Shown here: one piece after another, positions 1-64,000 of the stretch
How the letters are laid out: each line of letters begins with the position of its first letter
Position numbering within the stretch: position 1 is the first letter of the stretch
Source: Ignavibacteriales bacterium
Lineage (GTDB): Bacteria > Bacteroidota > Ignavibacteria > UBA10030
DNA: 64,000 nucleotides
NCBI GenBank assembly: GCA_026390595.1
Contig: JAPLFQ010000007.1
Coordinates: forward strand, 1 to 64,000
Direction: 5' to 3'
Position numbers and translations under genes: made by a program
Notes under the pieces: generated by a model
Told to the model about the DNA's origin: nothing
The model's input: only the letters and a program-made list of their open reading frames with translations
The model's database searches: none

Positions 1-2
1 TC

Positions 3-86
3 TTTCGGCACGAGGGATTTTATCCGGAAGCAGAGATTGACAAGCTACTTCAGAAGCAAGGGCTGAAAATCCTATCGGGGAGTTGA
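3..86 (+). CDS. Thioredoxin-like protein, C-terminal end (partial)
   Basis: The window opens inside a reading frame that ends at a TGA at 84-86. The 27 visible residues read FRHEGFYPEAEI followed by DKLLQKQGLKILSGS. The RHEGFYP/AEID.LL pattern is typical of the last strand and helix of small thioredoxin-fold proteins. The CxxC motif would lie upstream of the window. The stop is three bases before the start of the CcdA-like gene, so the two are almost certainly co-transcribed; a thioredoxin paired with a CcdA-type transporter is a common thiol-redox arrangement. Family assignment rests on a short fragment. Confidence 0.6.
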   Translation, partial: FRHEGFYPEAEIDKLLQKQGLKILSGS

Positions 87-89
87 CCT

Positions 90-791
90 ATGCTCGACAG
101 CCTTTTTACATGGTTGACAACCGCCTTGAATGAGCAGTTCGGCATTGCACTCGTCGCCGCGATGGGTTGGGGCGTTGCCAGCATTCTGCTCAGTCCGTGT
201 CACCTGTCCAGTATCCCCCTTGTCATCGGATATATCAGCAGTCAGGGACAGCAAGGGATGAAGCGCTCGTACTCACTCTCTCTCGTGTTTGCCCTCGGTA
301 TTCTCATCACGATTGGATTGATCGGGGCGATCACAGCTTCAGCCGGCCGGATGATGGGCGATGTCGGCGTGTGGGGCAATATCATCGTGGCAGGAGTGTT
401 TTTTGTTGTTGGTCTCTATCTTATGGACATCATCAGTCTCTCGTGGGGTGGGATCCTCCCGCGAACGTCGTTTGCCCGAGGATGGAAAGGCGCGCTGCTC
501 CTGGGCCTCATCTTCGGCATCGGGCTCGGTCCGTGCACGTTTGCCTATATGGCGCCGGTGCTCGGCGTTGTGTTCAGCGTTGGGTCGATCGATCCGTTGC
601 GAGCTTTCTCATTGATTGCGGCCTTTGGCGCAGGGCACTGCGCTGTCATTGCAGCAGCAGGAGGTGCAACGGGAACAGTCCAGAAATATCTCAACTGGAC
701 AGAACAGTCACGAGGCACGACGTACCTTAAGCGCGGCGCGGGTGCGCTCGTGGTCCTGGCCGGTGTGTACTATCTCTACACCGCATTCTGA
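90..791 (+). CDS. CcdA/DsbD-type transmembrane thiol transporter (ArsG-like)
   Basis: A 233-residue integral membrane protein with about six hydrophobic segments. It carries two conserved half-motifs, LLSPCHL (C37) and GLGPCTF (C149). In the CcdA/DsbD transmembrane family this cysteine pair in TM1 and TM4 carries electrons from cytoplasmic thioredoxin across the membrane. The N-terminal SILLSPCHLSSIPLVIGYI block also resembles the clade annotated as ArsG-family permease, which is named from arsenic operons; nothing else here is arsenic-specific, so I keep the CcdA call. It follows the thioredoxin fragment by three bases and precedes a small CC-containing protein and a ferredoxin, suggesting a four-gene redox module. 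Confidence 0.85.
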   Translation: MLDSLFTWLTTALNEQFGIALVAAMGWGVASILLSPCHLSSIPLVIGYISSQGQQGMKRSYSLSLVFALGILITIGLIGAITASAGRMMGDVGVWGNIIVAGVFFVVGLYLMDIISLSWGGILPRTSFARGWKGALLLGLIFGIGLGPCTFAYMAPVLGVVFSVGSIDPLRAFSLIAAFGAGHCAVIAAAGGATGTVQKYLNWTEQSRGTTYLKRGAGALVVLAGVYYLYTAF

Positions 792-817
792 GACCAGAAG
801 AGGAACGGAGGTTTTTT

Positions 818-1090
818 ATGCCAGGATCATGCTGTGTAAAACCGATTACAAGAATCATAAAGGTGGCAGATTTTGAAGCTGGTCTGCTGGGTTTGGATCA
901 AGCGCTTCGAAACGTCTGCACCTCAGGCGTCACCGGAGAAGAGGAAATCAAGCAGGATTTGCTGCGCCTGATCAGGGATTTCGGCAACTATGTCTCTCCA
1001 TCGAGCGAGAATGAGTACACAAAAGCACTCTTGCGCGAATACAAGAGCTATGTAGCAAGGCAGGAGGATGCTCAGTCTCAGAAACGCTGA
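818..1090 (+). CDS. Small conserved-looking protein of redox module, N-terminal CC
   Basis: A 90-residue protein preceded by a strong ribosome-binding site (GGAGG, about six bases before the ATG). It begins MPGSCCVKPITRIIKV; the rest is charged and probably helical, with no membrane segment. I do not recognise a named family. It sits 26 bases after the CcdA-like gene and its 3' end lies just before the two-cluster ferredoxin, so it probably acts with them. The adjacent cysteines could be a thiol or metal site, but that is inference. The codon pattern, RBS and placement make it a real gene. Confidence 0.7.
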   Translation: MPGSCCVKPITRIIKVADFEAGLLGLDQALRNVCTSGVTGEEEIKQDLLRLIRDFGNYVSPSSENEYTKALLREYKSYVARQEDAQSQKR

Positions 1091-1142
1091 GTCTATTGGC
1101 CTCGGATACTTACAGGAGTACAGTAATGCTGCAGAACAGCAT

Positions 1143-1403
1143 ATGAATATCCCGCGGGAAGAAATCCCGTGGTTTCCCACGATCGATGAGAGCCTGTGCA
1201 CAAACTGTGGCGTTTGCCTCGAGTTCTGCGCCCATAGTGTCTATGCATTGGACGACGAACACGCGCGCGTAGTGACGCCCTACAATTGCGTTGTCGGCTG
1301 CTCCGGATGCGAAACACTATGTACCACCGGTGCCATTCGGTTTCCAGACATGGGAGAATTTATGCTGAAGCTCCACGAATTACGTACACAGTACGAAGGC
1401 TGA
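1143..1403 (+). CDS. Two-cluster 4Fe-4S ferredoxin-like protein
   Basis: An 86-residue protein with two cysteine sets: CTNCGVCLEFC (CxxCxxCxxxC) and CVVGCSGCETLC (Cx3CxxCx3C). Together they could hold two 4Fe-4S clusters. It is a soluble electron carrier and the likely redox partner of the membrane and thioredoxin genes upstream. The frame is open from an ATG at 1068, but that start overlaps the preceding gene and its AGGAGG is only about one base away. The ATG at 1143 begins MNIPREEIPWFPTIDE, which looks like a natural ferredoxin N-terminus, and was chosen for that reason. A six-codon mini-ORF (1126-1146) with its own AGGAG ends in an ATGA overlap with this start. Confidence 0.8.
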   Translation: MNIPREEIPWFPTIDESLCTNCGVCLEFCAHSVYALDDEHARVVTPYNCVVGCSGCETLCTTGAIRFPDMGEFMLKLHELRTQYEG

Positions 1404-1699
1404 GAGGAAACCAACCCGGCAAGGGCATTGGGACCCGCGAAAGCGTGATACAGTTACAAAATCAGATAACCGAAAGGGACAAAACCGGCTACCCGAACCA
1501 TCCATGGAGTAGCAGCCACGGACGCTCTGCAAAGACGAAGCCACGGCACTTCTCACTTCCCTCCTGGTAAGCAAAAAGTGGCCAAGGTGCGCAGCGTGAA
1601 GTGCGTGCGATGCTTGTGTAGGAGATAGAAGCGGAGGGATGCGCCGAACTCAGCTAGGACTGGAATTTACTAGTGGGGTTCGGATAGCTGCGACTGCTG
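1404..1699. other. Intergenic, no gene recognised
   Basis: About 300 bases lie between the converging ferredoxin and class V aminotransferase genes. I found no convincing reading frame, RNA gene or strong hairpin terminator. Low-level features such as TGCGAAGC-like runs were not informative. Confidence 0.5.
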
Positions 1700-3211
1700 C
1701 TAGAGCTTAAACCACTGTTGAACGGTGCTTTGCAGAGTCTCGCCTGATTTGTGCTGATACTCGTTCGTGTGTGGATCGTAAGTGTATTCTTGTGCCCAGG
1801 TGCTGGCATTTCGCCCGGTATCCCGCAGTGCATCGAGGATGTAAGCAATTTCTTCGTCCGTTGTCGTTGGGTGAACGGAAAGTCGCACCCATCCTGGTTT
1901 CGTGGAAAGATCCCCCTCGTTGATCTTATCGGTAATCCGGTTCGAAGTGTTGTGATCGACGTGAAGCAGATAATGGCCGTAGGTTCCGGCACACGAACAT
2001 CCGCCGCGGACCTGAATGCCGTACCTGTCGTTCAGGAGCTTAACAATCAGGTTGTAGTGTATCTTCTCGAAGTAGAAGGAGATAATACCGAGGCGTTCCT
2101 CGACCGAATCTGCCAGAATGGTCAGGCCGGGAATTGCCCGCAGTCCACGGAAAAGTCTCCTCACGAGCTGTTCCTCGCGATGCAGCAGGTTCTCCACCCC
2201 CATCTGGTCTTTCAGCTCCATTGCGAGCGCCGCCCGAATGGCCTGGAGAAAGCCCGGAGTTCCCCCATCCTCGCGTTCTTCAATTTCCGGCTTGTAGCTG
2301 TACTCTCCCCATGGATTTGTCCAGAGAACGGTTCCTCCCCCGGGCTGGTCTGGTGATCGCAGATGGTAGAGGTTCGAGTCGAAAACCAAAACTCCTGATC
2401 CTCCTGGTCCGCCCAGAAACTTGTGTGGAGAAAAAACGATAGCATCCAGTTTTTCGGCCGGATTGGCGGGATGCATGTTGATAGACACATAAGGAGCGGA
2501 TGCTGCGAAATCGACAAAGGCAAGCCCTCCGTGTTCGTGCATGATCTTCGCCATCGCAGAATACGGAGTCCGGATACCCGTGACGTTCGAACAGGAGGTG
2601 AAGGAGCCGATTTTCAGCTTGCGGTCCCGGTACTTCTTCAGCAATGCCACGAGGTCGTCGAGGTCGACGAGGCCGTCGCTTGTGGGTTTGATGACGCAGA
2701 CGTCGGCGAGCGTTTCATACCAGGAGGTTTGGTTGGAGTGGTGCTCCATGTGTGTAACGAACACGACGGGTTTCATCTCGGGGGGAAGCGAAACGTATTG
2801 CTCGATCTGTTCAGGGATTTTGAGACCGAGCATTCTCTGGAGTTTACAAACCGCAGCCGTCATGCCAAAACCGGAAAAGAGCAGTACGTCATCAGGCCCG
2901 GCATTGACATGGTTCTTGATGATCTGATGAGCCAGGCGATATGCCTGTGTCATGGATGTGCCGGTGACGTTTGTCTCCGTGTGGGTGTTGCCAAGGAAAG
3001 GTCCGAACACGTCGCGCATCTTGGTTTCGATCGGCCCGTACAATCGGCCGCTCGCGGTCCAATCCGCGTAAATAATCTCCTTCTCACCGTACGGAGTTCG
3101 AAATGGCTGGTGATAGCCGATCGTACTTCTCCGAAACGGCTCAAAATAGGATTCGAGCTCAGCTGCTTCGATCATATCCCTTGCAGCCTCCTGCATAGCC
3201 TCTCCTGTCAC
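1700..3211 (-). CDS. Class V aminotransferase / cysteine desulfurase-like PLP enzyme
   Basis: A 503-residue fold-type I PLP enzyme. FSPHKFLGGPGGSGVL contains the Schiff-base lysine (K264), and THMEHHSNQTSW, SCSNVTG and VDFAASAPY are cofactor-contact motifs of the NifS/SufS/CsdA superfamily. A cysteine pair in RGGCSCAGTYGHY (C405, C407) sits where the catalytic cysteine loop of SufS-type enzymes lies, so desulfuration is plausible. The protein is about 100 residues longer than SufS, with a C-terminal tail, and belongs to a separate uncharacterised clade. No SufU, SufE or iron-sulfur assembly partner is adjacent. It is the last leftward gene after the SDR (88-base gap). Confidence 0.8.
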   Translation of the reverse strand: MTGEAMQEAARDMIEAAELESYFEPFRRSTIGYHQPFRTPYGEKEIIYADWTASGRLYGPIETKMRDVFGPFLGNTHTETNVTGTSMTQAYRLAHQIIKNHVNAGPDDVLLFSGFGMTAAVCKLQRMLGLKIPEQIEQYVSLPPEMKPVVFVTHMEHHSNQTSWYETLADVCVIKPTSDGLVDLDDLVALLKKYRDRKLKIGSFTSCSNVTGIRTPYSAMAKIMHEHGGLAFVDFAASAPYVSINMHPANPAEKLDAIVFSPHKFLGGPGGSGVLVFDSNLYHLRSPDQPGGGTVLWTNPWGEYSYKPEIEEREDGGTPGFLQAIRAALAMELKDQMGVENLLHREEQLVRRLFRGLRAIPGLTILADSVEERLGIISFYFEKIHYNLIVKLLNDRYGIQVRGGCSCAGTYGHYLLHVDHNTSNRITDKINEGDLSTKPGWVRLSVHPTTTDEEIAYILDALRDTGRNASTWAQEYTYDPHTNEYQHKSGETLQSTVQQWFKL

Positions 3212-3299
3212 CGACCATTCATTGATTTGCGAGCTGCCCTGGAAAATTTCTTCCGTCGAGACCCCGTCTCGGCGGATGTGAACATCACTTTCTGTTTCT

Positions 3300-4082
3300 C
3301 TACTTCGCCGCCGGCGTTCGGTGTACTAGCGTTGGGGACGCCTGATTTGTCGGCAGGATTATTATCTCTGCGATCTGAACGTGCGGTGGCGCCGCTGCGC
3401 AATAGAGCACGGCGTCTGCCACATCCGCGGGCGTCAGCGGAGCGAGGTTTTGATAGACTGTCTTTGCTCGTTGTTCGTTTCCGCGGAAACGGACGATGCT
3501 GAATTCTGTTTCCACAAGCCCGGGGTCGACGGTGCAGACTCGAAGAGGTGTGTCCACCAGATCGTGTCGCAATCCCCTCGTCAACGCGTCGACGGCGTGC
3601 TTCGATGCGCAGTACACATTACCGCCGGTATAGACTTCGTGTCCGGCAATTGAACCAAGGTTGATGATTGTCCCCTTTCCACGCGCTACCATGCCGGGAA
3701 TGACGGCGCGGCTGACATACAGCAATCCCTTCACATTCGTATCAATCATTTCCTCCCAATCGTCCAGCTTCCCCTCGTACAGCTTGTCCAGGCCGCGGCT
3801 GAGTCCGGCATTGTTGACAAGCACTTCGATGTCCTGCCAGCCGGAAGGAAGAGTCTGAATGGCCTTTTCCACTGCTGGCTGATTGCGCACGTCAAGCTGA
3901 ATCGTCAGTGTCTCGGTGCCATGCTTTTTCTTCAGTTCTTCTGCCAGGGCATCGAGTCTCTCCTTGCGCCGGGCGGTAATGATGAGACGCGCGCCAGTCC
4001 GGGCGAACGCTTCAGCACACGCGAGTCCGATGCCGCTGCTTGCACCTGTGACGAGAACAATTTGCTTTGAGAGGTTTGTCAT
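3300..4082 (-). CDS. SDR-family oxidoreductase (YdfG-like)
   Basis: A 260-residue classical short-chain dehydrogenase. TGASSGIG near residue 12 is the dinucleotide loop, followed by NNAG, a catalytic serine in NLGSIAGHEVY and the YCASK Tyr-Lys pair. ITARRKERLDAL after strand 2 (basic residues) suggests NADP(H). The closest named relatives in memory are YdfG-type NADP-dependent 3-hydroxy acid or serine dehydrogenases, but substrate cannot be set from sequence. It is transcribed leftward between the NRAMP-related transporter (63-base gap) and the class V aminotransferase. Confidence 0.85.
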   Translation of the reverse strand: MTNLSKQIVLVTGASSGIGLACAEAFARTGARLIITARRKERLDALAEELKKKHGTETLTIQLDVRNQPAVEKAIQTLPSGWQDIEVLVNNAGLSRGLDKLYEGKLDDWEEMIDTNVKGLLYVSRAVIPGMVARGKGTIINLGSIAGHEVYTGGNVYCASKHAVDALTRGLRHDLVDTPLRVCTVDPGLVETEFSIVRFRGNEQRAKTVYQNLAPLTPADVADAVLYCAAAPPHVQIAEIIILPTNQASPTLVHRTPAAK

Positions 4083-4145
4083 TCGATCTGTTTCTGAGAA
4101 TTGTGATGTGTACGATTTCCCTGCTGCGTGAGTCAGTGTCGTTCG

Positions 4146-5396
4146 TCAACTTATCCCCGAGATCACAAGAACGGCGCTCAGTATCATGAGAATAATCGAT
4201 GTCGTCCATCCAATAACATTCTGGTACCGTTTGTTCGTGTATTCCCCCATGATCTCAGGCTTGTTGATGATGAGCATCATACAGATAAGGACAACAGGCA
4301 GCAGAACGGCATTGAGCACCTGTGTCCAGATTGTGATTGCAATGAGCGGAGCGTTGGGGAGCAGGATAATGCCGACACCCGTGAGAATCGTGAAAGTGAA
4401 CAGAGTATAGAACTGCGGGGCCTCGGAGAACTTCTTGTCTATGCCGGCTTCGAAGCCAAAGGCCTCACAGATGAAAAATGCCGTAGCGAGGGGGAGTATG
4501 GCGGCCGAGAACACCGAAGCGACGAAAAGTCCGAACGCGAACACCTGTGATGCAAGCGCCCCCGCAAAAGGCTTTAATGACATCGCGGCATCCTTGGCTT
4601 CGTTGATCTGGACTCCGTTGACGTGCAACGTGGCTGCGCATGCGACAATGATAAAGAAAGCCACAACGACCGTAATGATGCACCCGACAACAACATCCCA
4701 GATCGTGTATTTGTAGTCGTCGATGCTGATCCCCTTCTCGATCACGGACGATTGCATATAAAATTGCATCCAGGGAGCGACGGTAGTGCCGATAAGTCCC
4801 AGCACCGTCGTGAGGTACTCATTGTCCCATTGAATTTTCGGGGCAATCATCTCTCTTCCGATTTGTCCCCAGTCCGGCTTGGCAAGGATAGCCGACACAA
4901 TGTAGGAAAGCAGAAAGACGCTGAAGAAGAGAAAAATCTTCTCCGATATCTTGTAGTTTCCCTTGACGACAAGGATCCACACGGCGATTGCAGCAAGAGG
5001 GACAGAGATGTACTTGTCGACATTGAAGACCGCCATGCTTCCTGCGACGCCGGCGAATTCCGTTGCGGTGTTGCCGATATCGGCAAACAGGAGCAGTGCG
5101 AAAAGGTAGAACGTGATCCGCACGCCGAAATTCTCGCGAATCAGATCGGCAAGACCCTTGCCAGTAACGATTCCCATGCGCGCGTTCATCTCCTGCACCG
5201 TCAGGAGCGCGATAAACGACGGAAGGAGAGTCCAGAGCAGCTTGTAGCCGTACTTCGCCCCTGCCACCGAGTATGTGGTAATGCCTCCGGCATCGTTGTC
5301 GACGCTGCCGGTGATAATGCCCGGCCCGATCACGCTCAGGAAGATAAGCATGTTGCGGAATGCCGGCCGGTCTTTCAATCGTTGCAGCAAACCCAT
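4146..5396 (-). CDS. NRAMP-related divalent metal (probable Mg2+) transporter
   Basis: A 416-residue, roughly 11-TM member of the NRAMP/MntH superfamily. TM1 opens GPGIITGSVDNDAGG, so the canonical DPGN metal motif reads DNDAGG (residues 33-38). The TM6 MPH motif reads APW (207-209), losing the methionine ligand that favours transition metals. NRAMP-related magnesium transporters are reported to lack this methionine. Its start lies one base after the stop of a soluble MgtE-like protein, again pointing to Mg2+. Manganese or another divalent ion cannot be excluded. Confidence 0.85.
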   Translation of the reverse strand: MGLLQRLKDRPAFRNMLIFLSVIGPGIITGSVDNDAGGITTYSVAGAKYGYKLLWTLLPSFIALLTVQEMNARMGIVTGKGLADLIRENFGVRITFYLFALLLFADIGNTATEFAGVAGSMAVFNVDKYISVPLAAIAVWILVVKGNYKISEKIFLFFSVFLLSYIVSAILAKPDWGQIGREMIAPKIQWDNEYLTTVLGLIGTTVAPWMQFYMQSSVIEKGISIDDYKYTIWDVVVGCIITVVVAFFIIVACAATLHVNGVQINEAKDAAMSLKPFAGALASQVFAFGLFVASVFSAAILPLATAFFICEAFGFEAGIDKKFSEAPQFYTLFTFTILTGVGIILLPNAPLIAITIWTQVLNAVLLPVVLICMMLIINKPEIMGEYTNKRYQNVIGWTTSIILMILSAVLVISGIS

Positions 5397-5397
5397 C

Positions 5398-6693
5398 TTA
5401 CCCCTCGGCTGCCTGTTTTACTTCCGGGAAGACCGCGTCGAGCGTGTCACGCATCGTAATGATGCCCTGGAGCTTGTCGTTTTCATCAACGACTGGAATC
5501 GCTTCGAACTTGTATTTGAAAAACAACTGGGCCATTCGTTTGACGCTGGAATCCAGGCGCACGGAAATGATATTCCCCCGCATAATGCTTGAGATAACGG
5601 CTGTGCTCTTCGTGGAAAGCAATTGGCGCAGCGTGACAAGACCCTTCAGCCGTTCCTCATCATCGATGATATAGACGTAGTAGAGCAACTCGGTTTGTTT
5701 GATCTCTGCCTTCACCATCTTCAGCACTTCTTTGACTGTCTGAGTTTCTCTTGCAGTGATGAAGCTTGTGTTCATGATGCTTCCAACGCTGAAAGCGGAG
5801 AGCTTCGTCAGGTCATGGATTTCTGCGACGCGCTCCTGCGTGAGAAGACTGAAAACCGCTTCACGCTTCTCCTTGTCAAGCTCGTCGAGAAGGTCGACGG
5901 TTTCGTCCATCTGCATCTCAGAGATGATGCTTGCGAGCTTTTCGGTGTCGAGCGCTTCCGCCATCTGGACGCGAAGGTTAATCGCCATTTCCTGAAGTGT
6001 AGCGGCCGCTGTTGCCGGACTGATCGACTCGAGCAGCGAGATGCGTTCGTCTGTGCCGAGATCTTCAAGGATGTCCGCAAGGTCCGCCGGGTGTATGGCA
6101 GAGAGCTTCGAGGAATCGGCCTTCATAATCACGGCTCCGTGGACGTTTGTCGCCGTGGTCGGCTGAACATTCTTCCACGTGAGAAACTTGTCGTTGATGT
6201 CGCGTGCGATGAGCCAATGGAAAATCGGATTGAGAAAATTCACCCAACCCAGGCGCCGGAGTAACCCCTTGACGCCAATATCAATGTGCACCAGCCAAAG
6301 GTTCGGGTTATCCTTAGAGGAATTGTCTATAAGCAACTGCAAGTCATTGACCCGCACAAGCTTATATCCTGACGTCGAGATAATCTGCTTGTCGAGGAAC
6401 GTCTCCTTGAGAAGAATTTCGTTTTCTACCGATTCCTGATTGGTGCTCTCGAAAGGATATTCAACCGTGACATGCTTCTTGAAGACTGTCAAACGTACGA
6501 GATTCCAGGGAATGTACAGCGGCTTCTCACCTTCGTGCATCGAGGCGATCAGCGCCGTGATCTTCGGATACACGTGGCTTGTCCGTGCGGCGAGGTCATC
6601 GATCCGGCCGATCCTCTTCCCGGTCGAGGCGTTGAAGATCGGAAGGTGAAGGATCTCCGAGATATATATGAAATTGAAGTTGTCGCCGCTCAT
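5398..6693 (-). CDS. Soluble MgtE-like sensor: PRC-barrel, MgtE_N and CBS-pair protein
   Basis: A 431-residue cytoplasmic protein without membrane segments. The N-terminal part (about 1-80) looks like a PRC-barrel (GKRIGRIDDLAA). A middle region holds the MgtE N-domain signature (LSAIHPADLADILEDLGTDE, about 190-300). The C-terminal third carries two CBS motifs ending with FEAIPVVDENDKLQGIITMRD. In the MgtE channel the N and CBS domains sense cytoplasmic Mg2+ and gate the pore. Here the sensor is made without a pore and is followed after one base by the NRAMP-related transporter, so it probably gates or senses for that protein. Confidence 0.85.
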   Translation of the reverse strand: MSGDNFNFIYISEILHLPIFNASTGKRIGRIDDLAARTSHVYPKITALIASMHEGEKPLYIPWNLVRLTVFKKHVTVEYPFESTNQESVENEILLKETFLDKQIISTSGYKLVRVNDLQLLIDNSSKDNPNLWLVHIDIGVKGLLRRLGWVNFLNPIFHWLIARDINDKFLTWKNVQPTTATNVHGAVIMKADSSKLSAIHPADLADILEDLGTDERISLLESISPATAAATLQEMAINLRVQMAEALDTEKLASIISEMQMDETVDLLDELDKEKREAVFSLLTQERVAEIHDLTKLSAFSVGSIMNTSFITARETQTVKEVLKMVKAEIKQTELLYYVYIIDDEERLKGLVTLRQLLSTKSTAVISSIMRGNIISVRLDSSVKRMAQLFFKYKFEAIPVVDENDKLQGIITMRDTLDAVFPEVKQAAEG

Positions 6694-6879
6694 GCGAGGT
6701 CCGTTTCTCTCAGGAAGTGCTTGAAGATAACACGAAAGATTGAGAAAGTCTATGCGGGATGTGAAGAGAAGGGATATCCGTGTTGGTGCGTGAAGCGTGT
6801 TCGAAGACTACGTGTTGCCCCTACACGGCACAGATGAGCGTCTTGTCATCTGCTGAACGCCGGGCGTTGACAGCGGTGA

Positions 6880-8025
6880 TCAGACTCTTCCGCGGAGTAT
6901 CTTCCACCGGTCAATCACCTCGTACCCCTTGACCACATTATAGTAGTCGAAGTTGGCGGCCGTCAGGCAGGAGTGATGTTCCAGGATGCGGACTTTGTCT
7001 CCCACCTTGTAGTGATCTTGCAGCCTTGAACTCTCTGAAATCAGGACTTTTCCGTGTTCCTGTGACAAGGTCTTCACGTGCACGTGAGCCTGAAGCCGCT
7101 TGCGGTCATAGTCCTCATAAAGAATCCCCATATCCATATCATTGCTGATATGCAGGGGGCCGGGGTCCTTTGAGAGGGCGAGCGCTCCGGCATCGATGAT
7201 GAAGTGTGATGCCCCCGGCTGGTGCGAAACAACCGAGGCAAGCACCGTCAGGGCGCAATCAGCGACGCCGCAACTGCCGAGCATGACTTGTGTGTTGTCG
7301 TAGAAAGCATAGTTTCCGGGTCGGATTTCGTTGATGCCCTCAAAGTTTTCCGTCACGGACATGGTTGGAGTGGAGCCGACACTCACCACAGGAATCTTGT
7401 ACCCCTTGGTTCTCATGCGCTCCGCAAACTCGACCATCACGGAGCGTTCCTGATCGGCGACAACCTGTATGTCTGCCCGGTTGCGGGAGTCGTACGCGTG
7501 CCCTGAGTGAGTCAGGATGCCATCGAAGACGAGATTTTTTGATTCGTTGAGTGACCGGATGAGTTGTTCGGCATTCGGGGATTTTGGATCGACGCCGGCG
7601 CGATGGTAGCCGCAATCGACCTTGAGCCACACGTGAATTCGTTCGCTGCCGACCCGTTCGATCGCATTGAGCCTCTCGAACATTTCCATGCTATCGATAA
7701 CGACACGCGCTGTCGTTTTGTCGGACAACGCCAGAATTTTTTCGATGTGATCCGGTATCAGCGGAAGAGCCCACGTGATGTCGTTGAATCCGGCAGCGGC
7801 GAACTGTTCCAGTTCGAACAGCGTCGAGACGGTGATGCCGCGGGCTCCCAACTCCAATTGATGATTGGCAATCTCCACGCACTTATGGGTCTTGATGTGT
7901 GGACGCAGTGAAACGCCGAAGGAGTTCGCGCGGTCCTGCATTCTGGTGAGATTCCGCTCGAGTATACCCTGGTCGAGGAGCAGCGCTGGGGTTGGAAGTT
8001 CGAAGATGGATCCTGCTGGTCGCAT
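6880..8025 (-). CDS. D-threonine aldolase / D-serine dehydratase-like PLP enzyme
   Basis: A 381-residue alanine-racemase-fold enzyme of the DSD1/D-threonine aldolase family. The PLP lysine lies in RPHIKTHKC (K45). The C-terminal EHHSC motif (His and Cys near residues 350-353) matches the metal site found in this family. It probably splits a D-beta-hydroxy amino acid. The frame is open further upstream to 8154, but that N-terminal extension is low-complexity and unrelated to the family; MRPAGSIFELPTPALLLD at 8025 is the expected beginning. No strong ribosome-binding site is visible at either start. Confidence 0.85.
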   Translation of the reverse strand: MRPAGSIFELPTPALLLDQGILERNLTRMQDRANSFGVSLRPHIKTHKCVEIANHQLELGARGITVSTLFELEQFAAAGFNDITWALPLIPDHIEKILALSDKTTARVVIDSMEMFERLNAIERVGSERIHVWLKVDCGYHRAGVDPKSPNAEQLIRSLNESKNLVFDGILTHSGHAYDSRNRADIQVVADQERSVMVEFAERMRTKGYKIPVVSVGSTPTMSVTENFEGINEIRPGNYAFYDNTQVMLGSCGVADCALTVLASVVSHQPGASHFIIDAGALALSKDPGPLHISNDMDMGILYEDYDRKRLQAHVHVKTLSQEHGKVLISESSRLQDHYKVGDKVRILEHHSCLTAANFDYYNVVKGYEVIDRWKILRGRV

Positions 8026-8334
8026 AGAGTTCGTCACAGTGGTAACGTTGGGTCTGGCGTGATCGTGTTTGGTATCATTCGCTCTCTTTTCTCTCTGCGC
8101 AAAAGCGGGGGATGCGTGGTGAGCGGAGAGCCCCGCTCTGTGCCCGCCGAGCACAGAGCACGAATTTCTATAATGTCGACACTAATATCAGAAAACTCCA
8201 GATTATTCTTGTTGATGCAGTGCACACCGGTTCAATCGATGGATCATAGCTGATTCGCGCAAGAATTCTGGCGTCCAAAGGGGCTGGAAACGAGGTTTGT
8301 CTGCGCTCTTTCCGCGCCGCCTCTCATTCGAACA

Positions 8335-9801
8335 TCACTTATCCACGGCATGTGCGCGTGGATATTGCTGAAGCATACCGTTTCCCCGCATCAGCTTTTC
8401 TATTCCCGCCATATCCAGAGGCACAAAATCAGAGACGACTTCAGCACCACGATCTGTGATGACGATAAGGTCCTCACAACGGATACTAATCGACTCTTCC
8501 GGAATTGTGAACGCGGGTTCAATCGTGAACACCATACCTGCGCGCAGGGGGCCGTAATCTTGTCCGACGTCGTGAGTTGACATTCCAACCCAGTGGCCCA
8601 GCATTGCCCGTGGATTCTGAGACGATGACCGGAATGTGCCAACGAAACGCTTGGCGGCCGCTTCATAGACTGGTTTCGAAAAGGCTGTCTTCGAAAGAAT
8701 GCCATCCATCTCCCGGACGGCATCCAGCAAGATTGCTTGCGCCGTCGCCCCTGGCCGAATCGCCTTCAGAACAGACCGGTAGCATCCAACGTAAAACTCA
8801 TACAACTCGCGTTGGTGTGTGCTGAACGTTCCGTTCACGGGCCATGTCCGCGTCAAATCGCTCATGTAATATCCATAGTCTGGTGCAAAATCCATGAGGA
8901 GAAAATCTCCATCCTGCATTTTCCTCTTGTTGGCATTATAATGTCCCACCATTGCATTGGGCCCGCTCTGAATAAGCGAGAAGTACGCTTCCCCCTGCGC
9001 GCCGTTTCTGTAGTAGACGTACTTTGCAACAGCATCCAGTTCGTATTCCATGATCCCGGGTTTCGTCGATCGCATACACTCCATCAGGGCCAGACCGGAG
9101 AGTTGTGTTGCCTTCTTCATTAAAGCGATCTCACGCGGGCTTTTAATGAGCCGCAAGTTGTCCAATGGAGGGGTGAGATCCCTTATTTCGAATTGTGGAA
9201 ATCGCAGGCGGAGCAACTGAATGAAATTCCCTTCACGTGAAGCGCGGCCATCAAACGGATCCGCCGCAGCGTCTCCGACGGAGCGGACGGCAAGGTCGCG
9301 GCTCATTGCGAAACCCTCCGCAGGGCTGAATGGGGTAAAGAGTGTACGGAGTGTGTTTCCCCTCGCGTACCGGGCGAGATGCTCAGGCAGGAGATCAATA
9401 CCGTACACAGCATCGATTCCCGAGAGCTGTTTCACGGTAACAGCTTCTTCGGGTATCAGCGTTTTTCCTTCTGATCTCTCCCGGCCTTCGTTGCGATGGG
9501 GAAGATAGAGAGTTGCCCGTCGTGTTGAACCGTCAAGAAGAAGGTACGAGTGGGGAATCTCAATTCCGCTCAGATAGTAAAACTCGTTGGATTGGCGAAA
9601 GCGAACATAGCCGGCTGGTCCCGGGGCTCCCTGGAGTACAGCGATGGCCGAAGAACCGATGACATCGTACAGGGCGGCGCGTCGGGCGGCAAATTCTTCA
9701 GGCGGAAAGTCCGTCGTGAAGAGAGCAAACCCCTCTTGAGCCAGGGAGACCAACGGTGAGAAGACGAGAAGGCATATGAGGAGCAGTGTGTTCTTGCGCA
9801 T
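8335..9801 (-). CDS. Secreted M24-family Xaa-Pro peptidase
   Basis: A 488-residue protein with a clear signal peptide (LLLICLLVFSPLVSLAQ). An aminopeptidase-P N-terminal domain (AVLQGAPG, FRQSNEFYYLSGIE) precedes a pita-bread catalytic domain. Likely dinuclear metal ligands are visible in DFAPDYGYYMSDLTRTW, GHWVGMSTHDVG, FTIEPAFT and IRCEDLIVIT. It should remove N-terminal residues before proline in the periplasm or outside the cell. It is a single leftward gene between pdxJ and the D-threonine aldolase-like gene, and one of many exported peptidases here. Confidence 0.9.
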   Translation of the reverse strand: MRKNTLLLICLLVFSPLVSLAQEGFALFTTDFPPEEFAARRAALYDVIGSSAIAVLQGAPGPAGYVRFRQSNEFYYLSGIEIPHSYLLLDGSTRRATLYLPHRNEGRERSEGKTLIPEEAVTVKQLSGIDAVYGIDLLPEHLARYARGNTLRTLFTPFSPAEGFAMSRDLAVRSVGDAAADPFDGRASREGNFIQLLRLRFPQFEIRDLTPPLDNLRLIKSPREIALMKKATQLSGLALMECMRSTKPGIMEYELDAVAKYVYYRNGAQGEAYFSLIQSGPNAMVGHYNANKRKMQDGDFLLMDFAPDYGYYMSDLTRTWPVNGTFSTHQRELYEFYVGCYRSVLKAIRPGATAQAILLDAVREMDGILSKTAFSKPVYEAAAKRFVGTFRSSSQNPRAMLGHWVGMSTHDVGQDYGPLRAGMVFTIEPAFTIPEESISIRCEDLIVITDRGAEVVSDFVPLDMAGIEKLMRGNGMLQQYPRAHAVDK

Positions 9802-10005
9802 TAAGGTTTCTCTTCGATTGAGTTAGTAAAGCGGAACGTTTGAGTTCTGTATCATGATGTTGTGTGCCTTGCCGCCGGCCCGAAGGAGGAAGGAGAGGAA
9901 TCTTGTTCTGCCGCAGAGGGTGTGAGAAGCGGCAGAAGAAAAACGCAGATCGTCAGTCTCATGGGTCATTCGTAGAGAGTTGGCTGAGGGAGACATTGTG
10001 GAACG

Positions 10006-10722
10006 TTAGCTCGCCTCAACGAGGGAGCGCATTTCCTGGACGGCGGATTCCAGGCCAACGAACATCGAGCGGACGATGACTGCAAAACCAATGCTGAGTT
10101 CATCGATTTCCGGGATAGCGGCAATTGCACCGACATTGACATAGTTGAGACCATGGCCTGCGTGGACGCCAAGACCAAGCGATTTGGCAAGGGACGCGGA
10201 TTCTTTGACCTGCGCCAAACACACTTCCTGTTCACGGGGAGTGTGAGCTTCGGAATACTCGCCCGTGTGAATCTCGATCATGTCGGTACCAATTTCGCGT
10301 GCCGCCCTGATCTGCTCCACGATCGGATTCACAAAAAGACTCACCTTGATCTTGTGATCGTGGAATGTTCTGATGACGTCGAGAAGATGTTTCTTGCCGG
10401 CGACAACATCGAGCCCGTCCTCTGTTGTCAGCTCCTGCCGCCGCTCGGGGACGAGCGTGACGAAATCAGGAACCACCTCGAGCGCAACCCCGATGATATC
10501 CCCAGTTGCAGCCATTTCGAGATCGAGCTTGGTTGTAATGGTCTTTCGAAGTTCCCGGACGTCGGCATCGCGGATGTGCCGCCGGTCCTCACGGAGGTGA
10601 CACACAATACCGCGGGCGCCGGCTGTCTCACAAATCCGGACCGCCTGCACGAGGCTTGGTTCAGTCCCTCCCCGGGCATTTCGGAGTGTGGCAAGATGGT
10701 CGATGTTGATGGCTAAGCGCAT
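10006..10722 (-). CDS. pdxJ: Pyridoxine 5'-phosphate synthase PdxJ
   Basis: A 238-residue cytoplasmic TIM-barrel enzyme that condenses 1-deoxy-D-xylulose 5-phosphate with 3-amino-2-oxopropyl phosphate in vitamin B6 synthesis. The start MRLAINIDHLATLRNARGG is diagnostic, and HLREDRRHI, TLVPERRQELTTEDGLD, IHTGEYSEA and VHAGHGLNY are all present. Length matches the family. It is monocistronic as far as visible and divergent from the outer-membrane protein gene at 10911; the product supplies PLP for the several PLP enzymes nearby. No other pdx gene lies in the window. Confidence 0.97.
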   Translation of the reverse strand: MRLAINIDHLATLRNARGGTEPSLVQAVRICETAGARGIVCHLREDRRHIRDADVRELRKTITTKLDLEMAATGDIIGVALEVVPDFVTLVPERRQELTTEDGLDVVAGKKHLLDVIRTFHDHKIKVSLFVNPIVEQIRAAREIGTDMIEIHTGEYSEAHTPREQEVCLAQVKESASLAKSLGLGVHAGHGLNYVNVGAIAAIPEIDELSIGFAVIVRSMFVGLESAVQEMRSLVEAS

Positions 10723-10853
10723 ACGGGCCTCTTAAAATGTAATCAGCTTCCACTCCTAATATACGAAAATACAGACTCTTTGGGAATTTTGATGAAAAAG
10801 GAGATCTTCCGGTGCATCCGATGCCGGGCGCATCTCACCTCGCCCGCCGCAAC

Positions 10854-10866
10854 TTTTGCGGCAAAA
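10854..10866. promoter_or_regulatory. Perfect TTTTGC-G-GCAAAA palindrome in divergent promoter region
   Basis: A 13-base perfect palindrome lies 45 bases before the outer-membrane protein start, in the 188-base region between divergent pdxJ and that gene. It could be an operator; there is no second copy nearby and no assigned regulator. Confidence 0.3.
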
Positions 10867-10910
10867 TCACCGTAGGTTGAGAAAGCCACAACACTTTCCG
10901 AGGTGATGCC

Positions 10911-12605
10911 ATGAATACCCTTTCAAGAATCTCCATGATATGTATGTGCGCCGTCTTTATTCTGGCAGCTACGGAGGCACAAACCACAAAAAAAGAGAAT
11001 GCTGAGAATGACAAACATGAAAGTCTCGGTCAACGGATAGGATCAATCGTCGAAGGTGTGATCGACAAGCTTGAAAAGGAATTCTCGGGCCGTTCCGACG
11101 AAACGGGTTTGAGAAAGGACTCATCGAAAAAGCTTCATGGACAACCATCGCAGGGTGATATGTTCACGAAAGTGAACGAAGACAGCAATGTAACGTACCA
11201 GGGGAACACGGTCATCCAGAGGGGCGATACTCTCAATACGAATGTGATCGTCAAGGGGGGCGACCTCACCATCTATGGGCACGTCAATGGCGACGTTCTT
11301 GTCATCGGCGGAGACGTCTACCTGCGGGACGGGGCGTATGTGGGTGGTAACATCAAGGTCATCAATGGCGAAGTCAATAAAGATGACGATGCGATTGTTA
11401 TGGGATATATTGACAAGGGCAGTTCCAAGAAAGAGAAAGCCTACAGAGAAGAAGAGAAAAACTTCAGAAGATCCTCTACGAAACTTAACGCAAACTGGGT
11501 CAGCGAGACGACCAATCTGGATAATTTCATTTTCCGGTACAACCGCGTTGAAGGTCTGTTCCTCGGTGTGGGATCGGAGAAGCGATACTATTGGGACAAT
11601 CAACGTTCCTACAGTCTCTACGGTTCAGCGGGATACGGGTTCAAGTCCCACCACTGGCGCGGTAACCTGGGGTTGAGCAGGCAATTCGCTTTCGACGACG
11701 GACAGCTGATTGAAATTGAAGCCGAAGCGCACAGCCTTACGGATACGAAAGACGATTGGCTTATTGGTGTACAGGAAAACACTGCTGCGGCTCTTTTGAT
11801 TCACGAAGACTACCGTGATTACTATCGCCGGGATGGATATGGTATTAACCTTGGATATGCCACCCAGCGCGAGTACATCACCGGTCAACTTAAAGTAGGG
11901 TATTTGGCGGATGAGTACCGGTCTATGGAAAATCAGACGGAATGGTCTTTCTTCGGAGGGAGCAAGCAGTTCCGTCCGAATCCGGCGATCGACGATGGAA
12001 AGATGGGAAGCATCTTCACCTCGGCCGGACTCAGCACCGTGACGTCCACAATCTATGGTCCTGAAGGGTGGAGCATACTGGCGACGGCAGAGGTTGCTGA
12101 CAAAAATCTTGGTGGAGTGTACACGTTCAACCGGTATGTTGCCGATGTGCGCCGCTACCAGCCGTTGGGACGATACGACAATCTTAATATCCGCGTTCGC
12201 GTAGGGTCATCCGAAGGAGCACTCCCGCTTCAGAAGACATTCGAGATCGGGGGGCTTGGAACAGTCCAGGGTTTTCCGTTCAAAGGTGAGATGGGAAACC
12301 GGATGGTACTGATGAACGCAGAGTTGATCGTCAATGGTGATTTTCTCGGTGATCTCAGTTTCTGGCCGAGTTGGCTGATGCGCGGCATCAATCTGCTGGT
12401 CCTCACAGATGCAGGTCTTGTGCGCACGGTAGATAACGGAGCACTCTGGACGAATGGCTTCGACGGAATCAAAATCTCGGATTTCAGACATGATGTCGGG
12501 GCCGGTGTGGCGTCGCGCAGCGGTGCCTTCCGGCTGGCATTTGTTTGGCGTACGGACAGGAGTGAACCGGCTCGTTTCATTTTCCGGTTCTCGCGTCCCT
12601 TCTGA
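10911..12605 (+). CDS. Outer-membrane beta-barrel protein with bactofilin-like repeat domain
   Basis: A 564-residue exported protein. It has a signal peptide (about 1-23), then a charged linker. Residues about 98-168 are a short right-handed beta-helix-like segment of valine/glycine repeats (VIVKGGDLTIYGHVNGDVL) as in bactofilin/polymer-forming proteins. From about 190 it is a beta-barrel rich in alternating aromatic residues, with an Omp85/BamA-like patch (FEIGGLGTVQGFPFKGEMGNRM) and a terminal RFSRPF. The final Phe is the usual Bam-recognised end of an outer-membrane barrel. No POTRA domain is evident. A strong terminator follows. Function unknown. Confidence 0.75.
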   Translation: MNTLSRISMICMCAVFILAATEAQTTKKENAENDKHESLGQRIGSIVEGVIDKLEKEFSGRSDETGLRKDSSKKLHGQPSQGDMFTKVNEDSNVTYQGNTVIQRGDTLNTNVIVKGGDLTIYGHVNGDVLVIGGDVYLRDGAYVGGNIKVINGEVNKDDDAIVMGYIDKGSSKKEKAYREEEKNFRRSSTKLNANWVSETTNLDNFIFRYNRVEGLFLGVGSEKRYYWDNQRSYSLYGSAGYGFKSHHWRGNLGLSRQFAFDDGQLIEIEAEAHSLTDTKDDWLIGVQENTAAALLIHEDYRDYYRRDGYGINLGYATQREYITGQLKVGYLADEYRSMENQTEWSFFGGSKQFRPNPAIDDGKMGSIFTSAGLSTVTSTIYGPEGWSILATAEVADKNLGGVYTFNRYVADVRRYQPLGRYDNLNIRVRVGSSEGALPLQKTFEIGGLGTVQGFPFKGEMGNRMVLMNAELIVNGDFLGDLSFWPSWLMRGINLLVLTDAGLVRTVDNGALWTNGFDGIKISDFRHDVGAGVASRSGAFRLAFVWRTDRSEPARFIFRFSRPF

Positions 12606-12630
12606 GAAAACATAGAGTGCAGCCGCTTGA

Positions 12631-12663
12631 GAAAAAGGTCGGACGCCACGTCCGACCTTTTTC
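12631..12663 (+). terminator. Rho-independent terminator after the barrel protein gene
   Basis: A perfect 14-bp stem with a GCCAC loop starts 26 bases after the stop codon. The 3' arm ends in five T and continues TTCTTT. The A-rich 5' arm would also form a U-tract on the other strand, but no leftward gene converges here. Confidence 0.9.
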
Positions 12664-12862
12664 TTTGCTTACCGGTGGCTATGGCTTCGTAAGTCCCGGG
12701 TGACAGACGCTGTTTCCTCAACCATGCCACCCCATGAAAGAGATGCGATTGTGAAAATTTCCCCCTATCTTCAGAGCAGTGACAAAGAAGTGAAATGACG
12801 CACCGTGTCGGTCTTCTTCTGTCAGCCCGCTCGCTCTGAGCAATCATCAGATCAACTCACGT

Positions 12863-14083
12863 TTGCAGATTTCCCCTATGAACAACCCTCAATCACCGGA
12901 TCACTCTCTCATAAGCTCGGCGCTGGCTCGGGAACTTTTTGACGTGTATGAGACCTGCCGTGTTTCGGAAATTGCCTCCCGCAGGTTTGGCCAGGCCGAC
13001 ATGCTTCGCTGGCTGGAGCCGCTGAACGCGGCGAACTTCTTTTCGACAACACCGTTGGGGATCTCCGCCGAAGGGCGAACCATCTCTCTGCTTCGGCTCG
13101 GAAGGGGAACAGTGAAAGTCCTTCTCTGGTCGCAAATGCATGGAGATGAATCAACCGCCACCATGGCATTGCTGGACATCCTCAGCTTCTTCCGGCGGAA
13201 TCCCGATCATCGAGCGACGCGCGCGATTCTCGATTCGCTTGATCTTCTGATGATACCGATGCTCAACCCGGATGGAGCAGAGAGGTTTCAGCGACGTACA
13301 GCCCAATCTATTGATATGAATCGCGACGCGCTTGCGCTGGAAACTCCTGAGGCACGTATTCTGAAAGAGATTCAACAGACGCACCGTCCGCAATTCGGGT
13401 TCAATCTTCACGATCAGGATCCGCGTTACACGGTCGGGAATACAAGGGATGTCAGCACGATTGCGTTGCTCGCTCCCGCATATGATGAATCACGAGCCGA
13501 CAACGCTGTGCGGGAGGCCGCGAAGAAAGTTGCCTCGGTGTTTGCGTCTGCAGTACAGGAGTTTATCCCGGGTCATGTCTCGAAGTACGACGACACGTTT
13601 GAGCCGCGCGCGTTTGGAGACAATATTCAACAATGGGGAACGAGCACGGTCCTGGTTGAGTCGGGCGGATGGCCGGGCGATCGCGACAAAATGTTCATCC
13701 GTAAACTCAACTATGTTGGCTTGCTCATCAGCCTGTATGCTCTCGCAACCGAAACGTTTCAGCAGGCAGACCTTGCGATCTATGAGGGGCTTCCGTTCGG
13801 GACGAAGTTCCTGTACGATGTCATTCTTCGAAACGCACGGTTGAAAGCGAACGATCAAGTGCCTGCGGCCGTTGTCGATATTGGTATCAACCTTGACGAG
13901 GAGCTGAACGCGGAGACGGGACAAGTGGAATTGGTGGGGAAGGTCGTCGACATTGGTGATCTCCGGGTCTACGGTGCATTCAGTGAAATTGATGCTCATA
14001 ATGCACTTTTCAACGGCGGAGAGATGCGGATGGACCAGCGTTTTTCCTCCAGGCAGGTTGAGGCGCTGACAGCCGGGCATTGA
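12863..14083 (+). CDS. M14-family zinc carboxypeptidase-like protein
   Basis: A 406-residue protein with the M14 zinc site: HGDESTA supplies His93 and Glu96, NLHDQD the later His, and TVLVESGGW the catalytic-glutamate region. NPDGAERFQRR and SIDMNRD match the substrate-binding Asn-Arg region. No signal peptide is seen, so it is probably cytoplasmic. It may cleave a peptide or peptidoglycan fragment; the substrate is unknown. A start at 12878 (MNNPQSPDH) is equally possible. It lies between a terminator and a separate sigma-factor promoter, so it is probably monocistronic. Confidence 0.8.
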   Translation: MQISPMNNPQSPDHSLISSALARELFDVYETCRVSEIASRRFGQADMLRWLEPLNAANFFSTTPLGISAEGRTISLLRLGRGTVKVLLWSQMHGDESTATMALLDILSFFRRNPDHRATRAILDSLDLLMIPMLNPDGAERFQRRTAQSIDMNRDALALETPEARILKEIQQTHRPQFGFNLHDQDPRYTVGNTRDVSTIALLAPAYDESRADNAVREAAKKVASVFASAVQEFIPGHVSKYDDTFEPRAFGDNIQQWGTSTVLVESGGWPGDRDKMFIRKLNYVGLLISLYALATETFQQADLAIYEGLPFGTKFLYDVILRNARLKANDQVPAAVVDIGINLDEELNAETGQVELVGKVVDIGDLRVYGAFSEIDAHNALFNGGEMRMDQRFSSRQVEALTAGH

Positions 14084-14109
14084 CTGTTGTTCCTCTGTGC
14101 ACCGTTGTA

Positions 14110-14138
14110 TTGCACTCAGGAGCGGATTTTGCTACCTT
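14110..14138 (+). promoter_or_regulatory. Predicted sigma70 promoter with long leader before ECF sigma gene
   Basis: TTGCAC, a 17-base spacer and TACCTT. It would give a 5' leader of about 170 bases before the sigma-factor ATG. That leader holds a possible hairpin at 14236-14271 (GATCGT...ACGATC, with GGGC/GCCC inside). Confidence 0.5.
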
Positions 14139-14317
14139 GAAGCGCGAGTATCTTCACACTGCATCACCCCCGTTGGTACAGGGAATGTTGCCTGCCAGAG
14201 ACATTCAGGTTTTGAACCCCTGACAATGTTTACATGATCGTACTGCGGGCCGTCACTGAGTGCCCACGATCAATGGGCCGATTCATCTTTTCGAGTGGGA
14301 AATAGTCAAGGCGATCC

Positions 14318-14911
14318 ATGAATCCTGGCGTACAGGCTGTCGTTTCCCGGAGCACGAAGAAAAAGCACACCGAGTTTGAGGCAGAAGCATTGCCTCATAT
14401 GGACGTGCTGTACAACTTCGCTCTTCGTACGACCGGGAATGAAGCGGACGCCCGCGACCTGCTGCAGGAGACCTACCTCAAAGCGTATCGTTTCTGGGAT
14501 AAGTACGAGAAGGGAACGAATATCCGCGCGTGGTTGTTCAGGATTATGAAGAATTCGTACATCAACCGGTACCGAAAAGAAACGAAAGAACCGGACAAGG
14601 TTGATTACGAGGACATCGAGAATTTCTACAATACAATTCGTGCCGGATCGACGAATCCCAATGATCTCCAGGAGCAGCTCTACGGCAACCTGCTCGGCGA
14701 TGAGGTGACGAAGGCTCTACAGAGTTTGCCGGACGATTTTCGAACCGTCGTCATCCTCTGCGACATCGAGGGATTGACGTACGAGGAGATTGCGGAGTTC
14801 GTTGAGTGTCCAATCGGAACCGTCCGATCGCGCCTCCATCGGGGGCGGAAGCTATTGCAGGCAGTACTGTTCGAGTACGCGAAACAGCAGGGAATAATCA
14901 AAAGTGACTAG
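14318..14911 (+). CDS. ECF-type RNA polymerase sigma factor
   Basis: A 197-residue sigma-70-family protein with only regions 2 and 4. Region 2 (about 19-87) includes DARDLLQETYLKAYRFWDKY and IRAWLFRIMKNSYINRYRK. Region 4 (about 134-180) includes LPDDFRTVVILCDIEGLTYEEIAEF and GTVRSRLHRGRK. It resembles the SigH/RpoE-like ECF group that is paired with zinc anti-sigma factors. The next gene, 45 bases downstream, is such an anti-sigma factor, so the pair probably answers an envelope or thiol stress. Confidence 0.92.
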   Translation: MNPGVQAVVSRSTKKKHTEFEAEALPHMDVLYNFALRTTGNEADARDLLQETYLKAYRFWDKYEKGTNIRAWLFRIMKNSYINRYRKETKEPDKVDYEDIENFYNTIRAGSTNPNDLQEQLYGNLLGDEVTKALQSLPDDFRTVVILCDIEGLTYEEIAEFVECPIGTVRSRLHRGRKLLQAVLFEYAKQQGIIKSD

Positions 14912-14956
14912 GGAGGATAACAGAGTACTTGTTATCTTGCTCCGTGAGGTGGTGTT

Positions 14957-15790
14957 GTGGACTGTGAAGAAGCCCAGCGGCGCGCTGGTGATGCTATTGA
15001 TCGATCTCTTCCCAATGGTGTAGCAAGGGAATTCCAGGTTCATCTCGAGCAGTGCAAGCCTTGTCGAAGAGAGGTTGCGCTGGAACAACTGTCGAAACAC
15101 ATGGTTCGACAGAATGTGAAGCAGGTTGAGACCCCCCGCAGCGTTCAATCCCTTATCCTCAGTTCCCTTCGGCTCGAATTTGGTCAACAGGCATTGGTTG
15201 TCGGAGGATTGCTGTCCGGCTGGCAGCCTTTCCGCATCGTTGTACCGGCGCTGGCCGGCGGTATCATGGCCATTGTGTTTTTCCTGACGGTTAGTTCGCA
15301 GGCCGATCCCCGTAACCAGATGACGGCGCACACAGCGTCAAACGACCTCATCCATTTGTCATTCGGAAACTTCGCGCTTCTACAGTCGGGCAGGATGCAA
15401 TCGGCGATGGTGACATCGGCTCCCGAACATTTCGGCGATGTCTTTCGGACGAGCAATTTGCAGTTCGGCGTACACGTTCCCCGGTTCAGTAACTGCGATT
15501 GGTGCGGGGGGGCGTCCTTAGAGTGCAACGGCGTCAAGCAGGCGCACCTTCTCTACAAAATTGGACGCGAGCTTGTGTATGTATTCGAGGTGAGTGACGA
15601 TGATGCTCTGTATGGCACGCGGGTATCGCTCCCCCTTGCGGCCAAGAGAGGTCTCACGCAATCGGGGTGGTATACAGACCCCGATCATCCGGACTGCAAT
15701 GTAGTGTTGTGGAAAACAGATGAAGCGGTGTGTGTTGCGGTGTCAACAATGAAGAAGAGTCAACTCCTCGCGTTACTTACCACGAGATAA
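14957..15790 (+). CDS. Membrane-anchored zinc anti-sigma factor (ZAS type)
   Basis: A 277-residue protein starting at a GTG, seven bases after GAGG. The cytoplasmic N-terminus has the ZAS motif HLEQCKPC (H29, C33, C36) plus C3, which normally bind Zn2+ and hold the sigma factor. One membrane segment spans about 93-112. The periplasmic part ends in the C-terminal domain often seen in such anti-sigma factors (QAHLLYKIGRELVYVFEV, NVVLWKTDEAVCVAV). It has an extra cysteine cluster, NCDWCGGASLEC, which is unusual and might sense redox state or metal outside the membrane. Confidence 0.85.
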   Translation: MDCEEAQRRAGDAIDRSLPNGVAREFQVHLEQCKPCRREVALEQLSKHMVRQNVKQVETPRSVQSLILSSLRLEFGQQALVVGGLLSGWQPFRIVVPALAGGIMAIVFFLTVSSQADPRNQMTAHTASNDLIHLSFGNFALLQSGRMQSAMVTSAPEHFGDVFRTSNLQFGVHVPRFSNCDWCGGASLECNGVKQAHLLYKIGRELVYVFEVSDDDALYGTRVSLPLAAKRGLTQSGWYTDPDHPDCNVVLWKTDEAVCVAVSTMKKSQLLALLTTR

Positions 15791-15821
15791 GCCCCGTTCC
15801 GGGCAGTTTCCGCGTCACGCC

Positions 15822-16523
15822 CTACAAACCCTGATACAACCGTTCCGCGAGTGAGCGCGGCAAACCGGCTTTGCGGATTTTTTGAGCGGCTGCCTCAACG
15901 TCATATCCGACCCGGATGTTTTCGTACGACCATGCGTCGGTATCGAATATCCCGAAGCTCAGGTGCGGGTTCCCGTCGCGGGGTTGACCCACACTCCCTA
16001 CGTTTACGATGAAGCGTCCTGATCGCTCGACAGCAGGTACTTTTTCCCTTCCCGAGAAAATGACGGGGATATGCGAGTGCCCGATGAAACAGATCTTCTC
16101 AGCAAAGGCCTCGAATGCCTCCCGGGTATCGAACTCACTGATAACGTAGTGCCATTCCTCAGGCTCAAAGGGGGACGCATGGGAAAACAGCAGATCTCCC
16201 TGCGGCTTCATCTGCGGAAGATCCTTCAGGAAGCTCTTGTTTTCTTCGAGAAGGGCGCCCAAGGTCCAGATGGCGGAAAGCTGGGCGTTGAGCGTGAATT
16301 GATTTGCGACTGAAAGATCAATCGCTGCAGCATCATGGTTTCCCTGGAGGATAACCGAACACCGTGAACGAATCAGCCCGAGACATTCATTCGGATTCGC
16401 GCCGTAGCCAACAGTGTCCCCGAGGCAGACAACCTCATCAACGCGTCGGGATTCCATCGCCCCAAATGCGCTGGTCAGCGCTTCAAGGTTGGAGTGTACA
16501 TCAGATATGATTGCAATTCGCAC
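15822..16523 (-). CDS. Metallophosphoesterase (YfcE/calcineurin-like)
   Basis: A 233-residue cytoplasmic phosphoesterase with the full dimetal motif set: SDVHSN, CLGDTVGYG, QGNHDAA, FSHASP and IGHSH. The length and motif spacing fit the YfcE/MJ0936-like single-domain phosphodiesterases. The natural substrate is not predictable. It converges on the anti-sigma gene with a 31-base gap and starts about 100 bases from the DinB gene. Confidence 0.88.
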   Translation of the reverse strand: MRIAIISDVHSNLEALTSAFGAMESRRVDEVVCLGDTVGYGANPNECLGLIRSRCSVILQGNHDAAAIDLSVANQFTLNAQLSAIWTLGALLEENKSFLKDLPQMKPQGDLLFSHASPFEPEEWHYVISEFDTREAFEAFAEKICFIGHSHIPVIFSGREKVPAVERSGRFIVNVGSVGQPRDGNPHLSFGIFDTDAWSYENIRVGYDVEAAAQKIRKAGLPRSLAERLYQGL

Positions 16524-16624
16524 GTCGATGCTCGAAGTTGTGACTGCCTGCCTGCTGTGAAAATGATTTCATGGATAAGGTAGCCAAAAGTTGGGCAAGA
16601 TCCCACGCCGTGTCCGCATGGCGC

Positions 16625-17065
16625 TTATCCGAGGATTTGCCTGAGATGGTGTTTCACGTGGCGGACATAGTCCACAAAAATGAATTCAAGAGTCACCGGA
16701 ACGTTGCCGCCAATAAAGCACATATTGTTTAACTTCTCGGCCGGAACATTGGTTCCAACGTGAAGCAAGTGAAGATTGTATACGTTCCAAAGCCGCACGA
16801 GGTTTTCCCACGATTCAGTCTGGTACGACTGTGTCGCGACCCAGCCTTCCTGTTCATAGTCCAGTAGCCTGATCTCGCTGCTCAGCTGCGCCCGAACAAA
16901 GCGCTGGTGATTGTTGCTGGCTGAATCGATGAGATGGCCGAGAATTTCCTTCCCGGACCATTTCCCCGGCGCAGGACGCACGCAGCTTTCGGTTTCAGAA
17001 ATGTTCAGAAGGCGCGGCAACGCCATTGCCAGCAATGACTCCAGTTCGATCCGCGCATTCTGCAT
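16625..17065 (-). CDS. DinB-like four-helix protein
   Basis: A 146-residue protein with a DinB/YfiT-like pattern: the PGKWSGKEILGHLIDSASNNHQRF region supplies one metal-binding histidine and DYVRHVKHHLRQI supplies two more near the C-terminus. The frame stays open to 17281 through a hydrophobic stretch, but MQNARIELESLL at 17065 has a purine-rich ribosome-binding site (AAAGGAAAAG) and a family-like beginning, so it was chosen. DinB-superfamily proteins include thiol-dependent transferases; the specific role here is unknown. Confidence 0.7.
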   Translation of the reverse strand: MQNARIELESLLAMALPRLLNISETESCVRPAPGKWSGKEILGHLIDSASNNHQRFVRAQLSSEIRLLDYEQEGWVATQSYQTESWENLVRLWNVYNLHLLHVGTNVPAEKLNNMCFIGGNVPVTLEFIFVDYVRHVKHHLRQILG

Positions 17066-17407
17066 TCTCGCTTTTCCTTTCCAGGCGATCCCTGCGACCC
17101 ATCGTGAAAATACGGCAAGCACCCATACCGACGCGGACATTCCAATCAGAAGAAGAATGAAGGCGGGCGCATATCCATCGGGAGGTCCGAGAAGAAGCAG
17201 CTTCAGGATGAGGTGTGAATCCTTGCCGGGATGCCACACGGAAGTTTGACTAAATGTATGGATAATCAGAAGCGTAATCAATGACGGTTGCCAATGGTGC
17301 GGAATCTCTTAGATTATAGAAGAGAAGAACGAGGCTGGAACTATCGCGCTCCCAGCCCGGTATACCAACAGAAACAGAGAACATCACGAACGAAGGAAGG
17401 CGAAGCG

Positions 17408-18619
17408 ATGTATTCTGAAATTGTGCACACAGACGGACATCTGGTCGATTCACAGATTCTCTCGAAAATATTCGACCGGGTGATTGCATGCGGATCTGAA
17501 TTCGAAGTTGTGGAATTTACGCTGGGCAAGACCAACGAAGCTTTTTCCCATCTTGAGCTCAGAGTATCCTCGAAGTCTCCGCAAGTTCTGGCCAGAACTC
17601 TCGAAGAGCTTGTCGAACTCGGGTGTCTGCAGACAGACATCGCGGACGCATTTCTCCGGCCTGCCGAAGCAGACCGCGTTGTGCCCGATGACTTCTATTC
17701 AACAACGAACCATCGGACGTTCATCCGGTTGCATGGTGGCTGGCTTGACGTGGCAAACCAGCGCATGGACGCGGTCATCGTCGTTTGGGATGCGAAAGCT
17801 GAGTGCCGTAAATTGCGGGATGTACGTGCAGGGGACATGATTGTGTGCGGCGTGTACGGGATACGCATACAGCCGGAGTTCAAAGAGCGCGATCGGCTTG
17901 GCTTCGCGTTCATGGCAAACGACATATCGTCCGAGCGTCGAACGGAGACTGCTGTTCGCAAGATCGCTGAACTCATCCGGCAAAGCAAGAAGGAAGGCGG
18001 GCGGATTGCGTTTGTCGCCGGCCCGGTTGTGGTACACACAGGCGCTGTCGGCGCGTTCTCGGACCTGATTCGGGGCGGATTTGTCGACGCGTTGCTTTCG
18101 GGAAATGCGCTCGCGGTCCATGATGTTGAACATTCGTTGTACGGCACGTCTCTCGGTGTGGATCTGGAGCATGGTGTGCCAATCGAAGAAGGGCACAAGA
18201 ACCACATGCGGGCCATCAATGCTGTCAATCGATGCGGATCAATTCAAGGAGCTGTTGCTTCCGGCGTTCTGCAGTCGGGGATCATGTATGAATGTGTAAA
18301 ACAGAGGGTGCCATTTGTACTTGCCGGCTCGATTCGCGACGATGGTCCGCTTCCTGATACCATCATGGATCTCGTCAAAGCGCAGGAGGCGTATGCGCAG
18401 CAGCTCGCCGACGTGAAAATGGTGATTTGCCTTAGCTCGATGCTGCATTCGATCGGAGTCGGCAACATGCTTCCCTCGTGGGTGAGGGTTGTGTGCGTTG
18501 ACATTAACCCCGCGGTCGTGACAAAACTGTCGGACCGTGGATCGCAGCAAACGATCGGCGTGGTGACTGATGTAGGGGCGTTCCTCGTATCGCTTGCGCG
18601 TGAGCTGTGTGGGGGATGA
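17408..18619 (+). CDS. TIGR00300 / LOR-SDH-domain protein, ornithine cyclodeaminase-like
   Basis: A 403-residue protein matching the LOR/SDH bifunctional-enzyme conserved domain family. It begins MYSEIVHTDGHLVDSQIL and contains LPDTIMDLVKAQEAYAQQL and MLHSIGVGNMLPSWVRVVCVDINP. The C-terminal half is Rossmann-like (GRIAFVAGPVVVHTG). Relatives include an archaeal ornithine cyclodeaminase and the C-terminal part of cyanobacterial AgrE/ArgZ-type enzymes, so a role in arginine/ornithine or lysine catabolism is possible. The ATG at 17408, with GAAGG upstream, was preferred to an upstream ATG at 17288. No arginine gene is adjacent. Confidence 0.8.
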   Translation: MYSEIVHTDGHLVDSQILSKIFDRVIACGSEFEVVEFTLGKTNEAFSHLELRVSSKSPQVLARTLEELVELGCLQTDIADAFLRPAEADRVVPDDFYSTTNHRTFIRLHGGWLDVANQRMDAVIVVWDAKAECRKLRDVRAGDMIVCGVYGIRIQPEFKERDRLGFAFMANDISSERRTETAVRKIAELIRQSKKEGGRIAFVAGPVVVHTGAVGAFSDLIRGGFVDALLSGNALAVHDVEHSLYGTSLGVDLEHGVPIEEGHKNHMRAINAVNRCGSIQGAVASGVLQSGIMYECVKQRVPFVLAGSIRDDGPLPDTIMDLVKAQEAYAQQLADVKMVICLSSMLHSIGVGNMLPSWVRVVCVDINPAVVTKLSDRGSQQTIGVVTDVGAFLVSLARELCGG

Positions 18620-18620
18620 C

Positions 18621-18654
18621 AAAAAAAAGAGGGCGCACGGTCTCGGGCGCCCTC
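18621..18654 (-). terminator. Rho-independent terminator for the leftward amidohydrolase genes
   Basis: An 8-bp GC-rich stem (GAGGGCGC/GCGCCCTC, 18629-18654) is followed, on the minus strand, by eight T (18621-18628). Orientation fits termination of transcripts arriving from 20028 to 18706. It directly abuts the rightward TIGR00300 gene. Confidence 0.85.
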
Positions 18655-18665
18655 GCTTACCCCCC

Positions 18666-18713
18666 CCCACGACTGAAGTCGTGGGCAATCTGTTGAAGTT
18701 GCGGGCTATCTGT
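18666..18713. repeat. Hairpin plus imperfect 20-base tandem repeat
   Basis: CCCACGAC-TGAA-GTCGTGGG forms an 8-bp hairpin at 18666-18685 after a run of C. TGAAGTCGTGGGCAATCTGT (18674-18693) is followed at once by TGAAGTTGCGGGCTATCTGT (18694-18713), 17 of 20 identical. The second copy overlaps the last codons of the amidohydrolase gene. Confidence 0.5.
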
Positions 18714-20028
18714 CGTTCAATTGCATGTATTTCTGCTTGTACTTCTCATACAGCTGCTTGTGTTTGTTCCCCAGGTCGATTTTCTTCCCCTGAATGAACA
18801 TGTGTTCGGTCACGGTCGGCGGCTCCAGCGGATCGCCGTTGGTGACGATAAGCGTCGCGTCCTTGCCCGCCTCAAGAGATCCCACCTTGTCAGCAATGCC
18901 GAGGATTTGAGCGGCATACAGCGTCACAGATTTGAGCGCCTCGTCCTTCGGCAATCCATAGGCGGCAGCGTTCGCGGCATGGTACGGTACATTCCGTGAA
19001 TTCGAAGGAGATCCGTCTCCGGCAATACAGAACCGCAGACCGGCTTGCTGCAACCGCAAGGGGAGCGTGAACACTTCGTTGTATCCCTGCCATATGCGGG
19101 AGGGCGCAGACTGGACGTCCGTGATGATCACCGGAATATCTTTCGCTTTGAGCTGACCGCGGACAAGCCATGCGTCTCTGCCCCCCACGATCACGAGTTT
19201 CACTCCTTCAGTCTCAGCCCATGTGATCGCAGACTGTATCTGCGTCATTTCGTTCGCCTCAACGAAGACCGGAATGGTCCCCTGAAGTACGGGAATCATC
19301 GCCTGCCAGCGGGGATCGCTATCGTGCATAGGAACACCTTGTTGTTTTTCGGCGTTCTTGGCGGTCATGTAGGCGCGAGCACTTGAAAACGCCTCCCGGA
19401 TAGCCTTGAGTTGATCGTCGCGTTGTTTCTGCCACTCCTCTTTCGTAACGCGGAATCGAGGTGAGGGAGTGTAGATCATCGAGGGCCAATTGACAACGAG
19501 TCCCAGACCGCCTTTCAGTGTGAGGTCTTCCCATGTCCATCCATCGAGCATGAGCGCCGCGCCGAGTCCGGAGATGAGTCCGCCGCTTGGCATCGTCGCG
19601 ACGATCGCGATTCCGCCAGCCCGAGCGACGGGAATCAATTCGCTCTCGGGATTCACGGCGACTTCAGCGCGAACGTTCGGATTGATAAGACCCGTCTCGG
19701 CCTGGTCGATTGTTCCCCGCACAGAGCCAATTTCGGTCAACCCCATGCTGGTGTACGAGTCGATGATTCCCGGATAGACGTGCTTGCCCGCGATGTTGAT
19801 GCGCTCCGCGTCCGCCGGGATTGTCACGTTTGTGCCGAGCGCAACAATCTTCCCCTTGTCAAAGAGAATCGTTGCGTTTTCGATCACCGCTCCGCTCACC
19901 GTGTGGATTGTCCCGCCGATGAGAGCGATCGGTTTCTTCTGCTTTGCAGCTGGAATCGCATCCGATGCGACAGCACAGGATGAGCAAAGAACGAAGACAG
20001 CGAGGAGGAGGATGTTAGTTCGTTTCAT
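18706..20028 (-). CDS. Exported amidohydrolase-family protein lacking the HxH metal motif
   Basis: A 440-residue protein related to imidazolonepropionase-like amidohydrolases. The N-terminal beta-sandwich (IALIGGTIHTVSGAVIENATILFDKGKI) and C-terminal GSLEAGKDATLIV are typical. Strand 1 reads YPGIIDSYTSMGL where active members have PGxIDxHxH, so the first two metal ligands are missing. MKRTNILLLAVFVLCSSCA is an export signal, possibly lipoprotein-like. Its start overlaps the 3' end of the larger amidohydrolase gene by 14 bases, implying coupling. It may be a non-catalytic partner of that protein. Confidence 0.8.
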   Translation of the reverse strand: MKRTNILLLAVFVLCSSCAVASDAIPAAKQKKPIALIGGTIHTVSGAVIENATILFDKGKIVALGTNVTIPADAERINIAGKHVYPGIIDSYTSMGLTEIGSVRGTIDQAETGLINPNVRAEVAVNPESELIPVARAGGIAIVATMPSGGLISGLGAALMLDGWTWEDLTLKGGLGLVVNWPSMIYTPSPRFRVTKEEWQKQRDDQLKAIREAFSSARAYMTAKNAEKQQGVPMHDSDPRWQAMIPVLQGTIPVFVEANEMTQIQSAITWAETEGVKLVIVGGRDAWLVRGQLKAKDIPVIITDVQSAPSRIWQGYNEVFTLPLRLQQAGLRFCIAGDGSPSNSRNVPYHAANAAAYGLPKDEALKSVTLYAAQILGIADKVGSLEAGKDATLIVTNGDPLEPPTVTEHMFIQGKKIDLGNKHKQLYEKYKQKYMQLNDR

Positions 20029-23000
20029 GGCTCTGGCCCTCCCCGATGGTTGATTGTTGATCGGATTCATTCGGACGCCGGAATCGCCCGGGCGGCCCTC
20101 CTGCTGGTGCTGCCTGGGGTTTCTTTGTCGCCAGGACCTTCTGGATCAGCGCTGCCCGCTCCTTCACAATCTGTTCCTGCATCTGCTTGTCTTCCTGGAT
20201 ATCGAAGTACTTCTTTCCGTCGACCCAGGTTTGTTCGCACCTCGAGTAGACCGAGAGAGGGTTGCCGCTCCAGAGAACAAAGTCGGCATCCTTTCCAACC
20301 TCCAGCGAGCCGACCCACTTGTCAACTTTGAGATGTTTTGCCGGGTTGATCGTTACAAACTTAAACGCCTCCTCTTCGCTCAGTCCGTACTTGACTGCTT
20401 TTGCCGCTTCCCAGTTCAGACGTGAAGCGAGCTGGTCGTTGTCCGATTTGTAGGCAACGAGAACCCCCTGGTTGTGCAACAAGGGTCCGTTCCCGGGAAT
20501 TGCATCCCAGGCTTCGATCTTGTACGCCCACCAGTCGCTGAATGTCGATACACCGGCTCCGTGTTTGGCAATAACATCAGCGATCTTGTACCCTTCAAGT
20601 CCGTGCTCGAAGGACGCGACATGAATACCATATTCCTCAGCAACCCTGATGAGCATGAGCATCTCATCCTGGCGGTATGCATGTGCATGGATCTCACGCT
20701 TTCCTTTGACGATTTCCAGCAGGCAATCAAGCTCAAGGTCCTTCCGGGGTGGAACCATCAATTTGTTCCTCTCCCACTCTTTCCACGACCGTTCGTAGTC
20801 AAGCGCCGCATTGAACCGGTCACGTATCAGCTCTTCCACGCCCATGCGGGTCTGCGGGTAGCGCGCTGCAACGCCGCGTTGCGGGGTCATGCTGCTTTGC
20901 TTGACATTCTCGCCGAGAGCGAACTTCACTCCGAGGGGTGCCCCGGCCAGTGGCAGCTCCTCGGCAGAAGCGCCCCAGCGCCACTTCAGGATCGAGCTCT
21001 GACCGCCGATTGGATTCGCCGAGCCGTGCACAACCAGCGCCATCGTTGTGCCACCCGCCAGTTGTCTATATATCCAGATGTCATCCGGGTTGATGACGTC
21101 TTCCACGCGGGTTTCTGGTGTGATCGCCTGTCCACCTTCGTTGACGCCTCCGTTGATCGCCGTGTGGGAATGAGCATCGATGACGCCCGGGCTCAGGTGC
21201 TTGCCGGTCGCATCGATCACTACGGCATCCTTGGGGACTGCGATGTTCAAACCGACTTGTGCGATCTTTCCCTTTGTTACGAGCATATCCGCATTCACGA
21301 GTTTTCCTTGCGGACCCTGCGTCCAGATCGTTGCATTCTTGATGAGAATATTCGCCGGCTGTTCGGGGAGTTTTGGCCGGCCGTATTCCGTTGGAGGAAA
21401 CATCAGGGATGCAGTGGCCATATCGACTTTTTTCGGCTTCGCTGTATCTGGCTCGACTCGAGCTGGGGATGTACGTGTTGCATGCCAGCCGAAGGAAGAC
21501 CCGTCGGGAGTTTCAATCACCCCGAACATCTCCTTGTCATTTCCCGTGCCCGACATCAATACAATACCCGGAATACCAATTGAGTCCGCTGCAAACGTAA
21601 CAGCGAGACGTCCCCCGCTCACAGATACCGTCGCAAATCTGACGTCTTTTGCGCGGGCGTTCAGTGAACCCGTCGGCTTTTCTATGTCGCCCCTGAGCGT
21701 CAATGTTCCGTTCGCGCGATCCGAGGTGAAGTCCCAGATTCCCCGGACATCAGCCAGCGGTGGTGGTTTGACATCATATCGCTTTCCATCGATCCATACT
21801 TCCTGAATCTTCGTCCTCTCAGCAAACAAATCGCCGTCTGTAATTACGAGGTTGGCGACCTTGCCTTGCTCAAGCGTACCGTACTGTTTCTCCACACCGA
21901 GCATCTTCGCAGGCGTCGTGGTGAGAGCTGTCAATGCAGCGTCGGCGCTCAATCCGCGTTCAATCGCCTTGCGTGCCTGGGCGAGGAATGTGCCGGCATC
22001 TTTCAATTGCGCAGCGGTGAGGGCAATGGAAACTCCTGCGTTCTGGAGCCGCCCCGCGTTTTCCGGAGCAGCATCATAGTGGCGCATGTCTTCCAGAGAG
22101 GCGTTCAATGCTTCCTCGGGCGTTTCCACGGAAGGCGCTTCCGGGAAGTTGAGCGGCACAAGAACCGGAACCTTCGTTGCCTTCACTGCATCGATCCGGA
22201 GGTATTCCTGACCGCTGCCCAGGATCCAAAGGTTGAGAGAGAACTCCTTTCCGAGCTTCGCTGCGCGCAGGAAATTGAGATCGCTGGCGACTTCAATGAC
22301 TGTCGGTATCTTGGTCTGGATGGCATCGGCCAGCGCAGAAAGCGCATTGTTCACCTCCGGATGCTTCTGGCCCGCAGGGTTTCTGGCGTATGCATCCTGC
22401 GCTTTGCGATACCAGTCGGCATCAAAGTACGTTTGGCGTACGAATGCGATAATTCCCATCAGAGAGCTGGGATATCCGCTGCCGAATCCGCCTGAAGATT
22501 CAATGTTCAGGTGTTGCGCCACACGCCGTTTTACCACGAGGCCTGTCACCACATCATCGCCGAGACCGACAAGCGCGCTTGTGCCCCGGAAAATGCCGGT
22601 TTGTGGAGCGACCAACGCAAGAGTGAATCCCTGTGAACGCAATTTCTCAGCGGCTTTCGAATCGGGAGTGAACTCCTCGTCGGCGTTCACTTCAGCGTGC
22701 ATTTTGGCATTCCAGTGTGCCGCCCCCTTTGGCTTCTCCGCCTGGGTTTGCTGTGCCGGAGCTGCGAATGGGCCGCCTGTTTGAGCCTGCGCCGGTTTCG
22801 GCATGCCAAGATCCGAAGAGAGTTCAATCAAGCCCGGGTAGAGAGTACGACCGTCAAGATCCCAAATTCTGGCATCGGCGGGGGGGGAGACTTTCTCGCC
22901 GACGGCTTCGATTGTCCCGTTACGGACAACAAGAGTACCGCGGGTAATTATTTTTCCCGGAGCGACAACAATGCGTGCATTGGTGAACGCATGGATGGTG

Positions 23001-23101
23001 GGCGTATTGTCGCGCAATCCCGTCGTCGGAGCCGTCTGACCGAACAGCCAGCCAACAGCCAACGAGAGCAGGAACATAAGTGTACTCCAGCGACGAATCA
23101 T
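20015..23101 (-). CDS. Exported double-domain amidohydrolase (degenerate + active-looking)
   Basis: A 1028-residue secreted protein (signal IRRWSTLMFLLSLAVGWLFGQ) starting at an ATG eight bases after AGGAGG. It holds two amidohydrolase-like units. The first (about 35-440) reads YPGLIELSSDLGM at the metal site and lacks HxH. After a linker with a beta-rich DFTSDRANGTLTL segment, the second (about 600-990) has SPGVIDAHSHTAI, IHAHAYR and ASFEHGLEGYK with the expected histidines, and ends GSLEVGKDADFVLWSGNPL. The second unit is probably a metal-dependent hydrolase of cyclic or peptide amides in the periplasm. It is coupled to a shorter paralogue downstream. Confidence 0.85.
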   Translation of the reverse strand: MIRRWSTLMFLLSLAVGWLFGQTAPTTGLRDNTPTIHAFTNARIVVAPGKIITRGTLVVRNGTIEAVGEKVSPPADARIWDLDGRTLYPGLIELSSDLGMPKPAQAQTGGPFAAPAQQTQAEKPKGAAHWNAKMHAEVNADEEFTPDSKAAEKLRSQGFTLALVAPQTGIFRGTSALVGLGDDVVTGLVVKRRVAQHLNIESSGGFGSGYPSSLMGIIAFVRQTYFDADWYRKAQDAYARNPAGQKHPEVNNALSALADAIQTKIPTVIEVASDLNFLRAAKLGKEFSLNLWILGSGQEYLRIDAVKATKVPVLVPLNFPEAPSVETPEEALNASLEDMRHYDAAPENAGRLQNAGVSIALTAAQLKDAGTFLAQARKAIERGLSADAALTALTTTPAKMLGVEKQYGTLEQGKVANLVITDGDLFAERTKIQEVWIDGKRYDVKPPPLADVRGIWDFTSDRANGTLTLRGDIEKPTGSLNARAKDVRFATVSVSGGRLAVTFAADSIGIPGIVLMSGTGNDKEMFGVIETPDGSSFGWHATRTSPARVEPDTAKPKKVDMATASLMFPPTEYGRPKLPEQPANILIKNATIWTQGPQGKLVNADMLVTKGKIAQVGLNIAVPKDAVVIDATGKHLSPGVIDAHSHTAINGGVNEGGQAITPETRVEDVINPDDIWIYRQLAGGTTMALVVHGSANPIGGQSSILKWRWGASAEELPLAGAPLGVKFALGENVKQSSMTPQRGVAARYPQTRMGVEELIRDRFNAALDYERSWKEWERNKLMVPPRKDLELDCLLEIVKGKREIHAHAYRQDEMLMLIRVAEEYGIHVASFEHGLEGYKIADVIAKHGAGVSTFSDWWAYKIEAWDAIPGNGPLLHNQGVLVAYKSDNDQLASRLNWEAAKAVKYGLSEEEAFKFVTINPAKHLKVDKWVGSLEVGKDADFVLWSGNPLSVYSRCEQTWVDGKKYFDIQEDKQMQEQIVKERAALIQKVLATKKPQAAPAGGPPGRFRRPNESDQQSTIGEGQSHETN

Positions 23102-23189
23102 AAATCCTCCTGGAACTGGTGAACGAATGAATTGATAACGGAAATACTTTCTGTCAGAACAATGCCCGGGGCTGTTCCGTGCAGCCGGG

Positions 23190-23843
23190 TCAGAGGCGCC
23201 GGAACACAAGTACCTGCCACGCGAGCGTCGTACGTTTGTACGTTAATGAGAATCCCTGTGAGAGGACGAGAGCTTCTAGCTCCGCCCAGTCGTGCCAGAA
23301 AGGATGAAACGACCAGCCCAAGATCCGGGCGAGGGCCATGTGCCCCTTGAACAGGCCCTTCATAAGAATGTTTTCCTTCGGGTGGCTTAAAGCGTATACG
23401 CGCTTCGTTTTTCCGGTCGAAGATATCACGAGAGAACAAATGTCCTCATAGCAGCAAACGACCTTGTCGAGCACGGTAATGTCGCATGCTGTGATTGATG
23501 ACGCGAGAGCCGCAAAGTCGCCATTGACGTATTCAGTGCGCCCTTTCAGTCCGAGTATTTCTGCAAATTTCCGTGCTTCCTGAAGCATCCCTTCGGAGAT
23601 ATCGACACCGAGAGAGGTTGCTGCGCCGCGTTGAAGGAGAGAAAGGTGCAGCGAGCCGACGCCGCAACCGATATCAAGCACTGTGCTGCCGGCGAGAGGC
23701 GCCGTTCCGATGCCGTCGAGGAGGTACTTCTGCACGGGTTCCAGTCCGCCGCTGCGAAAGCGCCGGGCGTAATAACGGGACCAACGGCTGAAGAACGCGT
23801 TGGTTCCGCAACAATCCCCGCCGGGTGAGCAACATGGAGTCAT
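23190..23843 (-). CDS. Class I SAM-dependent methyltransferase with N-terminal Cys cluster
   Basis: A 217-residue protein with the Rossmann SAM motif VLDIGCGVGSLHLSLL and acidic motif SLGVDISEGML. The first residues are MTPCCSPGGDCCG, four cysteines in two pairs, suggesting a metal or thiol site ahead of the catalytic domain. Similar CC-starting methyltransferases occur elsewhere, but I know no assigned substrate. It begins four bases after the GNAT gene stop, so they are co-transcribed. The C-terminal end (TTLAWQVLVFRRL) is complete. Confidence 0.8.
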   Translation of the reverse strand: MTPCCSPGGDCCGTNAFFSRWSRYYARRFRSGGLEPVQKYLLDGIGTAPLAGSTVLDIGCGVGSLHLSLLQRGAATSLGVDISEGMLQEARKFAEILGLKGRTEYVNGDFAALASSITACDITVLDKVVCCYEDICSLVISSTGKTKRVYALSHPKENILMKGLFKGHMALARILGWSFHPFWHDWAELEALVLSQGFSLTYKRTTLAWQVLVFRRL

Positions 23844-23847
23844 AAGG

Positions 23848-24306
23848 TCACAGGACGAAATCCATCTCGTACATTCTATAGTGAGAATGCTTCATCCCGA
23901 GGCGTTCATAAATCTGACGTGCCCGGGCATTGTTCTCTTCGACATACAGACGAATCCCGCAGATGTCGGGGCGGCCGGCTGCGAGAGCATGGATGTGGTC
24001 AAAGAGCGATTTGAAGACACCGGCTCCACGCGCCTCGTTGGCAACATACACACTCTGGATCCACCAGAATGTTCCGTTGCGCCAGTCGCTCCACTCGTAA
24101 GTGATCATGGTTTGTCCGACCACCGTGCCCCCTGACTCTGCAAGAAAATAAATTCCTTTTGAGGGATCGGCGAGAAGTGCCTCAACGCCTTGTTGAAGCA
24201 GCTCAGCGTCAAGCGTCTTCGATTCGGTTTCGAGAGCAATCAGCTCGTTGAAGCGGGCAACGACGGCCGCATCAGCGACCGTGGCTTGTCGAATTGTGAT
24301 ATCCAT
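23848..24306 (-). CDS. GNAT-family N-acetyltransferase
   Basis: A 152-residue GNAT protein. MDITIRQATVADAAVVARFN is the usual beginning, ESGGTVVGQTMITYEW is strand 4, SVYVANEARGAGVFKSLFDHI is the acetyl-CoA loop, and LYVEENNARARQIYERLGM is the C-terminal signature. Longer upstream frames to 24471 are the antisense-like extension and were rejected. The ATG overlaps the stop of the YfiT-like gene by one base (TAATG). Substrate unknown. Confidence 0.9.
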   Translation of the reverse strand: MDITIRQATVADAAVVARFNELIALETESKTLDAELLQQGVEALLADPSKGIYFLAESGGTVVGQTMITYEWSDWRNGTFWWIQSVYVANEARGAGVFKSLFDHIHALAAGRPDICGIRLYVEENNARARQIYERLGMKHSHYRMYEMDFVL

Positions 24307-24830
24307 TACCAGCCCATTCTCTGACGTTGCGCGGTGATGTGTGCGACGTGGTGCCTTCCATGCCACGCGTAGAGCTGAAGCACACGATCGAGGTTCATCG
24401 GTCCGTTTTGCGGATGGATCAGCGTCCTCGCGAACTGTTCGGGTTTCATCGAGCGGAGAAACATCGCCCACCGCGCATGAAGAGACTCCATCAGAACCAA
24501 CGAGAGCTCGGGGGGAGCAAGCTTGCCATCAACGAGTTCTGCCCAGAGCTGCTCATGATATGGTTTGATCGTCGGATTCTCCTCAGTGACGGCCAGCTTG
24601 AAACGAATATATGCGTTCATATGACTGTCGGGAAGGTGATGAACCTGTTGCCGGATTGTCCATCCGCCTTCGCGATACGGCACATCGAGCCGCTGATCTG
24701 AAAGGCCGCGTAGCGCCTCGCGGAGCTTCTGCGGTACCCACGCGATCTGGTTGATAAGCGCCTGGCGATCAGTGTCAGTGATGGTCAGCTTTGGATCGAA
24801 TGTGCCGACGGGATAGCGGATATCTGACAT
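24306..24830 (-). CDS. YfiT/BstA-type DinB-fold bacillithiol transferase-like protein
   Basis: A 174-residue four-helix protein. MSDIRYPVGTFDPKL and WTIRQQVHHLPDSHMNAYIRFK, with HGRHHVAHI near the C-terminus, match the YfiT/BstA family, where three histidines hold a divalent metal. Family members transfer thiols such as bacillithiol, relevant to detoxification; bacillithiol is known in some Bacteroidota. The ATG at 24830 lies after GGAGAAGGAG. It is coupled to the GNAT gene. Confidence 0.88.
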   Translation of the reverse strand: MSDIRYPVGTFDPKLTITDTDRQALINQIAWVPQKLREALRGLSDQRLDVPYREGGWTIRQQVHHLPDSHMNAYIRFKLAVTEENPTIKPYHEQLWAELVDGKLAPPELSLVLMESLHARWAMFLRSMKPEQFARTLIHPQNGPMNLDRVLQLYAWHGRHHVAHITAQRQRMGW

Positions 24831-24871
24831 ACGTGTTTCTCCTTCTCCTCGCGATGTCACGAGTACGTTGA

Positions 24872-26752
24872 TTATTGAGCGTGTTCCAGAAGCGTGAGAG
24901 AGCCGTCAAGATCGGACACAAGGATGTGATGGCTGTCCACGATTGTCGGTGTGTGTACGATGGTTACGCCAATCCGGTGGACCCACGCCACCGTGCCGGT
25001 CGCCGCGTCGAGTGCGTACACAAATCCGTTCTTTGTGCCAAACATGACTTCGCCATCGTGCTCGATGGGCATGGAAGGATCGATATCGTATCCGTAGCCG
25101 CACGCCGAGGCCCAGACCGCCGTTTGCGTTGGCGCTCTTGAAGAGAATGCCACCACCGTGTCGGTCATACACCGGGCGTAGACGCGCTCGCCGTCCTGCG
25201 AAATGCCCACACACTCACGCACTTGATAGCGTTTGGACCGCCACACAGTCTTTCCGGTCCCGGCATCGATTGCGGTCATGAAGCGGTCGGGCCCCACGAC
25301 AAAGATCTTTCCGTCGGCAGCAACCGGCCAGCAGGCAGCAGGCGAGTAAAGAATACCGGCGTTTCCGTTGGTCCATTTCCATGCAAGGGAGCCATCCTTT
25401 GCGTTCAATGCGTAAAGAAAAGTATCCCACGCGCCAAAGACCACGTTACCCTTATAAAGAAGCGGTTTTGTTTCGACGAAACCACCGACGCCGGCATATT
25501 CCCACTTGACCCTTCCTGACGAAAGATCAATCGAGCGGAAAACCCCGTCACTGCCGCCGATATAGACAGTTCCTTCGTCAATGGCGGCCGCGGCGACAAC
25601 GGGGGCGCCAGTGACCACCTTCCAGGCCAGCGTTCCGGTTTTGATCTCCAGGCAGTAGATATTTCCGTCGGACGAACCAATCACGACTTTTCCTTCGGAA
25701 GCATCGGGGGTCGAATAGACGGTCGATCCTGTTTTGAAGCTCCACTCCGTCGCACCATTCTTCAGAGAATAGCAAAACACACCGCCGCTGCTGTTCCCGA
25801 TGACGGCATAGTCACGCCAAACGGCCGGTGTTGAAGCGATGGTGAATCCTGTTTTGACAGTCCAAAGTGGTCTGACGTCCTTATACGATGCATTGACAGT
25901 GAATTTTGGCCGGACGGTCGAGGAAGTGTCATGAGAGAAATCCTGTGGGCCAAGGCGGAGCGCGTACCACGGTTGCTTCAAGCCCGGACCGGGGATGCGT
26001 TCTGAGAAGAGGGCGGAATCTTTTCGAACCTCAACAATCGTGTAGCCGCCAGTTGAATTGTTCGCACGAAGATTCGAGCGACCCATAATTCCCGGAATCC
26101 CCTCGAAATTCATAGCGAGGTTGCCGTGCCCGTGGCCGACAAGCGCCATCTGGGTGTTCTTGTGCTTCAGTTTTTCCGTGACTGTGTACCAATTGTCGAT
26201 TTCGGGATTGAGAGGATAATGAGTGACAAAGATGAGAGGTTTGTTATCAGGAAACGTCGTCAGAATTGAGTCGAGCCAGCGCACGTCCTCGGCAGAAAAA
26301 TGCCCGTCTCCCATTTTCATAATGGGTCCTTCATGCATGCCGACGAACTGCACGCCGCCGTACTGAAAGACGAACCGGTCTTTTCCCCAGAGCGAGGAAA
26401 ACGTTGTGCATCCGGAGGGGGACCATTTTGTGTCGTGGTTGCCCGGGATGATGTAGTACGGCTTCTTCAGACTGTCGAGAATTGCTTTGGCGAGATCCAG
26501 TTGAACATCGAATCCCATTTCGGTGATATCTCCTGAAAGGATGACGAAAGCAACGTCGTCCATTGCGTTGATGTCGCGAATCGAATTGCCGAGGTCCGCG
26601 GCACCCGTGGTGCTGCCAACGTGTGTATCGCTCAACCAGGCGAATCGAAACTTCTGCGGTTGGCTGAAAGCGGCGGAGAAGATACAGCACAGTATGAGAA
26701 TTGCCGCACTGCGAATCGAGTGCTTCATAGAATAGATATGGAGGCGCGTCAT
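24872..26752 (-). CDS. Exported metallophosphoesterase fused to a PQQ-like beta-propeller
   Basis: A 626-residue protein with a signal ([17 protein letters not shown]). Residues about 35-250 are a calcineurin-like phosphoesterase: [32 protein letters not shown] and GHGHGN. The second half (about 290-620) is a run of PQQ/Trp-docking repeats such as [17 protein letters not shown], forming a propeller. The repeats probably bind a ligand or partner. The first ATG (26752) overlaps the RidA stop (ATGA), and [12 protein letters not shown] at 26728 is an alternative start that gives a better signal peptide. Confidence 0.88.
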
Positions 26753-27138
26753 TCTGGGATAATTGCGTCGACTTCGATTTCGACGAGCATATCCGGATCG
26801 ACGAGAGCAGTCACAGCAAGCATCGTCGATGCAGGGCGGATATCGCGAAAGAATTCACCGTGGGCCTTCCCCACAGCCTGCCAATCGTTGATGTTGGTAA
26901 GAAACGTCCTGGTACGCACGACATCTTTCATGCTTGCCCCAGTCTTCTGCAGGGCGGCTTCGATGATCGTGAACGCCCGCACGGCCTGGGCGTATGCGTC
27001 CCCTTTGGCGACAACTTTTCCGTCGGAGCCAACACCGGTGGTGCCGGCAACATGAATATAAGGTCCAACGCGGACGGCGCGTGAGTACCCAACGATGGTT
27101 TCCCACGGCGCACCGCTGGAGATTGTCTGTCGCGGCAT
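26749..27138 (-). CDS. RidA/YjgF-family protein
   Basis: A 129-residue RidA-like protein: [52 protein letters not shown] and the C-terminal [24 protein letters not shown] and [10 protein letters not shown] cover the usual active-site region with its conserved arginine; canonical members hydrolyse reactive enamine/imine intermediates from PLP enzymes such as threonine dehydratase. The upstream frame to 27204 was not used because [13 protein letters not shown] at 27138 is the family start. It is translationally coupled to the phosphoesterase-propeller gene. Confidence 0.9.
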
Positions 27139-27219
27139 GGCTTTGTTCCTTCGAAAATCTGTATTCTTGCTTTCTGCTTGTTGTCCGACAGAGGATCTGT
27201 CCAAGAATGCTGGGGGAAG

Positions 27220-27876
27220 TCAGGGACGGACGCTCTTCATTTTCTTCAACTGCATCCTGATTACTTCTACGACAGTCGGTATGCCCGGAATCAGCACAAG
27301 CGCAATGATCACGAGACTGAAGTTATTCTTCACGAATGGTACGCTGCTAAAGAAATATCCAGCCGGCACAAAGAGAAGTACCCACAAGGCTCCGCCAACG
27401 ACGTTGAACATGATGAACCGCCTGTAGGTCATGCTGCCGATGCCGGCCACGAACGGCGCAAAGGTCCGGATAATCGGGATGAAGCGTGCAATGATAATCG
27501 TTTTGCCGCCATGTCTTTCGTAGAACTGGTGGGTGCGAACAAGATATTCTCTGTTCAGGAACCGACTCTTCTCCTGGTGAAAGACTTTCGGTCCGACGTA
27601 GTATCCGATCCAATAATTGAGTGTGTCGCCAAGGATGGCAGCCACAATCAGCAGTATGATTGAAAGCGTCAAATCGAGTGCTTGAATGGCTGCGAGGGAT
27701 CCCACCGCGAAGAGCAGCGAATCTCCGGGCAGAAACGGAGTCACTACAAGGCCTGTTTCACAGAAGACAATGAGGAATAGGATGGCATAGACCCATGCAC
27801 CGTACTGGGTGCACAGATCAAACAGATGCTTATCGAGATGAAGGACGATTTCAAGTAGGTCCTGAAGGAAACCCAT
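27220..27876 (-). CDS. DedA-family membrane protein
   Basis: A 218-residue integral membrane protein of the DedA/VTT family. FCETGLVVTPFLPGDSLLF and the re-entrant segments ending FIPIIRTFAPFVAGIGSM are diagnostic. These proteins act in lipid-carrier flipping (undecaprenyl phosphate or phosphatidylethanolamine) and membrane stress. Five to six hydrophobic segments are visible. It sits alone between the S46 peptidase and RidA in the leftward cluster. Confidence 0.93.
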   Translation of the reverse strand: MGFLQDLLEIVLHLDKHLFDLCTQYGAWVYAILFLIVFCETGLVVTPFLPGDSLLFAVGSLAAIQALDLTLSIILLIVAAILGDTLNYWIGYYVGPKVFHQEKSRFLNREYLVRTHQFYERHGGKTIIIARFIPIIRTFAPFVAGIGSMTYRRFIMFNVVGGALWVLLFVPAGYFFSSVPFVKNNFSLVIIALVLIPGIPTVVEVIRMQLKKMKSVRP

Positions 27877-27974
27877 GCGTTACTCCTGCGTGAACGATCG
27901 GTGAGAACATGTGCTGCACGTGCCATTGCACACCATAGAATATCACTAATAACCCGTTTTCTCAAGGCCTACGA

Positions 27975-27996
27975 CCGCCCCAAAGGCATGGGGCGG
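27975..27996 (-). terminator. GC-rich hairpin after S46 peptidase gene
   Basis: CCGCCCC-8-GGGGCGG forms a 7-bp stem about 50 bases past the peptidase stop; further flanking bases (CTCAAGGCC/GGCCTGAG) may extend it. There is no T-tract, so termination is only likely. Confidence 0.45.
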
Positions 27997-28046
27997 CCTG
28001 AGACAGCCGGAGCTGAGATACACGGATCGGTTGATCAGGTTCCTTT

Positions 28047-30191
28047 TTAGAGTCCGAGTTCTTTCAATACGTGCGCCGCGCCTCCCACCTTCTCCGTCAC
28101 CCAGAGCACATACCGGATATCCACCGCAATCGAGCGGCTGTACGATTCGCTCCAGGCATAGTCGTTGATGGTTGCTTCATAGGCGCGGTCGAAGTTCACG
28201 CCGATCAGTTCTCCTTTGGCATTCATCACCGGGCTCCCGGAGTTGCCCCCCGTCGTATCCATATCATAGAGAATAGCCACGGGAACGTCTTTCAACTTCG
28301 CGTTCTTGTACTTGCCGAAATCCTTCGCCTTGTAGAGATCGAGCACCTTCTGCGGGGTTGCGTACGGGTCTTTGCCCGTCGTCTTTTCTATTACGCCTGT
28401 GAGTGTCGTGATCGGACTGTAGTGTGTCGCGTCAGCGGGAGTGTATCCCTTGATCCGACCGAAGGTGAAACGGAGTGTGCTGTTCGCATCGGGAATGAAA
28501 TTAGTCTTCTGATACTGCTGCTTCACATCGACGAGCAACGCCGAGAGCTTTGAAAGCGCTCCTTCACGCCGCTGACGCGTCTCGCGAAGCTTCTGGTATG
28601 TTGCGTACATCAACTGTGCCGCACCGATGAACGGATCCTTCATTTGTTGCAGCTCAGCAAGCGGTTTCCCGAATGAGGAGAGCAGAACGCTTTCATCGGT
28701 CAATTTCGTTTGCGCATACGCCTGATCGATGGTCTGGTCGATTTCCTGTTCCGTACGCCCTCTGAATTGCTTCTCGATAGCTTCGATTCTCTGATTCTCC
28801 GGCAGTGCAAGTGCCTGCATGACGATGTGCTTGAGAAACGCTCTGTCTGTCGGCTCGTAGTAGTTTCTCAGTCCGGATTTCAGCCCCTGTTTGGTGTTGG
28901 CGAGGTTCCGTTCCGTGTATGCTGGAAGGCGCTCCATGTCAGGCTTCTGCATTTCGATCGCTGATTCATAGAGCGCAAACCCGTAACTCAGAAGCTGAGA
29001 GTTGGAGCGGAGGTTATCGAGGATGAGTTCAGAGGCACCGCGCTCGGACATTTCCTGATACACTTTTCCGATTTCCTCAAGCACTGTGCCATACTGCGCT
29101 TTTCTCTGCTTATCGGCATCGATGAATTGCTGGAGGAGTTGTTCTTCCCCCTGTTTGTTCTCCGTGAGATGAAGTCGATTCATCCCGAGGAGTTTGCCCC
29201 GGTAGTTCTTCATTGTGTTGGCAAGCCCCTTGATGCGCGCATCATGCTTCAGTGCGATCGCCCGATCATTCTTCCCGATAGCTTCCATGGTGGCAATCTG
29301 CCAGTCATAAAGATCCGCAACGTACGGCATTCGGATGTTCTCTTCATATGCCATGTAGTGGGACGTTCTATGCCTGAATGTGCGCCCGGGATAGCCGAGG
29401 ATAAACGCGAAATCGCCCTCGTCAACTCCAGCCGGATTCACTTTGAGAAACTTCTTGGGATGGTACGGAACATTGGTTGAGGCATATTCAGCGGGTGAGC
29501 CGTCGGGGGTGGCGTACGCACGCAGGAAGGAAAAATCGCCCGTGTGCCGAGGCCAGACCCAGTTGTCGTTCTCACCGCCGAATTCTCCGATGGAACGCGG
29601 GGGAACATACACGAGCCTGACATCGCGAAGAACCGTTGAAAGAAAGAGCACATACGTTTTGCCCGCAAACATCTCCGACACTTCAGCCCGCTTACCCGAA
29701 TACTTCTTTTCGGCCTCAGCGACGATTTCCCTGATCTTCTTCTCGATGGCTTTTGTCCGATCGGCAAGATCCATCTTCTCACTCAAGACGCCCAGGACGT
29801 CTTTTGAGACATCTTTGTACGATTCCAGGATTCTGGCCGAGATCCCGCGTGCCTGGATCTCCTCTTCGCGGACTTTCGCGAGGAAACCATACGTGACATA
29901 ATCATTCTCTTTTGTGCTGGCAGCCTGCACAGCCCCGAAGGCACAGTGATGGTTCGTGATGATCAGCCCGTCCTTCGAGACGAACGAACCGGTGCATCCG
30001 CTCAGCTGCACAACAGCATCGATGAGGCCGATACCGTTGGGATTGTAGATCGCTTTGGGGTCAATCTTGAGCCCCTTGGCTTTCAGATTGAGTTTATAGA
30101 GCTCGCTGATGGGATACATTCCCTCGTCGGCGAGAACCAGCTGTAAGACGACAATCAACGTGAACATAGTGAAAAGCAGGCGCTTGAACAT
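28047..30191 (-). CDS. S46 dipeptidyl-peptidase, DPP11-like
   Basis: A 714-residue exported peptidase (signal FTMFTLIVVLQLVLA). The S46 family is characteristic of Bacteroidota and relatives. The catalytic triad regions are visible: ITNHHCAFG (His about 81-82), ENDNWVWPRHTGDF (Asp) and TGGNSGSPVMN (Ser651). Eighteen residues after the serine is Arg669 in IGVNFDRAYE. In the family an arginine here (R673 in Porphyromonas DPP11) selects Asp/Glu at P1, while glycine gives DPP7 specificity. This one should therefore release acidic dipeptides from peptides in the periplasm. Confidence 0.93.
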   Translation of the reverse strand: MFKRLLFTMFTLIVVLQLVLADEGMYPISELYKLNLKAKGLKIDPKAIYNPNGIGLIDAVVQLSGCTGSFVSKDGLIITNHHCAFGAVQAASTKENDYVTYGFLAKVREEEIQARGISARILESYKDVSKDVLGVLSEKMDLADRTKAIEKKIREIVAEAEKKYSGKRAEVSEMFAGKTYVLFLSTVLRDVRLVYVPPRSIGEFGGENDNWVWPRHTGDFSFLRAYATPDGSPAEYASTNVPYHPKKFLKVNPAGVDEGDFAFILGYPGRTFRHRTSHYMAYEENIRMPYVADLYDWQIATMEAIGKNDRAIALKHDARIKGLANTMKNYRGKLLGMNRLHLTENKQGEEQLLQQFIDADKQRKAQYGTVLEEIGKVYQEMSERGASELILDNLRSNSQLLSYGFALYESAIEMQKPDMERLPAYTERNLANTKQGLKSGLRNYYEPTDRAFLKHIVMQALALPENQRIEAIEKQFRGRTEQEIDQTIDQAYAQTKLTDESVLLSSFGKPLAELQQMKDPFIGAAQLMYATYQKLRETRQRREGALSKLSALLVDVKQQYQKTNFIPDANSTLRFTFGRIKGYTPADATHYSPITTLTGVIEKTTGKDPYATPQKVLDLYKAKDFGKYKNAKLKDVPVAILYDMDTTGGNSGSPVMNAKGELIGVNFDRAYEATINDYAWSESYSRSIAVDIRYVLWVTEKVGGAAHVLKELGL

Positions 30192-30389
30192 GGTGAAGTC
30201 TCCCTGTAAGAAATGTGTGTGGAGAGAGTGTATCCAAAATTTGGAGAAAAGCCAAGGACAGGTTGAAACGAGGGGTGAATAGTGAAGAGTAAACAGTAAA
30301 CAGCAAACACGTAAGACAACACCCTTTTGCTATTGGCGATTAGCTTGCAGAACTGACGACTGGACAGTAGAACTTCTGAACTTGAAACC

Positions 30390-32699
30390 CTAGACTCGAA
30401 ACTGTTTTAAGAACACCTTTACGTCTCCGAACTTCATGTCGAGCCGATGGTCGCGTGATGTCGCCCCCCCTTCTGATGCTGCCAGCGGCTGAGGAAAACG
30501 AACATCCCGCTCTCCGTCGCTCGAAGCTATGATGGTTGCAGCGTCGCGGGTCGCCCGGACACAATCAGGCTTCGAACTCCAGAGTCGTACGCCTGCGCTT
30601 GTTGCAAGCCAGCGCAACAGTTCGACAGGAACAGGTCCGCTTCCGACATAGACCGACTCGAAACCCGCGTGCATTTTCGAGGCGAACGCAATGTCGCTGG
30701 AGTCAAACCATGTGCCAAGGAGGCTAACCGAAGCATCGCCTGGCTCGACGGCGAAGCGGGGGGAATGTTCTTTCGCCACTCCGAACTTCTGATTGATATT
30801 CGCCCCTTCATGCATGAAATCGGCCTGTATCATCATCGATCCCGGCTGATCCAATCTCCTGAACTTGAACCCTGTCAGATCTTCCATTTGTGCCGGGTTC
30901 AAACCGGAGGGAGTAAGATAACCCGGGGCGTAGTACCAAAGCACGGTCGCCTTGCTGTCCTTCAAAATGCTCTTGAGCTGCGACGCTTCCTCTTTTGTAA
31001 GATAAAAGAGATTCGGCATGATGAACAAGCGATACCGCTTCGCGTCTTCCTTCTTCAAATCGAACCGATAAAGAAAATCGATAGGTGCGCCGATCCTGTT
31101 CAGCGTCCTTGCCTGGGTATTCACGAGCCAATGGTTGAAGAAATCGGTGATGGAAATGCCGAACCCTTTCCAGGGTTCTTCCGCTTTCCAGTGTTGGGTG
31201 ACGAGGAAGCTTTTGACGTCGTACACAGCTGCGATCTCGGCAACGGAGCGCGTGTCAAACTGCGTGCGCGTCTTCTGGCCGAGGTCAGCCCATGTCCGGA
31301 TCTCCTCGATCATCGGAGCATCGTCATACCAACCCTTCTTTGCCTTGAAGGTTGGAACGTGGCCGAATTCAAACAGCCACCCGCCGTTCCCCTGAGCAAG
31401 GACCTGGGTTAAATCGCGGCGTAGAATGTGCAGCGTGCCATCCACCGTGTCGAAACCTGAGCCTCCCTCGGTGGTTTTCTCCGGTTCGAGATAGGTGCTC
31501 GGATCCATCTCGGCGATGTACATTTTCTTGTGCCGGCGCAAGGACTCGAGGAGCACCCTGTATCCTCCGTCGCCGCCGACTCCTCTTGCTCTGCCCATCC
31601 AGTTGCCCGCGTCATCCACGATGTCGCTTTCCCACCGCTGTTTGCCGGGAACGTTTCCGTGCTCGTAGGTGTATGGGGAAGCAATGTAATCGATGTCGTT
31701 CGACTCGAGGATCTTTTCCGGGGACAGGTACCCTGCTTCCTGGATGCACACGTTCTCCATGACATAGCAGAAGAACACGCCCGCAATAAGCCTGCGCCGG
31801 GTTTCTTTTTTTGTGATCCGCGCAAAGTGAAGGACCGTCTCAGAAGTGTTCTCGTGGAACTTCCTGTAGAATTCTATGACGTCGCTTTCTGCCACCGGAT
31901 CGCGGAGCAAACCGTAGGTCGTGCGCATGCGCGCTTCTGGCGAAGGAACCGGTCCGGCGAGACGCTGCATTGGATTGCTGTAGTCCGGCATGTAGCGGGA
32001 GCCTGTATGGTGCCACTCGGCCGTCATTGCGCCGGAAAGATGATAGCCGATGATTCTGCTTCGCAGGGGAGAGAGTTCCATGTGGCGCAGGAAATCCTGC
32101 AGTGCGTTGCTCATCTCCGATTTCCATACGTCGGAAGCGAGCGAAGCGGCGTATACATCAAAGACGCAATTCCAATCGAACCCGCTGTCGATCGCTGTCT
32201 TGCCCATCTTGAACTGGGTCTTGTCGATGGGAAGCCCGTATTGAGTGAGCTCGTCCGGGTGGGTATCCTTCCACCAGAGGGGGGCGTAGAGGTGAAGCCT
32301 GGGAAGAAAGAACGCGTCGGGGTCGAGCGAAAGGAGTTTCGCAAAATACTGGTCAACAGAATCCCAGTTGTACTTGTCGGGGCCAACCCAGCCGTTCTCT
32401 ATACTGATCAACGGGTGAAAGTACTTGATGCCCGAGGCCTTGAAGCTCTTGATGGTATGGATCAGGCCTGAACTTCCTGCGAAGAGAGGATACTCTTCTT
32501 TGCCGTTGACATAGAGCCGTGGTCCTCCGCGTTCGAAGCGAATGGCAGATGTTGCCGCGCTCTCGCCTTCGAGTTTCTGAAAACTCTTCAGAATCGAAGG
32601 ATTGGAGGGCATATCGAGGTATTCAAATCGCGGCAGGCGGGGAATGGCAGCCGAGCCAAGTGCAAGGCCGAGTAGCTTCATTGTTTCACGGCGATTCAT
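30390..32699 (-). CDS. Tat-exported GH42-like glycoside hydrolase candidate
   Basis: A 769-residue protein beginning MNRRETMKLLGLALGSAAIP, a Tat-like signal. The first half is a TIM-barrel-type sequence (FKASGIKYFHPLISIENGWVGPD, PRLHLYAPLWW) with a possible acid/base Glu in AMTAEWHH and another in YIAEMDPSTY. The C-terminal half (about 540-700) resembles the beta-galactosidase trimerisation region of GH42 (RYRLFIMPNLFYLTKEEAS, KATVLWYYAPGYL). GH42 or a neighbouring family is my best guess; substrate unknown. It is a single leftward gene. Confidence 0.65.
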   Translation of the reverse strand: MNRRETMKLLGLALGSAAIPRLPRFEYLDMPSNPSILKSFQKLEGESAATSAIRFERGGPRLYVNGKEEYPLFAGSSGLIHTIKSFKASGIKYFHPLISIENGWVGPDKYNWDSVDQYFAKLLSLDPDAFFLPRLHLYAPLWWKDTHPDELTQYGLPIDKTQFKMGKTAIDSGFDWNCVFDVYAASLASDVWKSEMSNALQDFLRHMELSPLRSRIIGYHLSGAMTAEWHHTGSRYMPDYSNPMQRLAGPVPSPEARMRTTYGLLRDPVAESDVIEFYRKFHENTSETVLHFARITKKETRRRLIAGVFFCYVMENVCIQEAGYLSPEKILESNDIDYIASPYTYEHGNVPGKQRWESDIVDDAGNWMGRARGVGGDGGYRVLLESLRRHKKMYIAEMDPSTYLEPEKTTEGGSGFDTVDGTLHILRRDLTQVLAQGNGGWLFEFGHVPTFKAKKGWYDDAPMIEEIRTWADLGQKTRTQFDTRSVAEIAAVYDVKSFLVTQHWKAEEPWKGFGISITDFFNHWLVNTQARTLNRIGAPIDFLYRFDLKKEDAKRYRLFIMPNLFYLTKEEASQLKSILKDSKATVLWYYAPGYLTPSGLNPAQMEDLTGFKFRRLDQPGSMMIQADFMHEGANINQKFGVAKEHSPRFAVEPGDASVSLLGTWFDSSDIAFASKMHAGFESVYVGSGPVPVELLRWLATSAGVRLWSSKPDCVRATRDAATIIASSDGERDVRFPQPLAASEGGATSRDHRLDMKFGDVKVFLKQFRV

Positions 32700-32802
32700 G
32701 TGACCTCTTTGATGTTTGGGAAGATCTATAGCCTGCGAGAGCTGCGGTCAGGACGGAAAGAAGCATCACGGAGCGGGATCCTCTCGCGCGTTGAACCGGA
32801 GT

Positions 32803-33837
32803 TCAAGTGACTATCACAGTTCGGACGCCGCCGCCAAATTGTTCGAGGGCGTCAAGCGTTTGATTGATGGCACCGGCATCCAGCGAAACCGTGCGCGTAA
32901 TGACCTTCGAAGTGTCGAGTACTTTGCGCCGCGCAAGTTCTACCACAAGAGGAAGCTCCGAGAGCAGGTGATCGTTAGAGCCGATGATTTCGACTTCGTT
33001 CCCGAGCAACTCATAATAGGGGTCGATTTCGAGTGGCTTGTTGCTGACGCCTGCGATAACGGCCCTGCCGAGAACCCCCAAACATTGAACTGATTGCCGC
33101 ATTGTTTGCGGGAGTCCGATCAACTCCAGTGAGACGTTCACCCCGCTGCCCTGAGTGAGTCTCCTGATTTCTGCAACCGGATCGACCAGTCTGGCATTCA
33201 CCGGAAGGGCGCCATAGGATGTGGCGAGTTTCAATCTCTCCTCGTTGATGTCGACAGCATACACATCCAACGCGCCGAATGCCCGAGCGAGCTGAATGGC
33301 AGACATTCCAAGTCCGCCGACCCCGAAGACTGCGACGGATTCTCCCGCCTTGAGTCTGGATTTGCGCAGAGTGTGGAAGGCCGTGGCAGAAGCGCACATC
33401 AATGTCGCCCCTTGCTCGAAGGGAATTTCTTCCGGAAGCGGTATGGCATTGCGTTCAGGCACGACGATGTATTCCGCATAGCCGCCGTTTGTATAGTGAC
33501 CGAGCATGAGGCAATGCGGGCAGAATTGCTCGTTTCCTGTGCTGCAATGATAGCAATCGCCGCAGGTGAGATTGTAGTGAATGCAGACACGGTTGCCGAT
33601 CCTGGCGGCAGAGACCTGCGACCCGACCTGCTCGATTACTCCGGCGATTTCATGCCCCAGCGTCATGGGGAGAGGACGGACAGGAGCAAGACCCGATCTG
33701 TAATGCGCATCGGAATGACAGATGCCGGCGGCACGGACACGCACGAGCACATCCCTTTCTCCAACGGCGGGAATGGGGATTTCCTGCATCTGCAGGGGTT
33801 TTCCTACTTCTATGAGGCGGACTGCTTTCATGGACAT
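32803..33837 (-). CDS. Zinc-dependent medium-chain alcohol dehydrogenase
   Basis: A 344-residue MDR enzyme. Catalytic zinc ligands lie in AGICHSDAHY (C40) and TLGHEIAG (H62-E63). The structural zinc loop CGDCYHCSTGNEQFC carries C92, C95, C98 and C106. AVFGVGGLGMSAIQLARAFG is the NAD(P) loop and VYAVDINEERL ends in an acidic residue, suggesting NAD. The actual start may be two codons later (MKAVRLIEVGK). Its substrate is unknown; the neighbouring glycosidase-like gene hints at sugar or polyol metabolism, as inference. Confidence 0.9.
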   Translation of the reverse strand: MSMKAVRLIEVGKPLQMQEIPIPAVGERDVLVRVRAAGICHSDAHYRSGLAPVRPLPMTLGHEIAGVIEQVGSQVSAARIGNRVCIHYNLTCGDCYHCSTGNEQFCPHCLMLGHYTNGGYAEYIVVPERNAIPLPEEIPFEQGATLMCASATAFHTLRKSRLKAGESVAVFGVGGLGMSAIQLARAFGALDVYAVDINEERLKLATSYGALPVNARLVDPVAEIRRLTQGSGVNVSLELIGLPQTMRQSVQCLGVLGRAVIAGVSNKPLEIDPYYELLGNEVEIIGSNDHLLSELPLVVELARRKVLDTSKVITRTVSLDAGAINQTLDALEQFGGGVRTVIVT

Positions 33838-33891
33838 AATCTCTCAGTTTAGAATTATCAAGTCATCGGTCGGACAACATATGTTTGCAAT

Positions 33892-33917
33892 GGCGTCAGG
33901 AGTTACCTCCTGACGCC
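33892..33917. repeat. Perfect 11-bp hairpin with GTCAGGAG core
   Basis: GGCGTCAGGAG-TTAC-CTCCTGACGCC forms an 11-bp stem upstream of the alcohol dehydrogenase start and downstream of no converging gene. It lacks a T-tract on either side. It shares the GTCAGGA/TCCTGAC core with the element 34 bases away. Confidence 0.7.
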
Positions 33918-33950
33918 AACAGGCCCAGGTTCTCAAATTCGGGCACTGAA

Positions 33951-34022
33951 GTGTCAGGACGTTCCGCTTTCCCGAATCCCGCTATGTGACGGAATCCTGA
34001 AAAGCGGGAGAAGTCCTGACAC
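33951..34022. repeat. 72-base inverted element (GTGTCAGGAC ends)
   Basis: Ends are a perfect 10-bp inverted repeat, GTGTCAGGAC and GTCCTGACAC. A second nested stem CCGCTTT/AAAGCGG lies just inside, enclosing about 30 bases with direct GAATCC repeats. The whole would fold into a long imperfect hairpin, like a REP or MITE-type unit. Confidence 0.65.
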
Positions 34023-34072
34023 CGGCCCTTCTGGAAATAGTACTTTTTGGACAGCTCAGCATGTGCTGGGTT

Positions 34073-35140
34073 CTATTGCGCCAGCATCAAATCCACGATC
34101 TTCCTCGCGAGCTCGATCGGCTCTCCTTCGTTGCGGTTTGTCAGTATGATAACTGTCAGATGCTGATCCGGTAAACGGAGGATCGCGTTTCGAAACCCTC
34201 TCGTTGAACCAGTGTGGTAGACTGAAGTGATGTTCTTGTAAGGTTCGATGAACCAACCATATCCGTATTTCGTCTGAGTACGGTCGTTCAACACGCCGGG
34301 TGTAAACGATTGCCGGCGCAATGAAGCGCTGATTATTTTGTCTAAGTAGAGGTTCTGATCCCATGTAGAAAGATCTTCGACCGAAGAATAAATTCCGCCA
34401 TCCCCCAACACCGCGCTTGTGTTGCTCTGGTCTGTCCGGACATAGCCCTTGTCTGTCCGTGAGTGACCATAGGCCCGGTTGACGACTGTGGAGATTCCAT
34501 TCTGGAACGCCACTGTATGGCTCATTCCGAGCGGTTCAGAAATGTTCTGCTTGAGGAATTGTGCGAAGGACTGTCCGGAGACTTGCTCCACGATCAGGGC
34601 AAGCAAAGCGTACCCCGAGTTGCTGTACTTGAATTTCGCCCCCGCCGGGAAATACATCGAATCAATCCTGCTGAGCAGCCTCAACACGTCAGCGTCGAGT
34701 ACTTGCACCGTTTGGGTATCGGGAACAAAATCCTCATAATCCACCAGTCCTGATGTATGATTAAGAAGATGTCTGATCCGTACATCGCGGGCATAGCCAG
34801 GGAATCCCGGCAGAACATCGGGCAGGCGACTGTCCAGGGAGAGCTTCTCCTGATCGATCAGTTTCAGGATTGCCGTGGCGGTGAATTGCTTTGTGACGGA
34901 TGCAAGGCGGTAGTTGGTGGATATGGATGCCAGGACGTTGTTCTCGACGTCTGCGAGACCGTAGGCCTTACTATAGAGCACCTTGCCATCATTGATTACC
35001 GCGAGAGATGCTCCTGGAACACCCGGTTGATTGAAGTCGGAAAAGAGCGCATCGATGGATTCTGAAAGAGATCTCTGCCCCGCGTAGGGGGCACAGGAGA
35101 GGAAGCAAAATGTGAGGAGGACACAAAGCGAAGTCTTCAC
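34073..35140 (-). CDS. Serine beta-lactamase-fold hydrolase lipoprotein (class C-like)
   Basis: A 355-residue exported protein with a lipobox-like LSC at residues 14-16. SVTK (S81-K84) is the SxxK active site, KYSNSGY the YxN motif and HTGSTRG the third motif. This is the beta-lactamase/DD-peptidase/esterase superfamily; ordinary members of this group are peptidases or esterases and not drug-resistance enzymes. The gene is last of a leftward run after the M28 peptidase; a hairpin separates the two. Confidence 0.88.
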   Translation of the reverse strand: MKTSLCVLLTFCFLSCAPYAGQRSLSESIDALFSDFNQPGVPGASLAVINDGKVLYSKAYGLADVENNVLASISTNYRLASVTKQFTATAILKLIDQEKLSLDSRLPDVLPGFPGYARDVRIRHLLNHTSGLVDYEDFVPDTQTVQVLDADVLRLLSRIDSMYFPAGAKFKYSNSGYALLALIVEQVSGQSFAQFLKQNISEPLGMSHTVAFQNGISTVVNRAYGHSRTDKGYVRTDQSNTSAVLGDGGIYSSVEDLSTWDQNLYLDKIISASLRRQSFTPGVLNDRTQTKYGYGWFIEPYKNITSVYHTGSTRGFRNAILRLPDQHLTVIILTNRNEGEPIELARKIVDLMLAQ

Positions 35141-35161
35141 GATGCCTCACGACGAAAGTTG

Positions 35162-35192
35162 ACCCCGCGAAGGCATGGTGCCTTCGCGGGGT
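35162..35192 (-). terminator. 14-bp perfect hairpin after M28 peptidase gene
   Basis: ACCCCGCGAAGGCA-TGG-TGCCTTCGCGGGGT lies 11 bases after the peptidase stop (minus strand) and ahead of the beta-lactamase-fold gene. The stem is very stable but only a weak T-rich stretch follows, so it may be a partial terminator or an mRNA 3'-end stabiliser. Confidence 0.6.
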
Positions 35193-35202
35193 GTATTCGA
35201 GC

Positions 35203-36585
35203 TTACATTCCTTCTTGCGCGAGGACGAACGTGAGAATCGCCATCGCGGCAGCCCCAAGAGCCAGCTCGCGTTCGTTGACAGCACCAAGGTTGTCGTTTT
35301 CAGAGTGATGTGAGTCGAAGTATCGTTGTGTGTCAACAGAAAGCGCGATGAGCGGAACGCCCTTCTGAGCGAGGGGACTGATATCGGCAGCACCGCCGCC
35401 GAGTTGAATGCGATCGGCGCCAAATGAAGCGAGGAGGGGTGCCCAGGGCGACATGCGCTTGTAGGCAGCCGTATCGGCGATTCCGAACCCGCGGGGCATG
35501 AATCCACCTTCGTCGGATTCAAGCGCGGCAATGTGTTTCTCGCCGGGACGATCCTTCGCGGCATAGCCGATGCCGCCGCGAAGCCCGTTTTCTTCATTCA
35601 TGAACATGACTGCGCGGATTGTTCTCTTTGGTTTCAAACCCAGCTTCTTCAGAATACGAAGCGCCTCGATCGATTGCACGCAACCGGCCCCATCGTCGTG
35701 AGCTCCCTGGCCAATGTCCCAGCTGTCAAGATGTCCGCCCATGACTATTACTTCGTCGGGCTTCTCAGTACCACGTAATTCGCCTACGACGTTTGCTGAT
35801 TCAACATCGGGAAGCATTGTGGCCGACAGTTTCAATTGGATGCGGACCTTTGTTCCTTGAGCAAGGAGCTTGCTCAACTCTTCGGCACCGCGTGTGCTGA
35901 TCGCAACGCCGGGAACCTTCTTCACCGAATCCGCGTAGCCCATGCCACCGGTGTGAGGGAAGTCGTCGACGCGGGTGGTCATGGAACGCACCAACGCCGC
36001 GACACCGCCGGCTTTCGCCGCCATATTAGCGCCGCCGCCGCGCTGATCGACGGCTCCGCCGTACGCCGCGAATGTCGAGAGGAGCGTTCGATCCATCGGT
36101 CTGTTGAAGAAAACGATCTTTCCTTTTGCCTTATCCCCAAGATTCCGAAGCTCTTCGAATGATTTCACTTCTATCACGTCGGCCGTGATACCCTCGGCCG
36201 GTGTCCCGACGCTTCCGCCCAGCATGGTGATCTTGAGTTTTTCCTTTTTTCCAGAGGGCAACAAAAGGTAACCCTCTTCGACCGGTCCACGCACCCAACG
36301 GGGAACCATCACAGGCTCGAGATGAACATTGTCGAAACCGTACTCTTCCATTTTCTGTTTCGCCCACTCGACGGCCTTGGCCGCCTGAGGAGATCCGCTG
36401 ATTCTGTGTCCGACCTTCGTGCACAGGTCGGTGAGGTTCTCCATCGACATGTTCGATCCCAACGCCTCTTTGATGATCCTTTGAGCGTCAGCTTCGTGGC
36501 GCTGCACGACGGATGATTGTGCGGCCAGCAGGGAAGTCATGAACACGACAAAGAAGGTGATGATCATGAGTCTCGATCTGTGCAT
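35203..36585 (-). CDS. Secreted M28-family metallopeptidase with PA domain
   Basis: A 460-residue exported peptidase (signal LMIITFFVVFMTSLLAA). A PA insert (about 120-250, KAKGKIVFFNRPM) is followed by the M28 catalytic core. Zinc ligands fit GGHLDSWDIGQGAHDDGAG (His, Asp), NEENG (Glu pair), LESDEGG (Asp) and YFDSHHSENDN (His). It is probably an aminopeptidase or glutamate carboxypeptidase-like enzyme acting outside the cytoplasm. One of several exported peptidases in this region. Confidence 0.9.
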   Translation of the reverse strand: MHRSRLMIITFFVVFMTSLLAAQSSVVQRHEADAQRIIKEALGSNMSMENLTDLCTKVGHRISGSPQAAKAVEWAKQKMEEYGFDNVHLEPVMVPRWVRGPVEEGYLLLPSGKKEKLKITMLGGSVGTPAEGITADVIEVKSFEELRNLGDKAKGKIVFFNRPMDRTLLSTFAAYGGAVDQRGGGANMAAKAGGVAALVRSMTTRVDDFPHTGGMGYADSVKKVPGVAISTRGAEELSKLLAQGTKVRIQLKLSATMLPDVESANVVGELRGTEKPDEVIVMGGHLDSWDIGQGAHDDGAGCVQSIEALRILKKLGLKPKRTIRAVMFMNEENGLRGGIGYAAKDRPGEKHIAALESDEGGFMPRGFGIADTAAYKRMSPWAPLLASFGADRIQLGGGAADISPLAQKGVPLIALSVDTQRYFDSHHSENDNLGAVNERELALGAAAMAILTFVLAQEGM

Positions 36586-36629
36586 GTGGATTTGTTCTCC
36601 GGATAATGAGTGTACTGAACAGCGATTAC

Positions 36630-37301
36630 TTAAACCTGACCCAGAACCTGAATACGTTCGGATTCATAGATTGCGACGCCGGCAATTTGTTGTTTCGCGA
36701 CAGCGAGCATCGCTTTTGCAACCGTCAGCGCATAAATAGCCCGATACCTGCGCAAGCTGCCTGCCAGAGCGAAGGAAAGAGACTTCATCAGAACAATCGC
36801 CATCTTCTCGCCGCGGCGGAGTTCCTTCCTGTCGCCAAGCAGAAACGATGGTCGAAAAATCTGAACTGCCTTGTAGGGCAGCTTTGACACCGCATCCTCC
36901 ACTTCGCCCTTGACCCGGCTGTAAAAAACGCGGGAGTTCGTGTTTGCACCTACTGAAGAAACCATCAGAAATTGTTCTGCGCCGTTGTTCAGGGTGAGGG
37001 CTGCAGTCTGGACGACATACGTACAATCGACCTTCCGGAAAGCTTCCTGTGACCCCGCGACCTTGATCGTTGTTCCCAGGCAGCAGAACACATCATGAGC
37101 GCGAAGAGAGTCCTTGTGCTTGTCGAGTTGGTCGAAATTCACCACATACTCCTGAAGCTTCGAATGCCGCAAAGCCAGTGGCTTTCTCACCAAAACAGTC
37201 ACCTGGTTGTAAGCATCGTCGTCAAGCAAGAGCTGCAGAAGGTGTCCGCCAATGAGGCCGCTGGCACCGACAAGAAGAGCTGATCGTGATTGCACTGTCA
37301 A
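36630..37301 (-). CDS. Atypical SDR / HTATIP2-like NAD(P)-binding protein
   Basis: A 223-residue protein with the NAD(P) loop ALLVGASGLIGGHLLQLLL near residues 8-26 and features of the atypical SDR (HTATIP2/CC3) family: VFCCLGTTIKVAGSQEAFRKVD, LMVSSVGAN, YSRVKGEVE and IFRPSFLLGDR. The YxxxK pair is YSRVK. Catalysis is uncertain. It is divergent from the ACT gene and begins 44 bases from the M28 peptidase. Confidence 0.85.
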   Translation of the reverse strand: MTVQSRSALLVGASGLIGGHLLQLLLDDDAYNQVTVLVRKPLALRHSKLQEYVVNFDQLDKHKDSLRAHDVFCCLGTTIKVAGSQEAFRKVDCTYVVQTAALTLNNGAEQFLMVSSVGANTNSRVFYSRVKGEVEDAVSKLPYKAVQIFRPSFLLGDRKELRRGEKMAIVLMKSLSFALAGSLRRYRAIYALTVAKAMLAVAKQQIAGVAIYESERIQVLGQV

Positions 37302-37383
37302 TGTACGGGGGTGAAGGGATTCGCAATGTCTGATGAATACTACTGAATTTTGTCCTGTCGATCAATCAATGCGGGATACAAAC

Positions 37384-37412
37384 TTGCGGGAGAGCACGGG
37401 ATGTGGTACATT
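37384..37412 (+). promoter_or_regulatory. Predicted sigma70 promoter for ACT-domain gene
   Basis: TTGCGG, a 17-base spacer and TACATT, about 60 bases before the ATG at 37471. The -10 matches that of the amrS promoter. Confidence 0.45.
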
Positions 37413-37470
37413 TTCCAAGCACAGGCTTTCTGCTTCCACAACTCATCCGACCGATGAAGGGCTCTTCGCA

Positions 37471-37863
37471 ATGAGGAAACTGAATCTTCACATGCTTGGG
37501 GAAACTTTCACGATCAACAAACTTCCTCAATTCGCCGAAATCCCATCCATCCTGAGCCAGGGCGACATGGTCTTCATCGTCAGGACGGATGAAGAATTGT
37601 CGATCGTCTGCCCCGACTACATGGCGCCGAACAACGTGCAGCAGGAACTTGGGTGGAGGTGCTTCAAAGTCGATGGCGAGATGAAGTTACAGGAGGTTGG
37701 TGTGCTTTCCTCGCTTGCCCAGCCCCTGGCTGAGGCCGGCATCCCGATGTTCGTTGTCAGTACGTTCAATACGGATTATGTCTTCGTCATGGAAGAGAAT
37801 CTTGTGAATGCTGTGCACGCACTGCAACAAGCGGGACATACGTTTCTTCACAAAGAGACATAG
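37471..37863 (+). CDS. ACT-domain protein (CASTOR/ACT_7-like)
   Basis: A 130-residue protein with two ACT-like halves. The C-terminal LQEVGVLSSLAQPLAEAGIPMFVVSTFNTDYVFV motif matches the CASTOR-type ACT domain that binds small amino acids in eukaryotic relatives. MRKLNLHMLGETFTINKL is the natural N-terminus; the longer upstream frame was not used. It converges with the hisIE end after five bases, a position that makes an amino-acid sensing link possible but unproven. Confidence 0.78.
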   Translation: MRKLNLHMLGETFTINKLPQFAEIPSILSQGDMVFIVRTDEELSIVCPDYMAPNNVQQELGWRCFKVDGEMKLQEVGVLSSLAQPLAEAGIPMFVVSTFNTDYVFVMEENLVNAVHALQQAGHTFLHKET

Positions 37864-37868
37864 TAGTC

Positions 37869-38513
37869 TTATCCCGCCGGTGAAGTTGTCTTTGTTTCCC
37901 CAATCGCCGGTTTGACCATTCTCTTCTTCAGTACTTCCGTCACATCTCCCAGCGCCATTCCCTGATCCTGAAGAAGCACGAGAAGATGATACAGAAGATC
38001 AGCCGCTTCCTCTTTGAGCGCGTCCTTGTTGTTTTGCATGGCTGCGATCACCGATTCAACAGCTTCCTCGCCGACCTTCTGTGCGATTCTGGGGGTTCCC
38101 TGTGCAAAGAGTCTCGCCGTATACGATTCGGCAGATTTCTGCTGCCGGCGTTCCCGGATGATTTCTTCCAGACCTTCAAGCACGTTGTCGGACTCTGAGC
38201 TCTTTTCCTCCCCAAAGCAGGTGAACGATCCGGTGTGACACACAGGTCCTGCCGGAATCGCCCGCACGAGAAGCGCATCGCCATCGCAATCGATCTGCAT
38301 CGATGACACGGCAAGTGTGTTGCCTGATGTTTCTCCTTTTTGCCAGAGGCGCCCCTTGGTTCTGCTCCAGAACGTGACCTTTCGTTCCTGAATCGTTTTC
38401 TGCACCGCGTCCCTGTTCATAAATCCGACCATCAACACCTGGTTGGTCGTCGTGTCCTGAATGATGGCAGGGACCAGGCCGTTCAACTTGGCGAAATTGA
38501 GTTTGTCGATCAT
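37869..38513 (-). CDS. hisIE: HisIE: phosphoribosyl-AMP cyclohydrolase / phosphoribosyl-ATP pyrophosphatase
   Basis: A 214-residue fusion performing steps 2 and 3 of histidine synthesis. The N-terminal HisI part has [28 protein letters not shown], the Cys-rich [10 protein letters not shown] and [11 protein letters not shown]. The C-terminal HisE part has [20 protein letters not shown] and [15 protein letters not shown]. It is the last gene of the operon and overlaps hisF by four bases (ATGA). Confidence 0.96.
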
Positions 38514-39265
38514 AATCGTACCGGTATTGTATTCATGTCCAGGAATTCCTTGATTTCCATCAGCGAAATCTGCTGATAGTGAAAAATACTCGCCGCGAGA
38601 ACAGCGTCAGCGTTGCCGAGGGTGATGGCGTCTCTGATATGTTCTTTTGATCCCGCTCCGCCGGATGCGATCAGGGGAACGCTTGTGCAGGCCGAAATTG
38701 TCCGCAGCAATTCGAGATCGTACCCTTCTTTTGTACCGTCAGTATCCATGGAAGTTACGAGGAGCTCACCGGCTCCGCGCCTGACCGCTTCCTGTGCCCA
38801 CGCAATTGCGTCGAGCGTTGTTTCTTCCGAGCCTCCCTTGATCCAGACTCCCCATCCGTTCGACCGTCGTTTCGCGTCAATTGCCGCCACGATCGATTGT
38901 GCGCCGACAGCCGTGGACGCTTCCTGAAGAAAATCGGGGCGCTGGATGATGGCGGTGTTCAGGGATACCTTGTCTGCTCCCGCATCGAGCGCACGAAGAA
39001 CATCATCAACCGTGCTGATCCCGCCGCCGACAGTGAACGGGATTTGGATCGCCCTGGCGACGCGCTCCACGATCGAGAGAAATGTCTTGCGTCCTTCCTG
39101 CGAAGCGCTGATATCGAGAAACACCAACTCGTCGGCCCCTTCGTTGGAGTAGCGCGCAGCGAGCTCGACCGGATCGCCTGCGTCGCGCAAATCGACGAAT
39201 TTTGTCCCCTTCACGGTTCTGCCGTCCTTGACATCGAGGCATGGGATGATACGTTTTGTCAGCAT
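38510..39265 (-). CDS. hisF: Imidazole glycerol phosphate synthase cyclase subunit HisF
   Basis: A 251-residue TIM barrel. [16 protein letters not shown] holds catalytic Asp11 and AAIDAKRR the second catalytic Asp (near 130). GGGIS and [10 protein letters not shown] are phosphate-binding loops. It partners HisH, encoded two genes earlier, to form IGP and AICAR. Gap to hisA is six bases. Confidence 0.97.
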
Positions 39266-39271
39266 GCGGTG

Positions 39272-39994
39272 TCAGGCCTTAGATAATCGGGACAGCTCGG
39301 ACGGGTTCAGGTGTCCTTCGTAAATTGCTTTACCGACCACGGCTCCCCAGCATCCGGCCTTCTCCACGCTTTCGATGTCGCTTATCCGGGAAATACCTCC
39401 GGAAGCGATAAAGTGGAGAGTTGGAAATTCCGTGCTCAACGTGGAGTAGAGCCCTGCGTTCGCTCCTTCCAACATCCCGTCTTTGTCGATATCGGTGCAG
39501 AGGAAATATGAAGCGCCAAACTGGGACATCGACTCAATGAAGACAGAGGGAGTCAGGTTCGCCTGTGCGAGCCAGCCCGAATGAGCGACACATCCGTCTC
39601 GGACATCGACGGCGATCACAAATCGATCGCTGCGGAACTCTCTGAGCCATTCCTGAACGATATGGGGCGTTTTGACGGCGACACTGCCGATCACGACGCG
39701 TGTGGCACCCGCGATGAACAGATATGAAATGTCGCTTCGCGACCTGATACCGCCGCCGACGTGGGCGTGAATTCCCGGAACGCGGAGCACAGCCTCGATT
39801 GCTTTTCGGTTCACGATGCGCCCCATCTTCGCTCCCTCGAGGTCGACGATATGCAGATGGTCTAGACCGCTTTCTACGAACGAGCGTGCCACGTCTGCAG
39901 GCGAGTCCGAATACACTTTCTGCGTCGCGTAATCTCCCTGGCGAAGCCGGACGCACTTTCCTTCAAAAATGTCTAGAGCCGGATAGATTAGCAT
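39272..39994 (-). CDS. hisA: ProFAR isomerase HisA
   Basis: A 240-residue TIM barrel catalysing the Amadori rearrangement of ProFAR to PRFAR. Catalytic aspartates are in IYPALDIFEGKCVRL (D8) and AVDVRDG (about 129). IHAHVGGGIRS and ASGGISRISD are phosphate loops. Its 5' end overlaps hisH by seven bases. Not the PriA-type bifunctional enzyme as far as visible. Confidence 0.96.
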   Translation of the reverse strand: MLIYPALDIFEGKCVRLRQGDYATQKVYSDSPADVARSFVESGLDHLHIVDLEGAKMGRIVNRKAIEAVLRVPGIHAHVGGGIRSRSDISYLFIAGATRVVIGSVAVKTPHIVQEWLREFRSDRFVIAVDVRDGCVAHSGWLAQANLTPSVFIESMSQFGASYFLCTDIDKDGMLEGANAGLYSTLSTEFPTLHFIASGGISRISDIESVEKAGCWGAVVGKAIYEGHLNPSELSRLSKA

Positions 39995-40575
39995 AATTCC
40001 GAGAAATTCCTCAGCAGTTGAAGCCCGGCGTTTCCCGACTTTTCCGCATGAAACTGAACGCCGTAAAAGTTATTGTGTTGAACAGCAGCAGAGAACTCTC
40101 TTCCGTATTCTGTCGAACCGATCGTATCGGGCACGAGCGGTGCGGCATATGAATGCACAAAGTAGAAGAACTCGCCATCGGGGATTCCTTGAAACAGGGG
40201 ACTCTGAGTCTTGAGGTGCACGCGATTCCAGCCCATGTGCGGTACTTTCATCACGGTATCATCGAATCGGGCTACGCGTCCCGGAACGATTCCAAGGCAT
40301 GCTGTGTCGCGTTCATCTGAATGCTCGAAGAGAATCTGCATGCCGATGCAGATGCCAAGGAACGGAACCCGGATTGTCGGGAGCCAACCGAGCAGCCCGC
40401 CGCGGTTCAATGACTCAATGGCCGAGCGCGCCTCGCCTACGCCCGGAAGCATCAACTTGTCTGCCCGTTGAAGCTCCTGCACGTTCCGCGAGACAAAAAA
40501 CTGTTTGTCGAGCCTTTCCAGTGCATTGCCAAGCGAACGGATGTTACCCGCTCCGTAATCGACGATGCCTATCAC
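39988..40575 (-). CDS. hisH: Imidazole glycerol phosphate synthase glutaminase subunit HisH
   Basis: A 195-residue class I glutamine amidotransferase that supplies ammonia to HisF. The nucleophile is in FLGICIGMQILFEHS and the His-Glu pair in GVQFHAEKSG. GDYGAGN-like IVDYGAGNIRSL begins the protein. It overlaps hisB by four bases upstream and hisA by seven downstream. Confidence 0.97.
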   Translation of the reverse strand: MIGIVDYGAGNIRSLGNALERLDKQFFVSRNVQELQRADKLMLPGVGEARSAIESLNRGGLLGWLPTIRVPFLGICIGMQILFEHSDERDTACLGIVPGRVARFDDTVMKVPHMGWNRVHLKTQSPLFQGIPDGEFFYFVHSYAAPLVPDTIGSTEYGREFSAAVQHNNFYGVQFHAEKSGNAGLQLLRNFSELC

Positions 40576-41663
40576 AGTATTCCCTTCGTCGATGGGAGTG
40601 TTGATGGCGATCGCTGGTCGAGGGCGACCGCCTGCTTCAGCGTTCGTGCAACGGATTTGAATATCGCTTCAATCTTGTGATGGTCGTTCCGCCCCTGGAC
40701 GGTGATGTGCAGATTCGCGCGAAGTCCATCTGCTAGAGCACGGAAAAAGTCCTCCACGAGTTCCGTCGGAAACTCTCCAACCTTTTCCCGCTCAAACGTA
40801 CCGTTGAAGACAAAATAAGGCCGGTCGCTGAGGTCGAGAGCAACCTGTGCTGACGATTCGTCCATCGGGAGAAGAAAACCGTACCGTTCGATTCCCCGTT
40901 TGTCACCTAATGCCTGCCGGATGGCAGTTCCGATTGCCAGGCCTGTGTCTTCGACCGTGTGGTGTTCGTCGACCCGCAGGTCTCCTTTCGTGGAGACCGT
41001 CAGATCAAGAAGAGAGTGTTTCGAGAGCTGGGCGAGCATATGGTCGAAGAAACCAACGCCGGTGTCGATGGTGTGCTTGCCCGTACCGTCAAGCGCAACG
41101 CCGATGGAGATGGATGTCTCGGCTGTGGTCCTTTCGACATGCGCCGTCCGCTCACTCCGGACCATATAGTGGCACGCTTCGAGAAAATCCGTTGTCACAA
41201 AATCTGCATTGCTCTGGACATCAGAAGAAAGCCGGATTGTTTTGCAGCCGAGGTTCTTTCCCAGCTGAACATCCGTCTCACGATCTCCAAAGACGAATGA
41301 GCGCGAAAGGTCAAGAGAATGTTCCTTCAAATATGGGTCAAGCAGACCCGTTTTTGGTTTGCGGCAGTTGCACTGGTCTGCCGGAACATGCGGGCAGACA
41401 AAAACCTGCGAGAACGCAATTCCTTCCCCCGCGAGAATACGGAGGAGTTTGTTCTGTGGGGCCTCGAATGCTGCAAGGGGGTAGCGGTCGGTTCCCAATC
41501 CGTCCTGGTTTGTGACCATGACAAGTTGAAATCCGCGGTCGCAGAGGAGTCGCAGCCCTTCGATGGCATGAGGGATGAGCTCGAGCTTGTCCAGCGAGTC
41601 GATTTGCTCGTCCGGGGGTTCGACGATGATTGTGCCGTCGCGATCGATAAATACTGCCTTCAT
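40572..41663 (-). CDS. hisB: Bifunctional HisB: histidinol-phosphatase / IGP dehydratase
   Basis: A 363-residue fusion. The N-terminal HAD phosphatase has FIDRDGTIIVEPP (Asp9 and Asp11) and the zinc loop CPHVPADQCNCRKP. The C-terminal IGP dehydratase has the two histidine motifs DHMLAQLSKHS and DEHHTVEDTG, plus a late GRNDHHKIEAIFK. Such fusions occur in enterobacteria and many Bacteroidota. The ATG at 41663 overlaps the hisC stop by four bases; an upstream in-frame ATG at 41783 lies inside hisC and was rejected. Confidence 0.96.
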   Translation of the reverse strand: MKAVFIDRDGTIIVEPPDEQIDSLDKLELIPHAIEGLRLLCDRGFQLVMVTNQDGLGTDRYPLAAFEAPQNKLLRILAGEGIAFSQVFVCPHVPADQCNCRKPKTGLLDPYLKEHSLDLSRSFVFGDRETDVQLGKNLGCKTIRLSSDVQSNADFVTTDFLEACHYMVRSERTAHVERTTAETSISIGVALDGTGKHTIDTGVGFFDHMLAQLSKHSLLDLTVSTKGDLRVDEHHTVEDTGLAIGTAIRQALGDKRGIERYGFLLPMDESSAQVALDLSDRPYFVFNGTFEREKVGEFPTELVEDFFRALADGLRANLHITVQGRNDHHKIEAIFKSVARTLKQAVALDQRSPSTLPSTKGIL

Positions 41664-42709
41664 GGGTTCAGTTCCTTCAGGGCGGTAAGGAGAAAATCGT
41701 TCTGTTCGGGAGTCCCGACAGAGATCCTGATGCAATTCGACAGCTTTGGCTCGGAACTCCGATCGCGCACAATGATACCACACTGGGCAAGTTTTTGGTG
41801 AATACCCGGGGCGTCGTTGACGCGGACGAGGAGGAAATTCGAGTCAGATGGGAACACCTGTTTCACACAACTCACCTGCCCAAGTTCCCGGATGAGACGG
41901 TTGCGCTCTGTGGTCGTCGCTGAGACGCTCTTCAAAACGTGCGTGGTTGTTTCCAACGCTTTGAGAGCTTCAACACTTGTCAGCATATTGATGTTGTAGG
42001 GAGCTTTGGATTTCATCAGGTACGAGACGATCAGCGGATGAGTTACCGCATATCCAAGCCTGATTGCAGCCAGCCCCCATGCTTTGGACAGCGTCCTGAG
42101 CACGACGAGGTTGGGATTGCGATCAAGAGCGCTGATCACTGATTCCGCTTGTGCGAAATCGAAATACGCCTCATCGACGACAACAATAGAAGACGTCGCC
42201 GCACAGAGGGCAAGGATATCCTCGCGTCGCAGCAGGTTGCCGGTTGGGTTGTTGGGAGAACAACAGAAGATCAGTTTCGTGCTCGCACCGGTTTTCTGCC
42301 GCACTGCATCGAGATCGATCTGAAAATCATCGGTCAGGAGACAAGAATTCACCTTCACGTCATTCACGTCGGCAGCGACGCGATAAACGCCGTACGTCGG
42401 TTCAAGAATGAGGACGGAATCGGTGCGCGGCTCGCAGAAGATACGGATCAATAAGTCGATGACCTCATCCGATCCGACACCGACGAAGATATTTCCGGCC
42501 TCGACGTTGTGGAGCTGCGCAATCCTGGACCGAAGCTGTTGTTGCGACGGATCAGGATATCGATTCAGTTCCAGACCGTCGAACGTCACGGCGCCTCCAA
42601 AAGCGTTCTCATTTGCGTCGAGGAGGACTCCAGAGGTATAATCCTGTCTTGCACTCCGATAGGGCTTCAACCTGCGGATATTGGGGCGTATAAGGGCTTC
42701 AATGTCCAT
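41660..42709 (-). CDS. hisC: Histidinol-phosphate aminotransferase HisC
   Basis: A 349-residue fold-type I PLP aminotransferase. LDANENAFG near the start, CSPNNPTGN, VVDEAYFDFA and the PLP lysine in RTLSKAWGLAAIRLGY are all present. It converts imidazole acetol phosphate to histidinol phosphate. Gap to hisD is 11 bases; it overlaps hisB by four bases. Confidence 0.96.
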   Translation of the reverse strand: MDIEALIRPNIRRLKPYRSARQDYTSGVLLDANENAFGGAVTFDGLELNRYPDPSQQQLRSRIAQLHNVEAGNIFVGVGSDEVIDLLIRIFCEPRTDSVLILEPTYGVYRVAADVNDVKVNSCLLTDDFQIDLDAVRQKTGASTKLIFCCSPNNPTGNLLRREDILALCAATSSIVVVDEAYFDFAQAESVISALDRNPNLVVLRTLSKAWGLAAIRLGYAVTHPLIVSYLMKSKAPYNINMLTSVEALKALETTTHVLKSVSATTTERNRLIRELGQVSCVKQVFPSDSNFLLVRVNDAPGIHQKLAQCGIIVRDRSSEPKLSNCIRISVGTPEQNDFLLTALKELNP

Positions 42710-42720
42710 TGTAGGTATGC

Positions 42721-44010
42721 TCAGTTATCAAATCGAATCGATACCGCGCGGGCATGTGCTTCGAGTCCTTCGACTCCGGCCAGTGTCGTCAGTGTGGGGG
42801 CGAGCCGCTTCAATCCATCGCGTGTAATGCTTTGAAACGTGATGAGTTTTTGAAAGCTCTCCAGAGACACACCGCTGAACCAGCGAGCAGTTCCGCCCGT
42901 GGGAAGCGTGTGATTCGTCCCTGATGCGTAATCGCCGGCGGTGACAGGAGCGAATGGTCCGAGGAAGACGGAACCCGCATTCTGGATGAGCGGCACAAGG
43001 TCGTTCGGCTGCCGGACGTTGATTATCAGATGCTCAGGGGCGTACAAGTTGGAAAACGCGGCTGCTTCCTTCAACGATTGCACGACCACGACGAAGCTCG
43101 TTTCAAGAGCCTTCGCCGCGACGGCATTGCGGGGAAGCTGCATCAGTTGCCGGTCGATTTCGTCGAGCACGTTCTTTGCCAGGCGGTCACTGGTCACAGC
43201 GAGCACTACCTGTGATTGAGGGTCGTGCTCGGCTTGCGAGAGCAAATCGGCTGCGACGATTCGTGCATGGGCAGTGTCGTCGGCAATGATCAGCAGCTCG
43301 GAAGGGCCGGCGAGCAGATCGATAGCGGCGCCCTCGGGGTCGGATGCGACAAACCGCTTTGCCTCGGTGACATATTGATTTCCCGGACCGAAAATCTTGT
43401 CCACTCGCGGCACCGACTCCGTTCCGAATGCCATGGCAGCGATGGCTTGAGCTCCTCCGATGGCATACACTTCATGAAGTCCAATCTGCGCGGCTGCGGC
43501 AAGAACGACCGGATCAGGTAATCCGTTCGCTTTCGGCGGCGAGCAGAGAATGATACGCTTGCAGCCGGCGAGCAGCGCCGGTATGCCGAGCATCAGTACG
43601 GTGGATGGGAGGGGGGCCGATCCGGCGGGGACGTAGAGTCCCACCGTCTCGAGAGCGCGCTGTTCACGCCAGCACACGACGCCGATTTCGGTTTCGAGTT
43701 CTTCTTCTTTTCTGATCTGTGAAGCGTGAAACGCGCGGATGTTGCGCGCAGCCTGATCGATTGCTGCGAGAACAAAGGGAGGTACGGCCTTCTGAGCGGC
43801 TTCTATGGATGAAGGGTTCACCTTCACATCGATGACCTCAGCAGTATCGAATCGTTTGCTGTATTCCCTCAGGGCCGCATCGCCGCGTTTCTTCACATCA
43901 AGGCATAGTGCCTCGACGGAGCCTCGCGTGGAGCTTTCCGCGGTCCACAGACGGATACAAAGAGCTTTCTGCTCGTCGCCGGTGAGTTGTGCAGAGTGAT
44001 AGAGTCTCAT
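42721..44010 (-). CDS. hisD: Histidinol dehydrogenase HisD
   Basis: A 429-residue zinc enzyme doing the last two oxidations to histidine. VGLYVPAGSAPLPSTVLMLGIPA, FGPGNQYVTEAKR, DLLAGPSELLIIAD and SQAEHDPQSQ are family signatures, with zinc ligands in the SQAEHD region and downstream (GTNHTLPTGG). Full length. It overlaps hisG by four bases (ATGA). Confidence 0.97.
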   Translation of the reverse strand: MRLYHSAQLTGDEQKALCIRLWTAESSTRGSVEALCLDVKKRGDAALREYSKRFDTAEVIDVKVNPSSIEAAQKAVPPFVLAAIDQAARNIRAFHASQIRKEEELETEIGVVCWREQRALETVGLYVPAGSAPLPSTVLMLGIPALLAGCKRIILCSPPKANGLPDPVVLAAAAQIGLHEVYAIGGAQAIAAMAFGTESVPRVDKIFGPGNQYVTEAKRFVASDPEGAAIDLLAGPSELLIIADDTAHARIVAADLLSQAEHDPQSQVVLAVTSDRLAKNVLDEIDRQLMQLPRNAVAAKALETSFVVVVQSLKEAAAFSNLYAPEHLIINVRQPNDLVPLIQNAGSVFLGPFAPVTAGDYASGTNHTLPTGGTARWFSGVSLESFQKLITFQSITRDGLKRLAPTLTTLAGVEGLEAHARAVSIRFDN

Positions 44011-44882
44011 TGGATGATCGTCTCAATTGGTACAACAACAATGTCGCTTGCGCCTGCTTTCTTGAGTTTTTCCATCACGTCCCAGAATACATCCTCGGCG
44101 ATGACGGAGTGGAGGGCCACCATCCCTTCCTCAGCCAGCGGGACAACCGTCGGGCTCTTCAGGCTCGGGATAATCTGCTTGAGCCGTGGGACCGCCGTCA
44201 AGGGCGCGTTCATCATCATGTAGCGCTTTCCTTTTGCCTGGAGGCTGCCCGAAATGCGGATGATAAGCCGCTCGACCAGCAGCTTCTTCCCGGGATTTTT
44301 CATCGTTTGCCGGTTGGCAATCAGAATTGCCTCCGAGTGCAGCACGACGTGCAGCGGGCGAAGGCCGTTCATCCGCGACGTTGTTCCCGTGGAGACGATA
44401 TCGCAGATCGCATCCGCCACATCCAGTGTCGGCGCGAGCTCGACGGAGCCGCTCAGCTCGATCACCTCTGCTTTGAGTTTCTGTGAGCGAAGAAATTGCT
44501 TCAGCGTCGACGGATAGGTCGTCGCGATGCGCTTCCGGTTCAACTGACCGACCGTCCTGATTGCCGATCGCTGCGGGACGCTGATCGTCAGGCGGCAGTG
44601 GCCATATCCGAGCTTCGTGATGATCTCCACCTGAGCGCGCTTTTCGCGTACGATATTCTCTCCGACGATGCCGAGGTCCGCGACGGCGTCCTGCACGTAC
44701 TCGGGAATATCATCATCGCGCAGCGCGAGGACGTCGAGATCAAAATTCCGGCATGGAGAGTAGAGGCTTTGTTTTTGAAATTCAAACTCCAGTCCGCATG
44801 CGCGAAGGAGGGCAAGAGAATCGTCCGTTAACCGTCCGCTCTTCTGAATGGCAATCTTCAGTCGACCGTTGTGCGCAATCAT
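44007..44882 (-). CDS. hisG: ATP phosphoribosyltransferase HisG (long form)
   Basis: A 291-residue long-form HisG, first enzyme of the pathway and normally inhibited by histidine. LKIAIQKSGRLTDDSLALLRACG and DLGIVGENIVREK are catalytic; ICDIVSTGTTSRMNGL is the PRPP loop. Residues about 215-290 form the ACT-like regulatory domain, so no HisZ is expected, and none is seen. The ATG directly abuts a palindrome (44884-44899) that contains the AAGG ribosome-binding core. Confidence 0.96.
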   Translation of the reverse strand: MIAHNGRLKIAIQKSGRLTDDSLALLRACGLEFEFQKQSLYSPCRNFDLDVLALRDDDIPEYVQDAVADLGIVGENIVREKRAQVEIITKLGYGHCRLTISVPQRSAIRTVGQLNRKRIATTYPSTLKQFLRSQKLKAEVIELSGSVELAPTLDVADAICDIVSTGTTSRMNGLRPLHVVLHSEAILIANRQTMKNPGKKLLVERLIIRISGSLQAKGKRYMMMNAPLTAVPRLKQIIPSLKSPTVVPLAEEGMVALHSVIAEDVFWDVMEKLKKAGASDIVVVPIETIIQ

Positions 44883-44883
44883 A

Positions 44884-44899
44884 CTTTACCTTGATAAAG
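44884..44899 (-). promoter_or_regulatory. Palindrome immediately upstream of hisG start
   Basis: On the minus strand CTTTATCAAGGTAAAG lies one base from the ATG (extended arms ACTTTA/TAAAGT reach it). It sits in the 37-base gap after the regulator gene. AAGG inside the spacer is the only ribosome-binding-site candidate. It matches the upstream palindrome at 11 of 16 positions, with identical outer CTTTA and GTAAAG arms. Confidence 0.7.
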
Positions 44900-44919
44900 T
44901 GCTTTGGGCAAAAAAAACA

Positions 44920-45216
44920 TCAGGAATTTTTTGGACCATCAAGACGCTTCAACATCATCGTGTAGCCGCCTTTTCCCTGCTTCAACCACTTGTGTACGCG
45001 CGCGATCGTCCTGGAACTCAGTCCGGTTTCCTTTTCGATGGCTGTGTAGGGGACTCCCTGGGAGAGCAAGCGGGCGACCTTCCACCGTTCGGCGAATTCG
45101 CGGATCTCCGTCTCAGTGAGCAGATCGCGTAGAAACCTGCGGCACTCCTCGAGGCTCTCCAGGCGTGTGATCGTCACGTACAGATCGTCGATATCTCGCT
45201 GCTTGATGTGTTTCAT
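44920..45216 (-). CDS. TrpR-superfamily YerC/YecD-like regulator heading the his operon
   Basis: A 98-residue helix-turn-helix protein of the TrpR/YerC-YecD family: LLTETEIREFAERWKVARLLSQG leads to the HTH PYTAIEKETGLSSRTIARVHKWL. TrpR-family members are amino-acid-responsive repressors. It is the first gene of an operon containing all his genes in the order G-D-C-B-H-A-F-IE. A perfect 6-4-6 palindrome overlaps its promoter -10, and a second copy precedes hisG. It is therefore the prime candidate for a histidine-responsive autorepressor; the effector is inferred. Confidence 0.85.
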   Translation of the reverse strand: MKHIKQRDIDDLYVTITRLESLEECRRFLRDLLTETEIREFAERWKVARLLSQGVPYTAIEKETGLSSRTIARVHKWLKQGKGGYTMMLKRLDGPKNS

Positions 45217-45217
45217 G

Positions 45218-45233
45218 CTTTACTCAGGTAAAG
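45218..45233 (-). promoter_or_regulatory. Palindromic operator over the his-operon promoter
   Basis: CTTTAC-CTGA-GTAAAG (minus strand) is a perfect 6-bp palindrome with a four-base spacer. It overlaps the last two bases of the predicted -10 (TATACT) and ends one base before the regulator ATG, so a bound repressor would block RNA polymerase. Confidence 0.75.
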
Positions 45234-45260
45234 TATACATGAAGATCGGGAAATATGCAA
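45232..45260 (-). promoter_or_regulatory. Predicted sigma70 promoter of the his operon
   Basis: Minus-strand TTGCAT, a 17-base spacer and TATACT. The expected start of transcription lies inside the palindrome, giving a leader of only about eight bases before the regulator ATG and no Shine-Dalgarno site. Confidence 0.65.
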
Positions 45261-45283
45261 GCGGGAACAGAAAGAAATTTCCC

Positions 45284-45312
45284 TTGTCAATCAGGCCCAA
45301 TTTTTCTACCTT
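45284..45312 (+). promoter_or_regulatory. Predicted sigma70 promoter for threonine dehydratase gene
   Basis: TTGTCA, a 17-base spacer and TACCTT. The -10 ends nine bases before the ATG at 45322, so the mRNA would have about three leader bases or none. Confidence 0.55.
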
Positions 45313-45321
45313 TTTCAGGCC

Positions 45322-46269
45322 ATGATAACCTTTTCCGATATCGAGAATGCCTGCGCTGTCGTGCGACCGGTAGTGTACAAGACGCCGCTGCTGAGCTCGG
45401 AGACGCTGAATCAGGAGCATGGGAATGAGGTGTTCTTCAAAGCTGAAAACCTGCAGAAAATCGGCGCGTTCAAGATCCGCGGTGCATACAACAAGATTGC
45501 ATCGCTGACGAAGGAGGAGCGTGCGCGCGGGGTGGTGGCTCATTCGTCAGGTAACCATGCGCAGGGAGTCGCCCTGGCGGCGAAAATGCTCGGGACCAAA
45601 GCTGTTGTGGTGATGCCCAAGAGCTCACCTCCCAACAAGGTGGCAGGAACGAAGGTCTATGGCGCGGAAGTGGTGTTCTGCGAGGATTCGTCCGACGACC
45701 GGGAGCGCGTAGCGAAGGAAATTCAAGAGCGCTGCGACTATGTCCTCGTTCCCCCATTCGACGACGACAAGATTATTGCCGGTCAGGGTACGGCGACCGT
45801 GGAGATTGCGCAGGACGTTCACGCGCTCGACTATCTGTTTGTACCAATCGGCGGCGGAGGCCTGATCGCAGGGAGCGCGATCGCAGCAAAAGCATTGTTT
45901 CCACATATCAAAGTCATCGGTGTGGAGACCGAGCCTGCAAATGACTGCTACCAGTCGTTCAGGAAGAAAGAAATCGTCCGCATCAGCCCGCCAACCACGA
46001 TCGCCGACGGTATGCGCACACAGGCGGTCGGGAAGAGAAATTTCGAAATCATCCTGAAATATGTCGATGACGTCATCACCGTGACAGACGCGCAGGTCAT
46101 TGAAACGATGCGGTTCTTCCTGGAGAAGATGAAAATTGTTGTCGAGCCGACAGGTGCGGTCGCGCCGGCGGCTGTTTTTCATGACGTGCTCGGAATAACC
46201 GGCAAGAAGATCTGCGCAATCATCAGCGGAGGGAATGTCGACCCGGCGTTTCTGAAGAAGATTATGTGA
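45322..46269 (+). CDS. Threonine/serine dehydratase (catabolic type)
   Basis: A 315-residue fold-type II PLP enzyme. The PLP lysine is in GAFKIRGAYNKI, SSGNHAQG is the phosphate-facing loop and VPIGGGGLIAGS the PLP phosphate cup. It lacks the C-terminal regulatory domains of IlvA, so it fits the TdcB/serine-dehydratase group. It converts threonine to 2-oxobutyrate, feeding isoleucine synthesis or catabolism; the enamine intermediates are substrates for RidA, also in the window. It is divergent from the his operon across 105 bases, which include both promoters. No ribosome-binding site is seen. Confidence 0.9.
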   Translation: MITFSDIENACAVVRPVVYKTPLLSSETLNQEHGNEVFFKAENLQKIGAFKIRGAYNKIASLTKEERARGVVAHSSGNHAQGVALAAKMLGTKAVVVMPKSSPPNKVAGTKVYGAEVVFCEDSSDDRERVAKEIQERCDYVLVPPFDDDKIIAGQGTATVEIAQDVHALDYLFVPIGGGGLIAGSAIAAKALFPHIKVIGVETEPANDCYQSFRKKEIVRISPPTTIADGMRTQAVGKRNFEIILKYVDDVITVTDAQVIETMRFFLEKMKIVVEPTGAVAPAAVFHDVLGITGKKICAIISGGNVDPAFLKKIM

Positions 46270-46297
46270 CAGGGGCAGCGACCGTGAACCGGCGGCC

Positions 46298-46326
46298 TTG
46301 CCGCTCAACTAATTCCTTTCTATCAT
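46298..46326 (+). promoter_or_regulatory. Predicted sigma70 promoter for etfBA
   Basis: TTGCCG, a 17-base spacer and TATCAT, about 70 bases before the etfB ATG. Confidence 0.5.
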
Positions 46327-46396
46327 TGACATCGTCTGTTCCGGAACTCAGGTATTCACGCATTCAGCAATCATCAATCAACAATCAGAAATAATC

Positions 46397-47143
46397 ATGA
46401 AACTCGTAGCCTGTATCAACCATGTCCCCGATACTGCAACGAAAATCAACCTTGCGGCTGATGGGAAGAATATCGACAAAGCGGGCGTCACCTTCATCAT
46501 CAGCCCGTATGACGAATTTGCGATCGAAGAATGCCTTCGATTGAAGGGAAAAAACGGCGGCGACGTCACCGTGGTCTCTCTTGGGGGAGATACGCACAAA
46601 GAGACGCTGCGGAAGGCACTTGCGATGGGGGTCGATAAAGCCGTCCTTCTGAAGGACGACAGCCCGCGCGATTCGTTTGGCGTAGCACAGGCGCTGGCCG
46701 GCTATCTGAAAGAAATCGTTCCGGACGCGGTTTTTTTCGGAAAGCAGTCAGTTGATTACGATGACGGCGCCGTAGGCGTCATGGTCGCCGAGATGCTCGG
46801 GCTTCCGTGTGTCTCGGTCTGCGTGAAGCTCGATGTGACTGGAGGAAAGGCGACGGCCGAGAGGGAAATCGAAGGAGGTCGGGAGGTCGTCGAGACAACC
46901 CTGCCTGCAGTATTTACTGCTCAGAAGGGGCTGAACGAACCGCGTTATCCTTCGCTCAAAGGAATCATGGCGGCGAAAAGCAAGCCAATCGAAGAACGCC
47001 CTGCGCCTCCCATGGTGGGAAAAACAGAACTGATCGCCATGCAAAAACCGCCGGCGAAAGCAGCTGGAAGAATCGTGGGGACCGATGTCAGCGCCGTGCC
47101 GGAATTGGTGCGATTGCTGCACGAAGAAGCGAAAGTGATCTAA
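46397..47143 (+). CDS. etfB: Electron transfer flavoprotein beta subunit
   Basis: A 248-residue EtfB that pairs with EtfA to carry electrons from acyl-CoA dehydrogenases. The start MKLVACINHVPDT, ISPYDEFAIEECLRLK, DVTVVSLGG, VFFGKQSVDYDDGAVGVMVAEMLG and PRYPSLKGIMAAKSKP are family signatures. EtfA follows after 73 bases. No ETF:quinone oxidoreductase or acyl-CoA dehydrogenase is seen in the window. Confidence 0.95.
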   Translation: MKLVACINHVPDTATKINLAADGKNIDKAGVTFIISPYDEFAIEECLRLKGKNGGDVTVVSLGGDTHKETLRKALAMGVDKAVLLKDDSPRDSFGVAQALAGYLKEIVPDAVFFGKQSVDYDDGAVGVMVAEMLGLPCVSVCVKLDVTGGKATAEREIEGGREVVETTLPAVFTAQKGLNEPRYPSLKGIMAAKSKPIEERPAPPMVGKTELIAMQKPPAKAAGRIVGTDVSAVPELVRLLHEEAKVI

Positions 47144-47216
47144 TATTGTCGATTGCCGATTTTCGATTTGGAGATACCAATCACCACTCACCAATTAACT
47201 CCTGACTGGTAACACC

Positions 47217-48194
47217 ATGAAGATTCTTGTCTTTGCAGAGCAGCGAGAGAACAAATTCAAAAAACCGGCATTCGAAGCGGTCAGAACCGCCAGAACTCTT
47301 GCCGATCAGCTCAGCGGCGAAGTGGTTGCACTCGTCATCGGCGGCTCTGTTCAATCTATCGCCCCTATGCTGGGAGGATACGGCGCTCACAAGGTGATTG
47401 CTGCGGAAGATCCCCGGCTGGCGCACTATGCATCGAGTGCCTACGCGAAGTTGGTCGCAGATGCAGCCAGGGCGGAGCAGGCAGATGTCGTAGTTCTTCC
47501 CGCGACCGCAATGGGGAAGGATCTCGCTCCACGCGTGGCGGTCAAACTTGATGCCGGTCTCGCGTCTGATTGCACAGCCCTCAGTATTGAGGGGGGAGAA
47601 ATCCTCGCAACGCGTCCCATTTATGCCGGCAAAGTACTGACGCGGCTGAAGATTACGTCGGCCTTGAAGGTCTTCACGCTGAGGCCGAACGTGTTTGTTG
47701 CAGGTGAATCAAATGGCTCCGCTTCTCCCGTGGAGGCGTTTGCTGTGGAGCTGAAGGACCAGGATCTTGGCTGTATCGTCAAGGAGACAAAACAATCATC
47801 CGGCAGGCTCGACGTTGCGGAGGCGGATATCATTGTCACAGGAGGCCGCGGACTCAAGGGGCCCGAACATTTCGGTATGATCGAACAGCTTGCCGAAACA
47901 CTTGGTGCTGCAGTCGGCGCATCGAGGGCAGTCGTGGATGCCGGCTGGCGTCCGCACGACGAACAGGTTGGTCAGACAGGCAAGACGGTCTCGCCCTCAT
48001 TGTACATTGCCGTTGCCGTCTCCGGTGCCATCCAGCACCTTGCGGGAATGTCATCTTCAAAGTATATTGTAGCCATCAACAAGGACAAGGACGCGCCGAT
48101 CTTCCAGGCTGCCAACTACGGCATCGTGGGTGACGCGTTTGAAATCATCCCTGCCCTGACGGCGGAAGTGAAGAAACTACTCGGGAAGAATTAG
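47217..48194 (+). CDS. etfA: Electron transfer flavoprotein alpha subunit
   Basis: A 325-residue EtfA. The C-terminal FAD-binding block runs through [61 protein letters not shown] and [20 protein letters not shown]. Full length for the family. It forms the heterodimer with EtfB; both are in one operon. Confidence 0.96.
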
Positions 48195-48278
48195 CGTCCG
48201 GCAGAACCTTTTGAAGCAAGTCCGCCGGTACTTTTCTATCAATGTGCTTTATATCTTTGCGTGAGCTCTTGGATTTAA

Positions 48279-48297
48279 AGCGCTCCGGCGGAGCGCT
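48279..48297 (+). other. Hairpin just before the ribosome-binding site of the BFN gene
   Basis: AGCGCTCC-GGC-GGAGCGCT is an 8-bp perfect stem one base ahead of AGAAGGAG. Its CTCC arm could also pair with the ribosome-binding site, so two alternative folds are possible. No T-tract follows, which argues against termination. Confidence 0.5.
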
Positions 48298-48311
48298 AGA
48301 AGGAGATCTTT

Positions 48312-48893
48312 TTGGAGAGGATTCAGGTCGACATATTGGGGCTTTCAACGAGCCCGTCAAGCGGCGGAGCCTACGCTCTCATCCTTAAGGAAGTGAATGG
48401 CCTGCGTCGGCTGCCGATTATCATCGGAGCATTTGAAGCGCAGTCGATCGCCCTGGAAATGGAAGGGATCAAACCGCCCCGGCCTCTGACGCACGATCTG
48501 TTGAAGAACATCATGGATTCACTCGGCGCCAGCTTGAGCGACGTGTTCATCAGCGATCTCAAGGATGGCACCTTCTATGCACGGCTGACACTCGACTCTC
48601 AGGAAGTCGATTCGCGCCCGAGCGATGCGATTGCTCTCGCCGTCCGATGCGGAGTTCCGATCTATGTTGCTGACAAAGTTATGGACGAAGCCGGATTTGT
48701 TCCCGACGGCGACGAAGCTGAAAAGACGACACCACCGGCGGCAGTTGAACCGGAACCCGAGAAGCCCAAAATCAGGCTCTCGAAACTCGAACAGTTGCAG
48801 CAGCAACTTCTCGAGGCAATAACAAAAGAAGAGTACGAAAAAGCTGCAAGACTCCGCGACGAGATCCACAAACTGGAAGCGCGGAACTCATAG
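48312..48893 (+). CDS. Bifunctional nuclease (BFN/DUF151) with C-terminal UVR motif
   Basis: A 193-residue protein beginning at TTG, preceded by AGAAGGAG. Residues about 1-135 are a BFN domain: LPIIIGAFEAQSIALEMEG, RPLTHDLLKNIMDSLGA and SRPSDAIALAVRCGVPIYV. The C-terminus (KLEQLQQQLLEAITKEEYEKAARLRDEI) is a UVR motif as in UvrB and ClpC. BFN proteins can show nuclease activity; the UVR part probably mediates protein contact. The pairing is common in Bacteroidota and Chlorobi. A Pro/Glu-rich linker joins the domains. Confidence 0.88.
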   Translation: MERIQVDILGLSTSPSSGGAYALILKEVNGLRRLPIIIGAFEAQSIALEMEGIKPPRPLTHDLLKNIMDSLGASLSDVFISDLKDGTFYARLTLDSQEVDSRPSDAIALAVRCGVPIYVADKVMDEAGFVPDGDEAEKTTPPAAVEPEPEKPKIRLSKLEQLQQQLLEAITKEEYEKAARLRDEIHKLEARNS

Positions 48894-48990
48894 CAGCTGA
48901 AGATACCGTTGAGACACGCGCAGGCCGACGCGACACACCATCGCATACACCATTACCCACCATCTGCCCACATAAGGGAGGCACTCCACA

Positions 48991-49791
48991 GTGAAAACCA
49001 CCGTACAACGAGAACGGACCCTGTTGTGCATACTGCTGCTTTCAGTCTTCTGGGTCATGACCGCATCGGCAGCCGCGCCCGATTCATCCAAAGCCGAACA
49101 GCTCATTGCCCAGGGAAATATCTACTCAGAGCAAACGTTCGATAATCAAAAAGCGCTCCAGAGTTACGAGGCAGCGCTCGCGCTTGAACCTAATAATTAT
49201 GAGGCACTCTGGCGCATCAGCCGCGCGCATGTGGATATCGGCGAACATTTCGCCGCCGCCACAGACCAGGAAAAGGCGAAACAGCTTCAGACCTACGAGA
49301 AGTCGCTCGAGTTCGCCAACAAGGCCATCGCGGCGAATGCAAAAGGAGCGATGGGATATACACGACGGGCGATTGCAAATGGTCGCATCGCACTCTTCAA
49401 AGGGGTGTGGGAATCGCTCGATCTCGTGAAGCAGACGAAAGCCGATTGTGAAAAGGCCATCGCGCTCGACCCCAAAGAGCCGGCCGCATACTATGTCCTG
49501 GGACGGACAAACATGAAGGTCAGCGAAAAACCGAAAATTGTGCGCTGGCCGCTCGGCCTTGGCTGGGCGAACCTCGACGATGCAGTCAAGAACTTTGAGA
49601 AGGCAATCGCTTTGCGGCCAGATTTCATCATGTACCGCCTGGACTGCGCCCGCGCGTATGTTGAACAGGATGAGTACAGCAAAGCACGGGCACATCTCAC
49701 TGCCATCGGAACGCTATCAACAATGGACGAAGACGACGGCCAATTCAGAAAAGAAGCACAGGAGCTGCAGGAGAAGATCAAAGGCAAGTAG
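48991..49791 (+). CDS. Exported TPR protein (RMDN-like)
   Basis: A 266-residue protein from a GTG start, ten bases after GGGAGG. It has a signal sequence (LLCILLLSVFWVMTASAAA). TPR-like repeats cover about 30-250: ALQSYEAALALEPNNYEALWRISRA and NFEKAIALRPDFIMYRLDCARAY. GYTRRAIANGRIALFKG and the C-terminal arrangement resemble regulator-of-microtubule-dynamics-like TPR proteins found in bacteria. A protein-interaction role in the envelope is likely. A bidirectional terminator follows. Confidence 0.85.
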   Translation: MKTTVQRERTLLCILLLSVFWVMTASAAAPDSSKAEQLIAQGNIYSEQTFDNQKALQSYEAALALEPNNYEALWRISRAHVDIGEHFAAATDQEKAKQLQTYEKSLEFANKAIAANAKGAMGYTRRAIANGRIALFKGVWESLDLVKQTKADCEKAIALDPKEPAAYYVLGRTNMKVSEKPKIVRWPLGLGWANLDDAVKNFEKAIALRPDFIMYRLDCARAYVEQDEYSKARAHLTAIGTLSTMDEDDGQFRKEAQELQEKIKGK

Positions 49792-49815
49792 TTTGCGTTA
49801 TGCTCCCACCATACA

Positions 49816-49849
49816 AAAGCCCGGGCTTTCTTGAGAAAACCCGGGCTTT
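49816..49849. terminator. Bidirectional terminator between convergent TPR and MFS genes
   Basis: AAAGCCCGGG/CCCGGGCTTT is a 10-bp stem with a further TTTC/GAAA stem inside after one mismatch. A and T runs flank it on both sides. It lies 25 bases after each of the two converging stops. Confidence 0.88.
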
Positions 49850-49873
49850 GTGTTGTCGGTGAGATCAACAGAA

Positions 49874-51085
49874 TCAGATTTTCGACCCGGGCCTCTCTTT
49901 GTCGGAGAGAACGCGAGCGTGGCCATGGAAATCAGGTGATCTCCTGAATTGCAGGGCGATGATGAGGGAGAAGATCATCAGAGCTGCCCCAAGGAAGAAG
50001 GGATAGCCGTCGTGGATCTCGAAGAGAGCTCCGCCTGCGATAGGGCCCACGATCATAGAAGCAGCCATAATGGATGTGAGGATGCCAAGAGCTTCTCCCT
50101 TCATGAGGGGATTAGTTTTGCCCGTGACTTCGCTTGTCAGCACGACTCGCTGCACCGATTGGCCCGTCGCGAACAGCGGGAGGCCGACAAAGAACAAGGC
50201 AATCATGTCCGAGCCCATCAGGAGGAAACTCACGCCCAGAATGACGGTCATCAATAGTTCGAGTTGTGACTCGGTAAAGTACTTCAGCCACATTCTCCGA
50301 AGAAGCACGGTCTGGTTCAGCACCGCAAAAACGCCCGTCGCTGCGAATATCAAGCCGGTCTGGAAAGAACCGAAGTTGAAAGCATGCAGCACGTAGAGAG
50401 CGAACACCGATTGTGATGCGGACATGGCAATTGCGAAGAAGAGCCAGCTCAGGAAAAGGGGTCGAAGTGTTTTGTTGAAAGCCGCGCGAGCTAACGGCGC
50501 GAGCGGATTAAACGAAATCGCCGCATTGGAATCGCGCCTCTTGTGAGTCTCCGGAAGGAAAAAATAGGCGAGCATCGCATTGATTGCCGCGAGTATGCCG
50601 GAACACCAGAATGGAAAAGAGTGTGACACGGTGCTGAGTGCCCCGCCGAGGATCGGTCCCACCATGAAACCGGTGCCAAACGCCGCCCCGATAAGACCCA
50701 GATTGGAGGATCGCTCTTTCTCGTCACGCGCAAGGTCAACGAGACATCCTTGTGCCACGGTGAAATTGCCGGCTGCGGCGCCGTCAATGATCCTTCCAAG
50801 GAAGAGAAAAGGCAGGCTGCCTGCCCCGGCAAACACGAACCAGCCGATTGCAGTGCTTGTGATGCTTGCAATGAGCACGGGGCGTCGCCCGATCTTGTCG
50901 GACAGTGCACCGAGAAACGGGCTGCTCAGAAACGCGAAGAACGCAAACGAAGCGAACAGAAGAGTAATGACAAAAGGCGAGGCTCCAAACGAACCCACAT
51001 AGAACGGCAAAATAGGAATGACGATCCCCACCCCGATGACATCGACAAAAACCGTAAACAGTACGACGAACTTTTCTCGCTGCAT
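49874..51085 (-). CDS. MFS transporter (DHA1/TetA-like)
   Basis: A 403-residue protein with about 12 membrane segments. FASFAFFAFLSSPFLGALSDKIGRRPVL is the loop 2-3 motif of drug:H+ antiporters of the TetA type. LGLIGAAFGTGFMVGPILGG is the TM5 motif C of antiporters. It is therefore an exporter, with unknown substrate; the similarity to TetA does not prove drug transport. It converges with the TPR gene and starts divergently from nfo. Confidence 0.85.
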   Translation of the reverse strand: MQREKFVVLFTVFVDVIGVGIVIPILPFYVGSFGASPFVITLLFASFAFFAFLSSPFLGALSDKIGRRPVLIASITSTAIGWFVFAGAGSLPFLFLGRIIDGAAAGNFTVAQGCLVDLARDEKERSSNLGLIGAAFGTGFMVGPILGGALSTVSHSFPFWCSGILAAINAMLAYFFLPETHKRRDSNAAISFNPLAPLARAAFNKTLRPLFLSWLFFAIAMSASQSVFALYVLHAFNFGSFQTGLIFAATGVFAVLNQTVLLRRMWLKYFTESQLELLMTVILGVSFLLMGSDMIALFFVGLPLFATGQSVQRVVLTSEVTGKTNPLMKGEALGILTSIMAASMIVGPIAGGALFEIHDGYPFFLGAALMIFSLIIALQFRRSPDFHGHARVLSDKERPGSKI

Positions 51086-51204
51086 AGTCCTGTAGCAAAC
51101 GAAACGGCAGTGAATAATTCCGGTCGGGCGTTGCTTTTTGAGGTTCTAATTCACTTCTTCAATCAGAACCAAATAACGATCTCTCCCAATAAACCAAGTA
51201 CACA

Positions 51205-52107
51205 ATGTCCCGTTCTCCCGACCGCTCAATCCTCCTCGGTGCTCATATGTCCATCGCCGGCGGAGTACACACCGCTGTGGAGCGTGGAAGCTCCATCGGT
51301 TGCACGACCATGCAGATGTTTGTGAAGAACAACAACCAGTGGCGAGGGAAAGAGCTCTCGGATGAGGATGTCTCAACCTACAAAAAGCTGCTGCGGGAGT
51401 CAAGCATCGGTCCGGTCGTTGTCCACGATACCTATCTGATCAACCTGTGCGCGACCGACAAGCAGATTCTTCAGAAGTCGCGCGCTGCGCTGAAGGATGA
51501 ACTCGATCGGTGTGAAATTCTGGGGGTCGAGTACCTCAATTTTCATCCCGGCTCTCACGTGGGTGCCGGTGAAGGGGAAGGGATCAAACGGATCGTCGAA
51601 TCTCTGGACATCATTCACGACGAGACGAAGGGATACGGGGTACAAAGCGTACTCGAAACCACAGCCGGGCAGGGAACAGCGATCGGCTACCGGTTTGAGC
51701 AGCTGCGTGAGATTATCGACATGGTCGCTCAGCCGGATCGCATGGCAGTCTGCGTGGATACCTGTCACGTCTTTGCCGCCGGGTACGATATATCCACCGA
51801 GCGGGGGTACGAGACGACGTTCGAAGAGTTCGACGCGATCATCGGGCTCGCACGCCTCGTTGCATTTCACGTGAACGATTCGAAACGGGAGCTGGGTTCT
51901 CACGTGGACAGGCACGATCATATCGGAAAAGGAACAATCGGGAAGACCGGCTTCCGGCTTCTGATGAACGACGAGCGTTTCCGTGCAGTTCCGAAAATTC
52001 TCGAGACGCCAAAAGGTCCGGAGATGAAGGAGGATGTGGAAAACATGAGGACGTTGAGAAATATGATGATAAAACGTGAAAAGCAAGACGGGGGACGGAT
52101 GGTGTAG
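51205..52107 (+). CDS. nfo: Endonuclease IV (Nfo)
   Basis: A 300-residue TIM-barrel AP endonuclease. LLGAHMSIAGGVHTAVERG, QMFVKNNNQWRGKEL, VVVHDTYLINLCATD, NFHPGSHVGAG, LETTAGQGTAIGYRFEQL, VCVDTCHVFAAGYD, FHVNDSKRELGSHVDRHDHIGKG and ILETPKG carry the nine zinc ligands. It cuts abasic sites in base-excision repair. A second repair gene, ada, lies farther on the same strand. Starts about 120 bases from the divergent MFS gene. Confidence 0.97.
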   Translation: MSRSPDRSILLGAHMSIAGGVHTAVERGSSIGCTTMQMFVKNNNQWRGKELSDEDVSTYKKLLRESSIGPVVVHDTYLINLCATDKQILQKSRAALKDELDRCEILGVEYLNFHPGSHVGAGEGEGIKRIVESLDIIHDETKGYGVQSVLETTAGQGTAIGYRFEQLREIIDMVAQPDRMAVCVDTCHVFAAGYDISTERGYETTFEEFDAIIGLARLVAFHVNDSKRELGSHVDRHDHIGKGTIGKTGFRLLMNDERFRAVPKILETPKGPEMKEDVENMRTLRNMMIKREKQDGGRMV

Positions 52108-52416
52108 ATCGAAATTTATTTCGGGACCGGTAAGAAACGCGGACAGGGGCATTACCCGGAAAGTGACCTGCACCCCGCTCCAAAACCGCGAAGGTGACAG
52201 CCACTTCTCGTTTTCCGATATCTCCGGGTCCGCCTCTTTATAGAGATTACCCCCGCAGAGCTTCCGCGATCGATTCTTCCCGCGAAACAGTCTTCGTTCA
52301 CCAAAGTTTTCGCGAAACTTTCTTCCGAGAAGTCTGTCTAACTCTTGTCTGTCGGAGAGTTTCCGGCCACCATCGGCAGCCCGAATATCTCAAGAATCGT
52401 CTGTGAGGAGTGAATA
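52108..52416. other. Intergenic leader upstream of the MacAB-like operon
   Basis: 309 bases with no gene. It has TTTTCGCGAAACTTTC and CCGAGAAG repeats but no clear promoter hexamers at the usual spacing and no terminator stem strong enough to report. The last bases, GAGGAGTGAATA, are the macA-like ribosome-binding site. Confidence 0.5.
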
Positions 52417-54003
52417 ATGAAGAAAACGGTCTATATCATTGGAATTATTGTGGTCGCGCTCGCGGTTTCGGCGTATTTCCTGTTTGCCAGGCGTGATTCG
52501 CGTAAATACGACTTCAGGCTTGACAAGGTATCAAAAGGTGATCTGATGGTGTACGTCACAGCGACCGGCACGATCAATGCGGTCATCAGCGTCGATGTGG
52601 GCACCCAGGTCTCTGGAATCGTCACGAAGCTGTACGCCGACTTCAATTCTGTCGTCAAGGCGGGCCAGGTGATCGCCCGAATTGACACGACGTTCCTGTA
52701 TCAATCGGTAAAGGACGCAGAAGCAAGTCTCGATCGGGCAAGAGCCCAATATGCCGATAGCAAGCGAAACTCTGATCGGACGACCAATCTGTACAAGAAG
52801 GGGCTTGAATCGGAGTTGAATTACTCTGCTGCGTTGACCTCCTTCGAATCGAACCAGGCGTCATTGAAGCAGGCAACGGCAGCTCTCGACCGGGCGAAGA
52901 TCAACCTGGCGTATGCGACAATCTATGCTCCGATCAACGGCGTTGTGACAGACAGGAAAGTAAATGTCGGCCAGACCGTCGCGGCGAGCTTCTCTTCCCC
53001 AACGCTGTTCACCATAGCAAATGATCTCAAGCGCATGTGGGTACAGACAACAGTGGACGAAACTGATGTCGGCAAGATCAGCATCGGACAGGAAGCCACG
53101 TTTACAGTCGACGCCTATCCTGAGGATAAATTCACAGGGACAGTTTCACAGATCAGATTGGCTCCACAATCCATTCAGAATGTCGTTAACTACATCGTCA
53201 TCATTGATGTGCAGAATGACCAGTTGAAACTGATGCCGGGCATGACGGCGAGCGTGAAGATTCTCGTTGCGAGTGCCAGCGATGTACTCAGAGTTCCGAA
53301 CATGGCGTTGCGGTTCCAGCCGCCGGCGGATCTTATTGATACGACTGGGACAGGCGGAGCGAATGGCATGAGGGGTGGAATGGGCGGGAGAGGTGAAACC
53401 GGGCGGGACAGTGCGAGCGGAGGTCGTAACCCCGGTGGAGCTCAAGGAGGCGGTCGGGGAGAATTCGGACAGAATCGCGAGGGAGGAGGACCGGGTGGTA
53501 TGGGAGGTGACATGGCTGGTCGTTTCCAGGCAATCAGGGATTCAATTCAAGCCGCTCACGGCGGGAAATTGAGCCAGGAAGACATGCGGACGGAAATGCG
53601 AAAATTGTTTGCCGGCAGAATGCCCCAGCGGAATGAAACGCAGCAACAAGCGCCGCCGACGATCACGAGACCGAAACCAGTTGCCTCCGGCGATGCGGCG
53701 AAATTCGGAATCGTCTCGAACTTCCCCGAATATCAGAAGAGCGTCTACAATCCCTCGCATCAATCAGGACGAGGAAGAGTGTGGATCCTGAAAGCGAACG
53801 GATTACTCGAACAGGTATTTGTCCGCACGGGTCTGAACGATGGACGATTCACAGAAATCACCTCCATGAGATTGAATGTCGGAGACCAGCTCGTTCTCGG
53901 CGCGTCGTCTGGTGACACGAATGCCGACCAGGCGCGAAGCCCGCTCACAGGTCAGGGTCAAGGACAAGGACGGCCGATGGGAGGAGGCGGGTTCGGACGA
54001 TGA
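52417..54003 (+). CDS. MacA-like periplasmic adaptor with Gly-rich insert
   Basis: A 528-residue membrane-fusion (adaptor) protein. It has an N-terminal anchor (about 6-24), a lipoyl/barrel-sandwich core (VSIDVGTQVSGIV...YAPINGVV), a coiled-coil hairpin (about 97-165) and a beta-barrel domain. Residues about 311-425 are an insert rich in Gly, Arg, Met and Gln (GGMGGRG, GGRGEFG), followed by the final membrane-proximal domain. The C-terminus is again Gly-rich. Adaptors of this kind link an inner-membrane ABC pump to an outer-membrane channel. It is the first gene of a three-gene operon. Confidence 0.88.
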   Translation: MKKTVYIIGIIVVALAVSAYFLFARRDSRKYDFRLDKVSKGDLMVYVTATGTINAVISVDVGTQVSGIVTKLYADFNSVVKAGQVIARIDTTFLYQSVKDAEASLDRARAQYADSKRNSDRTTNLYKKGLESELNYSAALTSFESNQASLKQATAALDRAKINLAYATIYAPINGVVTDRKVNVGQTVAASFSSPTLFTIANDLKRMWVQTTVDETDVGKISIGQEATFTVDAYPEDKFTGTVSQIRLAPQSIQNVVNYIVIIDVQNDQLKLMPGMTASVKILVASASDVLRVPNMALRFQPPADLIDTTGTGGANGMRGGMGGRGETGRDSASGGRNPGGAQGGGRGEFGQNREGGGPGGMGGDMAGRFQAIRDSIQAAHGGKLSQEDMRTEMRKLFAGRMPQRNETQQQAPPTITRPKPVASGDAAKFGIVSNFPEYQKSVYNPSHQSGRGRVWILKANGLLEQVFVRTGLNDGRFTEITSMRLNVGDQLVLGASSGDTNADQARSPLTGQGQGQGRPMGGGGFGR

Positions 54004-54785
54004 CCCACGATCTCGATACATCGCCGGCACAGGATGGCGTGCTCATTCAGATTGATCACCTCACGAAGGTGTATCAGCTGGGTGAGGTCGACGTCCACGC
54101 CCTGCGGGGAGTCTCGGTGCATATCTCCAAAGGTGAGTTTGTAGCGATCATGGGGGCGTCCGGTTCCGGCAAATCGACGTTCATGAATATTCTCGGATGT
54201 CTCGACAAACCCACCAAGGGATCGTACCTGCTGGAAAGAATCGATGTCGGCAAGCTGACACGCGACGAACTTGCTGCCATCAGAAACCTGAAGATCGGAT
54301 TCGTTTTCCAGGGATTCAATCTGCTTTCCCGGACATCGGCGCTCGAGAATGTTGAGCTCCCGCTGTTCTACTGCTCGGTATCGAACAAACTCCGGAAATC
54401 CAGAGCCATCGAGGCTATTGATAGGGTCGGTCTTGGAGACAGGATTCATCACTACCCCAACCAGCTTTCGGGCTGCCAACAGCAGCGCGTCGCGATCGCG
54501 CGGGCGCTGGTCAACGATCCCAGCATCATACTTGCCGATGAGCCGACGGGCAACCTCGACAGCAGGACCAGCGTGGAGGTGATGGGGATTTTTCAGGAGC
54601 TGAACAACAACGGCATCACGGTGATTCTCGTGACCCACGAACCCGATATTGCACAGTTCGCAAAGCGACATATTGTGTTCCGCGATGGAAAAATCAAGTC
54701 GGACAAGCTGAACGCCAGTCCCAGGGTGGCAGCAGAAGTGCTGAAGGAATTGCCAGCGATTGACGAGGAGGACGAAGCAGCATGA
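54000..54785 (+). CDS. MacB-type ABC ATPase with LSGCQ signature
   Basis: A 261-residue ABC ATPase of the LolD/MacB type. Walker [10 protein letters not shown] (52-60), Q-loop FVFQGFNLL, Walker [13 protein letters not shown] and H-loop VTHEPD are normal. The signature reads LSGCQ (156-160) with Cys159 in place of the second Gly of LSGGQ; the codon TGC at 54474 is clear. This position lies close to bound ATP across the dimer, so the change may alter turnover. Starts overlap by four bases (ATGA) with both flanking genes. Confidence 0.93.
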
Positions 54786-55999
54786 AGACTTTGAATATTA
54801 TTCTTTCCGCATTCAGGGCTTTGCGGCGCAACAAGATGAGATCCTTTCTGACGATGTTGGGCATTATCATCGGTGTGGGGGCTGTGATTGCCATGCTCGC
54901 GATCGGTCAGGGGGCTGAGTATTCTGTAAAGGAGCAGATCGCCGCGCTGGGCACGAACGTTCTCATGGTGTTCCCGGGCGCTCAGCAGCAGGGGGGCGTG
55001 CGTACGGCAGCGGGTTCGGCGGTGACGTTGACCGAAGAGGACGCTCTCGCTATTGCACGGGAATGTCCTGCTGTGCAATACGTCTCTCCCGGGACGGGCG
55101 CAGGGGGACAGGTTATCGCGGGAAATCTCAATTGGTCCACAGGAATTTCCGGCGTAGGAAACGACTATCTGGAAATTCGTCAGTGGACGGTGGAGTACGG
55201 AGAATTCTTCACGGACGCAGATGTGAAAGCCGCAGCGAAAGTCTGTGTGCTTGGCAAGACCGTGGCTGACAATTTGTTCCCGGAATCGAGCCCGGTCGAA
55301 CAGACCATCAGGATCCGCAATGTGCCGTTCAAAGTTGTGGGCGTGTTGATGAAGAAAGGGCAGAATACCGCAGGGCAGGACCAGGATGATATTATTCTCG
55401 CGCCGTACACGACGGTCATCAGGAGACTTTCACACTGGCCAAACCTTCGCTCCATCCTCGTTTCCGCGACCAGCGTGAAAGATATCCCCACGGCGCAGGC
55501 GCAGATTTCCGCCATCCTGAGAATGCGTCACAAGATTCAGACGTTTGATGCAGACGACTTCACCATCCGCAATCAGACTGATCTGGCGGCAACAGCAACA
55601 GCCACGACGGAGATCCTGACGATCCTTCTGGCAAGCATAGCCTCCGTCTCGCTGCTTGTCGGCGGTATCGGCATCATGAACATCATGCTCGTATCGGTAA
55701 CCGAGCGGACGCGCGAAATCGGAATCAGAATGTCCATCGGCGCGCGCTCGCGCGATATCCTGACGCAATTTCTGATCGAAGCGCTTGTCCTCAGCCTCCT
55801 CGGCGGCATCATAGGCATCATACTGGGAACGACCGGCTCTTCGGTCATTTCAAAAATCGCGAAGTGGCCGACAATTGTCACACCATTCTCCATCATTCTT
55901 TCATTTGGGTTCTCGATCGCCATCGGGATTTTCTTTGGATTCTATCCAGCCAGAAAAGCGGCCATGCTGAATCCGATTGATGCGTTGCGATACGAGTAA
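54782..55999 (+). CDS. MacB-type ABC transporter permease
   Basis: A 405-residue permease with an N-terminal membrane helix (FLTMLGIIIGVGAVIAML), a large periplasmic MacB_PCD-like domain and three C-terminal helices. NIMLVSVTERTREIGIRMSIGARSRDILTQFL is the FtsX/MacB cytosolic motif. It forms a MacAB-type mechanotransmitter pump with the ATPase and adaptor; an outer-membrane TolC partner is not in the window. Substrate unknown (peptide, lipid or toxin export). Confidence 0.9.
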   Translation: MKTLNIILSAFRALRRNKMRSFLTMLGIIIGVGAVIAMLAIGQGAEYSVKEQIAALGTNVLMVFPGAQQQGGVRTAAGSAVTLTEEDALAIARECPAVQYVSPGTGAGGQVIAGNLNWSTGISGVGNDYLEIRQWTVEYGEFFTDADVKAAAKVCVLGKTVADNLFPESSPVEQTIRIRNVPFKVVGVLMKKGQNTAGQDQDDIILAPYTTVIRRLSHWPNLRSILVSATSVKDIPTAQAQISAILRMRHKIQTFDADDFTIRNQTDLAATATATTEILTILLASIASVSLLVGGIGIMNIMLVSVTERTREIGIRMSIGARSRDILTQFLIEALVLSLLGGIIGIILGTTGSSVISKIAKWPTIVTPFSIILSFGFSIAIGIFFGFYPARKAAMLNPIDALRYE

Positions 56000-56006
56000 G
56001 CGGTTA

Positions 56007-56035
56007 TTGTAGGGCGATTCACTTTCGCCCTACAA
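56007..56035 (+). terminator. Hairpin after the ABC permease gene
   Basis: TTGTAGGGCGA-7-TCGCCCTACAA is an 11-bp perfect stem starting seven bases after the stop. The downstream GTTTC is only weakly T-rich. The GTAGGGCGA core resembles scattered intergenic hairpins in various genomes. Confidence 0.6.
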
Positions 56036-56203
56036 GTTTCATCCTGACGAAGCAACTTGTCGACTTGTAGTTCGCCTCCTCTCGGGGAGCCAATTGCGTT
56101 TTCTCCTCCCGTTCGCCAATCACAGCACTCCTAAGATTCCTCTCAGCTCATTCCATTCCAGTCCCGGCTTCTTCATTCCGTGGAGCGATCTCGAATTGTC
56201 TGC

Positions 56204-56232
56204 TTGACATCAGCAGCGGGCAATGGTACATT
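56204..56232 (+). promoter_or_regulatory. Predicted sigma70 promoter for the amrS-like gene
   Basis: TTGACA, a 17-base spacer and TACATT, ending 19 bases before the ATG. AGAGGTGATCTG supplies the ribosome-binding site. This is the best-matching promoter in the window. Confidence 0.7.
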
Positions 56233-56250
56233 TCGCATAGAGGTGATCTG

Positions 56251-57306
56251 ATGGAAGAATCAACATCACTACGTGACCTGCTTGCGCAGAATACCAGGGT
56301 GGGCGAGTTGTTCGACAGAATGACCCACGACTGGGTTTTGTGTCACGCGTGCGGGCACCGATGCAAAATTCCTCCCGGAAGAGAGGGAATCTGCAAGGTC
56401 CGCTTCAACAAAGACGGAATGCTGTATGTCCCATGGGGCTACGCCGGCGGCGTGGCCCTCGATCCAATCGAAAAGAAACCCTTCTTCCACGCATACCCCG
56501 GGGCGAAGGCACTGAGCTTCGGCATGCTGGGGTGTGATTACCACTGCGCATACTGTCAGAACTGGATCACCTCCCAGGCGCTCCGTGACCCCGAAGCCGT
56601 CGCAGGCATTGATCTGATAACTCCCGAATCCTTCGTCGACGCAGCGATCCGGTCCAAAGCACAGGTTGTCACCAGTACGTACAACGAACCGCTGATCACG
56701 AGCGAATGGGCAGTGGAAATTTTCAAGCTCGCGAAGCGTGTCGGTTTGATAACTTCCTACGTCTCAAACGGAAACGGCACACCCGAGGTGCTCGAATACC
56801 TCCGTGAGTGGGTCGATCTCTACAAAGTCGATCTTAAGGGGTTCAATCAGAAATCGTACTCGCAGCTTGGCGGTGTTCTGCAGAACGTGCTTGACACAAT
56901 CCAATCGCTGCACAAGATGGGAATCTGGGTTGAAATTGTTACGCTTCTCGTGCCTGGATTCAATGATTCCGACGCAGAACTGACCGACATCGCGCAATTT
57001 CTCGTCTCCATCTCGCCCGACATACCATGGCATGTCACAGCTTTTCACCAGGACTATCGGATGACCGATCCTCCAAACACGTCTGCCAATACGCTCCTTC
57101 GTGCGCGTGAAATCGGCCTGAAGGCAGGGCTCCGATACGTCTACGCAGGAAATCGTCCCGGTGAAGTGGAGGACACGGAAAACACGTTCTGCCCATCCTG
57201 CAATACCGTGCTGATCGAGCGCAGGGGATTCCGGGTGTTGAGCAACAAACTCAAGAACGGAAACTGCTACAAGTGCTGGACGAAGATTGCGGGAAGATGG
57301 GGGTAA
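56251..57306 (+). CDS. amrS: AmmeMemoRadiSam-type radical SAM protein (AmrS/PflA-like)
   Basis: A 351-residue radical SAM protein. The cluster cysteines are in GMLGCDYHCAYCQNW (C95, C99, C102). N-terminal C31/C34/C38/C48 and C-terminal FCPSCN/CYKC pairs suggest further metal sites. It matches the AmrS family, normally linked to AMMECR1 and Memo genes, which are not seen in this window. The substrate and reaction are unknown. It is a single gene under a good promoter. Confidence 0.88.
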   Translation: MEESTSLRDLLAQNTRVGELFDRMTHDWVLCHACGHRCKIPPGREGICKVRFNKDGMLYVPWGYAGGVALDPIEKKPFFHAYPGAKALSFGMLGCDYHCAYCQNWITSQALRDPEAVAGIDLITPESFVDAAIRSKAQVVTSTYNEPLITSEWAVEIFKLAKRVGLITSYVSNGNGTPEVLEYLREWVDLYKVDLKGFNQKSYSQLGGVLQNVLDTIQSLHKMGIWVEIVTLLVPGFNDSDAELTDIAQFLVSISPDIPWHVTAFHQDYRMTDPPNTSANTLLRAREIGLKAGLRYVYAGNRPGEVEDTENTFCPSCNTVLIERRGFRVLSNKLKNGNCYKCWTKIAGRWG

Positions 57307-57636
57307 AGAGAGTGTCGAGTTTGGAGTTTTGGGTTTAGAGTTTCAAGTTGCGGGCCCTCGCAGGAACAATTCTGCAGTTGCATTCACACCGTTTCGCGAA
57401 CAATCATCCCGAAATCCATGTTCAATTTTCGGTGGAGGAATCGTTTCCTTTGCTGTATCATTCTCCTGCAAGACGAAAGAAGCACTCACGCAAAGACGCC
57501 AAGCCGCAAAGAAATAATACGATAACGATTCTACGAAGCGCCTTTTCGTTCTTTGTTTACCCCGACCCACTTTGTGGGGGCGTCTTCAAGTGAAGATCTC
57601 ATCTTCTCAAATGGATGACGACACATGGAGAACACG
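57307..57636. other. Intergenic with degenerate repeat-like tracts, no gene
   Basis: About 320 bases. It contains GTTTGGAGTTTTGGGTTTAG-like runs and a CGCAAAGACGCCAAG/CGCAAAG phrase, resembling degenerate intergenic sequences in related genomes. No ORF, RNA gene or terminator could be supported. Confidence 0.45.
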
Positions 57637-58698
57637 ATGCAAAATCTTCCTTCACTTCCTGAAATGAAACGGGCGCACACACAGCGCGATTCTTCCTATG
57701 ACGGGATATTCTTTCTTGCGGTCAGGACTACCGGAATCTTCTGCCGTCCTTCATGCCCTGCGCGAAAACCGCTGCCGACGAACATCGAGTATTTTCCATC
57801 AGCCCGTGAAGCGGTGTTCGCTGGTTACCGTCCCTGCAAACGCTGCCGGCCGCTGGAAACCAATGGCAAGCCGCCGGAGTGGATCGGAAAACTCCTTACA
57901 ACTGTCGATCAGGACCCCAAGGCGCGGTACTCCGATTCCTATCTGCGTTCGATCGGCATCGAGCCGTCACGCGCACGTCGGTTCTTTCTGAAGAACTATG
58001 GAATGACGTTTCAGGCCTATTGCCGCGGCCGCCGATTGGGGAAATCGTTCGAACAGATCCGGCTGGGGGTCGACCTCGACGATGTGGCGCTCGGCTACGG
58101 GTACGACTCGCACAGCGGATTCCGGGAGGCCTTCGCGAAGACATTTGGATCTTCGCCGGGAAAAAGCAGAGCAGCCGATTGTGTTGTGACGGCCTGGATA
58201 GAAAGCCCGTTTGGTCCGCTTCTCGCTGCCGCCACATCCGAAGGCGTCTGTCTGCTGGAATTTACAGACAGGCGGCGGCTTGACGTTCAGTTTGCCCGGT
58301 TGAGGAAGCATTTCAAATGTGCGATCATTCCGGGCGAAAACAAGCACGTCGCCCAACTCCGCAAAGAACTGGGGGAATACTTCGAAGGGAAGCGCGATAC
58401 GTTCTCGTTGAAGTTGATTTTCCCCGGGAGCCCGTTTGAATTGAAGGTGTGGAATGAATTGTTGAAAATTCCGTACGGCGAGACCACATCGTACGAAGCG
58501 ATCGCGAAGAAAATCGGTTCTCCAAAATCGAGTCGCGCGGTCGGCAGGGCCAACGGATTCAACCGGATTTCCATCGTCATTCCCTGCCATCGGGTCATCA
58601 ACAAGAACGGCGAGCTTGGCGGATACGGAGGCGGGTTGTGGAGAAAGAAGCTGCTGCTCACACTGGAGCAGAATCGACAACTCCCAGGAGAAAATTAG
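57637..58698 (+). CDS. ada: Ada-type methyl-DNA repair and regulator protein
   Basis: A 353-residue protein. The N-terminal Ada zinc domain has cysteines C36, C40, C67 and C70 (FCRPSC, RPCKRC), which repair methyl phosphotriesters. An AraC-type helix-turn-helix (SRARRFFLKNYGMTFQAY, YDSHSGFREAFAKTFG) follows. The C-terminal O6-methylguanine methyltransferase has IPCHRV (Cys317). It combines repair with autoregulation of the adaptive response. The start at 57637 follows GGAG; the ATG at 57625 is an alternative. No alkB or alkA is adjacent in order. Confidence 0.92.
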   Translation: MQNLPSLPEMKRAHTQRDSSYDGIFFLAVRTTGIFCRPSCPARKPLPTNIEYFPSAREAVFAGYRPCKRCRPLETNGKPPEWIGKLLTTVDQDPKARYSDSYLRSIGIEPSRARRFFLKNYGMTFQAYCRGRRLGKSFEQIRLGVDLDDVALGYGYDSHSGFREAFAKTFGSSPGKSRAADCVVTAWIESPFGPLLAAATSEGVCLLEFTDRRRLDVQFARLRKHFKCAIIPGENKHVAQLRKELGEYFEGKRDTFSLKLIFPGSPFELKVWNELLKIPYGETTSYEAIAKKIGSPKSSRAVGRANGFNRISIVIPCHRVINKNGELGGYGGGLWRKKLLLTLEQNRQLPGEN

Positions 58699-58980
58699 CC
58701 ACAGATACCGCGGATTTGTGTGGATTACCACGGATCATATATCCGTGTGGATTCGTGCCTTTTCCGTCTCATCCGTGGTTTCTTCTACTCATGAAAGTCC
58801 AGCAATTCGGATTTGGATAGCGTCTTGTTGTGTCCGCAACAATCATCCTGAGGAAATCGTTCGACTCTACTCCAAGGAGCGATGAAGTCGCTCACGATGA
58901 CCGAACCCGCCCGCCTTCTTTCGTGTTTTTTGCGTCCGCCGTTGTTTTGGTGGAGCGGCGGCTTGGCGGAAGCGCCATCG
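58699..58980. other. Intergenic with CCACGGAT repeats and the first cassette-like palindrome
   Basis: 58696-58782 holds degenerate inverted CCACGGAT/ATCCGTG units, which resemble commonly seen intergenic debris. 58932-58976 is the copy of the palindrome described at 60917-60983. No gene is apparent. Confidence 0.5.
58932..58976. repeat. Cassette-like palindromic repeat, copy 1
   Basis: The 20-base core GGCGGCTTGGCGGAAGCGCC at 58957-58976 lies directly beside the stop codon of the HhH gene. The flank begins GCGTCCGCCG. Copy 2 at 60917 has the same core with one change and the same GCGTsCG start. Confidence 0.6.
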
Positions 58981-59538
58981 CTACCTGCCATACAACACGC
59001 CCCTCTGATATCGTACATGCACATTGAACAGAGTTCGTTCGATATCACGGGCGTTCACCTCGTACAGCCTCGCAAAGTACCGGATGATCATGAGAAAAAG
59101 ATACCACTGCTTGAAATCGAATCCTTTCCCACCGGCATTGGATGTGACCGAGCCCATCTTGTACAACAGTTGCCAGACCCGGATATCGATGACGCCGTAG
59201 CGAGACGGATATGTCAGCGTCAAGATGGCGGAAGCCATGGGTATGCTGACGCCGTACAAACTCGTAAGAAGAGAAAGCTTCTTCTGTTCACTTCGGGTAG
59301 CGAACGCCGCACCGGTGACCTTCCTGACGGTGGCCGCACGGTTACGGCGAATATGCCTGATGGCCCGCGCGGACTTCCACCGGCAGACTTTGATAAGCTC
59401 CGGTCTGGTAAGATAGCCTCGTTTTCTCACTGCAGAAAACTCTTTGATCAGCACGGCAGTAGAAGGATCTTCGGCTGTCGAAAGATGAAGTCCGATGAGA
59501 TGCTGCAATCGCTTGTATGGTAATTTGGTGAGTGCCAT
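58981..59538 (-). CDS. HhH-GPD-like protein, possible DNA glycosylase relative
   Basis: A 185-residue protein. YGVSIPMASAILTLTYPSRYGVIDIRVWQLLYKMG resembles the helix-hairpin-helix and catalytic-aspartate region of HhH-GPD glycosylases (VID for the Asp). The rest is basic and helical. The full family is not recognised and enzymatic activity is inferred. The ATG at 59538 was chosen; a GTG at 59568 is possible. Unrelated to its neighbours and bounded by palindromes, it looks like a cassette gene. Confidence 0.6.
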   Translation of the reverse strand: MALTKLPYKRLQHLIGLHLSTAEDPSTAVLIKEFSAVRKRGYLTRPELIKVCRWKSARAIRHIRRNRAATVRKVTGAAFATRSEQKKLSLLTSLYGVSIPMASAILTLTYPSRYGVIDIRVWQLLYKMGSVTSNAGGKGFDFKQWYLFLMIIRYFARLYEVNARDIERTLFNVHVRYQRGVLYGR

Positions 59539-59586
59539 GGGAGATGCCGCCCTTGAGTTGCGGCACACAGAATTCTGCCTGTGGGT

Positions 59587-60234
59587 TTATCGCTCGAGTA
59601 GAGTTGCGGGCTTCCCCTTTTCCATCCGCAAGAGAGTGAAAGAAAGCACTGCGAACCATAGCATGGTGCCGTAGATATTGATGCGCTCGGTGAACCCCAT
59701 CCAGGGTGTGGGTTGCCCCGCGGCAAGTTGGGGAGCCTGAAGACCCGTCAGGGCGCCAAAAATTAGCAATATGACGATTGTTGTGAACGAGTATATGCGG
59801 AACCGCCTTCCAAGTAAGAACGCACCGAAACCGATGGACAATAGAATGAATAGTGACATCACAGCTGTCATCGGTGGATGCAGACTGCCGAGTGGAGTGA
59901 CTTCAGCCCCCCGCATGTCCATCTGGAAGAACGTAGGTGCCACCATGCTGAAGGCTGCGTATCCGAGCATTAAGGCGCCTGTGACATGTGCGGTGCGCTT
60001 CGGGGCAGCCGATGTCCAGACACCCGCGGCGAAGGCCGTCACGAGCAAGTTGTATGCGACGCTCACCAGAAGCATGAGGGGCCTTGTCGGAGCACCGGTG
60101 GCCAGCAACTCGCTGTAATTGTGATCGATGAGACTGTAGCCATGATACCACCAGCTCGCCAGCAAATCGGTAGCGACATAGAGCATCGAAGAGAGGATGC
60201 CGCAGACGAGCAGGGGATTTCGTACCATCTTCAT
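59587..60234 (-). CDS. DUF998-family membrane protein
   Basis: A 215-residue integral membrane protein with about six helices. PLLVCGILSSMLYVATDLLASWWYHGYSLIDHNYSELLATGAPTRPLM is the DUF998 beginning. Function unknown. The gene is leftward, 48 bases from the HhH gene; the gap holds GCCGCAACTCAAGGGCGGC, a small palindrome. Confidence 0.8.
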   Translation of the reverse strand: MKMVRNPLLVCGILSSMLYVATDLLASWWYHGYSLIDHNYSELLATGAPTRPLMLLVSVAYNLLVTAFAAGVWTSAAPKRTAHVTGALMLGYAAFSMVAPTFFQMDMRGAEVTPLGSLHPPMTAVMSLFILLSIGFGAFLLGRRFRIYSFTTIVILLIFGALTGLQAPQLAAGQPTPWMGFTERINIYGTMLWFAVLSFTLLRMEKGKPATLLER

Positions 60235-60330
60235 TTTTCATTCCTGGAGATGCGAGTTCATACGTTTCAGTATCTTCTTTGGTGTGTCACAAAACGCCTT
60301 TTGAAAAAATATTTTCTTTCCCGAACGTTT

Positions 60331-60377
60331 GGGCACAATTTACTCCGATGTCTTTCATCGGGCCGTTTGTTATGCGC
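60331..60377. repeat. attC-like small palindrome between DUF998 and ICMT genes
   Basis: CCGATG-TCTTT-CATCGG forms the top of a hairpin. Its base pairs GGCACAAT-like sequence with TTTGTTATGC. GTTATGC versus GCACAAT is reminiscent of the outer core sites of attC. It lies directly after the ICMT stop codon. Confidence 0.4.
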
Positions 60378-60398
60378 AGGCGAAGTTCGATTTCGATG

Positions 60399-60887
60399 TC
60401 AAGGTTTTTTCAATGGAACCAGTCGATCAACCCTTGCTTTATAATCCTCATACTCCTTGCCGAAGGCCGTCGAGAGTTGCTCCTCCTCTTTGCCGATGAA
60501 AATCATAACACCGACATACAAAAAGACCGATACAACAACATAGACCCAGGTCAATGTCAGAAGAGCGACTGCGGGAAGGACGAAGAACGTCACACTGGAG
60601 TAGATGGGATTACGTACAACGCCATAAGCGCCGGTGGTTACCAGTCTACCATTGGAGAAGCCCGTGAGCAGTTGGATGACCGCAGCCCCCCAAAGGATCA
60701 GCCCCAGAAGCAGCAACAAATACCCCGCGGGCATGAGAAAGCGGATACTCTCAGGCAATGCTGCAATTCCAGGTAGATACACGTGGACATATATCGCTGC
60801 GATCAATGACGGCAGCATGAAAATCATGATTTTTCCCCCCTGCCCGACGATGTTCATTCCGTTTCGGTTTTGTAAGATGCCTAACAT
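60399..60887 (-). CDS. Isoprenylcysteine methyltransferase-like (ICMT/PEMT) membrane protein
   Basis: A 162-residue membrane protein with four to five helices. RLVTTGAYGVVRNPIYSSVTFF and KEEEQLSTAFGKEYEDYKARVDRLVP match the phospholipid/isoprenylcysteine methyltransferase superfamily, including the SAM-binding C-terminal part. Start 60887 has GGAG seven bases ahead. Substrate unknown. Cassette-like placement between palindromes. Confidence 0.85.
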   Translation of the reverse strand: MLGILQNRNGMNIVGQGGKIMIFMLPSLIAAIYVHVYLPGIAALPESIRFLMPAGYLLLLLGLILWGAAVIQLLTGFSNGRLVTTGAYGVVRNPIYSSVTFFVLPAVALLTLTWVYVVVSVFLYVGVMIFIGKEEEQLSTAFGKEYEDYKARVDRLVPLKKP

Positions 60888-60916
60888 GTTGCTTCTCCTT
60901 TGTTTTTGTCTATCCA

Positions 60917-60983
60917 GCGTGCGACTGCTTTGTGGCGGTTTGGCGGAAGCGCCGTGTCGCCATTCGTGCCCGGAGGCGGACGC
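60917..60983. repeat. Cassette-like palindromic repeat, copy 2
   Basis: A 67-base element with GCGTGCG and CGGACGC ends (6 of 7 complementary) and the core GGCGGTTTGGCGGAAGCGCC at 60934-60953. Inside, TGGCG/CGCCA can pair. Located just before the ICMT ribosome-binding site. Confidence 0.6.
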
Positions 60984-61086
60984 TCTCTCATTGCCCAGTT
61001 TGAATTGCCAATCTTGGCCGGTTACACCGAGTTCAGTTCATTCCCCTCATTCTATGACACTTCAACGCCACGGGCGGCGTCTTCAC

Positions 61087-61386
61087 TCAGGCCTCAATAC
61101 TCTGGTTCGCTGCGAACTTGATCCGAATCTCTCGCGCCGTCAGTCCAATTATGATTCCAATTCCAATAGCCTGCAATGCTTCGTTGATATGGATGAGGAA
61201 TTCCCCAATGCCGATGAGAATCGCTCCTGGACTAAAGAAGGAGCAGGTGAAAGTTGCGAGCACCAAGACGATCCAGATCGCCAGCGACACTGGTCTCTTG
61301 AACTTCCTGGAGACTTTATAGCCTAGGTACCCGAATACCGGATAGGTGAACGCAATCGACAGAATGCTGAAGAAAGAAGGATGCAT
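61087..61386 (-). CDS. Small membrane protein of unknown function
   Basis: A 99-residue protein with about three hydrophobic segments (IAFTYPVFGYLGYKV, LAIWIVLVLATFTCSFF, ALQAIGIGIIIGLTA). The ATG is preceded by GAAGGAG at a good distance, so it is a genuine gene. No family recognised. It is flanked by inverted copies of GACGCCGCCCG (61071-61081 and 61419-61429), one on each side. Confidence 0.65.
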   Translation of the reverse strand: MHPSFFSILSIAFTYPVFGYLGYKVSRKFKRPVSLAIWIVLVLATFTCSFFSPGAILIGIGEFLIHINEALQAIGIGIIIGLTAREIRIKFAANQSIEA

Positions 61387-61445
61387 CGCGCGTATCTCCT
61401 TCGAATATTAAACTGCTTGACGCCGCCCGTTATCGGCGGTACTAG

Positions 61446-61592
61446 TGCCGTGTCCAATAATTCATATTGTATTTTTCATCGCAGAGAATCGCAGAGTGAT
61501 AGGGCAATATCCTCTGCGGTGCTCGGCGTTCTCTGCGTCTCCGCGTTGAAAACCAGAAACGTCAACACACAAGATTTTTTTTAGACATGGCA
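61446..61592. mobile_element. 147-bp MITE-like element flanked by CTAG
   Basis: Terminal inverted repeats TGCCGTGTC / GACATGGCA (8 of 9; a longer 15-base end matches at 12). CTAG stands directly on both sides (61442-61445 and 61593-61596), as a 4-bp target duplication. The interior has inverted CGCAGAG/CTCTGCG units and no gene. The right CTAG is shared with the IS5 element. Confidence 0.7.
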
Positions 61593-61596
61593 CTAG

Positions 61597-62878
61597 CAGG
61601 CTGCGGAAAAAGTCATTGTTGATTTGATTATTGTGGAACATTTTGCCTTGGTGTACGTTGAATAGGAAAGAGATTGATCAACGGACAACCAAGGAGAACG
61701 AACATGCGTGGTAAAGAGACCGGACAAGGGGACCTTTATAGCTATGTTTCGCAAGAGGATCGCATCCCGTCGGATCACCCGTTGCGAGCGATGCGGGTTC
61801 TGGTCGATGAAGCGTTGAGTCGAATGTCGAGCCGATTTGCGAAGATGTATGCTGATACGGGTCGGCCGTCGATACCGCCGGAACAACTGTTGCGGGCACT
61901 GTTGATACAAGCGCTCTATACTGTACGGTCGGAGCGGCAACTGATGGAGCAACTGAACTACAACCTTCTGTTTCGATGGTTCGTCGGCTTGTCGATGGAC
62001 GATCCGGTCTGGGATGCCACGACGTTCACCAAGAACCGCGAACGCTTGCTCGAAGGAGACGTTGCGCAAGCATTCTTCCAGGAGGTTGTCCGTCAGGCTC
62101 GGGCGAATCACCTTTTGAGCGAGGAGCACTTTTCGGTCGATGGAACGCTCATTGAAGCATGGGCTGGTCACAAGAGTTTTCGCAAGAAGGACGAGCCGAC
62201 TGATCCTCCGGAAGGACCAAAGAGCTTTCACGGTGAGAATCGCACAAACCAGACGCACCAATCGACTACCGATCCGGATGCGCGATTGTTCCGTAAGGGA
62301 CCGGGCAAGGAAGCAAAACTCTCGTTCATGGGGCATGCTCTGATGGACAATCGCCACGGGCTTGCAGTGGCGACGAAACTGACGCACGCAAGTGGGAAAG
62401 CTGAAGTGACCACGAGCGTCGATCTCTTGAAGCGCTGTAAACGCGCCAAGACCGTGGGAGGCGATAAGGCGTTTGATCAAGCCTTCTTCGTCACCGAAGT
62501 GCGTAAACGTGGTATCGTTGCTCATGTCGCCCAGAAAGCAGATCCCAGGTATACTGCCATCGACCAGAGAACGGTCAGGCATACATCGTATCTGATCAGT
62601 CAGCGCGCACGAAAGAAGATCGAGGAGTGCTTTGGCTGGATCAAAACCGTGGCCGCTATGCGCAAAACTCGTCATCGAGGCCTGTTGAGAGTTGGGTGGA
62701 TGTTCACTTTTGTACTTGCTGCCTACAATCTTGTTCGAATGAAGAACCTATTGGCATCTGAGTTGACCTAAACCACATCAACAACCACGAGCGTAGCCTC
62801 AACTCGATCACTCAGACGATGACAGTTCTGTTTATCCAAAGACAATAATACGCTTACACTCTGTTTTTCAGCACTCTG
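61597..62878 (+). mobile_element. IS5-family insertion sequence
   Basis: A 1282-bp element. Left end GCAGGCTGCGGAAAAAG and right end (reverse complement) GCAGAGTGCTGAAAAAC are imperfect inverted repeats. CTAG flanks both ends (61593-61596 and 62879-62882), matching the 4-bp duplication known for the IS5 subgroup. The single transposase gene is intact. It lies inside the GmrSD-type gene. Confidence 0.88.
61704..62771 (+). CDS. IS5-family transposase
   Basis: A 355-residue DDE transposase. GKETGQGDLYSYV, RPSIPPEQLLRALLIQALYTVRSERQLMEQL and FRWFVGLSMDDPVWDATTFTKNRERL are family motifs. Catalytic Asp in SVDGTLIEAW, Asp in VGGDKAFD and Glu in RARKKIEECFGWIK fit the DDE triad. The ATG at 61704 follows CAAGGAG; the upstream ATG at 61674 was not chosen. 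Appears intact and possibly active. Confidence 0.92.
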   Translation: MRGKETGQGDLYSYVSQEDRIPSDHPLRAMRVLVDEALSRMSSRFAKMYADTGRPSIPPEQLLRALLIQALYTVRSERQLMEQLNYNLLFRWFVGLSMDDPVWDATTFTKNRERLLEGDVAQAFFQEVVRQARANHLLSEEHFSVDGTLIEAWAGHKSFRKKDEPTDPPEGPKSFHGENRTNQTHQSTTDPDARLFRKGPGKEAKLSFMGHALMDNRHGLAVATKLTHASGKAEVTTSVDLLKRCKRAKTVGGDKAFDQAFFVTEVRKRGIVAHVAQKADPRYTAIDQRTVRHTSYLISQRARKKIEECFGWIKTVAAMRKTRHRGLLRVGWMFTFVLAAYNLVRMKNLLASELT

Positions 62879-64000
62879 CTAGTATCAGATTGCCCATCAT
62901 CCCAAGGATGTTATCGGGAAGCGGTTGCCCGTCAGGATTCTGCGGACAGAGATGCTCTATGGTCATTGTACTGTAATCCAAAGTCACTCCGGGGCGCGCC
63001 GCTTCGTCAAACCTAGACAAGATGTATCGCACAAGAGATCTGTTCTTCGTGAATGTGTTGGTGAAAATGATTTCCCGAAAATTCACACGAACAACGTCGA
63101 AGAGTGGCACACGCTGTCGCAACTTTGTAACAAGTTCACGAAGTGCCACTTGTTTTCTCTGCGAACTGTCAGCCTGATCAAGTTGGATAGCCGAGGACGC
63201 AAACATCATGGAAATGCCACCTGAGGAGCGCTGCTGGGTGACAGCATTGAACAGGAAGTGAAAACTCTCCAATGATCTCAAGACAGGAGCAACCTGTCGG
63301 AATTTGAGATGACCTGCCTTATAGTCTCGGAGCAATGTGAGCACGAAAGGCGTCTGTTGCCGGACTCGAAAAAGGAGAAACGCTTTAAGTGAGCTTTGAA
63401 TGGAAACCTCGTGTGGCTGCCATGTGGCGTAGGTGGTTTCGTGAATGAGTCGATAGGTGGCTGCGTCACGTTCGAGTTCATCAAGATAGCCTTGAATGCC
63501 AGCGCCGTGGATCTCATCCTTGATTTTCTTGAATAACTCTTTGAGGGTGACATAACTGTGCCGAGAGAGCCAGTGATGGTGAAGATATGTATCAACAACC
63601 AACTCGGCGGAGGATTGATTGATGACGTGAAGAACGTTCTGCCATTGGATCTTCGCAGTATCGGCTTGGAGATTCGGCGCACGAAGGTGTCGAGTAAAGA
63701 AGTTGCGAAGTAGGTCAGACACGCTAAGGTCTTTGCCACGCGTGTTTATGGTCTCAAAGATGACGTATGCATCATCTTCGTCGGTGAGCCTGATCAGAAT
63801 GAGTTTGAGAGACAGGATGCGATTGCGAATGCCGACAAGGGTTTGTTCGATTTGTTGACGTCGTTCATCATCAGTGACTCGTTCTTTTGCCTTCACTGGA
63901 GCGATTGCGCCGGCGATATTGGTTTTGAGCGAGTCATACGCAACCTGAATATTCTCTTCCTCTGGTCCAACCTGGAGATTTAGTACCGGCCGATTGCCAA
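62868..64000 (-). pseudogene. GmrSD-type (DUF262/DUF1524) restriction gene, IS-interrupted and partial
   Basis: The frame stays open from the right window edge, beginning GNRPVLNLQVG, so the 5' end is outside the window. FETINTRGKDLSVSDLLRNFF is a DUF262 motif; STMTIEHLCPQNPDGQ is the DUF1524 His-Me-like motif, and NILGMMGNLIL continues it. The IS5 element begins at 62878 and the frame ends AEC-stop inside it. GmrSD enzymes are type IV systems cutting modified (glucosylated hydroxymethyl-cytosine) DNA. The rest of DUF1524 is lost or displaced, so the protein is probably non-functional, though the core His motif remains. Confidence 0.82.

Follow-up and report, generated by a model that had tools for sequence, protein, structure and literature searches.

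Within the SLC11/NRAMP superfamily, Mg2+ transport has been reported for two members of the NRMT branch, CabNRMT and EleNRMT. The branch is further characterised by Mg2+ transport uncoupled from H+. The available sections of PMC8806188 give the signature of the branch as DxxG in TM1 together with TxxA/T in TM6 and report that EleNRMT carries Mn2+ besides Mg2+. An association of these transporters with a second gene was described by Shin et al. (2014), who stated, in the available sections of PMC4072509, that most NrmT genes adjoin a gene homologous to the N-terminal cytoplasmic domain of MgtE, and speculated that this partner has a feedback control or chaperone role. In the same sections, the NrmT of Clostridium acetobutylicum restored growth of a Mg2+-transport mutant without the partner, while the NrmT of Acidobacterium capsulatum fully rescued Mn2+ uptake and rescued Mg2+ uptake only at low millimolar concentrations, with no further improvement of the Mg2+ rescue when its sensor was co-expressed. 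The M-box is described there as marking a Mg-specific subset and not as defining for all NrmTs. Laboratory strains of E. coli or B. subtilis without their Mg2+ importers are described in PMC13060092 and PMC4072509. The pairing and the feedback-sensor idea are therefore not new, both having been printed in 2014 (PMC4072509). A literature search by titles and the beginnings of abstracts, with subscription papers mostly outside its range, recognised no later work on the MgtE-like partner, and the partner goes unmentioned in the searched text of the later family papers PMC9606685 and PMC8806188. The term PRC-barrel is absent from PMC4072509 and was nowhere found together with NRMT or MgtE in the literature search.

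MgtE closes at high Mg2+ and is gated by its N/CBS module. The available part of PMC5882242 assigns its cytosolic Mg2+ sites to D91 and D247 (Mg4), D226 and D250 (Mg5), D95 (Mg6) and E59 (Mg7), and its plug-helix sites to E258 (Mg2) and D259 (Mg3). D214, which that part does not name as an MgtE site, was included in the comparisons below.

The window analysed here, the whole stretch of 64,000 nucleotides at positions 1 to 64,000 of contig JAPLFQ010000007.1 from an Ignavibacteriales bacterium (GCA_026390595.1), carries a gene pair of this kind, with the following features.

5398..6693, (-) strand: sensor gene, 431 aa, ATG start (ORF call and Pfam)
5397..5397, (-) strand: single-base spacer between the sensor stop codon (TAA at 5400-5398) and the transporter ATG (at 5396)
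4146..5396, (-) strand: transporter gene, NRMT-type Nramp, 416 aa, ATG start (ORF call and Pfam)
5283..5294, (-) strand: TM1 metal motif D35-A-G-G38, the DxxG of NRMTs (sequence; motif definition from the available sections of PMC8806188)
4776..4787, (-) strand: TM6 metal motif T204-T-V-A207, the TxxA of NRMTs (sequence; motif definition from the same source)

The sensor gene comes first and the transporter gene follows one base downstream on the same strand. The initial annotation had described the adjoining gene, one base away, as encoding PRC, MgtE_N and CBS domains without a channel, and both the coordinates and the Pfam matches agree with it. One operon feature of Shin et al. (2014) is likewise found in the window, an adjacent MgtE_N/CBS gene whose best PDB match is MgtE. 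In a scan of the window, no Rfam family, the M-box included, was found at gathering score. The named loci nearest to the pair come from Ignavibacteria/Bacteroidota draft genomes.

The only Pfam domain of the transporter is Nramp (PF01566, 332 bits). Its nearest solved structure is EleNRMT (7qia, E 1.4e-108, 366.8 bits), the other solved Nramp structures scoring at most 104.7 bits. In the alignment, its motifs DNDAGG (D33-N-D-A-G-G38) and TTVAPW (T204-T-V-A-P-W209) occupy the positions of the canonical MntH motifs DPGN and MPH, neither of which is present in the window transporter, so that the substitutions first read from the raw sequence hold. Among the 13 MntH-type rows of this alignment, DPGN is found in 12, the remaining one being without the TM1 stretch, and MPH in all 13. 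The window motifs DAGG and TTVA match the NRMT signature DxxG-TxxA/T, and we infer from these sequence comparisons that Mg2+ is the probable substrate.

The sensor protein has five predicted parts, all encoded on the (-) strand.

Residues 7-80, (-) strand: PRC barrel (Pfam and AlphaFold2)
Residues about 92-178, (-) strand: second predicted beta domain (AlphaFold2)
Residues 181-192, (-) strand: linker of low confidence (AlphaFold2)
Residues 200-296, (-) strand: MgtE_N (Pfam)
Residues about 300-422, (-) strand: CBS pair in two stretches (Pfam)

No MgtE channel domain (PF01769) was found in the sensor by Pfam, and among solved structures it is nearest to the cytosolic part of Thermus thermophilus MgtE, which matches residues 196-424 (E 5.1e-32). 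The AlphaFold2 model, which used 80 of the 97 collected sensors (mean pLDDT 82.4, pTM 0.50), predicts two N-terminal beta domains that are followed by the linker, MgtE_N and the CBS pair. Residues 81-195 are without any match in the Pfam search, and of the 28 sensor columns that are invariant or nearly so, 12 fall in this segment, which comprises the second beta domain and the linker; the second beta domain is the most densely conserved part of the protein. This domain may be another PRC barrel, and the structure matches listed for the sensor, which are to MgtE and CBS parts, include no PRC entry. The conserved second N-terminal barrel outside Pfam is an addition of this analysis.

Among 61 relatives, all 16 NRMT genes (E below 1e-70) adjoin a sensor on the same contig. 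In 296 genomes of the phylum, 38 of 40 NRMT genes (at least 229 bits, with the partial match G229:C67 left out) adjoin a full-length sensor, while the other two (G082 and G229:C105), both located at the end of a contig, are accompanied by a sensor fragment; the full-length sensors among the matches listed in these genomes are the same 38. A sensor is held by 77 of the 80 named loci, in some of them cut or split; two of the remaining loci (L065 and L079) have a contig edge too near for its presence to be judged, and the third (L080) has a split sensor in two pieces on another contig. Classified by motif, with duplicates and rows under 330 aa dropped, 106 of 109 distinct NRMT sequences are linked to a sensor as against 0 of 34 other Nramp sequences. 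These 34 genes (21 in group C and 13 in group D) have no sensor nearby, and for 30 of them the sequence extends 800 bases or more to either side. The gene order is transporter-sensor in clade B, which is about 37% identical and consists mostly of one Bacteroidota-side family (f26), and mostly sensor-transporter in clade A. The co-occurrence of the two families across genomes, which the initial annotation had named as a check, is thus recurrent and near-exclusive, and by these counts the sensor-transporter pair is far from chance.

A second set, made up of 297 genomes from the phylum to which G345 belongs (G345 being the genome of the Acidobacteriota-labelled draft L091), extends the pairing beyond physical linkage. 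Here an NRMT genome was defined by a match of at least 240 bits and a PRC-type sensor by E <= 1e-30. The same search found the sensor in 76 of 83 NRMT genomes; among the remaining 214 genomes it found none, which is a single-query figure. The search employed one query sensor and scored at most five candidates per genome, so that distant sensors could escape it. On inspection, six of the seven NRMT genomes missed by it have a sensor beside the transporter (G345, where it is frameshifted, G411, G538, G454, G363 and G613), which brings the total to 82 of 83, and in the seventh (G607) a contig end cuts the side on which the sensor lies in other members of its clade. G481, which has a partial NRMT-like match at a contig end and no sensor in its 6 kb, was not counted. 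An earlier idea of sensor-free NRMTs was dropped in this set, since 12 Acidobacteriota transporters were without a sensor in the fetched region, yet all 12 genomes hold one elsewhere. The pair is unlinked in 20 genomes, on different contigs in 18 of them and about 1.3 Mb (G628) and 0.2 Mb (G406) apart in the other two. In a FastTree tree of 183 rows, which included EleNRMT and four outgroup rows and comes with a long-branch warning, the arrangement (upstream, downstream or unlinked) switched at least nine times. Because the unlinked genomes keep both genes and the arrangement has changed repeatedly, the pairing outlives the linkage, and such strict co-occurrence of genes that lie far apart says that the partner matters in trans.

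What the partner may respond to can be approached through the MgtE metal ligands, three of which have the following counterparts in the window sensor (alignment and conservation; site names from the available part of PMC5882242).

5905..5907, (-) strand: sensor D263, equivalent to MgtE D91 (site Mg4)
5893..5895, (-) strand: sensor D267, equivalent to MgtE D95 (site Mg6)
5446..5448, (-) strand: sensor D416, equivalent to MgtE D247 (site Mg4)

In the alignment, the window sensor has an acid at the positions of D91, D95, D247 and D250, while E59 is replaced by A, D226 by K and D214 by S, and it therefore does not have the full set of MgtE sites Mg2-Mg7. The residues after the CBS pair number 7 (median) in sensors versus 194 in MgtE channels, and because there are so few of them no plug helix with E258 and D259 would fit. 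An acid is present in the 72 clade-A sensors at D91 in 65, D95 in 72 and D247 in 70, and at D226 in 13, D214 in 12, E59 in 35 and D250 in 45. The corresponding numbers for 20 MgtE channels of related genomes are 20, 16 and 20 for D91, D95 and D247, and 18, 18, 14 and 19 for D226, D214, E59 and D250. Judged from these alignments, the sensors of the window's clade have retained the Mg4 and Mg6 ligands, and their Mg5 and Mg7 ligands are gone or scrambled. The eight clade-B sensors behave differently, with D91 in none, an acid at D95 in three, D247 in eight and an acid at E59 in eight, and their transporters retain the NRMT motif despite the sensor ligand loss. One Acidobacteriota sub-clade has G or S for D91 and Q or H for D247 and keeps D95. 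Where a linked sensor has both D91 and D247, its distance from the transporter frame is at most 184 bases (26 of 26 cases); of the 20 linked sensors without D91 and D247, 16 are separated from it by 545-5550 bases, all distances being measured between stop-to-stop frames.

Because ligands are lost in other clades while the pair persists, the pairing is wider than the metal site. This persistence in two clades speaks for the MgtE-like protein being an assembly, membrane-targeting or nucleotide-responsive (CBS) partner with no metal switch, as do the concentration of the most conserved columns in residues 81-195 and the matches of the CBS pair, in structure comparison, to nucleotide-bound AcuB, CBSX and DarB. 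The near-invariance of D95 and D247 in clade-A sensors runs counter to such a role, and so does the fact that D247 is kept in 69 of 71 sensors, more strictly than the neighbouring threonine, T or S in 44 of 71, which we take to belong to the CBS nucleotide motif. A partner without a metal switch is, on balance, unlikely, and good support for a Mg2+ switch, as far as sequence can indicate, is confined to the window's clade. The unequal loss of the MgtE ligands yields D263, D267 and D416 as a short list of mutation targets, for which the clades with lost ligands are natural controls. What is new here, at the level of sequence, is the near-exclusive pairing, its survival without linkage and the selective retention of ligands.

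Several further ideas were pursued and dropped. The idea that transporter and sensor switch together in Acidobacteriota looked promising at first, with TTITPW accompanied by loss of D91/D247 in 8 of 8 clade-A pairs as against 0 of 10 with TTIAPW or TTVAPW. It was rejected as a general rule since 8 of 33 transporters with A at that position also have ligand-poor sensors and since 12 TTITPF and 4 TTISPY transporters have intact sensors; a test on independent pairs had three pairs and was powerless. Candidate natural fusions (frames of 929, 947 and 1147 aa in L186, L193 and L237) were discarded because in all three the match to the sensor sits in another open frame, which overlaps the long one on the same strand. 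A programmed frameshift was likewise abandoned, as the sensors of L095, L043 and L091 break at differing places, resembling draft-sequence errors or decay. The end of TM6, QSxV(I/V)(E/D)KG, is common to clades A and B and EleNRMT and absent in groups C and D. On our presumed assignment of which transporter loops are cytosolic, no docking site on these loops could be claimed from the loop comparison, the loop 8-9 insertion being present also in group C.

The genomic context bears on whether the metal is Mg2+ or Mn2+. All 80 named loci were scanned for the M-box (RF00380), which directly precedes the sensor gene at 9 of the 12 Bacillota loci, one of the 12 (L076) being cut by a contig edge, and in none of the 68 loci outside Bacillota. 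The transporters of some M-box-preceded Bacillota loci are 72-73% identical to the window transporter. The MgtE channel domain is present in 2 of 16 NRMT genomes versus 32 of 45 NRMT-free relatives (p 7e-5, kinship ignored); in the phylum set none of the 6 NRMT genomes of clade A has it, as against 23 of the 33 of clade B and 237 of 257 others; a genome search found no PF01769 match in the window's genome. The window's clade thus tends to replace the MgtE channel; this tendency and the M-box count for Bacillota are further additions of this analysis. Neither MgtE nor CorA is found in 6 of the 16 NRMT relatives (G002, G003, G009, G013, G028 and G030), and the window's genome has one CorA-like gene. 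A canonical MntH is encoded separately in the same genome, next to an MntR/DtxR-like gene, the regulator being named from its sequence. A transporter that is mainly an importer of Mn2+, or of another transition metal to which the MgtE-like protein would respond, is suggested by the Mn2+ rescue with A. capsulatum NrmT (available sections of PMC4072509), by the carriage of both metals by EleNRMT (available sections of PMC8806188) and by the lack of an M-box in the window. Set against this are the M-box upstream of Bacillota orthologues up to 73% identical, the separate MntH, and the scarcity of the MgtE channel in NRMT genomes of the window's clade, which together make a mainly Mn2+-importing transporter improbable.

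We consider, from sequence comparison, that the operon probably encodes an NRMT-branch Mg2+ importer of the SLC11/NRAMP superfamily together with a dedicated, soluble, trans-acting Mg2+-sensing regulator. The first half of the original proposal, a Mg-type NRAMP with a soluble MgtE-like protein, has gained from the NRMT signature, the proximity to EleNRMT, the M-box in orthologues, the co-occurrence and the replacement of MgtE. The second half, the split sensor, survives in modified form, for the Mg4 and Mg6 ligands are kept in the window's clade but the protein is no plain copy of the MgtE sensor and has fewer ligands in two other clades. The regulator would be the MgtE cytosolic N/CBS module without the channel, borne on two N-terminal beta domains. 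At high cytosolic Mg2+, the ion would bind at the interface of the N domain and CBS pair (D263, D267 and D416) and the module would close, and the beta domains might then relay this closure to the transporter at its cytosolic side, so that import slows; as cytosolic Mg2+ falls, the brake would be released. Binding of Mg2+ by the sensor and its complex formation with the transporter are presumed in this scheme, and the sign of regulation, braking at high Mg2+, is suggested by analogy with MgtE. A joint read-through fold of L067 (856 aa, pTM 0.69, with no interface read-out) is compatible with contact between sensor and transporter and shows no complex. The absence of an M-box in the window and in the named loci outside Bacillota, the frequent keeping of MgtE in clade B and the A. 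capsulatum result count against a Mg2+ brake, as do the activity of C. acetobutylicum NrmT in the absence of its partner and the ligand losses in clade B and the Acidobacteriota sub-clade. A metallochaperone or buffer that does not gate transport, the alternative offered by Shin et al. and in line with the rescue left unchanged by co-expression (available sections of PMC4072509), appears very improbable, as the related MgtE module is a gating module (available part of PMC5882242) and nothing in the analysis speaks for metal transfer.

If the Mg2+ brake is real, it would account for the way in which an NRAMP that imports Mg2+ keeps from overloading the cell, and one sensor module would be common to unrelated Mg2+ transporters. 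A more general proposition, which we hold tentatively and at somewhat below even confidence, is that a carrier-fold SLC11/NRAMP transporter is ruled in trans by a sensor that keeps only the Mg2+ site at the MgtE N/CBS interface and gives its output by way of two beta domains in place of a plug helix. On this view, the gating module of MgtE would be a transferable Mg2+ switch, passed on from a channel to a carrier unrelated to it, with a metal site changed or lost in some lineages.

Compared with known systems, the window transporter is closest to EleNRMT of Eggerthella lenta (7qia; available sections of PMC8806188), with which it has the NDAGG motif in common; EleNRMT reads GNDAGG/TTIAPW and the window transporter DNDAGG/TTVAPW. 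EleNRMT by itself is reported in PMC8806188 to be unsuited to cryo-EM. Canonical bacterial MntH belongs to the same Pfam family, but its DPGN and MPH are replaced in the window, and 0 of 13 MntH-type genes have a sensor nearby, unlike NRMT. The NrmT and MgtE-fragment pairs of C. acetobutylicum and A. capsulatum (Acp2976/2977; available sections of PMC4072509) comprise the same two families, adjacent and in one direction. The A. capsulatum sensor gene lies upstream as in the window, whereas in C. acetobutylicum the sensor is divided between two genes and in the window a single gene encodes it, and Bacillota NrmT operons are preceded by an M-box that the window does not have. The window sensor shares its N domain and CBS pair with the MgtE channel of T. 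thermophilus (2yvy, 2zy9), to which it is 29-30% identical in the structure comparison, and keeps the Mg4 and Mg6 ligands D91, D95 and D247, but it differs in the absence of the channel domain and the addition of two N-terminal beta domains.

In one Acidobacteriota sub-clade the soluble sensor (PRC, MgtE_N and two CBS domains, numbered here after MgtE) has altered ligand positions, and in most of its members the operon that it forms with the NRAMP-related Mg2+ transporter (NRMT) is opened by 1-5.5 kb. D91 is replaced by G or S, D92 by A and D247 by Q or H, and TM6 of the transporter is variable, with A, S or T. In a second Acidobacteriota set the sensor gene is unlinked from the NRMT gene, and positions D91, D92, D95 and D247 are all acidic in 12 of the 12 genomes. 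The loci are as follows.

L214-L216, L218, L220-L222, L229, L231, L232 and others: sub-clade with altered sensors
L225, L228, L259-L268: NRMTs with the motif TTITPF
L269-L280: the unlinked sensors of the TTITPF genomes

The TTITPF transporters are 43-47% identical to the window transporter and most have an ASG motif. Elsewhere in the Acidobacteriota set, genome G602 has a tandemly duplicated NRMT gene (L219:5176-6465 and 6573-7811), the second copy with one internal stop within the match.

A third Nramp-like group, group C (L163-L182, L019), has DDDPSG in TM1 and TTISPY in TM6 (16 of 21 rows). No sensor gene was found near these genes, some of which share a genome with an NRMT (e.g. G002, G003, G012, G028, G029).

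In L096 the sensor-NRMT pair is under M-box control, and ~90 bases downstream lies a NiCo riboswitch match (L096:6327-6412). In G031 a CorA-like gene (G031:C205:4943-5779) and the sensor gene share a strand and are ~0.8 kb apart; in G017 the distance to a CorA-like gene is ~4.3 kb. The window's genome also encodes a canonical Nramp.

L001:1351-3219: canonical MntH, 623 aa, motifs YMDPGN/ATVMPH

The adjoining gene (L001:616-1350) appears to be MntR/DtxR-like, both gene names being read from sequence, and the C-terminal stretch of this MntH reads like a universal-stress domain.
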